In this document: piece after piece, positions 1 through 35,502 of the stretch
Numbering within the stretch: position 1 is the first letter of the stretch
Layout of the letters: each line of letters opens with the position of its first letter
Source: Chitinophagales bacterium
Lineage (GTDB): Bacteria; Bacteroidota; Bacteroidia; Chitinophagales; Chitinophagaceae
DNA: 35,502 nucleotides
Direction: 5' to 3'
Assembly (NCBI GenBank): GCA_026931325.1
Contig: JAIXLO010000034.1
Span: forward strand, 1 to 35,502
Made by a program: the position numbers and the translations under genes
The notes under the pieces: model-generated
Seen by the model: the letters and a program-made list of their open reading frames with translations, nothing else
The model's database searches: none
What the model was told of the DNA's origin: nothing

Positions 1-45
1 ATAAGTGGCGAATGGGGGAAAATTTTTCTGGCATAAATATATGGT
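1..45 (+). repeat. G-run/AT palindrome element, copy 1
   Basis: An ATAAGTGGCGAATGGGGG segment followed by AAAATTTTTC and TGGCATA. A closely matching segment, ATAAGTGCCGATTGGGGC then AAAATTTTGC and GGATA, lies at 35357-35391. Both precede a gene start by 25-60 bases. G runs like this are rare in such AT-rich DNA, so a conserved regulatory or structural role is likely, but its nature is unknown. Confidence 0.45.
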
Positions 46-90
46 TTTTTTATTTGGGATTGTTTAATTTTAAATTTTTTGGGTAAAAAA

Positions 91-570
91 ATGTACGTAT
101 ATATAATAGTTTCAAGTACAGCCTATTCTGATTGCTATTTAACTGAGATATTAAAAGTTTTTTGCGATAAAAATGATTGTCAAGAATATTTTAATCTTTT
201 AAACAATTTTGAGAAGCTTAAAGAAAAATCTTATAATTTAATTAAGGATAAATATGTTAATTATAAAAAACTATTATTTCCAGAATCATTTAAAGGACCA
301 GATAAAACGAAATTATCGTATGAAGAATTCAAATTTAAATGCGATATTTTTTTAAAGCATCGGCAGGCATCAAAAAATGCTTTAGATTTTTATAAAAATC
401 AATTAATATCCGAGCAAATTGAAAATAATTCAAAATTATTATCTATGATAGATAATGGCGAACAAAGATTTAGAGCTTATTTAGATTCTGCCTTGTCATA
501 TAATAAAAAAAATCCTTGTAAGATACGATATGCGATTGTAGAAAGACGTTTAGTAACAATATTAGAGTAA
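91..570 (+). CDS. DUF7336-like small phage protein
   Basis: A 159-residue protein of unknown function. It begins MYVYIIVSSTAYSDC and resembles the proteins at 6047 and 27445. All three open with a short beta strand, and the first two share a YSDC stretch then a VF..K...Q.Y segment and an NNF. This pattern fits the small phage domain I know as DUF7336; that assignment is from memory. The ATG at 91 is chosen over an in-frame TTG at 79 because it aligns with the paralogues. The next gene follows after 10 bases, so the two are probably co-transcribed. There are no membrane segments. Confidence 0.6.
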   Translation: MYVYIIVSSTAYSDCYLTEILKVFCDKNDCQEYFNLLNNFEKLKEKSYNLIKDKYVNYKKLLFPESFKGPDKTKLSYEEFKFKCDIFLKHRQASKNALDFYKNQLISEQIENNSKLLSMIDNGEQRFRAYLDSALSYNKKNPCKIRYAIVERRLVTILE

Positions 571-580
571 GGAAAATATA

Positions 581-808
581 ATGTCACCAACAAAAGAAGA
601 AGTAAAAAAAGTAAACGATAGATTAGAGTCTCTAGCTAAAGCTGAATATTCTTATTTAGAAAGTGCTGGTTGGAAGTTTAACGATGATAGCGGAGATTGG
701 GAAGATCCTCGTAATAAGAATTCGTTTTTGGATACTCAAGAAGCTATAGAACAACAATTAATGGATGACATTGATTTTGTTGAAGAGTACGAAAATCTAC
801 TTGAATAA
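581..808 (+). CDS. small acidic hypothetical protein
   Basis: A 75-residue acidic protein with no recognised family. It has a Lys/Glu-rich N-terminal helix, then a WKFNDDSGDWEDP segment, then an acidic tail ending YENLLE. An AAGGA ribosome-binding site lies just before the ATG. It sits in a probable operon between the DUF7336-like gene and the Cys-rich gene. Predicted cytosolic; function unknown. Confidence 0.6.
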   Translation: MSPTKEEVKKVNDRLESLAKAEYSYLESAGWKFNDDSGDWEDPRNKNSFLDTQEAIEQQLMDDIDFVEEYENLLE

Positions 809-834
809 TTTTTATGAAAGAAAAAGGTAATATT

Positions 835-1740
835 ATGACTATTAAAAATAATGAAGACGCTCGTAAAACTGTTGTTCTTGCTCTACAAGCTCTAGAGAAA
901 GCTGTACTAAATCTACAAAATCTTGTAGATGATGGCACACTAACTCCTGATGTTCTTAGAAGCCTTAGTGGCGCTGCTGAAGTAAAAGATATCAAATCAA
1001 TCCATGTTAAATCAATGCTAGAAACAATGGAAATTTTGAAAGCTAAAAGCATTTCTCCGCTAGTTAGCTATCAACTCATGATTCCAAGTGGAATTTTTTA
1101 CAATCAGCAAGAAGATTCTTTTAGTCTTGAGCCAAAAGAAGATCTTGAAGACCATTCAATGTCAGTTGAGAGAGAGCAAGTAAAATCAAAGCTAATTAAT
1201 TCTATAAATAAAATTTATGACGAGATTCTATATCTACGTCAATCAGCAAAAAACAAAGTGCTTACATATGATTCTGTAAGAGATCTATGCAATGATCCTG
1301 AATTCAAAGCTCAAAAAGATATTGTTCTTTGGATACACAAAGATCATGGTTGCGAAAATGTAGACAAGAATACTCTTCTAATTTCTACTGGTCTAGTTCT
1401 TGATGAGAAGAAGGGAACTTTTGTTCAACATGATACGGACAGTGTTGATGAAGAAGTCGTAGAAGAAGAAGAAGAAGAGGAAGAAGAAAGCTGTAATTGT
1501 GATTATTGCGGCGAAGCTATATGTGATGGTGAATGCAATGAATGTGATGGTTGCGGATACAGTATGGATTGCTGTGAATGCAATTATTGCGAAAGTTGTG
1601 GAGATAGAGAAGATTACTGCGAATGTGATCCCGACGAAGAAAATGATGAAGATGACGAAGAATGCGACGAGGATTGCGATTGCGATGAAGATGACGAGGA
1701 TTGTGACGAAGATTGTGATTGCGAGGAAGACGAAGAATAA
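835..1740 (+). CDS. protein with Cys-rich, extremely acidic tail
   Basis: A 301-residue protein of two parts. The first two thirds are helical and soluble, with repeated hydrophobic heptads. From about residue 203 comes a run of Glu, then roughly 85 residues with 20 cysteines embedded in Asp/Glu, including paired CxxC-like motifs and a terminal near-duplicate of CDEDCDCDEDDE. Such a tail is suited to binding metal ions (zinc-finger or metallothionein-like), but no known domain is recognised. The start at 835 is preferred over the in-frame ATG at 814 because AAAAAGG precedes it at good spacing. GAA repeats encode the Glu run, a likely site of repeat-length change. Confidence 0.65.
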   Translation: MTIKNNEDARKTVVLALQALEKAVLNLQNLVDDGTLTPDVLRSLSGAAEVKDIKSIHVKSMLETMEILKAKSISPLVSYQLMIPSGIFYNQQEDSFSLEPKEDLEDHSMSVEREQVKSKLINSINKIYDEILYLRQSAKNKVLTYDSVRDLCNDPEFKAQKDIVLWIHKDHGCENVDKNTLLISTGLVLDEKKGTFVQHDTDSVDEEVVEEEEEEEEESCNCDYCGEAICDGECNECDGCGYSMDCCECNYCESCGDREDYCECDPDEENDEDDEECDEDCDCDEDDEDCDEDCDCEEDEE

Positions 1741-1784
1741 TTAGTATTTTAATTTATTCTTATAGATATTATTCTATAGGATAG

Positions 1785-1869
1785 GGCTTTATGGCGAAAT
1801 TAGCAGTACGCGCTAGACTTAAAATCTGGTGCCAGAAATGGCGTATAGGTGCAAGTCCTATTAAAGCTA
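1785..1869 (+). tRNA. tRNA-Leu(UAA), copy 1
   Basis: Acceptor GGCTTTA pairs with TAAAGCT. The anticodon stem CTAGA/TCTGG encloses loop CTTAAAA, giving anticodon TAA. There is a class II variable arm, and the T-arm loop TGCAAGT is closed by a 5-bp stem. CCA is not encoded. It decodes UUA, the dominant Leu codon in this DNA. Confidence 0.9.
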
Positions 1870-1906
1870 CTAAATGTTTTTACAAAAATTTATAGGTATC
1901 TTGTAA

Positions 1907-2197
1907 ATGAAATCATTTAAATTGGCTGGAGTAAAATTTATAAAACCAAAAATAAAAAATTGGTTTCCACAAGATAAAATTTATTGTTTGTTTATGAAAC
2001 ATTATAATAATGAATATTGTTTTGGGCAAATAAAATATTGTTGCTATTTAACAAAAGCTAAACCAAAATGTTTGTTATTTAAAATTAGCATCAGCGATTA
2101 TATTTTTACTTATACAAGATCAGAATATATAAAGTATATTTCCACAGATGATGTGTTATTAATTAATAAGTTAAATAATATTAAAGAGCTTGGATAA
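1907..2197 (+). CDS. MKSFKL-family small protein 1
   Basis: A 96-residue member of a tandem paralogue family with members at 1907, 2210, 2551, 2886, 3201, 3488, 17634, 18117, 18419 and possibly 19215. The family signature is an N-terminal MKSFKLAGVKF strand, a short variable segment before an aromatic-rich strand (here KIYCLF), and a C-terminal helix ending in L..L..LE or LG (here NNIKELG). No catalytic residues or membrane segments are visible. Function is unknown. Clustering and strong divergence suggest a fast-evolving accessory or host-interaction set. Confidence 0.6.
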   Translation: MKSFKLAGVKFIKPKIKNWFPQDKIYCLFMKHYNNEYCFGQIKYCCYLTKAKPKCLLFKISISDYIFTYTRSEYIKYISTDDVLLINKLNNIKELG

Positions 2198-2209
2198 TTA
2201 TAAGATAAT

Positions 2210-2554
2210 ATGAAAAATTTTACTTACAATGGATTTAAATTTACTTTTGAAAAAAGATCTGTAGATAAAGTATTAAGAACAAATATTAATTTTACTTCGT
2301 GGAAATATATAACAAAAGATAAAATTTATTGTGTATATCCTAACTGTAGAAAAAATATGGCATATGATATCTTTATAATAAAGGCTATTTCATTTACTAA
2401 ATTTGAAGATCAAAATAAAATGGAAACTGATTTTTTATTATATTTTAAAGGAAATCATGTGTTTTATGGCTTTGTGTCCCCAGAATATATTCCATATATT
2501 TCTGGCAATTTGTCTAAAGCAGAAGAAAAATTAAAATTACTATTAATACAATAA
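2210..2554 (+). CDS. MKSFKL-family small protein 2
   Basis: A 114-residue divergent paralogue starting MKNFTYNGFKFTFEK. It keeps the family's KIYCVY strand after about 40 residues and an amphipathic C-terminal helix (AEEKLKLLL). It starts 12 bases after the previous stop. Its stop codon TAA overlaps a possible AUA start of the next copy (ATAA at 2551). Function unknown. Confidence 0.6.
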   Translation: MKNFTYNGFKFTFEKRSVDKVLRTNINFTSWKYITKDKIYCVYPNCRKNMAYDIFIIKAISFTKFEDQNKMETDFLLYFKGNHVFYGFVSPEYIPYISGNLSKAEEKLKLLLIQ

Positions 2555-2886
2555 ATTCATTTAGATTAAATAATTACTTGTTCTTAAAATCTAAAGAACA
2601 TAAATTTATGTATGGAATAGATACGGTAAAGCATTCTTTTGTTCCTACAGAAAGTATATATTTATTTTATTATTATGGCAGCAAGAAACAATATCTAGCA
2701 TTATCAAAATTAAATTTTATTAATTTTTATAAAAATAATAAAGTAAGATCTGTAATAATGACGAAAACTATTAAATGTACTGGTTACCCACGATCATCAT
2801 TTGATAGAGAAGATAAGTTATTATTAATGACTAATGATTTAAATTTCGGATTGTTAAAATATAAACAAATAACAGAGTTGTCTTAA
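2551..2886 (+). CDS. MKSFKL-family small protein 3, AUA start?
   Basis: Read from ATA at 2551 the frame gives I-NSFRLNNYLFLKSKEHK, which matches the family N-terminus residue for residue (compare MNSFKLNGVVFTK at 17634). The frame is open for 111 codons, the full family length. The first conventional option, TTG at 2578, would remove the conserved N-terminal strand. The upstream TAA overlaps this ATA exactly as TGA overlaps ATG at the 3488 junction. Either AUA is used through translational coupling, or the gene has recently lost its start (TGA to TAA) and has not yet decayed. Confidence 0.5.
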   Translation: MNSFRLNNYLFLKSKEHKFMYGIDTVKHSFVPTESIYLFYYYGSKKQYLALSKLNFINFYKNNKVRSVIMTKTIKCTGYPRSSFDREDKLLLMTNDLNFGLLKYKQITELS

Positions 2887-3149
2887 TGAAGTCGTTTAAA
2901 TTAGCCGGAGTAAAATTCATCAAAGATGATGAAGGTTTCTTCATTCCACAAGAAAACATATACTATGCTTTTAACTATTATGATACAATTCGCTTAGAAA
3001 AAATAGATTATTGTGTATATAATATTAACCAATTGCATTTTTATAGTGATAAAAAAATGGAATATATTGAATCAAAAGCAATAATTATTTTTTCTAAATA
3101 TCAATATTATATTGAAGACAAACTAAAAAAAATTGAAGATTTAGAATAA
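2886..3149 (+). CDS. MKSFKL-family small protein 4
   Basis: An 87-residue paralogue whose N-terminus (MKSFKLAGVKFIK) is identical for 13 residues to the copy at 1907, with divergent DNA codons, so the two come from one duplication. The C-terminus ends in the family helix DKLKKIEDLE. It starts on a TAATG overlap with the previous stop. Function unknown. Confidence 0.6.
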   Translation: MKSFKLAGVKFIKDDEGFFIPQENIYYAFNYYDTIRLEKIDYCVYNINQLHFYSDKKMEYIESKAIIIFSKYQYYIEDKLKKIEDLE

Positions 3150-3208
3150 AGTCTTTTAAATTAAATAATTATAAATTTCATTTTAAAGCAAAACATTGTT
3201 ATGAATAA
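3146..3208 (+). pseudogene. truncated MKSFKL-family remnant with ATA start
   Basis: From ATA at 3146 the frame reads I-KSFKLNNYKFHFKAKHCYE and then stops. This is a clear family N-terminus, cut off after 20 codons. The ATA overlaps the preceding TAA (ATAA), as at 2551. The next gene starts inside it at 3201. It is most likely the 5' remnant of a decayed copy, though a coupled 20-residue peptide cannot be excluded. Confidence 0.5.
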
Positions 3209-3491
3209 GATTATTTTAGATAAAGCTGAATTTTTAAATGTTGGTATAAATGAGTATAAGTCAATTGAGTTTAAATTGCATGGAAATCATGATTTATTTT
3301 GCTTAGCTTATATTTTAAATAATTTACATATAACTTCTATATATAAAATTACTTTTAGGAATAAGCTATTTTTTCATCTAATAAAAAGAATTGGAGGAGT
3401 TGATGCCTTTACTAGAACTAATATGATTTTTTACTCCAGTAATGAAAAATTAGTAAGAGATAAATTTGATTTATTGAAAGATCTAGAATGA
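3201..3491 (+). CDS. divergent MKSFKL-family-like protein
   Basis: A 96-residue protein starting MNKIILDKAEFLNVG. Its C-terminal half keeps the family layout: an IFYSS strand, then a helix ending FDLLKDLE, close to that of the 3488 copy. The N-terminus is divergent and overlaps the remnant at 3146, suggesting it was rebuilt from a new start after the original copy broke. Function unknown. Confidence 0.55.
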   Translation: MNKIILDKAEFLNVGINEYKSIEFKLHGNHDLFCLAYILNNLHITSIYKITFRNKLFFHLIKRIGGVDAFTRTNMIFYSSNEKLVRDKFDLLKDLE

Positions 3492-3790
3492 AGTCTTTTA
3501 GATTATTTGATACAAAATTCACTAAATTTCTAGTATACAGAGATCCTCAAAATGATTTAGATTTATATACTGCATATAGACCAGAAAGTAAATTATATGG
3601 TTTATTTAACCAGGATTGCTATTTTATTGATGAGTTATTTGAAATTATCTTTTATTCTTCTAACAATAAAATTATAAACTATATAGCTACGGAAAATAAT
3701 TATATTGTTAATAAAAAAGAAATTATCTTAATTTCAAAAAATCTTAATGATATAAAAATTAAGTTGGAAAATTTAAAATTTTTAGAATAA
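3488..3790 (+). CDS. MKSFKL-family small protein 5
   Basis: A 100-residue paralogue starting MKSFRLFDTKFTKF and ending in the family helix LENLKFLE. It is joined to the previous gene by an ATGA overlap, the intact counterpart of the ATAA junctions at 2551 and 3146. It is the last gene before a pair of sigma-54-like promoters. Function unknown. Confidence 0.6.
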   Translation: MKSFRLFDTKFTKFLVYRDPQNDLDLYTAYRPESKLYGLFNQDCYFIDELFEIIFYSSNNKIINYIATENNYIVNKKEIILISKNLNDIKIKLENLKFLE

Positions 3791-3797
3791 ATTTTTG

Positions 3798-3814
3798 TTG
3801 GCATATTTTTTGCA
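3798..3814 (+). promoter_or_regulatory. sigma-54-like promoter P1
   Basis: TTGGCATATTTTTTGCA matches the RpoN -24/-12 consensus: GG at 3800-3801 and GC at 3812-3813 with exactly 10 bases between. It lies just before P2 and upstream of the IF-1-like gene cluster. Confidence 0.5.
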
Positions 3815-3840
3815 GAACCGTGTTTGGCACGGTTCTTGCA
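3815..3840 (+). promoter_or_regulatory. sigma-54-like promoter P2 with hairpin
   Basis: TTGGCACGGTTCTTGCA (3824-3840) is a perfect match to YTGGCACG-N4-TTGCW, with GG 3826-3827 and GC 3838-3839. An 8-bp inverted repeat, GAACCGTG (3815-3822) and CACGGTTC (3828-3835), overlaps the -24 box and could be an operator or an RNA hairpin. The predicted start near 3851 falls at the conserved leader element. Confidence 0.55.
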
Positions 3841-3846
3841 AGCAAC

Positions 3847-3900
3847 GATGTTGGATCGCATCTTAGTAGGGCGCCAGCGCTATCGAAGGGAACGGCAACG
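3847..3900 (+). promoter_or_regulatory. GGATCGCATC leader element, copy 1
   Basis: GATGTTGGATCGCATCTTAG followed by a GC-rich hairpin (GGCG CCAG CGCT). It is one of four copies (others at 4778, 16240 and 31742). It starts about at the predicted P2 transcription start and ends at the next ATG, so it would be the 5' leader of the mRNA. An ATG in the element opens a small frame starting MLDRI. Confidence 0.5.
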
Positions 3901-4044
3901 ATGATTAACGTAGCGAAAGTCAATGATGAGGTTGTGGTTAATGCTGATAATCAAATTGATTACGAAATTTACGTTGGTAAACGTAATCCTGAAGATTATC
4001 TAAATGATGAGCAAGAAGAGACATATGAATTTGACTGTGATTGA
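3901..4044 (+). CDS. small acidic hypothetical protein
   Basis: A 47-residue acidic protein, MINVAKVNDEVVVNADNQ then a Tyr/Glu/Asp-rich tail. The ATG at 3901 is used because GAAGGGAA lies before it; a longer upstream extension would run through the leader element and promoter. It is the first gene after P1/P2, and its 3' end overlaps the next gene by 20 bases. Function unknown. Confidence 0.5.
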   Translation: MINVAKVNDEVVVNADNQIDYEIYVGKRNPEDYLNDEQEETYEFDCD

Positions 4045-4210
4045 TAAATTAAAAGAAATGCTAAAACTAATAGTACTTCTTGTACTAACTTTTATATTTT
4101 CTCTAGTTCTATCCGAAACATTTCAAACATCGTTTTTGATTTGTTGGGTAGTTACTATGGGGCTTAGTTGGTGGGCTGTTTCGTTACAAATAGAAGAATT
4201 GTTTAAATAA
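4025..4210 (+). CDS. small membrane protein, two TM helices
   Basis: A 61-residue protein, MNLTVIDKLKEMLK, followed by hydrophobic segments LIVLLVLTFIFSLVL and a second one around LICWVVTMGLSWWAV. It is probably an inner-membrane protein with both ends in the cytosol. The ATG at 4025 is preferred to the in-frame ATG at 4004 because GAAGAG precedes it. It lies in the P1/P2 operon, upstream of the IF-1-like gene. Function unknown. Confidence 0.5.
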   Translation: MNLTVIDKLKEMLKLIVLLVLTFIFSLVLSETFQTSFLICWVVTMGLSWWAVSLQIEELFK

Positions 4211-4237
4211 AGTTTAAGAAAGAAAGATAAAATAAAT

Positions 4238-4477
4238 ATGATGAACAAGAAGAACGTTGTTGTTGAGTCTCATTGTCGCGGCGATTTTGTTTGCTATGAT
4301 CTTAATGATAAAGATCAGGTTAATAAGATTGTTTGTAAGCCAAAGGGGAAGCTTCGCGCTCGTGATGAAAAGCAGCAAGTTACAATTCTGCCAGGTGATA
4401 TTGTCGAAATTGAATTCGATGAGTCTGATCCAAAGCGCGGTCGTATTATTCGACGCTTGAATGGCTCTAAGCGATAA
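4238..4477 (+). CDS. infA: translation initiation factor IF-1-like
   Basis: A 79-residue S1/OB-fold protein. The C-terminal half (GKLRARDEKQQVTILPGDIV, then EIEFDESDPKRGRIIRR) lines up with bacterial IF-1 (GKMR..YIRILPGD.V.VEL.PYD..RGRI..R). The length is close to the usual 72 residues. IF-1 binds the 30S A site with IF-2 and IF-3 and affects start-codon and initiator-tRNA selection. Its neighbours are tRNA genes, promoters and, further on, an RRF gene, which fits a phage translation module. The N-terminal strands are poorly conserved, so another small S1-domain protein is the main alternative. Confidence 0.72.
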   Translation: MMNKKNVVVESHCRGDFVCYDLNDKDQVNKIVCKPKGKLRARDEKQQVTILPGDIVEIEFDESDPKRGRIIRRLNGSKR

Positions 4478-4493
4478 TTTAAAATAAATAATG

Positions 4494-4514
4494 GACCGAA
4501 ATGTCCTTAAACTA
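4494..4514 (+). repeat. pre-tRNA-Ile element, copy 1
   Basis: GACCGAAATGTC followed by C and TTAAACTA. The same element (20 of 21 bases) is at 5699-5719. Each lies 3-5 bases before a tRNA-Ile(UAU). GAC/GTC could pair around CGAAAT. It may be a processing or promoter signal shared by these tRNAs. Confidence 0.45.
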
Positions 4515-4519
4515 CACAA

Positions 4520-4596
4520 CCACTTGGGGCGGTAGAGTGATCGCAGCAATCTTATAAGTTGCTTAAAAGCTGGTGCAATGCCAGCCAGGTGGACCA
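4520..4596 (+). tRNA. tRNA-Ile(UAU), copy 1, CCA encoded
   Basis: Acceptor CCACTTG pairs with CAGGTGG; the discriminator is A, and CCA is encoded at 4594-4596. Anticodon stem GCAAT/GTTGC encloses loop CTTATAA (anticodon TAT). The T-arm is GCTGG TGCAATG CCAGC. It decodes AUA, which is common in this genome and read in most bacteria by a lysidine-modified CAU tRNA. Confidence 0.88.
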
Positions 4597-4607
4597 AAAA
4601 ATATTAT

Positions 4608-4679
4608 TGGGTGGTACCATAATGGCAATGGAACATACTGTTAATATGTGATATGTAGGTTCGACTCCTACCCACCCAG
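4608..4679 (+). tRNA. tRNA-Asn(GUU), copy 1
   Basis: Acceptor TGGGTGG/CCACCCA, anticodon stem ACATA/TATGT with loop CTGTTAA (anticodon GTT), T-arm GTAGG TTCGACT CCTAC, discriminator G. CCA is not encoded. It is nearly the same in acceptor and T-stem as the copy at 7447. Confidence 0.92.
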
Positions 4680-4718
4680 CAAAAAAAATATTAATAAGAA
4701 CAAATATATTAAAAAGAA

Positions 4719-4736
4719 TTTGGCACGGTTCTTGCA
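4719..4736 (+). promoter_or_regulatory. sigma-54-like promoter P3
   Basis: TTTGGCACGGTTCTTGCA has GG at 4722-4723 and GC at 4734-4735 with 10 bases between. The 17-base core is identical to P2. It has no upstream hairpin arm. Confidence 0.55.
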
Positions 4737-4746
4737 GCCTTGCGCA

Positions 4747-4772
4747 TGACCATGCCTGGCATGGTTCTTGCA
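4747..4772 (+). promoter_or_regulatory. sigma-54-like promoter P4 with hairpin
   Basis: CTGGCATGGTTCTTGCA (4756-4772) has GG 4758-4759 and GC 4770-4771. ACCATGC ctg GCATGGT forms a hairpin over the -24 box. Compared with P2 both arms have changed together (CGTG/CACG to CATG/CATG), so the palindrome itself is maintained. Confidence 0.55.
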
Positions 4773-4777
4773 AACAA

Positions 4778-4825
4778 GGATAACGGATCGCATCTAAGTA
4801 GGCGCCGAGCCAGTATGTAGGGACG
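4778..4825 (+). promoter_or_regulatory. GGATCGCATC leader element, copy 2
   Basis: GATAACGGATCGCATCTAAG then TAGGCGCC and a short hairpin (GGC GCCGA GCC). It lies immediately downstream of P4, with the predicted start near 4783, and runs up to the ATG at 4826. This copy lacks the ATG seen in the other three, so what is conserved here is the RNA or DNA sequence rather than a leader peptide. Confidence 0.5.
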
Positions 4826-4975
4826 ATGAAAACAATAACAAAAATTCTTGATATTATATATTATGTAATTTTTTCGTTTGTAATTATTCTTGGGGCAACA
4901 ACGCTAATTAGTATTATTGATACAAATCATAAGCATAGTCCAACTTTGGTACAGCTTCTTTCTAATAAAAATTAG
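4826..4975 (+). CDS. single-pass membrane micropeptide
   Basis: A 49-residue protein, MKTITKILDIIYYVIFSFVI and onward, with one long hydrophobic segment (about residues 10-31) and a polar tail ending LLSNKN. GTAGGGACG before the ATG is a good ribosome-binding site. It is the first gene after promoters P3/P4 and leader copy 2. Function unknown. Confidence 0.5.
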   Translation: MKTITKILDIIYYVIFSFVIILGATTLISIIDTNHKHSPTLVQLLSNKN

Positions 4976-4995
4976 AATTTTTCTAAATCAAAATG

Positions 4996-5017
4996 GGGGA
5001 ATAAATAATTATTCCTC
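4996..5017 (+). other. stable hairpin in the 4976-5098 gap
   Basis: GGGGAATA and TATTCCTC form an 8-bp stem with loop AATAAT, downstream of the micropeptide stop. There is no long U tract after it, so it may be a weak terminator or a mRNA-stabilising hairpin. A second small inverted repeat (AGAAT G ATTCT, near 5030) follows. The rest of the gap holds only the untranslated leader of the 5099 gene. Confidence 0.4.
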
Positions 5018-5098
5018 GATTTTGGCGGAGAATGATTCTTCGTCAATCATCCAAATGGTTTGGGTGACGATTATTATTAAATACAAAGGATAAATACC

Positions 5099-5629
5099 AT
5101 GACTACTTCTACTTCTCTCTCTTCTGACAAGGCTTTCGGTCGTAAGGATATCCGTCCCTTCTTTGTTTGGGTTGACGGTAATGTTGATGTTGAGGCTTCT
5201 CTTGATAAGTTCCGCGAGCATCTTGAGCGGGAGGTTGAGGCTTATCAGAGTGTTCGCGAGCATGTTCAGGGAGTTGTTGTTGATTTGCTGAATGCTGCTA
5301 GTGGTCCTGTTGATGCTGGTACTCTTGTTTCGGTTGCTGCCGATAAGTTGAGTGGCGGTAATATCAGCAAGACCGCCGAGTATAAAGAGGATGTTGCTGC
5401 CTTTATCAAGGCTAATGCTTCCGATCTCTATGATCCTGAGAGTCCTACGCTTCTGTGTCAGCGCAAGGGTCGCGGTGGTGGCGTTCGTCTTTGGACGAAG
5501 GTTTCTGAGGAGGATAAGAAGAAGCTTCTTCTTACTCCTGCGCTTAAGCGTAAGCGTGCCGAGGAGGCAGCTAAGGCTGCTGAAGAGGCGGCAAAGGCTA
5601 CCGCTGATTCTGACGGGGATCTTTTATAA
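5099..5629 (+). CDS. winged-helix-like basic-tailed protein
   Basis: A 176-residue protein. Residues about 55-135 resemble a winged helix: helix VVVDLLNAASGPVDAGTLVS, then a second helix, then a hairpin QRKGRGGGVRLWTK. The tail is Lys/Arg/Ala/Glu-rich (ALKRKRAEEAAKAAEEAAKA) and probably helical. The gene is clearly richer in GC than its neighbours and uses a narrow set of codons (GCT, GTT, GAG), as expected for high expression or foreign origin. AAGGATAAATACC precedes the ATG. A DNA-binding or nucleoid role is inferred from fold and charge only. It resembles the 15766 protein in design, not in sequence. Confidence 0.6.
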   Translation: MTTSTSLSSDKAFGRKDIRPFFVWVDGNVDVEASLDKFREHLEREVEAYQSVREHVQGVVVDLLNAASGPVDAGTLVSVAADKLSGGNISKTAEYKEDVAAFIKANASDLYDPESPTLLCQRKGRGGGVRLWTKVSEEDKKKLLLTPALKRKRAEEAAKAAEEAAKATADSDGDLL

Positions 5630-5638
5630 TAATGGTGT

Positions 5639-5665
5639 AAGTATAATGAATAAAAAGTTATACTT
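5639..5665 (+). terminator. AT-rich hairpin after the 5099 gene
   Basis: AAGTATAA and TTATACTT form a perfect 8-bp stem with an 11-base loop, just after the stop codon. It is followed by ATATT rather than a strong U tract, so termination is possible but weak. Confidence 0.4.
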
Positions 5666-5698
5666 ATATTCATGTTATAGAGTAAGTACGTTAACTTA

Positions 5699-5719
5699 GA
5701 CCGAAATGTCTTTAAACTA
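5699..5719 (+). repeat. pre-tRNA-Ile element, copy 2
   Basis: GACCGAAATGTC followed by T and TTAAACTA, 20 of 21 bases the same as 4494-4514. It sits 3 bases before the second tRNA-Ile(UAU). Confidence 0.45.
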
Positions 5720-5722
5720 TTT

Positions 5723-5792
5723 GGGATTGCGTTTCGGTAAAACAAGCTACTCTTATAAGGTAGTAACGAGAGTTCGACTCTCTCCGATCCCA
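5723..5792 (+). tRNA. tRNA-Ile(UAU), copy 2
   Basis: Acceptor GGGATTG/CGATCCC, anticodon stem CTACT/GGTAG with loop CTTATAA (anticodon TAT), T-arm GAGAG TTCGACT CTCTC, discriminator A. CCA is not encoded. The body differs from the other Ile copies. Confidence 0.88.
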
Positions 5793-5797
5793 CTATT

Positions 5798-5871
5798 CGA
5801 GCATAACTCAATCGGTTATGGAGGGCGGTCTTATAAATCGCTAGAAGTGAGTTCGACTCTCACATGCTCGA
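5798..5871 (+). tRNA. tRNA-Ile(UAU), copy 3
   Basis: Acceptor CGAGCAT/ATGCTCG, anticodon stem GCGGT/ATCGC with loop CTTATAA (anticodon TAT), T-arm GTGAG TTCGACT CTCAC, discriminator A. It lies 5 bases after copy 2, presumably in the same transcript. Confidence 0.88.
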
Positions 5872-5946
5872 CTACACTATCTTACATGTGTATATATAAA
5901 TGAGTAAAAGTAATTTAGTTGTTTATTATAGGTGAGGTAGTAATTA

Positions 5947-6018
5947 GGGACATGACGGATCGGTTATCCTGCGAGTTCTTATAAAGCTTGCGACCAGATT
6001 CAACTTCTGGATGTCCCA
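5947..6018 (+). tRNA. tRNA-Ile(UAU), copy 4
   Basis: Acceptor GGGACAT/ATGTCCC, anticodon stem GAGTT/AGCTT with loop CTTATAA (anticodon TAT), T-arm CCAGA TTCAACT TCTGG, discriminator A. The four UAU tRNAs share the anticodon loop but differ in every stem. Confidence 0.88.
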
Positions 6019-6046
6019 CAATTTATTTTAACAGAAGGTTAATTTA

Positions 6047-6517
6047 ATGAATATTGTATTTGTAGTGACTGCTACTCATGGTTCTTATTCTGATTGTCGT
6101 ACTTCTATAGATGCTGTCTTTACTACAAAAGATAAAGCGCAAAAATATTGTGATGATAAGAACAATTTTGCTAGAACAATAAATCGTGTTGGAGCTGATG
6201 TTTGGGATAAACATATGAGTCTAAAGCGTCCACTATTGCCCCAAAAACCAAAAAATAAACTAATTAATGGTAATAAAAAGAGTGAGGCTGTTTGGAATGA
6301 TTATAATAATCTCAAAGAAGTTTATAATAAACTTGCAGCAGAATTTGATTTGAAACTAGAAAAAATTGTAGAAGAAGAACTTATTAAGGCTGGCATATAT
6401 ACATCAAAACTTCTTAATGAAATTAAATCTTGCGGGTATAGTTTTTATTCATTCGATATTGATTATGATATTGTTGAGATGGAAGTAGATAAAATTAATG
6501 CAAAGGTGCCGGAATAG
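6047..6517 (+). CDS. DUF7336-like small phage protein
   Basis: A 156-residue protein, MNIVFVVTATHGSYSDC and onward, paralogous to the protein at 91: both have the YSDC turn, a VF-x2-K segment and NNF, then a Lys-rich helical C-terminal part. AGAAGG lies before the ATG. Its last 18 bases are also the 5' end of tRNA-Leu(CAA), so its C-terminus (KVPE) is dictated by the tRNA acceptor and D-arm. Function unknown. Confidence 0.6.
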   Translation: MNIVFVVTATHGSYSDCRTSIDAVFTTKDKAQKYCDDKNNFARTINRVGADVWDKHMSLKRPLLPQKPKNKLINGNKKSEAVWNDYNNLKEVYNKLAAEFDLKLEKIVEEELIKAGIYTSKLLNEIKSCGYSFYSFDIDYDIVEMEVDKINAKVPE

Positions 6518-6583
6518 GTCTACGGAGCGGATTCAAAATCCGCCGCTCGAAAGAGCTTAGGGGTTCGAGTCCCCTCCTTTGTA
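6500..6583 (+). tRNA. tRNA-Leu(CAA), copy 1, overlapping a CDS
   Basis: Acceptor GCAAAGG/CCTTTGT (one G-U), anticodon stem GCGGA/TCCGC with loop TTCAAAA (anticodon CAA), long variable arm, T-arm AGGGG TTCGAGT CCCCT, discriminator A. The 5' end overlaps the preceding gene by 18 bases on the same strand. Confidence 0.9.
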
Positions 6584-6603
6584 CGATAATTCATATAGTG
6601 TGA

Positions 6604-6646
6604 CTACAATCATGAATATATGGATTAGATGCTAATACTATTGTAG
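6604..6646 (+). other. nested inverted repeat between tRNAs
   Basis: CTACAAT (6604-6610) and ATTGTAG (6640-6646) form a 7-bp stem enclosing a second hairpin ATTAG ATG CTAAT (6624-6636). The 7-bp outer stem recalls a tRNA acceptor, but no T-arm is present. It may be a decayed tRNA or an RNA processing structure. Confidence 0.35.
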
Positions 6647-6662
6647 ATAGGTTAGCAAAATT

Positions 6663-6750
6663 TGCATGAGTATCCAATCTAGAGAAGGACGCGGTTTGTA
6701 AAACCACCGCCACTGGCTAAACAAGTAGGTGCAAATCCTACCTCATGCAC
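6663..6750 (+). tRNA. tRNA-Tyr(GUA)
   Basis: Acceptor TGCATGA/TCATGCA, anticodon loop TTGTAAA (anticodon GTA), class II variable arm (GCC/GGC) as in bacterial tRNA-Tyr, T-arm GTAGG TGCAAAT CCTAC. The anticodon stem GCGGT/ACCAC has one C-A mismatch, and the apparent discriminator is C instead of the usual A, so function may be reduced. Confidence 0.75.
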
Positions 6751-6778
6751 AAAGAAATATAAAATAAGAAAGAGAGAA

Positions 6779-6865
6779 TTGCAATGTATTGCAGTTGGTG
6801 AATATAATACTTCTGTAATGATTCAATATATGGTAAATGAAGAAATTAATATTGTTAAGGATTGA
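6779..6865 (+). CDS. possible 28-residue ORF before HNH gene
   Basis: A TTG-initiated frame giving (M)QCIAVGEYNTSVMIQYMVNE and a short tail. AGAGAG precedes the TTG, and its TGA overlaps the ATG of the HNH gene (TGATG). It may be a short coupled leader, or the remnant of a gene displaced by endonuclease insertion. No family is recognised. Confidence 0.3.
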   Translation: MQCIAVGEYNTSVMIQYMVNEEINIVKD

Positions 6866-7407
6866 TGGATAAGAAAGAAAAATTAAAACATTATGATTCT
6901 ACTATAAAAGTAAATGGTCCGTATTATAACAAAAAGCAAGATAGATATTTTGTTCAATATGTTTATTCTGATAAAACAAAAAGAGTAATAACTTATGCAA
7001 AATATTTAATGGAGCAATTTTTGAAGAGAAAATTGTCAAACGAAGAAACAGTAGATCATATAGATAGAAATAGAAAAAATGATGTTATAGATAATTTGCA
7101 AGTAATAGACAAATCAACACATTCTAAATTAGATGCGAAAAGAGCTAAATTAATAGAAATAACATGTGTATTATGTGGTAATAAAGCTTTTAAAGAAGCA
7201 AACAATTTGAGAGGTAATTCTAAACAAGGTAAAGCTGGTCCATTTTGCTCTAAGAGCTGTGCTGGTAAATATGGAGTAGAAATTCAAAATAATAGAATGA
7301 AGGAATTAGATACTCAACCAACAGTAGAGAGTGAATATTATTATATAGATAAATCGGCAGTTGTGGTGAAATCGGAAAACACCGTGGATTTAAAATCCAC
7401 CGCCTGA
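6865..7407 (+). CDS. HNH homing endonuclease
   Basis: A 180-residue free-standing endonuclease. The HNH core is at about residues 65-88 (ETVDHIDRNRKNDVIDNLQV), with the paired His/Asn typical of phage HNH enzymes. A zinc-binding region follows (CVLCGN, then FCSKSC at about 130-135). Such enzymes cut a target site in related phages and spread by gene conversion; tRNA clusters are common homes. The ATG at 6865 has TAAGGA before it and is preferred to TTG 6862. The last 51 bases are also tRNA-Leu(UAA) sequence, so the enzyme ends in residues encoded by the tRNA. Confidence 0.82.
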   Translation: MDKKEKLKHYDSTIKVNGPYYNKKQDRYFVQYVYSDKTKRVITYAKYLMEQFLKRKLSNEETVDHIDRNRKNDVIDNLQVIDKSTHSKLDAKRAKLIEITCVLCGNKAFKEANNLRGNSKQGKAGPFCSKSCAGKYGVEIQNNRMKELDTQPTVESEYYYIDKSAVVVKSENTVDLKSTA

Positions 7408-7440
7408 AAAGGCTTGAGGGTTCAAGTCCCTCCGACTGTA
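7357..7440 (+). tRNA. tRNA-Leu(UAA), copy 2, overlapping HNH gene
   Basis: Acceptor GCAGTTG/CGACTGT, anticodon stem GTGGA/TCCAC with loop TTTAAAA (anticodon TAA), variable arm, T-arm GAGGG TTCAAGT CCCTC, discriminator A. Its first 51 bases are the 3' end of the HNH gene on the same strand. Confidence 0.9.
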
Positions 7441-7446
7441 CTATAT

Positions 7447-7519
7447 TGGGTGGTACTATAATTGGAAATAGCGCTGATTGTTACTCAGTAATATGTAGAT
7501 TCGAATTCTACCCACCCAG
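7447..7519 (+). tRNA. tRNA-Asn(GUU), copy 2
   Basis: Acceptor TGGGTGG/CCACCCA, identical to copy 1 at 4608. Anticodon stem GCTGA/TCAGT with loop TTGTTAC (anticodon GTT), T-arm GTAGA TTCGAAT TCTAC, discriminator G. A diverged duplicate of copy 1. Confidence 0.9.
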
Positions 7520-7528
7520 CAAATATAA

Positions 7529-7600
7529 TGCCCATGAGCCGCGGAGCGTGGCAGAAAACTGTTAATTTTCCGAAGCAGGATGCAACTTCTTGATGGGCAG
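7529..7600 (+). tRNA. tRNA-Asn(GUU), copy 3
   Basis: Acceptor TGCCCAT/ATGGGCA, anticodon stem GAAAA/TTTTC with loop CTGTTAA (anticodon GTT), T-arm CAGGA TGCAACT TCTTG, discriminator G. The acceptor differs from the other two Asn copies. Confidence 0.88.
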
Positions 7601-7605
7601 CAAAT

Positions 7606-7674
7606 GAATTGGTCGACTAATAAATAAAAAGCGCTGTAAAGGCATTGATGGCGGTGCAAATTCTCCCCAATTTA
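7606..7674 (+). pseudogene. degenerate tRNA, Tyr-like anticodon
   Basis: Acceptor GAATTGG/CCAATTT and a T-arm-like GGCGG TGCAAAT TCTCC (one mismatch) frame a 37-base middle. It contains CTGTAAA, which would be a Tyr GUA loop, but its flanks do not pair. Probably a decaying tRNA. Confidence 0.4.
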
Positions 7675-7693
7675 TTAATCTAAATATATAAAA

Positions 7694-7765
7694 GCTCCCA
7701 TCGACCAACGGTAAAGTCATCAGATTTTCACTCTGAAGATAGGGGTTCGATTCCCCTTGGGAGTG
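7694..7765 (+). tRNA. tRNA-Glu(UUC)
   Basis: Acceptor GCTCCCA/TGGGAGT, anticodon stem TCAGA/TCTGA with loop TTTTCAC (anticodon TTC), T-arm AGGGG TTCGATT CCCCT, discriminator G. It is a possible substrate of the truncated GluRS at 30906. Confidence 0.93.
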
Positions 7766-7769
7766 CCGC

Positions 7770-7795
7770 AAATGCTATATTTTATTAGCATTTTT
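7770..7795 (+). terminator. AU-rich hairpin after tRNA-Glu
   Basis: AAATGCTA and TAGCATTT form an 8-bp stem with an 8-base loop, followed by two further T. It closes the tRNA cluster and lies just before the ribosome-binding site of the RRF gene. Confidence 0.5.
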
Positions 7796-7810
7796 GTAGA
7801 GGATAAAAAA

Positions 7811-8373
7811 ATGACACTAAGAAAATAAACAACAATTTTAAAGAAAATCTAACAAAAGAATTAGATGAATCAATTATATTTTTGCATGATAAGTTATTTA
7901 AGATTCGAGGGGCAAAACCTTCAAGTGCAATTGTAGATGATATTAATATTGATTTAGGATCTTATAATTCTAAATTACAATATATAGCAAGTATATCTAT
8001 AAATAAAATGAGTATAATAATTACGCCATTTAATAAACATGATATTATAAATATAGCTAAAAGTTTACAGAAGATTGATGTTGGAGCAGATTTACAAAAA
8101 GATGCTGAATCTGTAATATTAAGATTTCCTGATATAACTGGTGATTCTATAAAAAAACTGGTTAAACTTTGTGAATCTTATGGTGAAGAGTGTAAGATAT
8201 CTATTAGAAGTAAACGTAAAAAATATATTGATTTATTAAAAAATATTACTAATAAAAATGAAAAAGATGAATTAAAATCTTTTGTAGAAAATAGTATTAG
8301 TAAATATAATAAAATTATTGAAGATAAGATAAAAAATAAGTCTTCAGATTTATTGAAGATTTATAATATGTAA
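7811..8373 (+). CDS. frr: ribosome recycling factor, start out of frame
   Basis: The frame 7807-8373 encodes an RRF homologue. The segment FLHDKLFKIRGAKPSSAIVD aligns with the RRF N-terminus ([20 protein letters not shown]), followed by the TPFNK, IDVGADLQKDAESVILRFP and KLCESYGEECKISIRSKRK motifs. RRF splits post-termination ribosomes with EF-G. The only ATG with a good site (TAGAGGA, then ATG 7811) is in another frame: it reads MTLRK and stops at TAA 7826-7828, overlapping ATA 7825. RRF would need a -1 shift at AAA-UAA, initiation at AUA 7825, or the truncating TTG at 7882, which loses the first helix. A two-base AC duplication (ATGACACTAAG from ATGACTAAG) would also explain it. Confidence 0.72.
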
Positions 8374-8395
8374 ACTAAACACTTAATTACACTTG

Positions 8396-8497
8396 GCGCT
8401 AATGAGTTTAATTAGGATTTAATTAGGATTATTAATTAACATGCCAACTACAGGATTTAATTGTTCTGCTTAAACGTTCGAGCTGTTTATTAGTGCT
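8396..8497 (+). ncRNA. tRNA-like RNA E1, no normal anticodon arm
   Basis: GCGCTAA (8396-8402) pairs with TTAGTGC (8490-8496), and a T-arm (TAAACG TTCGAGC TGTTTA, 8471-8489) is clear. The 68-base middle is AU-rich and holds no canonical anticodon arm. It has an AATTAA/TTAATT stem around ATGCCAACTACAGG. The same TGCCAACTA sits in the same position in E4 (16291), and both end TGCTCTA rather than CCA. Confidence 0.5.
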
Positions 8498-8506
8498 CTA
8501 AAATTT

Positions 8507-8590
8507 GGGTCTATGGTGGAATTAGCAGTCACGCAAAATTCAAAATTTTGTGCTAGAAATAGCGTCTCGGTGCAAGTCCGAGTAGACCTA
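8507..8590 (+). tRNA. tRNA-Leu(CAA), copy 2
   Basis: Acceptor GGGTCTA/TAGACCT, anticodon stem CAAAA/TTTTG with loop TTCAAAA (anticodon CAA), class II variable arm, T-arm CTCGG TGCAAGT CCGAG, discriminator A. Its body resembles the Leu(UAA) at 1785 more than the Leu(CAA) at 6500. Confidence 0.9.
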
Positions 8591-8619
8591 CTACATAACC
8601 AAATATAAAGAAAATAAAA

Positions 8620-8901
8620 ATGATTAAATTTGAATATGAAGACAACACGTTATCTATAATAGATGGAAGTACAGAAATTGTTTTTTTAGATGTAAATGAT
8701 GATTTATGTAAACTATTTTTTCAATTTATAAAAGATAGTTATGCTAATAAATCAAGAGATGTTAAAAAATTTACAATAGATAAAGTAGATATTTATTTTT
8801 GTTATAGTGAAGGAATATATGAATTATTTTTTCATTTAAACACATTTTCAGTAAATGTAGTAATTGATAGAAATGATATTGAAAATATAAAATTAGCCTG
8901 A
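8620..8901 (+). CDS. small hypothetical protein
   Basis: A 93-residue protein, MIKFEYEDNTLSIIDGSTEI, made mainly of alternating beta-strand-like segments, with two aromatic strands (DIYFCY and YELFFHL). No family recognised; no membrane segment. Its last bases (GCC TGA) are shared with the acceptor stem of the tRNA-like RNA E2, so stop codon and RNA 5' end are linked. Confidence 0.55.
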   Translation: MIKFEYEDNTLSIIDGSTEIVFLDVNDDLCKLFFQFIKDSYANKSRDVKKFTIDKVDIYFCYSEGIYELFFHLNTFSVNVVIDRNDIENIKLA

Positions 8902-8963
8902 TTGAAAGGTAGCTTCATTGTATGCGCAGCAGTTTAAACGTTCGAGTCGTTTATTGGGCTCCA
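8896..8963 (+). ncRNA. tRNA-like RNA E2 with encoded CCA
   Basis: GCCTGAT pairs with ATTGGGC (two G-U pairs), followed by T and an encoded CCA (8961-8963). The T-arm AAACG TTCGAGT CGTTT is perfect. The middle is 33 bases, about 8 short of a tRNA: a possible D-arm (GAA AGGTAGC TTC) then 19 bases with no anticodon stem. Its T-arm region is homologous to that of E1. Confidence 0.5.
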
Positions 8964-8973
8964 TAAGGAAAAT

Positions 8974-9318
8974 ATGAACAGATATTTTGGAGAATTTAAT
9001 AGTATAAATGATTTATATAAAGAATTTTATATAGATGAATCTACAATAAAAGACGAAGAAATAGTGTATGCTAGTTATGATCTTGGAAGCTACGACGGTG
9101 ATTCATTAGTTATTTTTATTAGAGATGGTAAATTATTTGAAATGAATTCAAGTCATTGTTCTTGTAATGGATTAGAATGGAATGAGCCAACTATTACAAA
9201 TATAGAAGCTTTAAATAAAAGGCAGTGCTTGCCGGAAGAAATGATTGCAGTATTATCATATTGTAAAAACGTTGAAGATTTGTGTAAAAAAATTGGAATA
9301 TATAACGATTTGTCATAG
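8974..9318 (+). CDS. small acidic hypothetical protein
   Basis: A 114-residue acidic protein starting MNRYFGEFNSINDLYKEFYI, with a central SLVIFIRDGKLFEMNSSHCSCNGLEW region. The CSCNGLEW part resembles phage or bacterial proteins with a C-C-GLEW motif whose function I cannot name. TAAGGAAAAT precedes the ATG, 10 bases after the CCA of E2. Function unknown. Confidence 0.55.
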   Translation: MNRYFGEFNSINDLYKEFYIDESTIKDEEIVYASYDLGSYDGDSLVIFIRDGKLFEMNSSHCSCNGLEWNEPTITNIEALNKRQCLPEEMIAVLSYCKNVEDLCKKIGIYNDLS

Positions 9319-9323
9319 AAAGA

Positions 9324-9431
9324 ATTAATGAGCGAAACAGATTATTTAAGAATAAATTAGAAAATATAGAAAAAGATGTAATAGCAATTAAAGCTAATTT
9401 AATAATTAACTGCCTTAAATATTTAAAATAG
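9324..9431 (+). pseudogene. gene remnant at strand switch
   Basis: An open frame without a standard start reads I-NERNRLFKNKLENIEKDVI and onward to a stop at 9431. It looks like a coiled-coil helix, and its 3' end overlaps the 3' end of the reverse-strand endonuclease. It may be the truncated end of a gene disrupted when the reverse-strand block was inserted. Confidence 0.3.
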
Positions 9432-10392
9432 CTAACAATTCTTCTTTCTTTTTTATTAAATCATCAGATTCCCAAATAATAAGCACTTTATAACCCAAGC
9501 TTTCAAGATTTTCTTTTTTAATTCTATCTGATTCCCATTTTTCTTTAGCTGCATAAGAATTTCCTGGCAATTTTATAATATCATCTTCTTTGTATTTATT
9601 TGGATTAGCATGAACATAATCCCCGTTTATTTCTATGGCTATCTTTTTTTCTATATTTAGCTCATCTACTAAATATCTTCCTACTACCTGTTCACTTTTA
9701 AAACCATGTAATTCTAAATTTAGAAATTTGCTATATTTTATATGTAACTTGCTCAATTTATTTTTTTGACTATTTGATAGTTTTAATATGAATAACGGGT
9801 TTGTAAATTTCTTTTTTGCGGCAGCAATTATTTTTTGCCTATATTCGGGATTTTGCCATAATTTTTTACTGGATTCCGATATTTTCTTTTTTGCTTCATC
9901 AGACAATGGTCCTTTAATTGTTCCTTTATGGGCTTTTGATATTTTTAATTTTGTGCTTTCTAGCTTACTTACATTGTCAACGCCATATTTGTCAGCGACA
10001 ATTTCTTTAATTTTTTCTTGAGTAGATTTTAATGAAAACCCATTATTTTTGCCGCCACATTTATAAGAACAATATTGTTTTGGATTACCGCGAATAAATC
10101 CAACTTCTATTCCACATTCCAAACATTTTGGCTCGCCAAACTTTGCAATATACAATCTTTCTTTTACTTTAAATTCGCTATGATGCTTTGCATAATCAAA
10201 GAACTCCCCTCTCCTAAAGAGGGGTCTTTCATCGCATAATCCGCACTTGCACTTCGGATCTATTTCGTTGTATTCTATCAATACAACATAATCTTCCAAA
10301 GTCATATTATGAACTTTTAATAAATGATTTGTTAATTGACCTCCCAAATTGTTTTTAAATTGCTGTAAACAAATCTTACATTCTATAGACAT
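9415..10392 (-). CDS. Vsr-like (EDxHD) homing endonuclease
   Basis: A 325-residue free-standing endonuclease. The N-terminus has a zinc-finger-like CKICLQQF...HLLKVH, then further Cys pairs (CKCGLC, CLECG, CSYKC). A NUMOD3-like DNA-binding repeat follows (LSDEAKKKISESSKKLWQNP). The C-terminal ~115 residues fit the very-short-patch-repair fold used by I-Bth0305I-type enzymes: HGFKSEQVVGRYLVDE, then IAIEINGDYVHANP, W..D..K, and GYKVLIIWESD. It lies 15 bases downstream of nrdJ on the same strand. Its target may be nrdJ or a neighbour, as these enzymes often sit beside their cut site. Confidence 0.8.
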   Translation of the reverse strand: MSIECKICLQQFKNNLGGQLTNHLLKVHNMTLEDYVVLIEYNEIDPKCKCGLCDERPLFRRGEFFDYAKHHSEFKVKERLYIAKFGEPKCLECGIEVGFIRGNPKQYCSYKCGGKNNGFSLKSTQEKIKEIVADKYGVDNVSKLESTKLKISKAHKGTIKGPLSDEAKKKISESSKKLWQNPEYRQKIIAAAKKKFTNPLFILKLSNSQKNKLSKLHIKYSKFLNLELHGFKSEQVVGRYLVDELNIEKKIAIEINGDYVHANPNKYKEDDIIKLPGNSYAAKEKWESDRIKKENLESLGYKVLIIWESDDLIKKKEELLAILNI

Positions 10393-10407
10393 ACTTCCTT
10401 TGATGAA

Positions 10408-13400
10408 TTAGGCACATTTTCCGCTTCCGCAAGCCATGCAAATCTGGCACCCATCTCTATATACCAATTCTGCCGAATTGCAGCTTGTGCATGTAACTCC
10501 ACTTCTTACTTTCATTCCTTCTTTAATATATTTCTTTAATATTCTAGAAATTACTTTATTAATATCTCCTATTCCACCATCTTTGCTTAGTTGCTCAACT
10601 AGAAAATCTACAGGAATTCCATGACGTAATGATGTAGATATCATTCTAGATGCCCAAGCCATTTCTTTATTGTCAAAAGTATTGATTATATCTTTTATAA
10701 TTAAATCTTCTCCATTTACATCTACATGCAAGTTATACTTGCCTTTGGTTACTTTTACAACTTTGCCTTTCATTGATTTGCTTGGTAATGATAATTGTTC
10801 TGAGTGACCCATGAACATTTCGTATGGAGCATCATTTAGTAGTGAAACAATAACATTATACTTTGTTCCATTTACTGATGCTTGGTGAATTTCACATGGC
10901 AATATGTTTGGACGTTTTGGAGCCATTACAGGAACTATTTCTTGTGGTCTTCCACTTTTTTCAACCTTCTCTTTCTTTGGTTCTGTAATTAATACTCCAT
11001 CTCTTGAGCCGTCTACATATACAGTAACTCCTTTTAGTCCTTTTTTCCAGGCATCTAAATAAAGTTTACTAACTACTTCAACTGGAGTTCCTTTTGGTAA
11101 ATTAATAGTAGATGAAATACTATGGTCAACATATTGTTGCTCTATTCCTTGTAATTCTACTCTCTTTTCCCAATTGATTTGATCGGATGTTACGAAATAA
11201 TCTGGTAACTCTGATTCTTCTGGCAAATTAAATTTATTTAAATAATTTCTAACATTTGAATGGAAGACTTTAAACTCTTGCCATTTATCTCCAACAACAT
11301 CTACGAAATCTATTCTAGATGACTTGTCATCGTAATTAATTTTCTTTCTTCTTGTATATGAGTTTCTGAATACTGGTTCAATTCCAGAAGAAACATTATA
11401 TGAATTAAATTCTCCTACTTTAGACACTATTGATACTGAGCCAGTTGGAGCTTGAGTTAGTATTGCAATATTTCTTCTTCCATACATTCTCATTCTTAAT
11501 TTTAGTTCTTCTGGCAATCTTTGAATAAATTCACAAGATTCTTCTAGATCATAATTATATACAGGGAATGCTCCTCTTGTTTTTGCTAATTCTACTGATG
11601 CACCATATGCCTCATCTCTTAGAGTTTTATATATTGAATCTATAACTTTTGAAGCTTCATCGGAATCATATCGAATACAGAGCTGAGACAATGTATCGGC
11701 TAGACCATGGGTTCCTAATCCTGTTCTTCTACCATCATGACCAGCTTGCCATAATTTTTTCCATAATCCTTTTTCATTATCGGATGAGCAAACGTTTATA
11801 ATTTTTTCAATTAATTCTAATTCTAGATCTACTAAATTATCTGCCATTTGCATTGCAGTTCTTACATCTTTTTTATACATTTCTAGATCAAAAAATGCGT
11901 CCTTTGTAAAGGCATTTTTTACATAACCTGTTAGATTTATTGAAATTAAACGGCAACTGTCAAAAGCCGATAAAGCTATTTCACTATTTCCTGAAATTAA
12001 TCCATTAGCTGTAAATTTATGATATTTTTCAACTTCTATACAGCCAACTTCTTTTATTCCTATTGATTTTATGGATTTTATTGTTACAAAATGTAATTCT
12101 TTTTCTGCTCTTTGTGGGACTATTTTTACTATCTTGTCTAAAATTTTTTGTTTGCTTTCAGCAATGAAGCCAATCTCGGATGAGAATTTTTTTAGATTAC
12201 TTAATCCGGTAATTGATAATCTATAACTATCTTCTGTTTTATATTCTTTTCCTCTAAAACTGGCAACTCCAGCCAATTTATTCAATCCTATTGACGATTT
12301 TATTCCAAATAATGTCAAAAGGTTTTTTACTTGGTGTAAAAGGCTTTTATTTATTGAAGTAAGTTGTATACAATATCTAGAGCTTGTCACAGTGTTCGTA
12401 ACAGTTCCATCGGCTGAAAAATAAGCAGATAAATAACCTTTTATAAATTCTTTAGAAAATTTAAATAGATATGGATTAAAGTCTTTTTTAAATTTCCAAA
12501 TATTCATTTCATACTTATTAACTAGATCTCTAGTTAACTCTTCTGATACAATTCTTTTTACATTATTCCCATTTAATTCATATGAATTAAGAGATACTGG
12601 GTATCCCATACTATTTACAATTTTTAACATTTTTTCTGCAACATCATACTCTTTTTTCCAAAAAGCTAAATATGTTGAAGGAAAAACAGCATCATTGGAT
12701 TTATATGATAAAGCTCCGTCGCCAGTAAGCCATCCAAGTATTAATCCTTCGTTATATGAGCCCTTATTTCCTAATTCAGGATTTGCATTATTGATACTAA
12801 CAGATATCCTATCTCCAACAGATAGGTCTTTTAGCTCCACAAGAGATGGGTTATCAAAAATAATTTTTGATCCTATCCTTGTACCTTTAATTTGCTCTAA
12901 TTTATGATTAGAAGTTATTTCTAATTTTTCTCCATTAGAGAATACGACTTCAAAAACTTCTGCTGTTCCTGCATTAAAGTATCCAGATGTTTTTGCCCAA
13001 ACTTTTTCTGAATCTATCCAAATTTCATCACTATTTGTTATTTCTTTTATTTCTTTTATTCCTTCTTTTGTTACTATAAACACTTCTGAATCTTGTGAAA
13101 AACAGCATGGATTTGTAGAAATTGTTTTAAACTGTGGGTAACAATTTGGTGGCAGATTATTAATAATATTATCCCACATCAACATGCCTGGTTCTGCTGT
13201 TTTTGTTGCCGAATTTACTATTACATCCCATACATCTTTTGCTTTTACTTTAGATGTTACTAAAGGTTTTCCATCTATAGGAAATCTTAGTTCATACTCT
13301 TCATCATTATCTACAGCTTTTAGAAATTCATCAGTTAGCTTGACAGAAATATTTGCTCCGGTAACTTTAGTTAAATCTTGCTTCATGGTTATGAATTTTA

Positions 13401-15267
13401 GAATATCTGGATGATGAACAGACATTGTGACCATTAGTGCGCCTCTTCGATTGTTTTGTCCAATCATTCTAGTTACATACGAGAAGAAGTCAGCAAATGA
13501 CCAAGCTCCGCTTGTTGTTTTTGCGGCATTATTTACTCTTGTTCCTTCTGGTCTTAAAGTTGAGATATCAATTCCCACTCCACAGTTATGAATATTAACT
13601 AATCCAAAATTTCCTGCATAAAAATTATTAGTATCTTCAACTTCAATGTCTATATAATTTGAAGAACCCTCATCTTTAGCAATTTTTTCTATCTTAACTC
13701 TTTGTGAAATTTCTTCTATTTTACTTGAAGATATTAAGCCATTTTTTTCAAATTCATTTAATGAACCAATTCCAGCCATATAGTTTTTATCTTTTCTTAA
13801 TAAGACCATACAAGCTGAAAGATTTCCTGTCTTTTTGCCATTAAAATTATTTTCATAATCATTTATGATTGAAAAATATTCTTCTTTAGATAAATATTTT
13901 TTATTTGAAAAATGTCTTACAGGCGAAGATTTCATTTTTTCAATCTTTTTGTCATGATGCATTATGTTTTTAAATAGATTTAAAATTTTATCAGTGGCAT
14001 GTATTGTTATACCGTACATGTCAGCTTCATTTTTTCTATCATGTCTTTGAGGGATAAAATATGTGTAGCATGATATTCCCTTGCTAGCTAAGAAGCAAGC
14101 AATTTCATCTATAATGAATGGCGTACAAAGTCTTATGGAAATTGTTTTCGAATCTCTTACATGACCATCGGTATCAATTAATCCTGCTATAAAGCTCCAC
14201 CAAAGATTTTTCTCTTTTACTATGCTAGGAACTTTGGCAATATATGTTTTTGATCCTATTTGATGATCAATTAATTTAACTATTTCTTCATTTATTGAGT
14301 TTGAGTTTGTATATTCCCAACACTTTGTTTTATAGTGTTTTCTAGTGGAAACACTATAATTTGAATTAGACTTAGTTAATTTATTAAATATATTTTTATA
14401 AGCTTCGATAACTTTTTCATTATCGCCTAATATTCTGAATCTATATTTATTTTGATGAAGTCCACAAGTGCCATCGCCTATATGGGCTCCAATAAACCAA
14501 CCCAATTCTAAATCTTCTTTTGAAGATTGAAGATCAAAGTTAGCATCGTTTAATTCTGGTTTAACACCGATGCAATTTTCGGTTAACTCTCCAGCGTTCT
14601 TGTATTCATAATCACCATTTTTATTAAAGGTTAAAACTGGATGTTTTTTAGATGTTTTTAGAATCGTGCCATTATCAAATTTTATACTGATTCTATCTTC
14701 TTTAGTCACTTCTGTATTAAATTTATTAAGTACTTTTTTAAATACTGATTTTCTTTTGGCTATATCAAAAGATAATACACTCATTCCAACTTCAACTTGA
14801 GAAATTGGAACAATTCCAAGTTCTTTAGTATTTACTAAAGTATTTTCTTCAACACATCTTCTTTTCATTAATTGAGCTAATTCTAAACCAGATGTCATAA
14901 TTCCTTCAACGCTATCTTCTGGAGAAGCAACAACGACACAATTAGAGGCGCTCATTACTTGATAAGTATTTCCGATAGCAGCCATAGGTGATCCTTGTGG
15001 AACAATTCTGGCAAAGTTTTTCATTGATGAAAAATACTCATTATACTTTTCATTATAATCAAAACCATATTTTTCTGAATCTATTCTAGCAAATTCTTTT
15101 GCTAATCTTTCATGTAAGCTATCTGGAGTAGCTTCTAAAATATTTCCATCAGAATCTCTAAGAGCATATTTGTCAACGAATACTTTGGCGGATAATTCTT
15201 CTCCATTAAAATATTGTTTTGATAGTTCAATTGCTTCGTCATATGAAAATGATTTTTTTGTTTCCAT
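10408..15267 (-). CDS. nrdJ: class II ribonucleotide reductase with two inteins
   Basis: A 1619-residue precursor; removing two inteins leaves about 822 residues, normal for adenosylcobalamin-dependent RNR, which makes dNTPs for phage DNA. Extein motifs in order: RIVPQGSPMAAIGN, then KRR-C joined to CGVGIDISTLRPEGTRV, GQNNRRGALM, HHPDILKFI, TGANISVKLTDEF, TNPC joined to SEIALSAFDSC, then ILTQAPTGSVS, EP.F...Y.RR, RHGIPVDFLV. The C-terminal CTSC...CQICMACGSGKC is the redox/zinc tail of NrdJ rather than NrdA. AGGAAATC precedes the ATG. With the 9415 gene it forms the only reverse-strand block here. Confidence 0.93.
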   Translation of the reverse strand: METKKSFSYDEAIELSKQYFNGEELSAKVFVDKYALRDSDGNILEATPDSLHERLAKEFARIDSEKYGFDYNEKYNEYFSSMKNFARIVPQGSPMAAIGNTYQVMSASNCVVVASPEDSVEGIMTSGLELAQLMKRRCVEENTLVNTKELGIVPISQVEVGMSVLSFDIAKRKSVFKKVLNKFNTEVTKEDRISIKFDNGTILKTSKKHPVLTFNKNGDYEYKNAGELTENCIGVKPELNDANFDLQSSKEDLELGWFIGAHIGDGTCGLHQNKYRFRILGDNEKVIEAYKNIFNKLTKSNSNYSVSTRKHYKTKCWEYTNSNSINEEIVKLIDHQIGSKTYIAKVPSIVKEKNLWWSFIAGLIDTDGHVRDSKTISIRLCTPFIIDEIACFLASKGISCYTYFIPQRHDRKNEADMYGITIHATDKILNLFKNIMHHDKKIEKMKSSPVRHFSNKKYLSKEEYFSIINDYENNFNGKKTGNLSACMVLLRKDKNYMAGIGSLNEFEKNGLISSSKIEEISQRVKIEKIAKDEGSSNYIDIEVEDTNNFYAGNFGLVNIHNCGVGIDISTLRPEGTRVNNAAKTTSGAWSFADFFSYVTRMIGQNNRRGALMVTMSVHHPDILKFITMKQDLTKVTGANISVKLTDEFLKAVDNDEEYELRFPIDGKPLVTSKVKAKDVWDVIVNSATKTAEPGMLMWDNIINNLPPNCYPQFKTISTNPCCFSQDSEVFIVTKEGIKEIKEITNSDEIWIDSEKVWAKTSGYFNAGTAEVFEVVFSNGEKLEITSNHKLEQIKGTRIGSKIIFDNPSLVELKDLSVGDRISVSINNANPELGNKGSYNEGLILGWLTGDGALSYKSNDAVFPSTYLAFWKKEYDVAEKMLKIVNSMGYPVSLNSYELNGNNVKRIVSEELTRDLVNKYEMNIWKFKKDFNPYLFKFSKEFIKGYLSAYFSADGTVTNTVTSSRYCIQLTSINKSLLHQVKNLLTLFGIKSSIGLNKLAGVASFRGKEYKTEDSYRLSITGLSNLKKFSSEIGFIAESKQKILDKIVKIVPQRAEKELHFVTIKSIKSIGIKEVGCIEVEKYHKFTANGLISGNSEIALSAFDSCRLISINLTGYVKNAFTKDAFFDLEMYKKDVRTAMQMADNLVDLELELIEKIINVCSSDNEKGLWKKLWQAGHDGRRTGLGTHGLADTLSQLCIRYDSDEASKVIDSIYKTLRDEAYGASVELAKTRGAFPVYNYDLEESCEFIQRLPEELKLRMRMYGRRNIAILTQAPTGSVSIVSKVGEFNSYNVSSGIEPVFRNSYTRRKKINYDDKSSRIDFVDVVGDKWQEFKVFHSNVRNYLNKFNLPEESELPDYFVTSDQINWEKRVELQGIEQQYVDHSISSTINLPKGTPVEVVSKLYLDAWKKGLKGVTVYVDGSRDGVLITEPKKEKVEKSGRPQEIVPVMAPKRPNILPCEIHQASVNGTKYNVIVSLLNDAPYEMFMGHSEQLSLPSKSMKGKVVKVTKGKYNLHVDVNGEDLIIKDIINTFDNKEMAWASRMISTSLRHGIPVDFLVEQLSKDGGIGDINKVISRILKKYIKEGMKVRSGVTCTSCNSAELVYRDGCQICMACGSGKCA
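11986..13104 (-). mobile_element. NrdJ intein 2 with LAGLIDADG endonuclease
   Basis: Precursor residues 722-1094 (373 residues), inserted right after the TNPC motif. It begins C-FSQDSEVFIVTKEG and ends FTANGLISGN before Ser of the C-extein. The endonuclease motifs are LILGWLTGDGALS and IKGYLSAYFSADGTV. The penultimate residue is Gly, where His is usual, so splicing chemistry may be slower or assisted otherwise. Confidence 0.88.
13585..14856 (-). mobile_element. NrdJ intein 1 with LAGLIDADG endonuclease
   Basis: Precursor residues 138-561 (424 residues), inserted between KRR and CGVGIDIS of the substrate/effector region. It begins C-VEENTLVNTKELGIV and ends FGLVNIHN with the next residue Cys, a standard intein boundary. 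The endonuclease motifs are LGWFIGAHIGDGTC and SFIAGLIDTDGHV. Confidence 0.92.
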
Positions 15268-15444
15268 GATTTCCTAAAATTTGTCTGTATTGGTTTATAG
15301 ATATAAAAAAATGTAAAATGGAATATTTTTACATTACCGTCTCTCGTCTCAACAAGTTATATTTTTTAAAATTTGAGTCAATGGGGGGACGAAATGTAAA
15401 AGGATTCTATATCAATTATTTCGCATTTAAAATAATAAAAATTT
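15268..15444. other. gap holding nrdJ leader (-) and G-run
   Basis: The divergent region between nrdJ and the rightward genes. It must hold the nrdJ promoter on the reverse strand, but no convincing -10/-35 is assigned. It contains ATGGGGGGACGAAATGT (15382-15398); ACGAAATGT recalls the CGAAATGT core of the pre-tRNA-Ile element, and CGAAAT/ATTTCG forms an inverted repeat with bases near 15420. Confidence 0.35.
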
Positions 15445-15523
15445 GGGACCGTACCGGCTGTGCCTTCTAAGCATTAGTACCGTAACTGGATTTATGAGCG
15501 TTCGACTCGCTCCGGTCTCGCCA
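15445..15523 (+). ncRNA. tRNA-like RNA E3 (UCU loop) with CCA
   Basis: GGGACCG pairs with CGGTCTC, followed by discriminator G and encoded CCA (15521-15523). The T-arm GAGCG TTCGACT CGCTC is perfect. A hairpin GTGC CTTCTAA GCAT would give an Arg UCU anticodon, but it starts only 8 bases after the acceptor and leaves 21 bases before the T-arm. CCGG (15454-15457) can pair with CTGG (15486-15489), placing that hairpin inside an enlarged D-loop. It is either a rearranged tRNA-Arg or a different RNA. Confidence 0.5.
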
Positions 15524-15765
15524 TTTCTTTATTAGTAAGATTAAGTTTCACATTTGCTTTCAATCAATATTTAAGCAGCAATAGAAACAATCTGAACATA
15601 AAGAGCCGTTTAAGTTAAAATATTATTTAACTTGATTTTATGTATTGTAAAAAATAGTAAGCATAAAAGCATGAAGAAGATAATATTTTCTTGAGTAAAA
15701 TCAAGAGCTTAAACGTATATTTTTTTGTTTATTAATTATTTAACAATTAACGAAAGAGAATAAGT
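15524..15765 (+). other. 242-base gap with two hairpins
   Basis: No gene is seen. AAGTTAAA ATATTA TTTAACTT (about 15614-15635) is a perfect 8-bp hairpin followed by GATTTTATG, a possible terminator after E3. TCTTGA GTAAAA TCAAGA (about 15691-15708) is a second hairpin. The end holds the leader of the 15766 gene with CGAAAGAGAA as its ribosome-binding region. Confidence 0.4.
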
Positions 15766-16236
15766 ATGTCACACGATTCTACATTGCCTTGTTTTACTGA
15801 AAGCGTTCTATCTACCCATCGTGCAGATCTACAGGAGCTAAAGCGAGCCTTTGTTGCTTCTGAGCGTGAAGGACTAAAAGTTCGTGCTAGAGTTGGTAAA
15901 ACTCTAAAGTTTCTAACTAAAGCTCAACATTCTCTAGACCCTTCTGATAGGGTAGGGGAAAGAATGCGCTCTGGAGCAAAGTCTCTAAATTCTGAGACAG
16001 CAAAGGATTTTGTTGTTAGGATGGTGACTGAGCATGGAGAAACTTCTGTTTCTGAAATGGTTAGTCGCGCTCTCAGCTCTCAATTTGTTACTAGAAGTAG
16101 TCTACGTTCTGTAATGCAGCGTGCAATGGCTGAAGCTGCTAGAGAAGGGTTGCTTACTAAAGTAGCTACTGGAACTTATGCTGTTGCAAAAAAGACCAGT
16201 TCTCGTAAAGGTAAAGCTACTAAAAAGAGCAAGTAA
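15766..16236 (+). CDS. winged-helix protein with histone-H1-like tail
   Basis: A 156-residue protein. Residues about 73-145 form a winged-helix pattern: ETAKDFVVRMVTEHGETSVS, then a helix, then RSVMQRAMAEAAREGLLTKV and a wing GTYAVAKK. The last 15 residues are Lys/Arg/Ser-rich (KKTSSRKGKATKKSK), like the tail of linker histones or bacterial Hc1-type proteins. It probably binds DNA, either as a nucleoid protein or a regulator. Codon choice is less AT-rich than its neighbours, suggesting strong expression. Its stop runs directly into leader element copy 3. Confidence 0.6.
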   Translation: MSHDSTLPCFTESVLSTHRADLQELKRAFVASEREGLKVRARVGKTLKFLTKAQHSLDPSDRVGERMRSGAKSLNSETAKDFVVRMVTEHGETSVSEMVSRALSSQFVTRSSLRSVMQRAMAEAAREGLLTKVATGTYAVAKKTSSRKGKATKKSK

Positions 16237-16239
16237 TAA

Positions 16240-16290
16240 ATGATGTTGGATCGCATCTGTACGTGCGCCTGAGCGCGTATGGGTGCTTAC
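16240..16290 (+). promoter_or_regulatory. GGATCGCATC leader element, copy 3
   Basis: GATGTTGGATCGCATCTG followed by a strong hairpin (GTGCGC CTGA GCGCGT). It starts right after a stop codon, with no sigma-54 motif upstream, and lies between a gene and the tRNA-like RNA E4. ATGATG opens a frame MMLDRICTCA then stop. Confidence 0.45.
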
Positions 16291-16389
16291 GCAGACTTGC
16301 TAAGTAGCGATTTTAATTTAATAATTTTGCGCTGCCAACTAGGCTATTAATTAAAATGTTTGTACTCCGTGCAATTCGGAGGGTCTGCT
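16291..16389 (+). ncRNA. tRNA-like RNA E4, homologue of E1
   Basis: GCAGACT pairs with GGTCTGC, and the T-arm CTCCG TGCAATT CGGAG is perfect. The 67-base middle has a small hairpin GCT AAGT AGC and a long AU stem (TTTTAATT-TAATA with TATTAATTAAAA) capped by TGCCAACTAGGC. E1 at 8396 has the same order, including TGCCAACTA, and the same TGCTCTA end. No anticodon arm or CCA. Confidence 0.5.
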
Positions 16390-16416
16390 CTATTATATTT
16401 TTGTAGGTGACTTTAT

Positions 16417-16959
16417 ATGAATTCTATCCAAGAAGATATTTGTGCTCTTAAAGATATTACTAAAAAGCAAAAGAATATTGAAGCAGAAATGTTTGGAGTA
16501 ATTCAAAGGGAACAGTTGCTAGAAGCTCAGCGGAAAGCTGGAGTAAATTTTACTCAAATGTTTATGACTCTTTCTGATGAGCAACTAGAAGGATTGATTT
16601 TTGCTAGGGCAGTAGCTTTGGCAATAAGTGGAGAAAAAACTCTTATTCCTTCTGCCAAAGAATTTGTAAAAACTACGGTTTCTGGCGATGGAGTCAATAT
16701 AATTAATATTGATTCAAAAAAGTCTAAAAAGAACTGTAAAGTTGACGCCTTTAAATTTAAAGAAATAATTGATAGAGAAATTGCTAAAAATAAAGATAAG
16801 CAAATTGAGCAATCTACAGCCATTAATTTGGCAATTATTGAATTGGGAGCGAATACCAATAGATGCAAATATCTAATTAACTCTTTTATTAAAGATGGTT
16901 TTTATATTAAAAAAGATGGATTTATTTTCAATAATCCATTTAAGAAGGATGACAAATAA
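16417..16959 (+). CDS. hypothetical protein with C-terminal HTH-like region
   Basis: A 180-residue protein. The N-terminal third is an amphipathic, probably coiled-coil helix (MNSIQEDICALKDITKKQKN). The middle is LSDEQLEGLIFARAVALAIS. The last ~70 residues (IDREIAKNKDKQIEQSTAIN, then a hairpin FYIKKDGFIFNNP) look like a winged helix. GTAGGTGAC before the ATG is a good site. It follows leader copy 3 and E4, which would both be in its 5' leader. A regulatory DNA-binding role is possible but not shown. Confidence 0.5.
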   Translation: MNSIQEDICALKDITKKQKNIEAEMFGVIQREQLLEAQRKAGVNFTQMFMTLSDEQLEGLIFARAVALAISGEKTLIPSAKEFVKTTVSGDGVNIINIDSKKSKKNCKVDAFKFKEIIDREIAKNKDKQIEQSTAINLAIIELGANTNRCKYLINSFIKDGFYIKKDGFIFNNPFKKDDK

Positions 16960-17021
16960 TATTAAAAGTATTTGAATAGATTTTACATTTAAGATTATAA
17001 AAATAAATTTGGATAATTAAA

Positions 17022-17033
17022 CGTGGGTTTAAA
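17022..17033 (+). repeat. 12-bp inverted repeat, left arm
   Basis: CGTGGGTTTAAA is exactly complementary to TTTAAACCCACG at 17543-17554. The two arms lie just outside the gene at 17049-17537, so the mRNA ends could pair and loop out the whole gene. Confidence 0.55.
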
Positions 17034-17048
17034 GAAAAGGTGAATAAT

Positions 17049-17537
17049 ATGGCTAAAATGAATCTACTAGAAACTTTGAAGAGTGATGCACAAGAAGCTG
17101 CTTGGCAAACCGCCGCTGAAACTGCCGCTAAGGTAGTTCAGAAGACTGTTGTTAGTATTGCCAATAATAAGGCTGGTCCTGATGGTGGGGCACTAGTGGC
17201 AAGTATTATTGATACTCCTGCAGGGCTAGCACTTATTCAGCTAATTGCTGGTATTGCTGTTACTCAGATTCCAGGAGTATCTGATGATCCTAGAGCAGCA
17301 AAGCTAGGAACAAAACTACGCCAGAATGGTATGGCTGGCGGCATGGGACTAGTAGCTGATGAGGTTCTAACAAATCTAATTCCAAGTCTAACTGAGGTTG
17401 TAAATGCTCTACCTCCAGCGGAAGAGTCTAGAGTAAGAGTTGAAGCTCCTAAAGTTGAAGAAAAACAGCTTACTACCGATGATGAGGCAATTGAATCGGT
17501 TGAGAAAGCTCAAGGAAAGCGTCGCGCTCAGGTTTAA
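17049..17537 (+). CDS. shared C-terminal-domain family, stand-alone member
   Basis: A 162-residue protein consisting almost only of the domain found at the C-termini of the proteins at 29893, 32229, 33203 and 34416: SDAQEAAWQTAAETAAKVVQ, then a hydrophobic stretch GLALIQLIAGIAVTQ, then LRQNGMAGGMGLVADE. Glycine-rich small-residue packing and the hydrophobic helix suggest membrane association or a helical bundle. AAAAGGTG precedes the ATG at 17049, preferred over GTG 17040. The codon use is the least AT-rich of the five, so this may be the highly expressed founder. A 12-bp inverted repeat brackets the gene. Function unknown. Confidence 0.6.
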   Translation: MAKMNLLETLKSDAQEAAWQTAAETAAKVVQKTVVSIANNKAGPDGGALVASIIDTPAGLALIQLIAGIAVTQIPGVSDDPRAAKLGTKLRQNGMAGGMGLVADEVLTNLIPSLTEVVNALPPAEESRVRVEAPKVEEKQLTTDDEAIESVEKAQGKRRAQV

Positions 17538-17542
17538 TTCTA

Positions 17543-17554
17543 TTTAAACCCACG
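17543..17554 (+). repeat. 12-bp inverted repeat, right arm
   Basis: TTTAAACCCACG, perfect complement of 17022-17033, lying 5 bases after the stop codon. Confidence 0.55.
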
Positions 17555-17558
17555 GAGC

Positions 17559-17575
17559 GCGTATGCGCAATACGC
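17559..17575 (+). other. hairpin competing with E5 acceptor
   Basis: GCGTAT GCGCA ATACGC is a perfect 6-bp hairpin. Its 3' arm uses bases 17572-17575 of the E5 acceptor strand, so this hairpin and the E5 tRNA-like fold exclude each other. Confidence 0.45.
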
Positions 17576-17634
17576 CTTTAACTTAACTGGCAAAGTAATA
17601 TTTTATGAAGATTCGAGTTCTTCAAGGCGTACCA
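17572..17634 (+). ncRNA. tRNA-like RNA E5 lacking anticodon arm, CCA
   Basis: ACGCCTT pairs perfectly with AAGGCGT, then A and encoded CCA (17632-17634). The T-arm GAAGA TTCGAGT TCTTC is perfect. The middle is only 28 bases: TA, a D-arm (ACTT AACTGGCA AAGT, with the usual GG), and a 10-base linker AATATTTTAT where an anticodon arm should be. The final A of CCA is the A of the ATG of the next gene. Confidence 0.6.
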
Positions 17635-17933
17635 TGAATTCATTTAAACTTAATGGTGTAGTTTTTACTAAAGATCCATTTTCTAAAAGAATCTTTGAAC
17701 CAAATAGTAATTTATTTATCTTGGTCAGAAGATCTAAAAAATATAAAATATGTAAAATAAAATTTATATGTTTTTCACATGAATCAATCGCTAATAATAA
17801 AATTAAAATATCGCCAATATTTTATTGTCATGATGCAGATCATACAGAGCACGATAAAGATAGTATTGAAAAAGTATCATGCGATTCTTCTAAATTAAAA
17901 ATTATTAAAGAAAATTTAGAAAAATTGGGGTGA
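17634..17933 (+). CDS. MKSFKL-family small protein 6
   Basis: A 99-residue paralogue of the 1907-3790 array: MNSFKLNGVVFTKDPF at the start and the family helix IIKENLEKLG at the end, with a variable middle. Its ATG overlaps the CCA of tRNA-like E5, so processing of E5 at its mature 3' end would destroy this start codon. AAGGCG in the E5 acceptor could act as ribosome-binding site. Function unknown. Confidence 0.6.
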   Translation: MNSFKLNGVVFTKDPFSKRIFEPNSNLFILVRRSKKYKICKIKFICFSHESIANNKIKISPIFYCHDADHTEHDKDSIEKVSCDSSKLKIIKENLEKLG

Positions 17934-17969
17934 GGAATTGACATCATTTTTTCTTATATTATTTTTGGA

Positions 17970-17999
17970 GAGGACGAACGCGAGAGAGTCCTCGACTCT
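17970..17999 (+). promoter_or_regulatory. two mutually exclusive hairpins
   Basis: GAGGAC (17970-17975) pairs with GTCCTC (17988-17993), while AGAGT (17985-17989) pairs with ACTCT (17995-17999), which is followed by a short T-rich run. The stems overlap, as in terminator/antiterminator switches. They lie in the 183-base gap between 17933 and 18117, which otherwise holds only the 18034 micropeptide. Confidence 0.4.
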
Positions 18000-18033
18000 T
18001 TATATATTATGCTTTTGATTGGTGAAATAATTT

Positions 18034-18108
18034 ATGAAAAATGAAGAATACCTTTATTGGCTAGGATTGCTAATTTTTATAGTTATAAGTTTTTTTGTTA
18101 AAGGTTAA
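18034..18108 (+). CDS. 24-residue membrane micropeptide
   Basis: MKNEEYLYWLGLLIFIVISF then VKG: a short polar start and one membrane-spanning segment. The start has a weak GGTGAAATAATTT upstream. It is comparable to the single-pass micropeptides at 4826 and 35224. Function unknown; it could be a chance frame. Confidence 0.4.
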   Translation: MKNEEYLYWLGLLIFIVISFFVKG

Positions 18109-18116
18109 AATTTTGC

Positions 18117-18419
18117 ATGAATCATTTTTATTTAAGCGGAGCTAAATTTATTGAAGTTGCGTGGCGCGGCAGAAAATATTTTAGTCCAGCAAATGATACA
18201 TATTGTTTATATGATGATATCTATAAAAAAGAACTTTCTATTTTTAGAATATATCTTTGTTACTTATATGTTTTTTCTTCAAGAAAAGAGTTGTGCCTCA
18301 ATATATTTGATATTGATCCCAATAGTACATTTATTAATCGGTACGGCGTTCCAATTAGAAGCATTCTCGCTATTTCTGATAACTTGCAATACTTAAAAGA
18401 TTTAATGGCTTTGATATAA
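18117..18419 (+). CDS. MKSFKL-family small protein 7
   Basis: A 100-residue paralogue starting MNHFYLSGAKFIEVAW, with the family aromatic strand (DTYCLYDD) and a terminal helix NLQYLKDLMALI. TAATG joins its stop to the next start. Function unknown. Confidence 0.6.
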   Translation: MNHFYLSGAKFIEVAWRGRKYFSPANDTYCLYDDIYKKELSIFRIYLCYLYVFSSRKELCLNIFDIDPNSTFINRYGVPIRSILAISDNLQYLKDLMALI

Positions 18420-18730
18420 TGAAAAAATTTAAAATACAAGATGTATTATTTGTGCAAATCTGTGATCCGGCAGATAGCGAATATATAAATATTTGCAACA
18501 ATTATTCTAAAAAATTTAAATTATATAAGCCATTAAAAAAAATATTTTTTGTTGATAATAACAACCGTATAACTGATTTGACAGCAATAGTATTTTTCTA
18601 TTCGTTAAATTTAAAAAAAATTAAAAGTTATTTTATATATAGTGGCGGAAGTTTTATTTGTTTGTCGCATGGGTATGGTTTTATTACTGCAAAAGAAGAA
18701 AAAATAAATTTATTAAAAGAATTTAATTAA
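18419..18730 (+). CDS. MKSFKL-family small protein 8
   Basis: A 103-residue divergent paralogue, MKKFKIQDVLFVQICD, ending in the family helix EEKINLLKEFN. It is translationally coupled to the copy at 18117 by a TAATG overlap. Function unknown. Confidence 0.55.
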   Translation: MKKFKIQDVLFVQICDPADSEYINICNNYSKKFKLYKPLKKIFFVDNNNRITDLTAIVFFYSLNLKKIKSYFIYSGGSFICLSHGYGFITAKEEKINLLKEFN

Positions 18731-18737
18731 GGAAAAC

Positions 18738-18935
18738 ATGGAAAGAAATTGGTTACTAGTTTGTGAAAAATATGATTCTGAATTTAAATTATTATACTGG
18801 ACTAAAAATAATAAATGGTCCAGTAAATTATCTGATGCTAAAAGATATTTAGATTTTGATGACGCCGCTTTAGAAAATTATACTAAAGATTTTAATGAAG
18901 CTTTGTATTTACCAAGATTTAATTTACAAAAATAA
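18738..18935 (+). CDS. small hypothetical protein
   Basis: A 65-residue protein, MERNWLLVCEKYDSEFKLLY then a WTKNNKWSSKLSDAKRYLDF segment. An alternating hydrophobic N-terminal strand pair and a helical C-terminus are likely; the layout resembles small phage proteins that start with a WLLV strand. AAGGAAAAC precedes the ATG. Function unknown. Confidence 0.5.
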   Translation: MERNWLLVCEKYDSEFKLLYWTKNNKWSSKLSDAKRYLDFDDAALENYTKDFNEALYLPRFNLQK

Positions 18936-18945
18936 GAACATTTTT

Positions 18946-19218
18946 ATGCTACAAGAAATAGAAGACGAAGTAAAGAAAATTGTAGATTCTAAATATATAG
19001 AAATAATGTCAATACCATTATATAGCGCCGTAGCAGATTTTTTTGTTGAATTTTCATCATTGAGAGAAACAAAAAGTAATGGTGGGATAAAATGTGTTGC
19101 GGCTTGCAAAGACGATAGCTCTTGCAAAATAAAAGTATATACTACTTCAGCAGAGATTATAGATAAAATTCCACCCTCATATAAAGGTTATCCAATTGTA
19201 GTTAAATTAAGACAATGA
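18946..19218 (+). CDS. small hypothetical protein
   Basis: A 90-residue protein, MLQEIEDEVKKIVDSKYIEI, ending IPPSYKGYPIVVKLRQ. It contains Cys residues (CVAACKDDSSC) in the middle. The ending is reminiscent of small predicted phage and bacterial proteins in which a substrate- or membrane-facing strand closes the fold, but no named family is assigned. The ATG at 18946 is used; an extension upstream overlaps the previous gene. Function unknown. Confidence 0.5.
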   Translation: MLQEIEDEVKKIVDSKYIEIMSIPLYSAVADFFVEFSSLRETKSNGGIKCVAACKDDSSCKIKVYTTSAEIIDKIPPSYKGYPIVVKLRQ

Positions 19219-19487
19219 ATATAATAGATATATTAAAAATAAATATTACATTTGTTGGGGTAACTTTTACTTATCCTAATAAAATTTTTGATATTTGTTA
19301 TATCACTAACTCAGATTATCAATTTGTAAAATTGACTATAGATATAACAGATTTTAAATTAAATTCTGATTGTTATTTTTTAGATAAAAATAAATTCTCT
19401 TTATTAGAGAAAAAAATTATTGTCTATAAAATGAAAAAATTCTTATACGAAGAAGATTATTTTCTTATAAAGAAAAGTTTTTATTAA
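19215..19487 (+). CDS. possible MKSFKL-family member
   Basis: A 90-residue protein. After an N-terminal MNIIDILKIN it has a strand ITFVGVTFTYPNKIFDICYI that resembles the family start plus its aromatic strand. The C-terminal family helix is weak. It is joined to the previous gene by an ATGA overlap. Membership is tentative. Confidence 0.45.
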   Translation: MNIIDILKINITFVGVTFTYPNKIFDICYITNSDYQFVKLTIDITDFKLNSDCYFLDKNKFSLLEKKIIVYKMKKFLYEEDYFLIKKSFY

Positions 19488-19493
19488 AAATTC

Positions 19494-19766
19494 ATGAAAC
19501 CAATACTTATTATTATTGCAGCTATAATTGTTGTTATTATTTATCAATCTTGTTTTAATGATAGTCCTCAAAAAGCAATGGAGAGAAATAATTTTTCCAA
19601 TATTAAAATTCTTCATATAAATGAAGCAGATCCAAGAGATTTAGGCTGCGGATATATAACGTATTCGGCGTCTTATGAAGTTTCTGCCGTAGAAAATGGC
19701 ACGGGAAAATCTATCAATGCAATTGTATGCTGTTCATCATTCTCGTGCAACGTAAAAACTAGGTAG
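19494..19766 (+). CDS. membrane-anchored or exported small protein
   Basis: A 90-residue protein with an N-terminal hydrophobic segment (KPILIIIAAIIVVIIYQSC) and a polar C-terminal domain of about 65 residues containing four Cys (GCGY, CC, SC), which could form disulfides outside the cytosol. YQSC is not a good lipobox because Gln precedes Ser-Cys. Likely inner-membrane anchored with a periplasmic domain. Function unknown. Confidence 0.5.
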   Translation: MKPILIIIAAIIVVIIYQSCFNDSPQKAMERNNFSNIKILHINEADPRDLGCGYITYSASYEVSAVENGTGKSINAIVCCSSFSCNVKTR

Positions 19767-19771
19767 GCATT

Positions 19772-19990
19772 ATGAAATCTTTTTATAACGATAAAGAACA
19801 GTGGACAGAAGAAGGTATAGGTCTTGAAAAAAAAGTAAGAGCTTTTCTTGATGAAATTTATAAAGAATATTCTGATAAAGATTTTAAGTTGAGAGAAATT
19901 ACTGGTATTATACATCACTCTGCAAGTGTTAGTGAAGCTTATCATATTATAAAAAGAGGAAAAAAGAATAAAAATGAGTCCGGAAAATGA
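19772..19990 (+). CDS. small charged hypothetical protein
   Basis: A 72-residue helical protein, MKSFYNDKEQWTEEGIGLEK, with a basic tail (KRGKKNKNESGK). It overlaps the next gene by 17 bases. No family recognised. Confidence 0.45.
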   Translation: MKSFYNDKEQWTEEGIGLEKKVRAFLDEIYKEYSDKDFKLREITGIIHHSASVSEAYHIIKRGKKNKNESGK

Positions 19991-20297
19991 AATGTCTATA
20001 AGAAATGATAATATGACAATTGTGTCTAGACTTAATCAATTGCTAAGAATTGATCCTACTTTTACTAGAAAAATTGTAAACACTAGATACTTTGTCAATG
20101 ATGATTATATAAATTCGCAAGGATTTATGTGTATTCCAGACGAATCGGGCAGATACTCCGCCGGACTCGTTGGAGTTATTAATGGGCTAATTAATTCTCC
20201 AGATAGGTACAGAGTCGCCGCAAGATACAATGACAATAATGATCTTCAAAGATTTGCTCTAATGGAATTGGTTGATAATCAATGGAAAGAAGTTTAA
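19974..20297 (+). CDS. small hypothetical protein
   Basis: A 107-residue protein, MSPENEMSIRNDNMTIVSRL, with a helical region then beta-rich C-terminal half (YINSQGFMCIPDESGRYSAG). GAGGAAAAAAG lies upstream of ATG 19974; the internal ATG at 19989 is an alternative start. The next gene starts immediately after its stop. Function unknown. Confidence 0.5.
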   Translation: MSPENEMSIRNDNMTIVSRLNQLLRIDPTFTRKIVNTRYFVNDDYINSQGFMCIPDESGRYSAGLVGVINGLINSPDRYRVAARYNDNNDLQRFALMELVDNQWKEV

Positions 20298-20567
20298 ATG
20301 GCTACCAAACAGTTAGAGCACCATACTTATTATAGATTATTAGAAGATGAAAAGTGGATAAAACTTCCTAATAATATCGAGTTTAATATTGGTGACTTAA
20401 TGGAGTTAAGTGATTCTCCACTCAGCGGTAAAGTTATTAAATGTATTGATAAAAAATATGTTATAAGAACAGATACAAATATAATTTTTACCTGCTATTT
20501 GTTTACTTATTCATCAGACCAAATTTCATTTAATGAAAAAACACAAAAATATAAAGAGTTAAGTTAA
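20298..20567 (+). CDS. small beta-rich protein, family of 29249
   Basis: An 89-residue protein, paralogous to those at 29249 and 29519. Shared pattern: an N-terminal strand, a (I)GDKINL-type turn (here NIGDLMELSD), an IDKKYVIR strand and a closing YLFTYSS strand. Probably a small beta barrel. Function unknown. Confidence 0.5.
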   Translation: MATKQLEHHTYYRLLEDEKWIKLPNNIEFNIGDLMELSDSPLSGKVIKCIDKKYVIRTDTNIIFTCYLFTYSSDQISFNEKTQKYKELS

Positions 20568-20568
20568 T

Positions 20569-21105
20569 ATGATTTTTTTAATAGACCAAGACCAAGTGTT
20601 AGCACATTTTGAATTAGGATTATATAATTCCGTAGTTAAAAATTATGGCATAAGTAAATCTATTCATCCAGATAATAGAAAAGGCTTCTATGCTTCAAAG
20701 CAATATAGAAATCAAGTGGGCTTAGATATTGATCATTTGCTAATCGAAAAAGGGTTTCTCTATAACCTCGATGATATAGACGGAGCAATTGACGGTATAA
20801 AAAAGTTAGCAAATAAGCATGAAGTTTTTATATGTACAAGTCCAATGACAGAGCATCCAAGTTGCTTACAAGAAAAATATGATTGGATTAAAGATAAAAT
20901 TGGAAAAGAGTTTTGTAAAAAACTAATTACTACAAAAGATAAAACCATAGTATATGGCGATTATTTAATAGATGATAAAGTAGATATAAAAGGAATTGGG
21001 GAAAAGCGATGGCAACATCTTTTATTTGAATCTCCAGTAAATATTAATGATGCGCCTCATATGGAAAAGGTTACTTGGAAAGAAATTGTAGAAAAATTTT
21101 GTTAA
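20569..21105 (+). CDS. 5'(3')-deoxyribonucleotidase, HAD family
   Basis: A 178-residue HAD phosphatase of the NT5C type. Motif I is DQDQVLA (Asp6 and Asp8), motif II VFICTSP, motif III/IV near TKDKTIVYGDYLIDDK. It removes phosphate from deoxynucleoside monophosphates, balancing dNTP pools or degrading host or modified dNMPs. It stands just before the DNA ligase gene in a nucleotide/DNA block. Cytosolic, normal length for the family. Confidence 0.85.
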   Translation: MIFLIDQDQVLAHFELGLYNSVVKNYGISKSIHPDNRKGFYASKQYRNQVGLDIDHLLIEKGFLYNLDDIDGAIDGIKKLANKHEVFICTSPMTEHPSCLQEKYDWIKDKIGKEFCKKLITTKDKTIVYGDYLIDDKVDIKGIGEKRWQHLLFESPVNINDAPHMEKVTWKEIVEKFC

Positions 21106-21123
21106 TAATTGTCAGGCTAATAT

Positions 21124-22986
21124 ATGTCTATAGATAAAGTAAAAGAGTTAGAAACTAAAATAGCGGAAGCACAAGAAAATTATTATAATAAACAGCCTAT
21201 GGTTTCAGATGAAGTTTATGATTCTTGGATAGATGAATTAAAAGATTTAGATCCAGAAAATAAATTATTATCTATTGTTGGTTTTGAGCCTACGTCTGAA
21301 TGGAAAAAAGCAAAACATAAGATTCCAATGGGCAGCCTAGATAAAGTAAATTCAAAAGATGAGTTTATAAAATGGGTGACTGAGATATCTGACAAACATA
21401 ATTTATTAGTTACTGAAAAGTTAGATGGTATTTCTATTGAAGTTATTTATGAAGATGGTAAATTTTTCCAAGCTATAACCAGAGGCTCAGGCGTTGAAGG
21501 GGAAGATATTACTGTAAATGTAAAAAAAATGAAGGGAATAAAATCTAAACTTAAAGAGCCTTATTCTGGCTCTTTAAGAGGAGAAATTATTTTAAAAAAA
21601 TCCGATTGGAAAAATCATTTCCCAGAATACTCTAATCCTAGAAACGCTGCTTCTGGAATAGCCAAAAGATTAGATGGAGTAGGCTGCGAACATTTAACAG
21701 TTTTCTTTTATCAAGAAGTATCTGATAATACTCTGCAAACAGAAGAGCAGGTTTTTTCTTTTTTAAATAATGTTGAATTAAATGTTCCAAATTATAAAAT
21801 ATGTTCTATAGATGAAGTAGGAACTATTTGGGATGAATATCAAGAATTTAAAAGAGAGCAATTAGATTATGATATTGACGGATTAGTTGTAAAATTTAAT
21901 AATATAGATTTTCAATTATCGTTAGGCGAAAAGAATTTAAGACCTAAAGGAGCAATTGCTTTTAAGTTTGCTTCTAAAATGAAAGAAACTTTAATTAAAG
22001 ACATTAAATGGCAAGTAGGTAATTCTGGTAGAGTTACTCCTGTTGCAGTAATAGAACCTGTAATAATAGATGCTAAAATAGAGAATGCCAGTATTTATAA
22101 TATAGCCTACATTAATAAATTAGGAATAGATATTGGAGCCAAGGTTTTAGTATCTAGAAGAAATGATGTCATTCCTAGAATAGAGCAAGTAATAGAATCT
22201 ACTGGATCTATAGCTAAGGCGCCAGAAAATTGTCCATCTTGTAATAGTAAATTATTTTTAGATGGAGAAAATTTACACTGTATAAATTATGATTGCCAAG
22301 CACAGATTATAGGTAGAATAAAAAATTGGATTTCCGGATTAAATATATTAGAATGGGGAGATACTTTAGTAGAAAAACTAGTATTATCAAATAAAGTCAA
22401 AGATATTTCAGATTTATATAAATTATCAATCGGTGATTTGTCATCAATTGATAGGATGGCAGAGAAATCTGCAACAAAATGTTTTAATATTATTTGGAAT
22501 AATTCTATAATTGATTTGGAAATCTTTCTGGGATCATTATCATTTCCATTGATTGGAAGATCTACAATAAAAATGATAACATCTTCAGGGCTAGATACTC
22601 TAGAAAAAATATTAAATTGTAATCTTGAAGATTTAGAGAAAATAAATGGTGTTGGACCAATTAAAGCGAGATCATTGTTTGACAGCCTAAAAGTTAATAA
22701 GGTTTTAATAGATAAAATTATTAATAATGGTGTTAAGATAAAAGAAAAAACTATAGGTAAATTTACTGGTAAAAGATTTGTTTTTACTGGTAAAATGGAA
22801 AATAAAAGACAAGATTTAGAGCAGATTGTAATTGATAATGGCGGAGAGGTAAAATCGTCAATAAGTAAAGATGTTAATTACCTTGTTATAGCAGATCCAA
22901 ATAGTGGTAGTTCTAAGGCTATTGCTGCGAGAAAAAATGGAACATTGTGTATATCTGAAAAAGAATTTTTGGAGATGGTAAAATGA
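21124..22986 (+). CDS. ligA: NAD+-dependent DNA ligase LigA
   Basis: A 620-residue ligase that seals DNA nicks using NAD+. Domains in order: the Ia NAD-binding domain (YYNKQPMVSDEVYDSW, about 20-35), the nucleotidyltransferase with catalytic Lys99 in EKLDGIS, RGSGVEGEDIT and AFKFASK motifs, the OB domain, a four-Cys zinc finger (CPSC...CINYDC), helix-hairpin-helix repeats (LEKINGVGPIKARSLF) and a C-terminal BRCT (KRFVFTGKMENKRQDLEQIV). All domains are present; it is slightly shorter than E. coli LigA (671). Its TGA overlaps the thioredoxin start. Confidence 0.97.
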   Translation: MSIDKVKELETKIAEAQENYYNKQPMVSDEVYDSWIDELKDLDPENKLLSIVGFEPTSEWKKAKHKIPMGSLDKVNSKDEFIKWVTEISDKHNLLVTEKLDGISIEVIYEDGKFFQAITRGSGVEGEDITVNVKKMKGIKSKLKEPYSGSLRGEIILKKSDWKNHFPEYSNPRNAASGIAKRLDGVGCEHLTVFFYQEVSDNTLQTEEQVFSFLNNVELNVPNYKICSIDEVGTIWDEYQEFKREQLDYDIDGLVVKFNNIDFQLSLGEKNLRPKGAIAFKFASKMKETLIKDIKWQVGNSGRVTPVAVIEPVIIDAKIENASIYNIAYINKLGIDIGAKVLVSRRNDVIPRIEQVIESTGSIAKAPENCPSCNSKLFLDGENLHCINYDCQAQIIGRIKNWISGLNILEWGDTLVEKLVLSNKVKDISDLYKLSIGDLSSIDRMAEKSATKCFNIIWNNSIIDLEIFLGSLSFPLIGRSTIKMITSSGLDTLEKILNCNLEDLEKINGVGPIKARSLFDSLKVNKVLIDKIINNGVKIKEKTIGKFTGKRFVFTGKMENKRQDLEQIVIDNGGEVKSSISKDVNYLVIADPNSGSSKAIAARKNGTLCISEKEFLEMVK

Positions 22987-23273
22987 AAATGTTAAATAAA
23001 AATACTTTTAAAGAAATTGATTCTCAAGATAAATGTCTGGTTATGTTTAGCGCTGATTGGTGCGGTCCTTGTAAAATGATGTACTCTGTTATTGAGGAGT
23101 TGTCAAAAGAGTACACTGTATATAAAGTTGATGCAGATGAAGAAGCCGATCTAGCAAAAACATTGGGAATAAAAAATCTTCCAACATTCTTGTTTTATAA
23201 AAATGGTGTAGAGTATGCAAGAAAAGTTGGAGTTCTTAAAAAAGAGTTTTTTGTTAGTGAACTAAAAAGATAA
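22983..23273 (+). CDS. thioredoxin
   Basis: A 96-residue thioredoxin with the WCGPCK active site (Cys27 and Cys30) and the cis-Pro region KNLPTFLFYKNG. It can supply electrons to class II ribonucleotide reductase through the NrdJ C-terminal cysteines, which fits the phage's own nrdJ. Coupled to ligA by an ATGA overlap. A second Met (residue 3) is an alternative start. Confidence 0.93.
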   Translation: MKMLNKNTFKEIDSQDKCLVMFSADWCGPCKMMYSVIEELSKEYTVYKVDADEEADLAKTLGIKNLPTFLFYKNGVEYARKVGVLKKEFFVSELKR

Positions 23274-23289
23274 ATTATTTAAGGTGAAC

Positions 23290-23901
23290 ATGGAAGTTAA
23301 GTTAACGCCACAAGAAAAAAATATAGTAGATTATTTAACTTCAAGATCTGAAGTTAAAATTGAGGAATTGGCACAGTTTAGTAAAAATCCTTTGTCTGTA
23401 AAAACAAAAACTTTACAAAAAAGTATTTCTGATATAAAAAGAAAATATAGTGTTGCCAACGTTCCTTTGCCATTTAGTTGTACATTCTTAAAGTCCGAAG
23501 CTGATATTCAGGCAAAAAAAGAACCAGAGCCTGTAATTCAATTAAGAAAAACAGTTGGCGGCAATATGGTTAATGCTAATGAAAATATTTTAGATGCTCA
23601 TGTCGATTTTAAAATTGATAGAATATGGAAGCAAGTATTAACAAGATACGGAAAGATTAATCTTTCCGATAACGAATGGGAATTATTTTGTCTTCTTCAT
23701 TCCAATGCTGAAAAACAAGTTAGTTTAGAAGTTATAAAAAATACATTGTATAAAAATTTTGGTTCAAAAACGCCAGCAAATTGGTCAGAAGTAATAGCTA
23801 GAACTTTTACAAAGCTAAGAAAAAATATCCCGGAATTAAAAACACAAAATAGATTGCTTACAATGATTGGCGCCAACGAAACTTTTTACATGTTAAGATA
23901 A
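23290..23901 (+). CDS. tandem winged-helix regulator-like protein
   Basis: A 203-residue protein with two similar halves. Each has an LT.qE/LSdnE helix followed by recognition-helix-like segments: LTPQEKNIVDYLTSRSEVKI at the start and LSDNEWELFCLLHSNAEKQV near residue 125, resembling OmpR-type winged helices; the second ends TMIGANETFYMLR like a wing. No receiver domain. ATG 23290 has AAGGTG at good spacing and is preferred to GTG 23284. A transcription regulator of the phage is plausible, but its target is unknown. Confidence 0.6.
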   Translation: MEVKLTPQEKNIVDYLTSRSEVKIEELAQFSKNPLSVKTKTLQKSISDIKRKYSVANVPLPFSCTFLKSEADIQAKKEPEPVIQLRKTVGGNMVNANENILDAHVDFKIDRIWKQVLTRYGKINLSDNEWELFCLLHSNAEKQVSLEVIKNTLYKNFGSKTPANWSEVIARTFTKLRKNIPELKTQNRLLTMIGANETFYMLR

Positions 23902-23904
23902 AAT

Positions 23905-24090
23905 ATGTTTTTCTCATTATACAAATTAGATAGAGCAAATTGCAGTAACGTTTGTGATAAATTTGGATGTAAAAATGTTCCAATATATAGATTTGATGTC
24001 CAAGGTTTGACGTTAATCTTGTGCTTTAATTGTTTATATAAAATGAATAAAGAAATAGACAAATTTTTAAAAGAAGAAGAATTAAAATGA
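23905..24090 (+). CDS. small CxxC protein 1
   Basis: A 61-residue member of a family of 60-73-residue proteins (23905, 24087, 24293, 24472, 26435, 26632, 27227). Shared plan: a Cys pair near residue 15-20 (CDKFGC here), a strand, a second pair (CFNC), then a helix ending in a short acidic/aromatic tail. The four Cys should bind one zinc. Function unknown; DNA, RNA or protein binding is possible. Confidence 0.55.
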   Translation: MFFSLYKLDRANCSNVCDKFGCKNVPIYRFDVQGLTLILCFNCLYKMNKEIDKFLKEEELK

Positions 24091-24296
24091 CATCTAAAGA
24101 TAAATTTTATGTCATTCGTGAATTAAAAAATTATCATTCTGATCCTGCATGTGATATTTTTGCCTGTAAAAATAAGGCTATATTTAGATTTGTATTAATT
24201 GGAATTAGTGTAGATTTATGCAAACAGTGCATGGATGAAATGCTTAGTGATTTAAATTTAGTTGCAAAATTACACAACTATAAAGAGATAGTATGA
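24087..24296 (+). CDS. small CxxC protein 2
   Basis: A 69-residue paralogue. CDIFAC and CKQC form the two Cys pairs, followed by a helix and a YKEIV tail. DIFACKNKAIFRF is close to DKFGCKNVPIYRF of protein 1, so this is a recent duplicate. ATGA overlaps join it to both neighbours. Confidence 0.55.
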   Translation: MTSKDKFYVIRELKNYHSDPACDIFACKNKAIFRFVLIGISVDLCKQCMDEMLSDLNLVAKLHNYKEIV

Positions 24297-24475
24297 TTAG
24301 AATATTTAGATTATCCAATGCACATAATACATCTTATATATGTCGAGAATGTGGCGATGAGTGCAAAACATTAATTTGTATAGCATCTAATCAATATGAG
24401 TTAGAGTTTTGCATAGAATGTTTTGAAGAAGCAAGTAAAATAATAAAACTAGAGAAATATAAAGATATTCAATGA
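24293..24475 (+). CDS. small CxxC protein 3
   Basis: A 60-residue paralogue with CREC (then a further CKTLIC) and CIEC pairs and a terminal LEKYKDIQ helix/tail. More diverged than proteins 1 and 2. Joined to its neighbours by ATGA overlaps. Function unknown. Confidence 0.55.
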   Translation: MIRIFRLSNAHNTSYICRECGDECKTLICIASNQYELEFCIECFEEASKIIKLEKYKDIQ

Positions 24476-24663
24476 AAGCAGAAATAAGAAAATCAAATAA
24501 TCATAAATGCAGTAAATGTTTGAAAAAAGTAAAGTATGGCGACAATCTCTTTATATTTACGTGTTATCATGGTTATTTACAATTATGTAAATCTTGTGCC
24601 CCTAATGTTTTAGATTTTTTAACTACAAAGATAAAGCTTTTTATTTTTGAAGATCTTAAATAA
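24472..24663 (+). CDS. small CxxC protein 4
   Basis: A 63-residue paralogue, with CSKC and CKSC pairs and the tail LFIFEDLK. Last of the first four-gene array; a structured gap with a gene remnant follows. Function unknown. Confidence 0.55.
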   Translation: MKAEIRKSNNHKCSKCLKKVKYGDNLFIFTCYHGYLQLCKSCAPNVLDFLTTKIKLFIFEDLK

Positions 24664-24714
24664 AAAGTTGAAATGCATCTAGGCAAGTACCGAAGATAGC
24701 TAAGATTAACTTTT
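24663..24714 (+). other. 7-bp closed RNA structure before gene remnant
   Basis: AAAAGTT (24663-24669) pairs with AACTTTT (24708-24714), enclosing GCATCT...AGATAGC. Its ATGCATCTAGGCAAGTACC recalls the GCATCTAAGTA core of the leader element, but no T-arm is present. It is the 5' leader of the disrupted gene at 24726. Confidence 0.35.
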
Positions 24715-24725
24715 ATATTTAAGGA

Positions 24726-24797
24726 ATTAAGATTTGTGTTGTTTGTGAATATGATTTTGATTTGGATTCTCCTGCAAAACGTAAAGCTGGTGGATAA
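24726..24797 (+). pseudogene. duplicated 5' fragment of the 25672 gene
   Basis: The frame reads IKICVVCEYDFDLDSPAKRK then AGG and stop, matching the start of the gene at 25672 (IKQCIVCGDEFDLYSEAKKR then AGG) with many codon differences. AAGGA lies just before it, but no standard start codon is present. It is the stranded original 5' end of a gene split by the endonuclease gene at 24819. Confidence 0.65.
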
Positions 24798-24818
24798 ATA
24801 ATATTACGTTATGGTTGT

Positions 24819-25679
24819 ATGAGTAAAAAATATGATTATGATTTTTCGATAGTAGAAAATAAAAAAGAAAATTTTTATTATTTGCTTGGGGTTTTGCTTA
24901 CAGATGGTAATTTAAAATTTAATAAAAAAAGAAATTGTTATCAAATGAAAATAAGTTCAATTGATAAGCAATGGCTTGAATTAATAAAAAATAAACTTAA
25001 TGGAGGCGGTCTTTATAAATATAAAGAAAATTGTTGGGAATTAAGTATAAGTAATTCAAAAATTATTAACCATTTTATAGAATTTGGATTAAAAGAAAAT
25101 AAATCTTTAAATCTTCGTTGCCCTCAAATAAATGAATTATTTGTTAAAGATTTTTTAAGAGGAGTATTTGATGGAGATGGACATATAAGTTCAGAAAAAA
25201 TAAAATTTCATAAAATGTGTTCAGGTGTTTCATCAGGGTCTGAATTGTTTATTAAAGATTTATATGATTTAATATTAAAAAATTTTAATATAAAAGGAAA
25301 TATTTCTAAATATAACACGATTCCTCATTTTATAGGTGAAAGATTTTGTAATACTGTTTCCACTATATATAGTATTAAATTTTCTGCAACTAATACGGCA
25401 AAATTGTGTTCAATTATTTATGATAATTGTGATTTATTTTTAGATCGTAAAAAAAGTAATGCTGATTTTATTGTTGATATTTATAAGAAAAAGATACAAG
25501 AAAAAAAAGATAAAAATCAAGAAAGATTAGATTTTATATTTTCTAATGTTAATATTTTAGATACAAGGCAGATGGAATCTAAGTTAAAAATGTGTAGAAA
25601 ACAAATTATAAAAATTTTAAAAACAAAATATTATTTTGATAACTCTAGTAAATTATGGATTAAAGCAAGTGTTGATTAA
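24819..25679 (+). CDS. LAGLIDADG homing endonuclease
   Basis: A 286-residue two-motif endonuclease: YYLLGVLLTDGNLKF near residue 20-34 and LRGVFDGDGHISS near residue 115. The C-terminal ~60 residues (about RQMESKLKMCRKQIIKILKT) look like a DNA-binding helix-turn-helix. It sits between a 5' fragment and a complete copy of the same small gene, and its last codons overlap the start of the complete copy. It is free-standing: no splice signals of an intron or intein are seen. Confidence 0.88.
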   Translation: MSKKYDYDFSIVENKKENFYYLLGVLLTDGNLKFNKKRNCYQMKISSIDKQWLELIKNKLNGGGLYKYKENCWELSISNSKIINHFIEFGLKENKSLNLRCPQINELFVKDFLRGVFDGDGHISSEKIKFHKMCSGVSSGSELFIKDLYDLILKNFNIKGNISKYNTIPHFIGERFCNTVSTIYSIKFSATNTAKLCSIIYDNCDLFLDRKKSNADFIVDIYKKKIQEKKDKNQERLDFIFSNVNILDTRQMESKLKMCRKQIIKILKTKYYFDNSSKLWIKASVD

Positions 25680-26013
25680 ACAATGCATTGTATGTGGTGA
25701 TGAATTTGATCTTTATTCCGAAGCAAAAAAAAGAGCCGGAGGTCGTATTAACGTATGCCCAGAAGATTCTGAAGAAACTACAGTAAAGTATGCCGGTGTA
25801 CAATCCGCTGACGGAAAGCAAGCTCAAGCTACAATCTTGAAGTTTAATTCTGAGAAAGATAAACAGCAGTATCTTGCATTTTGGCAAGCAACTAGCGGAT
25901 TGCACAAAGGAAAATCTTGCCAACTATCAAAAAATGCTCCAACTGATCCTGGAGTAAATTTTAAAACTATAGTAGCTCATAAACCTACTAACCATAAAGG
26001 CAAAATGGATTAA
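25672..26013 (+). CDS. small CxxC-start phage protein, HEG target
   Basis: A 113-residue protein beginning (M)IKQCIVCGDEFDLYSEAKKR, with a further Cys at NVCPED and a C-terminal KPTNHKGKMD. The start is TTG 25672 (or GTG 25669) inside the endonuclease gene, with no strong ribosome-binding site, so translation is likely coupled. From AGG|RINVC onward the sequence is single copy; upstream of it there are two versions (24726 and here). Function unknown. Confidence 0.6.
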   Translation: MIKQCIVCGDEFDLYSEAKKRAGGRINVCPEDSEETTVKYAGVQSADGKQAQATILKFNSEKDKQQYLAFWQATSGLHKGKSCQLSKNAPTDPGVNFKTIVAHKPTNHKGKMD

Positions 26014-26044
26014 TATATTAATTTTTTATGAAAGAAAAATAAGC

Positions 26045-26052
26045 TATAAATA
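26045..26052 (+). promoter_or_regulatory. T4-late-like promoter box
   Basis: TATAAATA, the -10 box recognised by T4-type late sigma factors, lies 30 bases before ATG 26082 in an otherwise empty gap. A chance match is quite possible in DNA this AT-rich. Confidence 0.25.
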
Positions 26053-26081
26053 TATAGTTTAATTTATAATTGGTGACAATA

Positions 26082-26411
26082 ATGGATTGTTTAATGTGCG
26101 GAGAAATTTTGACAAGGCATTCTGGCATTGAAAGTTATTGTAAAAATAATAAGTGTAATGAAAAATATTATGTTTATGTTTCAAAATATAATGATTCATT
26201 TTGCTTCATTATACAGGATAAAAAAACCAAATTACATTATATTTATGATAAAGAAAAAGTTTTTCAATTTAATAATATAAGGTATAATAACATCGAATTG
26301 TTTGAGGCAAAACAGGCTATTGTTGATAATTCATTGATTAAAAATTTTGAAAAACATAAATATCCAAAATGGGTAGGATTAGAAGAAATTGAAAATAAAA
26401 ACAAGACTTAA
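26082..26411 (+). CDS. small zinc-ribbon-like protein
   Basis: A 109-residue protein beginning MDCLMCGEILTRHSG, with CLMCGE and a second pair (YCKNNKCNEKYY) forming a zinc ribbon in the first 30 residues. The rest is beta-rich then helical, ending KWVGLEEIENKNKT. TTGGTGAC lies before ATG 26082. Function unknown. Confidence 0.6.
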   Translation: MDCLMCGEILTRHSGIESYCKNNKCNEKYYVYVSKYNDSFCFIIQDKKTKLHYIYDKEKVFQFNNIRYNNIELFEAKQAIVDNSLIKNFEKHKYPKWVGLEEIENKNKT

Positions 26412-26434
26412 TAAGACCTGCAGGATATCATGTA

Positions 26435-26635
26435 ATGAAGTTTAACAAACATGTTGGATATCATTGTGACTATAAATCTAGTAATTGTTTGGTTGGGAAA
26501 AATGAAGCCAAAAGTATTAAATTTATTTCACTTGTTGATCGTAGTGAAATGATAATATGTGTTGGTTGCTACAAAGAATTTATTTTCGAATTATTAGAAC
26601 AATTTAAATTATTGGATTATGAAGATATTTCATGA
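26435..26635 (+). CDS. small CxxC protein 5
   Basis: A 66-residue paralogue of the 23905 array: Cys pair CDYKSSNC, second pair CVGC, and a long helix with the tail LDYEDIS. Coupled to the next paralogue by ATGA. Function unknown. Confidence 0.55.
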   Translation: MKFNKHVGYHCDYKSSNCLVGKNEAKSIKFISLVDRSEMIICVGCYKEFIFELLEQFKLLDYEDIS

Positions 26636-26835
26636 TAAATTTTACTGAAATAATTGCAGAAAAAGATCACACACATATATGTGATCATTGTATAAAATAT
26701 ACTAAAAATTCTTTAATAAAGATTAAGTCAGATTATGACAATAGTATAATACATGTGTGTTTAGACTGTTCAGATGAATTTATTTCAAATTTAATTGAAA
26801 CATTTAAGATGTTAAAATACAGGGACATTAAATAA
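26632..26835 (+). CDS. small CxxC protein 6
   Basis: A 67-residue paralogue: CDHC and CLDC pairs, C-terminal helix LIETFKMLKYRDIK closely matching protein 5 (LLEQFKLLDYEDIS). TAATG joins it to the Pth2 gene. Confidence 0.58.
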   Translation: MINFTEIIAEKDHTHICDHCIKYTKNSLIKIKSDYDNSIIHVCLDCSDEFISNLIETFKMLKYRDIK

Positions 26836-27224
26836 TGAGCAATGATGTTAAACAAGTTTTAGTTATTCGTAAAGACCTTAATATGCGTAAAGGAAAAATC
26901 GCAGCACAGGCTTCACATAGTTCTATGCAATTTATTACAAAAAGATTAAAAAATTCTTCCAAAAACAAATACGAGTGTTCATTAAATGAATACGAGATAA
27001 ATTGGCTAAACTCTGGTACTACAAAAATAGTAGTTTCTGTTAATTCAGAAAAAGAACTATTTGAAATAATGGAGAAAGCCAAATCTGCCGGTATTACTGT
27101 AAATTTGGTTACTGATGCTGGAAGAACTGAATTTAATGGAGTTCCTACAAACACTTGTATTGCTATTGGTCCATGGGATTCATCTGAAATAGATAAAATT
27201 ACAAAACATCTTCCTCTAATGTAA
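26835..27224 (+). CDS. pth2: peptidyl-tRNA hydrolase, Pth2 type
   Basis: A 129-residue Pth2 homologue. The signature QVLVIRKDLNMRKGKIAAQA followed by SHS is intact, as are TKIVVSVNSEKEL and DAGRTEF...TNTCIAIGP. It releases peptides from peptidyl-tRNA that has dropped off stalled ribosomes, recycling tRNAs. Pth2 is the archaeal/eukaryotic form; most bacteria use the unrelated Pth1, so the phage brings a different enzyme. It lies among small CxxC genes and fits the translation theme (RRF, IF-1, GluRS, tRNAs). Full family length. Confidence 0.93.
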   Translation: MSNDVKQVLVIRKDLNMRKGKIAAQASHSSMQFITKRLKNSSKNKYECSLNEYEINWLNSGTTKIVVSVNSEKELFEIMEKAKSAGITVNLVTDAGRTEFNGVPTNTCIAIGPWDSSEIDKITKHLPLM

Positions 27225-27226
27225 AT

Positions 27227-27448
27227 ATGAGTAAAGTAAAATTAGTAGAAGGAACAAATTATAAATATTCAACAACAATTTGTTCTAAATGTGAAATAAC
27301 AATTAAAGAAACACATTTTGTAACAATTAGCTTATCAAGAAAAGATGATTGGGATGCAACATCTTGGTATTGTATTGATTGTGCCGATAAATTTTGCGAA
27401 GCATTAAAAAATGCTTTAAAAGAATTTAAATATTTGGATACGAAATGA
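27227..27448 (+). CDS. small CxxC protein 7
   Basis: A 73-residue paralogue: CSKC and CIDC pairs and the helix ALKNALKEFKYLDTK. It has a longer middle than the others, with KDDWDATSWY before the second pair. Joined to the next gene by ATGA. Function unknown. Confidence 0.55.
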   Translation: MSKVKLVEGTNYKYSTTICSKCEITIKETHFVTISLSRKDDWDATSWYCIDCADKFCEALKNALKEFKYLDTK

Positions 27449-27894
27449 AAGTTTATCTAGTTACAAGAAGTTGTATAGCACCAATTGGAATGCCAATTAA
27501 AACTTTGGATAATGAGAAAGCATTTAATGCTTTTGATTCAAAAGAAAAAGCTGATAAATATATAGAAGAATGCGAGAAAAAATCAAATGATTATAATTCT
27601 TCTTTTATAGATGGAATTCAGTTTTGTTTTGATGTTGGTAAAAAGTTTTATGTAGAATATATAAAAACTGTAAAAAATTCTATGTGGACTACAAATGCAA
27701 TTGCAGATCATATTACATCAGAAATTGCAAAAACAGATAAGAAAATTATTAATGATGTTTGTATACATATTATTGCAGTAGCCCATTTTATTATAGATGA
27801 TGTTGATTTTAATAATAAAGAATCAATAGAATCTAGATTTTTTTATTGTATGATTAGAGATTCTTATAGTATTGAAGAAATTGATGTAAAATAA
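27445..27894 (+). CDS. DUF7336-like small phage protein
   Basis: A 149-residue protein, MKVYLVTRSCIAPIGMPIKT, with AFDSKEKADKYIEECEKK matching the N-terminal domain of the proteins at 91 and 6047 (strand, loop, strand, then K.KA..Y helix). The C-terminal half is helical. Third copy of this family in the window. Function unknown. Confidence 0.6.
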   Translation: MKVYLVTRSCIAPIGMPIKTLDNEKAFNAFDSKEKADKYIEECEKKSNDYNSSFIDGIQFCFDVGKKFYVEYIKTVKNSMWTTNAIADHITSEIAKTDKKIINDVCIHIIAVAHFIIDDVDFNNKESIESRFFYCMIRDSYSIEEIDVK

Positions 27895-27930
27895 TATAAA
27901 TTTTTTTCTAAAATTAGATATATTCATTTT

Positions 27931-28638
27931 ATGAATTGTCTTAGATGTTTAAAATTAAAACATATAAAATATGTTAGAGGATATTGCATATATTGCTATA
28001 ATTATTTAAGAAAATACAATAAAATTAATAATATAGCTAAGCCAATTATGCCTACTTCATTAACTCTTAATCAAGAAGAAGTTTTGTCTGGACTAATGTT
28101 GGGCGATGGCTGTTTAAGTAAACGTGGTAAAAATGGAAATGCTCAACTGATTGTTGAAAGATCTACAAAAGATCAATTGTACCTTGATGATAATTTTAAT
28201 ATTTTTAAAGAATTTTGTAAAAGTGGTATAAAAATAAGAATTAGAGGCAGTAGAACGCATTGTAATTTTAAAACAAGAAATTCTGAAGCATTTAATACAT
28301 ATTATAATATCTAGTATCCTAATGGAGTTAAAATAGTACCTTCAAACATTAATTTAACTCCATTAACATGTGCAATATGGTTTTGCGATGATGGGCTTGT
28401 ATATAGATCAGCTAAAAAAGCAAGACTTAGATTATGTACACAAGGATTTACTAAAGAACAAAATTATTTATTATCTGATAAATTATCAAATATTATAAAC
28501 GAAAAAATAAGAGTAGATTATTACAAATATTATTTTTTATCTGGCGAGATAAAAGCTACTAAAAAATTTATTGAATATATTAATAATTATATTCCAATTT
28601 CAATGGATAGAAAAAGAAAGTATTTTAATTTATTATGA
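27931..28638 (+). pseudogene. LAGLIDADG endonuclease broken by amber codon
   Basis: The frame reads an N-terminal four-Cys finger (CLRCLK...CIYC), LSGLMLGDGCLS, then NTYYNI, TAG at 28312-28314, and continues in the same frame: YPNGVKIVPSNINLTPLTCA, IWFCDDG, ending YFNLL at 28638. Family members have a Trp before YPNG, so TGG to TAG is the likely single change. It is a fresh pseudogene or depends on amber read-through. Its TGA overlaps the RNA ligase ATG. Confidence 0.8.
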
Positions 28639-29249
28639 AAGAATATCCTTCAATTAATAATCCACCAAATTTTGATGATTATTTTTATGGATTTGTAAAA
28701 TATGACGGTCAACATATTAGAGTTACAATAAGTCGTAAGAATGGATGTATAAAATTTGGTTCTAAAAAAATTCTTATAGATGAATCAACTCCGATACTAG
28801 GTGAGTCAATTAATCTTATAAAAAATAAATATGAAAAAGATTTGCAATGTATTCTAAAAGATTTGAGAGAACAAGAAGCAGATTTTTATTTTGAATTTTT
28901 TGGTCCCAACTCACAATTTGGTCAACATATAAATGAACAGCATGATGTAATTTTGTTTGATTGTTATGTACCAAAACAAGGTATTATTGAACCAAAAATT
29001 TTTATTAAAAAATTTGGTCATCTACATATACCGGAATTGATACACCAAGGAAAAGTAAATAAAGAAATAATAGAAAAAATTAAAAAGAAAGAAATAGAAA
29101 ACGTTGGCAACGAAGGAATAGTTTTTAAAGGTCAACAAGATCGTAAAACACAAATTCCTTACATGTTTAAAATTAAAACATATGAATGGTTGGAAAAGCT
29201 TAAACAATATTGCAATGGAGATCAGATAAAGTTTAAGGAGTTGGAATAA
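28635..29249 (+). CDS. RNA ligase, nucleotidyltransferase fold
   Basis: A 204-residue ATP-dependent ligase core. Motif I is FVKYDGQHIRV with Lys22 as the AMP acceptor, motif III/IIIa EADFYFEFFGP, motif IV NEGIVFKG, motif V MFKIKT. It fits the T4 Rnl2-like/RNA ligase branch but lacks the C-terminal domain of full-length enzymes. Phage RNA ligases reseal tRNAs cut by host defence nucleases, a sensible partner for a tRNA-rich genome. A small DNA ligase is the alternative, less likely because LigA is present. Confidence 0.82.
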   Translation: MKEYPSINNPPNFDDYFYGFVKYDGQHIRVTISRKNGCIKFGSKKILIDESTPILGESINLIKNKYEKDLQCILKDLREQEADFYFEFFGPNSQFGQHINEQHDVILFDCYVPKQGIIEPKIFIKKFGHLHIPELIHQGKVNKEIIEKIKKKEIENVGNEGIVFKGQQDRKTQIPYMFKIKTYEWLEKLKQYCNGDQIKFKELE

Positions 29250-29512
29250 TGTATGTGTATTTTCAAATTGTTGGTGAAAAAGCACCATTCTATATAGATA
29301 TAAATAAAGAATCTTTAATTGAATTAAATATTGGCGATAAAATCAACTTATCAAAAAATGAATATGTTAAATATAAATGCTCAGGAAGATTTAGAGTAAT
29401 AGACAAAGAATATTTAATTGATTGGTATCATAAAACAGTTAAATTACAATATTTAATTATTGATGATAATTTTTTTGACGACAAGAATAATAAAGCTCTT
29501 GATTTGACGTAG
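29249..29512 (+). CDS. small beta-rich protein, family member 2
   Basis: An 87-residue protein paralogous to 29519 and 20298: strands YVYFQIVG and YIDI, turn IGDKINLS, strand GRFRVIDKEYLI, and closing QYLIIDDNFF. TAATG joins it to the RNA ligase gene. Probably a small beta barrel. Function unknown. Confidence 0.55.
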   Translation: MYVYFQIVGEKAPFYIDINKESLIELNIGDKINLSKNEYVKYKCSGRFRVIDKEYLIDWYHKTVKLQYLIIDDNFFDDKNNKALDLT

Positions 29513-29518
29513 GTTAAA

Positions 29519-29791
29519 ATGAAGTATAACGGATTTTATATTTATATTATTGGAAACGATAAATCATATTATGTTTCTACTAATTATAATGATTATAGAG
29601 AATTTGAAATAAATGATAAGATCAATTTATGTATTTGCGATCCAAGTTTTAAACAGTATTCTGGAAGATATAAAATAATAGATAAAGAATTTATTGTCTC
29701 AGAAAGAGATGAAACGGTAAAATCTTGTTATCTGGTTGTAGAAGATAAATCATTTATTAATGCATTCGAAAAAGCAAACGATTTAAAATAA
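29519..29791 (+). CDS. small beta-rich protein, family member 3
   Basis: A 90-residue tandem duplicate of the 29249 gene: FYIYIIGNDKSYYVS, turn INDKINLC, SGRYKIIDKEFIV, CYLVVEDKSF. The pair differ at most positions but keep order and spacing. The tRNA-Ser gene starts right after it. Function unknown. Confidence 0.55.
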   Translation: MKYNGFYIYIIGNDKSYYVSTNYNDYREFEINDKINLCICDPSFKQYSGRYKIIDKEFIVSERDETVKSCYLVVEDKSFINAFEKANDLK

Positions 29792-29792
29792 T

Positions 29793-29878
29793 GGAAGCTA
29801 AACCATGCTAGGTGCTGGCGTTCACTGGAAATGAAATGGATGGGTAAAACCATTGGGCTTCGACTGCTCTGGCTTCCG
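29793..29878 (+). tRNA. tRNA-Ser(GGA)
   Basis: Acceptor GGAAGCT/GGCTTCC (last pair T-G), D-stem CCA/TGG with GG in the loop, anticodon stem TTCA/TGAA with loop CTGGAAA (anticodon GGA), long variable arm (ATGG GTAAAA CCAT), T-arm TGGGC TTCGACT GCTCT with one outer mismatch, discriminator G. Confidence 0.85.
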
Positions 29879-29892
29879 CAATAGGTGAAATT

Positions 29893-30888
29893 ATGGAAAT
29901 AGATTATAATAAAAATTATTCCGTTGATGAATTAGAATCTTTTGGGTACAAAAATTTAAAGTTATTGGCAAATAATTCCAAGTCTTATTTTACATTAAAT
30001 AATCTATACTATATGACCGGCAATGATTATTTAATGTATGATTGTGTATTTAATCCGTTGTTTAATTACAATAAAGATTTAGATTATTTTATACAACAAA
30101 ATAACAAAAATATGCCTTATTTGAAAGAGATGTTAGCTAAACGAATAGGCAAAACAAAAGCCCTTGAAACAGAAGCTATATTAAAAACCATTTCAAGTAA
30201 GCAAATTTCATTGCTCGAAGCCTGCTCTAATTTTAATTGCTTTCATAAAACATTATTGACGTTTGATCTTCCAGAAGCGGCACTAATTAACATTATTAAA
30301 AATATTGATTTACATGATTTAAAAAATATAAGCAATAGAAAAGATATAACTAAAGAATGTTTGGAGAAAATATTACTAAGGGTTGATAATACTACTTACA
30401 GTAAATTAGAAAAAGCGGAATTTAAACAAGAGTTACGTAAAAAAATAGAAAATTTTAAATCTTCAAAACTCACAAATGTATTGAAGGATGATTTTATTGA
30501 GGCTAGTTATAAAACGGCTTCAGAGCAAATTATTAAATTGGTATTTGATTTTATTGTTAATTATGCTGAAAAATCAAATAAGGAAAATATAAAAAAAGTA
30601 TTATTAACAGAGCAAGGTAAATATATTTTAGCTTTTATAGCTGGCGTTATATTGGATCAATCAGATAATGCACATGCTAAAAAAATTGGACAAGCATTTA
30701 GAATCCAGGCTATGTCAAAAATTGGAAATGAGATGATGGACGCTGTTACAAACGAAGTAAAGCTTTTTAAAGATATATCAAAAGATATTTCAAAAATGAA
30801 AATAAGAGTTCCTGCTCTTGAAGATCTTGGCATAGATGAAGATGTTTTTGATATTAAAACAATCTTTAATGAAACTTTAAAAGTTTAA
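29893..30888 (+). CDS. modular protein with shared C-terminal domain (1)
   Basis: A 331-residue protein. The N-terminal ~190 residues are helical and repeat-like (segments such as SLLEACSNFNCFHKTLLTFD and RKDITKECLEKILLRVD), recalling short HEAT or leucine-rich repeats. The C-terminal domain (about 196-300) is the family DFIEASYKTASEQIIKLVFD, hydrophobic GKYILAFIAGVILDQ, and FRIQAMSKIGNEMM. AGGTGAAATT precedes the ATG. Genes 32229, 33203 and 34416 carry the same C-terminal domain with other N-termini. Function unknown; a membrane or scaffold role with exchangeable partner domains is an inference. Confidence 0.6.
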   Translation: MEIDYNKNYSVDELESFGYKNLKLLANNSKSYFTLNNLYYMTGNDYLMYDCVFNPLFNYNKDLDYFIQQNNKNMPYLKEMLAKRIGKTKALETEAILKTISSKQISLLEACSNFNCFHKTLLTFDLPEAALINIIKNIDLHDLKNISNRKDITKECLEKILLRVDNTTYSKLEKAEFKQELRKKIENFKSSKLTNVLKDDFIEASYKTASEQIIKLVFDFIVNYAEKSNKENIKKVLLTEQGKYILAFIAGVILDQSDNAHAKKIGQAFRIQAMSKIGNEMMDAVTNEVKLFKDISKDISKMKIRVPALEDLGIDEDVFDIKTIFNETLKV

Positions 30889-30905
30889 ATAGAAAGAAAT
30901 TTATT

Positions 30906-31742
30906 ATGATTATTACTAGATGTGCTCCATCAAATACAGGCTTTTTTCATATTGGAACTGCAAGAACATTATATTTTAATTATTTGTTTGCGCGTTCACA
31001 AAATGGAAAACTTATATTACGAATAGACAATACTGACGTTGATAGAAGTGAGCAAAAATTTACAGATTTAATTTATGAAACTATAAGTAAATTAAATATA
31101 GAATTTGATCTAACATTCAAACAGTCAGAAAGATTAGATAGATATAAAGAAATATCAGAAAGTTTAATATCTAAAGATCAGGCTAAAAGAAATGAAGATA
31201 ATTCTATTTCTTTTATTTATAATGGTGATGATATTTATCAGTGGGAAGATTTTGTTGGCGGAAATATAAAATGCTCCAAGCAAGAAAATCTCATCTCTAG
31301 AGAATTTATAATTATAAGAAATAATGGGCTGCCAACATATAATTTTGCTACGGTAGTAGATGATATTGATTACAATATTTCTCATATTATACGTGGTACA
31401 GATCATATACCAAATACATTAAAGCAAATATTTTTGTATAAAGCTTTGACAGACAGCTTACCAAAATTTGGTCATATTGGACTACTTACAAAAAATGGTA
31501 AAAAAATATCAAAGCGTGATAAAGAAGCTGATTTTCTATTATTATTGAATGAATATAAACCGGAAGCTATTCTTAATTATATATTAAAACTTGGATGGAA
31601 TTTACCCGATCCTAATATAGATCAAAAATTACCGTTAATTAATAAGCAAAAGGCAATAGAAGTGTTTATGAATGGAAAGATGAAGTCTTCTCCGTCAAAT
31701 GTAGATATGAATAAACTTACGTGGCTTAATAAAAAGTATTAA
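30906..31742 (+). CDS. truncated glutamyl-tRNA synthetase
   Basis: A 278-residue class I GlxRS catalytic core. RCAPSNTGFFHIGTART is the HIGH region (His15), VDDIDYNISHIIRGTDHIPN the tRNA acceptor-binding part, and GKKISKRD (200-205) an intact KMSKS-type loop. It ends at KLTWLNKKY, where normal GluRS continues with the ~140-residue anticodon-binding domains. The plan resembles GluQ-RS, which glutamylates queuosine tRNA, but KISKR is better kept here. Possible substrates are the phage tRNA-Glu(UUC) or its tRNA-like RNAs. Confidence 0.88.
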   Translation: MIITRCAPSNTGFFHIGTARTLYFNYLFARSQNGKLILRIDNTDVDRSEQKFTDLIYETISKLNIEFDLTFKQSERLDRYKEISESLISKDQAKRNEDNSISFIYNGDDIYQWEDFVGGNIKCSKQENLISREFIIIRNNGLPTYNFATVVDDIDYNISHIIRGTDHIPNTLKQIFLYKALTDSLPKFGHIGLLTKNGKKISKRDKEADFLLLLNEYKPEAILNYILKLGWNLPDPNIDQKLPLINKQKAIEVFMNGKMKSSPSNVDMNKLTWLNKKY

Positions 31743-31784
31743 ATGATGTTGGATCGCATCTAAGTACACTAGAGGTAATGGTGT
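31742..31784 (+). promoter_or_regulatory. GGATCGCATC leader element, copy 4
   Basis: GATGTTGGATCGCATCTAAG follows the GluRS stop at once, as in copy 3. A hairpin TACAC...GTGTA (about 31765-31785) would cover the ATG of the next gene. ATGATG opens MMLDRI then TAA. No sigma-54 motif is found upstream. Confidence 0.45.
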
Positions 31785-32219
31785 ATGAATATTATTAACA
31801 TTGGTTTGCAACTGAGAGATGTTCTTTATTCTATGAAGGAAAATTATCCAGAACTAGAATGGGATGATAATTTGGGCGGCGCCTGTGTAATAGGCTCGGC
31901 TTTTATGGTTAAAGCGCTGCAAAAAATAAATCTTAATCCAATATTTAATTGGGGCTCATTCCATTCCCAAAATAGACATTATGGACATTGTTGGGTTAAT
32001 CTAAATAATCACATTATTGATGTTACTGCAACTCAATTTGCAGAATTGGAAAATATAAAAGTTGTTTATATAAATAAGCACAATTGGCTATATTCAAAGT
32101 ATTTTTCCGTTAGGAAAGGCAATCATCTAATTGACCTTTTTAATACTAATCCTAAGTATTCGCAATTTGCGGTGAAAAAATATTCAAAAGAACTTAACAA
32201 TTTTCTAAATAAAATGTAA
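31785..32219 (+). CDS. papain/transglutaminase-like protein
   Basis: A 144-residue protein with a probable Cys-His-Asp triad: Cys34 in LGGACVIGSAF, His68 in YGHCWV, Asp79 in HIIDVTATQF. The spacing suits small transglutaminase-like or amidase folds. The substrate is unknown; peptidase or amide-transfer chemistry, against host proteins or for phage maturation, is conceivable. AGAGG precedes the ATG, and leader copy 4 occupies its 5' region. No signal peptide, so it acts in the cytosol. Confidence 0.7.
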   Translation: MNIINIGLQLRDVLYSMKENYPELEWDDNLGGACVIGSAFMVKALQKINLNPIFNWGSFHSQNRHYGHCWVNLNNHIIDVTATQFAELENIKVVYINKHNWLYSKYFSVRKGNHLIDLFNTNPKYSQFAVKKYSKELNNFLNKM

Positions 32220-32228
32220 GGATAAATT

Positions 32229-33197
32229 ATGGCTTTGAATTATGAAAAACTTTACTCTTCAGAAGATTTGAGTGGGCTTAGTAGATTAGATTTTTTTAAA
32301 CTTTTGAAACACACAAAATCGGTAGAAACATATATAAATATTTATAATGAAACTGGTTATGCTGACACAAACAGCAATATTACATTAGATGACTTAGCAA
32401 AAAAATATTATAGCGAATCTGATTATAATACTAAGCAAAAAATAAAAGAGTTTATGTCAAGGGTATCGGGGAATTATTCTCCAGCTATTAATGCTGAGCA
32501 GGGACGTTCAGCTAAATATCCATTAACGCTAGAAACAATGTCCCATTGGACTCACCATGCAAATATAGTGAATGCTGTTATTGGAAATGAATGTGCATGT
32601 GAGAATTCATTGTTCAATATAGTTACCTATAATGGAAGTACTTGTAAAAATACAACGGTTTGGGAAAAAATAATTAATCATAAAAATGTAACAGCAAAAA
32701 TTCTTGACTATATAATAAATAATCCTTTGAACAATGAAGTTAAAGTTCTTGCAGAGAAAAGAAAGAGCTTTATTGGAAATCTATCCTTTAAATTGAAGCA
32801 AGATGCAACAGAAGCAGCATATAAAACAGCCGCCGATCAAGTAGTAAAAATAACTTCTAATTTGATTTTATCAATGATTAATAATAGCGAAGTAGAAACT
32901 TCGGCTTCTAAGATATTGGAATCTACATATGGCAGAGGGATTGTATCTATGATAGCTGGGTTAATTCTTGCAAATTACGAGAATCAATCTGCACAAAAAA
33001 TTGCAGAACATTTGAGAATAAATTCAATGGCTATGGTTGGCAATGAAATCGTTAATGAGTTGATAGAATCTTTGCCGATGCTTGGTTCTTTTGAAAAAAT
33101 TAGAGTTTTGGATGTTAAAAATTCAAATATTAATTTTAGCGATGATTTTAATGAAGAATATCTTTCCAACAAAGAAAATAAAATAGTTAGGAATTAA
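32229..33197 (+). CDS. modular protein with shared C-terminal domain (2)
   Basis: A 322-residue protein. The N-terminal part (YEKLYSSEDLSGLSRLDFFK) opens like the 29893 protein (YNKNYSVDELESFGYKNLKL), so these two share N-terminal domains. A central WTHHANIVNAVIGNE region and a HEAT-like NHKNVTAKILDYIINNP follow. The C-terminal domain is DATEAAYKTAADQVVKITSN, GRGIVSMIAGLILAN, LRINSMAMVGNEIV. TAAGGATAAATT precedes the ATG. Function unknown. Confidence 0.6.
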   Translation: MALNYEKLYSSEDLSGLSRLDFFKLLKHTKSVETYINIYNETGYADTNSNITLDDLAKKYYSESDYNTKQKIKEFMSRVSGNYSPAINAEQGRSAKYPLTLETMSHWTHHANIVNAVIGNECACENSLFNIVTYNGSTCKNTTVWEKIINHKNVTAKILDYIINNPLNNEVKVLAEKRKSFIGNLSFKLKQDATEAAYKTAADQVVKITSNLILSMINNSEVETSASKILESTYGRGIVSMIAGLILANYENQSAQKIAEHLRINSMAMVGNEIVNELIESLPMLGSFEKIRVLDVKNSNINFSDDFNEEYLSNKENKIVRN

Positions 33198-33202
33198 TTT
33201 TA

Positions 33203-34423
33203 ATGAAAAATATTACTAATAGTGAATTTACTTCTTTGATACAAAAAACTAAATTAAAAACTGTTGATAATGCTACAAATGCGTATAATTGTAAAAACAA
33301 CTATGGTGGATGGCTTTATGAAACAGAAGTATTTAGTGTGGATGATAAACTTTATATAAATAAAGAATCTGAGTTTGGAAGACTCAGAAAACCATCTGAG
33401 TATGATTTTAGTTGGTTTGAAAAAAAGCCACATTTCTATTGTTTTAATGATAACGGGAATTTTAAAATTATTTCAATTAATGGTGCTAAACCACAGCCTC
33501 TCGAAGATAAAACTAATGTTTACATTGAAGTGTATAATAATCTTTATGAAGAAATAATAGGTAACAAAATGCAAGAAAAAAAAGATAATTTTTCGCTTAA
33601 AGAAGTAAAAGATATTATTAAGAAAAATAAGCTAAAGCCAATACAAAGGCAATCTTACGTAAAAGATATGCAAAATGGCGAAATTTCCTTCATGTCTAGT
33701 TACGAAGTTAAAAAAGATGATAAAGGGAATTATTATACACCAAAAAACTTTTGGGTTGGTAAATGGAGAGATCTTTCTAAAGACCCCTTCGATAGCAGTT
33801 ATAACGTATTTTGGGTTTATAAACTTAATGATAAATATCATTTTATTAAACAAAATGATGTAGAGGTTGATGATACTGGTGTAGAAGATCTTGGAAAAGA
33901 TATAAATTATCAAAAAGTTTCTTTTGAAACACCACAAACAATTAGCTTTAGTGCTATGAGTAAACTTATTTCTCTCGCTAAAAGTGATGCTAAAGAAGCT
34001 GCTTATAAAACGGCAGCTTCGCAAACAATAAAATTGGCTAGAAATGCTATTCTTCTTGGTATGCAAAATAAAGGTGCAGACTCTACTACAGTTCAAACAA
34101 TGAAGAATTTCTTGGCGACAGAATTTGGTATTGCATTTTTGTCCCTCTCTCTTGGAATTGGCATTGAATATATTGATAAGATAAATGCTGATGAGAGAGT
34201 AAAAAAACTTGCCCAATGTTTCAGGATAAATGGTATGGCTACTGTAGGTAATGAAATTATGTCCTCTGTAGTTGAAGAAGTATTTTCACAAATAAATAGT
34301 GTTGTAACAGAGCTTCCAAAAGAAGATGTTAGAGTAGAAGTTAAAGAACTTTTTTGTGAATCTGATTCTATAGAAAATGATTTTACTCAATCAAATAAAA
34401 TAGAAATGGCTGGCAATGGATAA
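33203..34423 (+). CDS. modular protein with shared C-terminal domain (3)
   Basis: A 406-residue protein. The N-terminal ~235 residues contain two copies of one unit: a helix (SEFTSLIQKTKLK and LKEVKDIIKKNKLK), then a strand-rich stretch (GGWLYETEVFSVDDKLYIN and ISFMSSYEVKKDDKGNYY), then an aromatic FYCF/FWVY strand near a Lys/His pair. The C-terminal domain is SDAKEAAYKTAASQTIKLAR, FGIAFLSLSLGIGIEY, FRINGMATVGNEIM. It overlaps the next gene by 8 bases. Function unknown. Confidence 0.62.
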   Translation: MKNITNSEFTSLIQKTKLKTVDNATNAYNCKNNYGGWLYETEVFSVDDKLYINKESEFGRLRKPSEYDFSWFEKKPHFYCFNDNGNFKIISINGAKPQPLEDKTNVYIEVYNNLYEEIIGNKMQEKKDNFSLKEVKDIIKKNKLKPIQRQSYVKDMQNGEISFMSSYEVKKDDKGNYYTPKNFWVGKWRDLSKDPFDSSYNVFWVYKLNDKYHFIKQNDVEVDDTGVEDLGKDINYQKVSFETPQTISFSAMSKLISLAKSDAKEAAYKTAASQTIKLARNAILLGMQNKGADSTTVQTMKNFLATEFGIAFLSLSLGIGIEYIDKINADERVKKLAQCFRINGMATVGNEIMSSVVEEVFSQINSVVTELPKEDVRVEVKELFCESDSIENDFTQSNKIEMAGNG

Positions 34424-35216
34424 AGATTACTTTACCCCCGAAGAACTTAAAAATATATTAAAAGATTATGAGTTTTTAGATAAAAATGTAGAAATTGATA
34501 ATGTTAAAAATAATCAATGTGGATGGTTTTATGCTGATTCAATTAAACAATCAGGTAATAAAATTTTCTTAGATACTACAAAAACACTTTATATGCATGG
34601 ACGATGTAATCGCTCTTTAGAAGAGTTTATAAATTGCAATAAATCCGCAAATTATTTTTGGTGTATTAAAAAAAATAATACCTTATTTATTTTTAAACAT
34701 AACAATCATATTATACATTCTATTGATAGTTATGCTGATACAACAGGACTAATCGAAGTAACACATATGACTAGTAAAAATTTATATGTGTTGACTAAAG
34801 ATATTTTGAATATGTTTAAAAATGATTTTAATAAAGCCAAGTATAATTTGGTTTCAAATCAAATTTTAAACTTAGTACAGTTGGCAATTTTAAAATCATT
34901 AGAAAATAAAAATTCTGATAGTATTGATAAAATAAAAACATTTTTATCTTCTGAATTTGGTAAATCATTTTTATCGTTAATGATAGGAATTGGTCTAGAG
35001 AATTTAGATTATAGTAATATTGATGAAAATGTTAAAAAGATAGCCCAATCATTTAGAGTAAATGGGATGGCTAAATTTGGTAACGAAGTAATATATTCTT
35101 TATTTGCTGAAAGCACACAAGAGTTACAAAAGATAGTGCTTGATTTAAATAAAGAATCATTACTTGATGATTTAGTTGATGAAGAAATTGAGCATAAAGA
35201 ACTATTAGCTATTTAG
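34416..35216 (+). CDS. modular protein with shared C-terminal domain (4)
   Basis: A 266-residue protein with a single copy of the N-terminal unit of the 33203 protein (TPEELKNILKDYEFLDKN, CGWFYADSIKQSGNKIFLD, FWCIKKNNTLFIFKHN) and the same C-terminal domain (FNKAKYNLVSNQILNLVQLA, FGKSFLSLMIGIGLEN, FRVNGMAKFGNEVI). It looks like a shortened tandem duplicate of its neighbour. Function unknown. Confidence 0.62.
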   Translation: MDKDYFTPEELKNILKDYEFLDKNVEIDNVKNNQCGWFYADSIKQSGNKIFLDTTKTLYMHGRCNRSLEEFINCNKSANYFWCIKKNNTLFIFKHNNHIIHSIDSYADTTGLIEVTHMTSKNLYVLTKDILNMFKNDFNKAKYNLVSNQILNLVQLAILKSLENKNSDSIDKIKTFLSSEFGKSFLSLMIGIGLENLDYSNIDENVKKIAQSFRVNGMAKFGNEVIYSLFAESTQELQKIVLDLNKESLLDDLVDEEIEHKELLAI

Positions 35217-35223
35217 GTGTAAA

Positions 35224-35346
35224 ATGAAAGAATTAACAAATTATTTAGGAAATAAAAATTATTTATTTAATCAAGTGTTGCTTGTTGCAATGTCTCTGGG
35301 AGCGGTCTTTACTATAGTTTCATCTTTATTATATTTCAGTAAATAA
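35224..35346 (+). CDS. 40-residue membrane micropeptide
   Basis: MKELTNYLGNKNYLFNQVLL followed by a hydrophobic segment ending LLYFSK: a polar N-terminus and one membrane helix. AGGTGTAAA lies before the ATG, 8 bases after the previous stop, so it is probably in that operon. Function unknown. Confidence 0.5.
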   Translation: MKELTNYLGNKNYLFNQVLLVAMSLGAVFTIVSSLLYFSK

Positions 35347-35356
35347 GTGTAGTCAG

Positions 35357-35391
35357 ATAAGTGCCGATTGGGGCAAAATTTTGCGGATATT
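35357..35391 (+). repeat. G-run/AT palindrome element, copy 2
   Basis: ATAAGTGCCGATTGGGGC then AAAATTTTGC and GGATA; contains the perfect palindrome GCAAAATTTTGC. It matches copy 1 at 1-45 and lies 25 bases before the lipoprotein start at 35416. Confidence 0.45.
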
Positions 35392-35415
35392 TAAATTTTT
35401 ATTTGAGGAGCTGCG

Positions 35416-35502
35416 ATGTCTAAACGTATTAATATGCTTGGTCTTATTTCTGCTTTTTTGCTTTTTGGTTGTGACTCTGCTGAAATTCCGGCAGTACATA
35501 AG
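35416..35502 (+). CDS. probable lipoprotein, 5' part only
   Basis: The first 29 codons of a gene cut by the window end: MSKRINMLGLISAFLLFGCD then SAEIPAVHK. A basic n-region, a hydrophobic core and LFGC-D form a lipoprotein signal peptide, so the product would be lipid-anchored in the envelope. GAGGAG before the ATG is a strong ribosome-binding site. Codon choice is less AT-biased than in the genes before it. The mature protein lies outside the window. Confidence 0.6.
   Translation, partial: MSKRINMLGLISAFLLFGCDSAEIPAVHK

Follow-up and report, generated by a model that had tools for sequence, protein, structure and literature searches.

To our knowledge, natural tRNAs that lack an arm are missing the D-arm or the T-arm, and it is through the anticodon arm that a tRNA serves translation. 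The tRNA-like domain of tmRNA has an acceptor and a T-arm but no anticodon arm. We know of no full tRNA elbow in the C4 and M3 RNAs of phages. In the literature, tmRNA is described as 'lacking an anticodon' (PMC2481249), and a review of non-canonical tRNAs presents the anticodon arm as closely conserved and, in the available part of its text, gives no case without it (PMC7609411). The mascRNA and menRNA elements, derived from MALAT1 and MENbeta, are tRNA-like elements within longer RNAs. They retain the elbow, which serves RNase P and RNase Z, and an anticodon-equivalent stem, and their D-arm is reduced (PMC11693755). YrlA, a bacterial Y RNA, has D-, T- and acceptor-like arms and a basal Ro-binding stem, and needs a Ro protein (PMC8394870). 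RNase P also cuts phage RNAs that are not tRNAs, the C4 antisense RNA of phages P1 and P7 and the M3 RNA, as well as mRNAs (PMC11143913). Huge phages encode many tRNAs and aminoacyl-tRNA synthetases, including a glutamyl-tRNA synthetase, GluRS (PMC7162821). A literature search that left most of the subscription literature outside its range found no fitting published case of a phage tRNA-like RNA without an anticodon arm.

We analysed a contig of 35.5 kb (C181; 35,502 nt, hereafter the window) from a 3.1-Mb draft assembly of 182 contigs. It carries a short tRNA-like element, E5, between two ORFs on the same strand (Table 1). All 16 base pairs of E5 are Watson-Crick: seven in the acceptor, four in the D-stem (ACTT/AAGT, 17581-17584 with 17593-17596) and five in the T-stem. 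The D-loop AACTGGCA (17585-17592) provides A14, A15, G18, G19 and A21, and with U8, A9, Y48, T54, T55, C56, R57, A58 and Y60 the set of elbow bases is complete, the positions being named by what we take to be their equivalents in standard tRNA numbering. Thus E5 has the 7-bp acceptor, the 5-bp T-stem with a TTCRANY loop and the GG in the D-loop of a tRNA, and no anticodon stem-loop, its place being taken by the 10-nt linker.

E5 shares with an ordinary tRNA (RF00005) the geometry of the acceptor, D- and T-arms, the elbow bases and the C-N-A tail, but without an anticodon arm it cannot decode. The trimming is opposite to that of mascRNA and menRNA, since E5 has a 4-bp D-stem, no anticodon-equivalent stem, and a position at a start codon. 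It differs from tmRNA in having no mRNA-like part, no G3-U70 and a canonical D-stem, and from YrlA in having a CCA end. An antisense role like that of C4 is not indicated.

Table 1. Features of the E5 locus, the phage GluRS core and the rearranged tRNAs. Coordinates refer to the window unless an accession is given.
Feature	Position	Strand	Remarks
E5, anticodon-armless tRNA-like element	17572-17634	+	63 nt including CCA
E5 acceptor 5' strand	17572-17578	+	ACGCCTT, read from sequence
E5 T8 A9	17579-17580	+	
E5 D-arm	17581-17596	+	4 bp, loop AACTGGCA
E5 linker	17597-17606	+	AATATTTTAT, 10 nt instead of anticodon arm and variable region
E5 T-arm	17607-17623	+	GAAGA TTCGAGT TCTTC
E5 acceptor 3' strand	17624-17630	+	AAGGCGT; AAGG is the Shine-Dalgarno-like run of the 17634 ORF
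E5 discriminator and CCA	17631-17634	+	A73 at 17631, CCA at 17632-17634; last A starts the ATG
Rival hairpin	17559-17575	+	GCGTAT-GCGCA-ATACGC; overlaps acceptor 5' strand
Leader hairpin	17557-17568	+	GCGC-GTAT-GCGC; compatible with the tRNA-like fold and predicted alongside it
Upstream ORF	17040-17537	+	165 aa; belongs to a family of paralogues (window, 5; C75, 2 aligned)
Downstream ORF	17634-17933	+	99 aa; small-paralogue family, MKSFKLAGVKF type start
GluRS catalytic core	30906-31742	+	278 aa, no anticodon-binding domain
Rearranged tRNA	15445-15520		
Rearranged tRNAs	LR745206 344211-344291, 388064-388143, 387977-388055		
Rearranged tRNAs	LR756502 390979-391058, 401725-401803, 401809-401887		
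Rearranged tRNA	LR756500 118368-118444	-	

ARAGORN, run on the whole window, called no gene at E5, and two whole-window scans with RF00005 missed it, the filters being stricter for longer input. A search of 301 bases with the same model gave 41.0 bits (E 1.4e-7; the gathering cut-off is 29 bits), with the anticodon arm skipped. We also made a covariance model, R2, from five ordinary tRNAs of this phage with the anticodon arm cut out and E5 excluded. Run on 418,929 bases, that is the window and a second phage-like contig of the assembly (C75), R2 gave E5 41.6 bits (E 3.4e-8), rank 4 of 19 rows. With both models, which are blind to E5, the element scores among the real tRNAs of this phage. A further model, R1, contains E5, so that its 60.5 bits for E5 are not independent. 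A descriptor of the armless shape (7, at least 3 and 5 pairs; a linker of 3-14 nt; a D-loop starting with A and containing GG; TTCRANY) matched once in the same 418,929 bases, at E5, and gave no second armless element in the window or C75. On 40 first-order Markov sequences of that length it matched twice, before U8, A21 or the tail was required.

Simple folding energy is not decisive, with z-scores of -1.5 and -2.1 for E5 alone and -0.8 with flanks. A perfect T-stem plus acceptor, G-U allowed, occurred 18 times in 60 window-sized Markov sequences, or about 0.3 per sequence, so this part alone could arise by chance; none of the 18 was followed by CCA. Based on the Rfam score, the descriptor count and the R2 score, a chance origin of the full E5 is excluded. 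An assembly error would need to have removed precisely the anticodon arm and kept all else, and we regard an explanation by chance arrangement or misassembly as very improbable. The tRNA-type top half without an anticodon arm, proposed in a first-pass annotation of the window, is real by its pairs, its elbow bases, the two model scores and the descriptor search.

The arms that E5 shares with YrlA allow it to be read as a bacterial Y RNA, a tRNA-like domain docking an exonuclease on a Ro protein. We give this reading hardly any weight. No TROVE/Ro protein was found in the assembly, including the phage contigs, by a search whose control was positive in 1 of 14 genomes; the assembly is 99.5% complete and may not be that of the phage's host. 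The seven RNA-family matches of the region (E up to 10) include no Y-RNA family, and Rfam presumably holds one. Folds of 123 and 103 nt gave no long 5'/3' basal stem.

The window carries phage-like genes for a ribonucleotide reductase that contains intein and homing-endonuclease domains (10408-15267), an NAD ligase and a GluRS core, and ARAGORN found 11 tRNAs and no tmRNA in it. C75 (383,427 b, 355 of them unread) has a GC content of 28.4%, compared to 28.9% for C181. It holds paralogues of window proteins, a TerL-like gene and, judged by eye, a portal-like gene; about 350 residues inside the TerL (C75:155624-158527) look by eye like an intein. From these features, the two contigs look like one huge phage genome.

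The searches revealed no close relative of this phage. There was no DNA match to phage records. When IMG/VR was scanned with the proteins of the two ORFs beside E5, of the GluRS core and of the NAD ligase, no relative appeared, and two DNA patterns had no match. The TerL matched one IMG/VR contig over query residues 135-548, a range that by eye is mostly intein. Samples of the class, the phylum and the order, which overlap, comprised 394, 394 and 395 other genomes, and none of these had the portal-like protein. Distant homologues were found for single genes only.

Sigma-54-like boxes (TTGGCAY-N5-TTGCA) occur 30 times, all on the forward strand, compared to 0-1 in each of 20 Markov sequences. 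A leader motif, GGATCGCATCT, has 34 copies, also all forward, and 11 of these lie exactly 12 nt behind such a box. The sites are found at 3798-3870 and 4720-4800 in the window, and in C75 mostly at 296-364 kb. These motifs suggest that the phage makes use of sigma-54 together with a fixed leader hairpin at the 5' end. All six matches to sigma-54 activators in the assembly are on contigs other than C75 and C181. Scanning GTDB contigs for the leader motif gave one match, inside a gene that looks cellular by eye.

We searched other genomes for armless elements of the E5 kind. Model R1, run over four other huge phages and one IMG/VR contig, where stricter filters apply to so much sequence, gave 87 rows and no further armless element in the four phages. 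Nine rows span the full model in at most 62 nt, six of them inside ordinary ARAGORN tRNAs. Three candidates were rejected: LR745206 388091-388140 and LR756500 118368-118428 lie within the rearranged tRNAs described below, and LR745206 272707-272742 (16.3 bits) has by eye no tRNA body. The descriptor found no armless element in 246,042 bases of other records. A pattern with the geometry of E5 matched 79 IMG/VR contigs, none of which has more than 11 of the 16 pairs that are all formed in E5; no acceptor in the best 25 of the 79 has more than 5 of 7 pairs.

Some elements of other kinds were observed on the way. Fourteen IMG/VR contigs (e.g. L124:11639-11701) carry a D-arm, a T-arm and CCA without an anticodon arm or an acceptor 5' strand; R2 scores these weakly, at 15.3-17.3 bits in 13 of the 14 (E 0.07-0.24). 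The element in L124 starts directly behind an ORF that by eye is tyrosine-integrase-like, and its 3' end resembles what we take to be a tmRNA-type attachment site. Even shorter than E5 is C75:85019-85067 (L008:5019-5067), with a 7-bp acceptor and a T-arm TTGGGTTCGATTCCCAA and only 17 nt between them. It has a C-A-A tail, lies 14 nt before an ORF, shows no clear D-arm, and scores 16.6 bits with R1 and 16.9 bits with R2. Three tRNA-like genes in the window are not listed by ARAGORN (29793-29878, 6664-6749 and 7529-7600): one Ser(GGA)-like with a long variable arm, the anticodon being read by eye, and two with TGCAA-type T-loops. The odd elements E1, E2 and E4 (8397-8496, 8896-8960 and 16291-16389 in the window) have unusual middles, and acceptor and T-stems with some G-U and no broken pair.

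Among 30 rows listed by a further scan, mostly ordinary tRNAs or chance matches, are seven rearranged tRNAs from four huge phages, chosen by eye for a common TAACGG-like stretch. Their order is acceptor, TA, 3 nt, anticodon arm, 3 nt, TAACGG-like D-loop, T-arm and acceptor. The two 3-nt strips pair with each other in all seven (six of six by script and one by eye, the script's pattern having matched an earlier site there), compared to four of seven in the best other register tried. The pairs are CGG/CCG, CGT/GCG (with one wobble), CCC/GGG, CAG/CTG, CGA/TCG twice and ACC/GGT; since they vary among members, the 3-bp helix covaries. In three of the seven, the anticodon stem has a single mismatch at its far end. 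A covariance model of the seven, in which two rows are shifted by one column in the anticodon arm, detected an eighth member (LR745206 387977-388055; 53.9 bits, E 1.1e-10). This member is known from the model only; its T-loop is altered and one of its acceptor pairs is broken. An ordinary tRNA came next, at 33.0 bits, and nothing in LR745208 and the IMG/VR contig scored above 28.5 bits. E5 is not a member, its 28.2 bits being in the range of ordinary tRNAs. All eight anticodons are Arg (UCU/UCG) or Ile (UAU/GAU). The class resembles a tRNA with the anticodon arm enclosed by its D-stem, and it merits a study of its own.

The 3' end of E5 follows a rule of this phage. Each of the 23 ordinary phage tRNA genes tabulated has a C directly behind the discriminator, and 20 of them have C-N-A there, compared to a background of 4.9% of positions. 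The scans that listed these genes made no use of those 3' positions; tRNAs outside the descriptor list were omitted from the count, and by eye three of four such tRNAs fit, C75:303030 being the one that does not. Among eight odd tRNA-like elements, a class of our own in which two (C75:331974 and 344358) have anticodon arms, seven including E5 have C-N-A, and E1 is the sole breaker of the rule. Full CCA occurs in one of the 23 ordinary tRNAs versus three of the eight odd elements. The encoded CCA emphasized earlier is thus present, but as evidence it is weaker than it seemed, because it is one draw from the C-N-A rule. That E5 obeys the rule indicates that it was kept under, or inherited from, the same end processing.

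The last A of CCA is also the A of ATG 17634, as the first-pass annotation had pointed out. The run AAGG (17624-17627), within the acceptor 3' strand, is the only Shine-Dalgarno-like run before this ATG, and by its position it is probably the Shine-Dalgarno of the 99-aa ORF. The start of this ORF aligns with the starts of its paralogues, and the start site lies inside E5. Among 30 tRNA or tRNA-like genes compared, a chosen list scored for ATG ORFs only (C75:302914 and 303030, for example, were left out), E5 is the only one with the next ATG 3 nt past the discriminator; in the others the ATG is at least 14 nt away, or there is no ATG ORF within 400 nt. Upstream, E5 begins 34 nt after the stop of the 165-aa ORF at 17537. 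Neither ORF has a Pfam or PHROGs match. One C75 paralogue of the upstream gene (16524-16982) is followed by 32 nt with a hairpin and then a tRNA-Tyr gene at 17015, and no tRNA follows the other (30014-30472). The 11-mer GAGCGCGTATG is found just upstream of both E5 (17555-17565) and the odd element E4 (16271-16281), and its core GCGCGTATG is confined to these two places within the 419 kb read; before E4 it pairs inside another hairpin.

A rival hairpin overlapping the acceptor 5' strand had been thought to exclude the acceptor fold. The hairpin is present, but once the whole of E5 is made it is the predicted loser by about 4 kcal/mol (-17.3 when forced, versus -21.3 for the tRNA-like fold). 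In a 103-nt Vienna fold, six acceptor pairs checked have probabilities of 0.92-0.99 and the rival pairs at most 0.01; T-stem pairs reach 0.92-0.95 and the weak D-stem 0.38-0.43. The Shine-Dalgarno-like run is paired in the dominant predicted fold. Because the pair probabilities favour the acceptor fold, the rival hairpin would matter at most during transcription, where it could form first.

The phage has, as was claimed, a GluRS core; it has no anticodon-binding domain, PF00749 being its only Pfam match at a threshold of E 0.001. A second GluRS core without this domain, of up to 290 residues and 36% identical to that in the window, is encoded in LR745206 (L002:19989-20861). The search matched 39 records, and four others that were read through (L030-L033) are full-length synthetases. 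These cores, together with the complete elbow and CCA, are consistent with E5 being a trans-acting 63-nt small RNA, excised by RNase P and ending in CCA, that serves as carrier, substrate or decoy, for example by being charged by the phage GluRS core or by occupying host enzymes that bind tRNA. We consider this unlikely. Excision would ruin the start of the next gene, the GluRS already has an ordinary tRNA-Glu in the phage (7694-7767), and E5 has G3-C70 rather than the G3-U70 for AlaRS. Rather less probable still is a dedicated anticodon-less RNA, matured like a tRNA at both ends, bearing CCA and acting as a switch or as an aminoacyl carrier for the GluRS core.

In our view, two readings of E5 remain: a control switch, or the relic of a tRNA lost very recently. 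A non-functional relic would be an ordinary phage tRNA that lost its anticodon arm by a recent small deletion and is otherwise undecayed. Several other tRNA-like copies in this genome are in odd states: one acceptor pair is broken at C75:323592 and two at C75:310514, the copies at C75:331974 and 344358 are compact, and 7606-7674 in the window is a weak Tyr-like copy (anticodon by eye). No close relative shows conservation of E5. Against a relic, all 32 paired and about 14 elbow bases of E5 are intact. For these approximately 46 sites we estimate that neutral divergence since the deletion would have to be below about 6.5 percent (exp(-46d)=0.05). Moreover, the acceptor fold takes in the start site of the following gene. 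The relic is a serious possibility, nearly as likely as the reading that we rank slightly above it.

That reading, which we favour tentatively and at less than even confidence, is that E5 is a tRNA-derived element that lost its anticodon arm and acts in cis in a polycistronic phage transcript, as a start-site mask and RNase P site. A role in cis needs no decoding and would account for the loss of the anticodon arm alone. In brief, E5 folded as a top half would lock AAGG in the acceptor stem beside the start of the 99-aa ORF, and this ORF would then be off or low. RNase P could cut at 17571/17572, as at other tRNA-like structures. The leader hairpin would then cap the upstream mRNA at its 3' end, and the downstream gene would lose its start site. 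Early in transcription, the rival hairpin would delay the top-half fold, and some ribosomes might load.

Several observations point to such a role in cis: model scores within the range of real tRNAs, fully paired stems with an intact elbow, the C-N-A flank, the unique position of the ATG, the high probability of the acceptor pairs hiding the Shine-Dalgarno, and an ORF start that agrees with those of its paralogues. The upstream paralogue in C75 that likewise precedes a hairpin and a tRNA, and the M3, C4 and mRNA substrates of RNase P, are also consistent with it. It should be noted that, with no close relative, there is neither covariation nor conserved placement to support the cis role, that the second C75 paralogue has no tRNA after it, that the overlap with the Shine-Dalgarno could be a coincidence in a compact genome, and that the D-stem is weak and the energy z-scores are modest.

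In E5, the part of a tRNA that processing enzymes read is separated from the part used for decoding. It would be a small in vivo test case for how RNase P, the CCA enzyme, EF-Tu and synthetase cores act on a top half. If the carrier reading were true, E5 and the GluRS core would form a natural 'operational code' pair, a top-half tRNA with a catalytic-core synthetase. If instead E5 masks the start codon, it would be a new use of the tRNA body as a gene switch.
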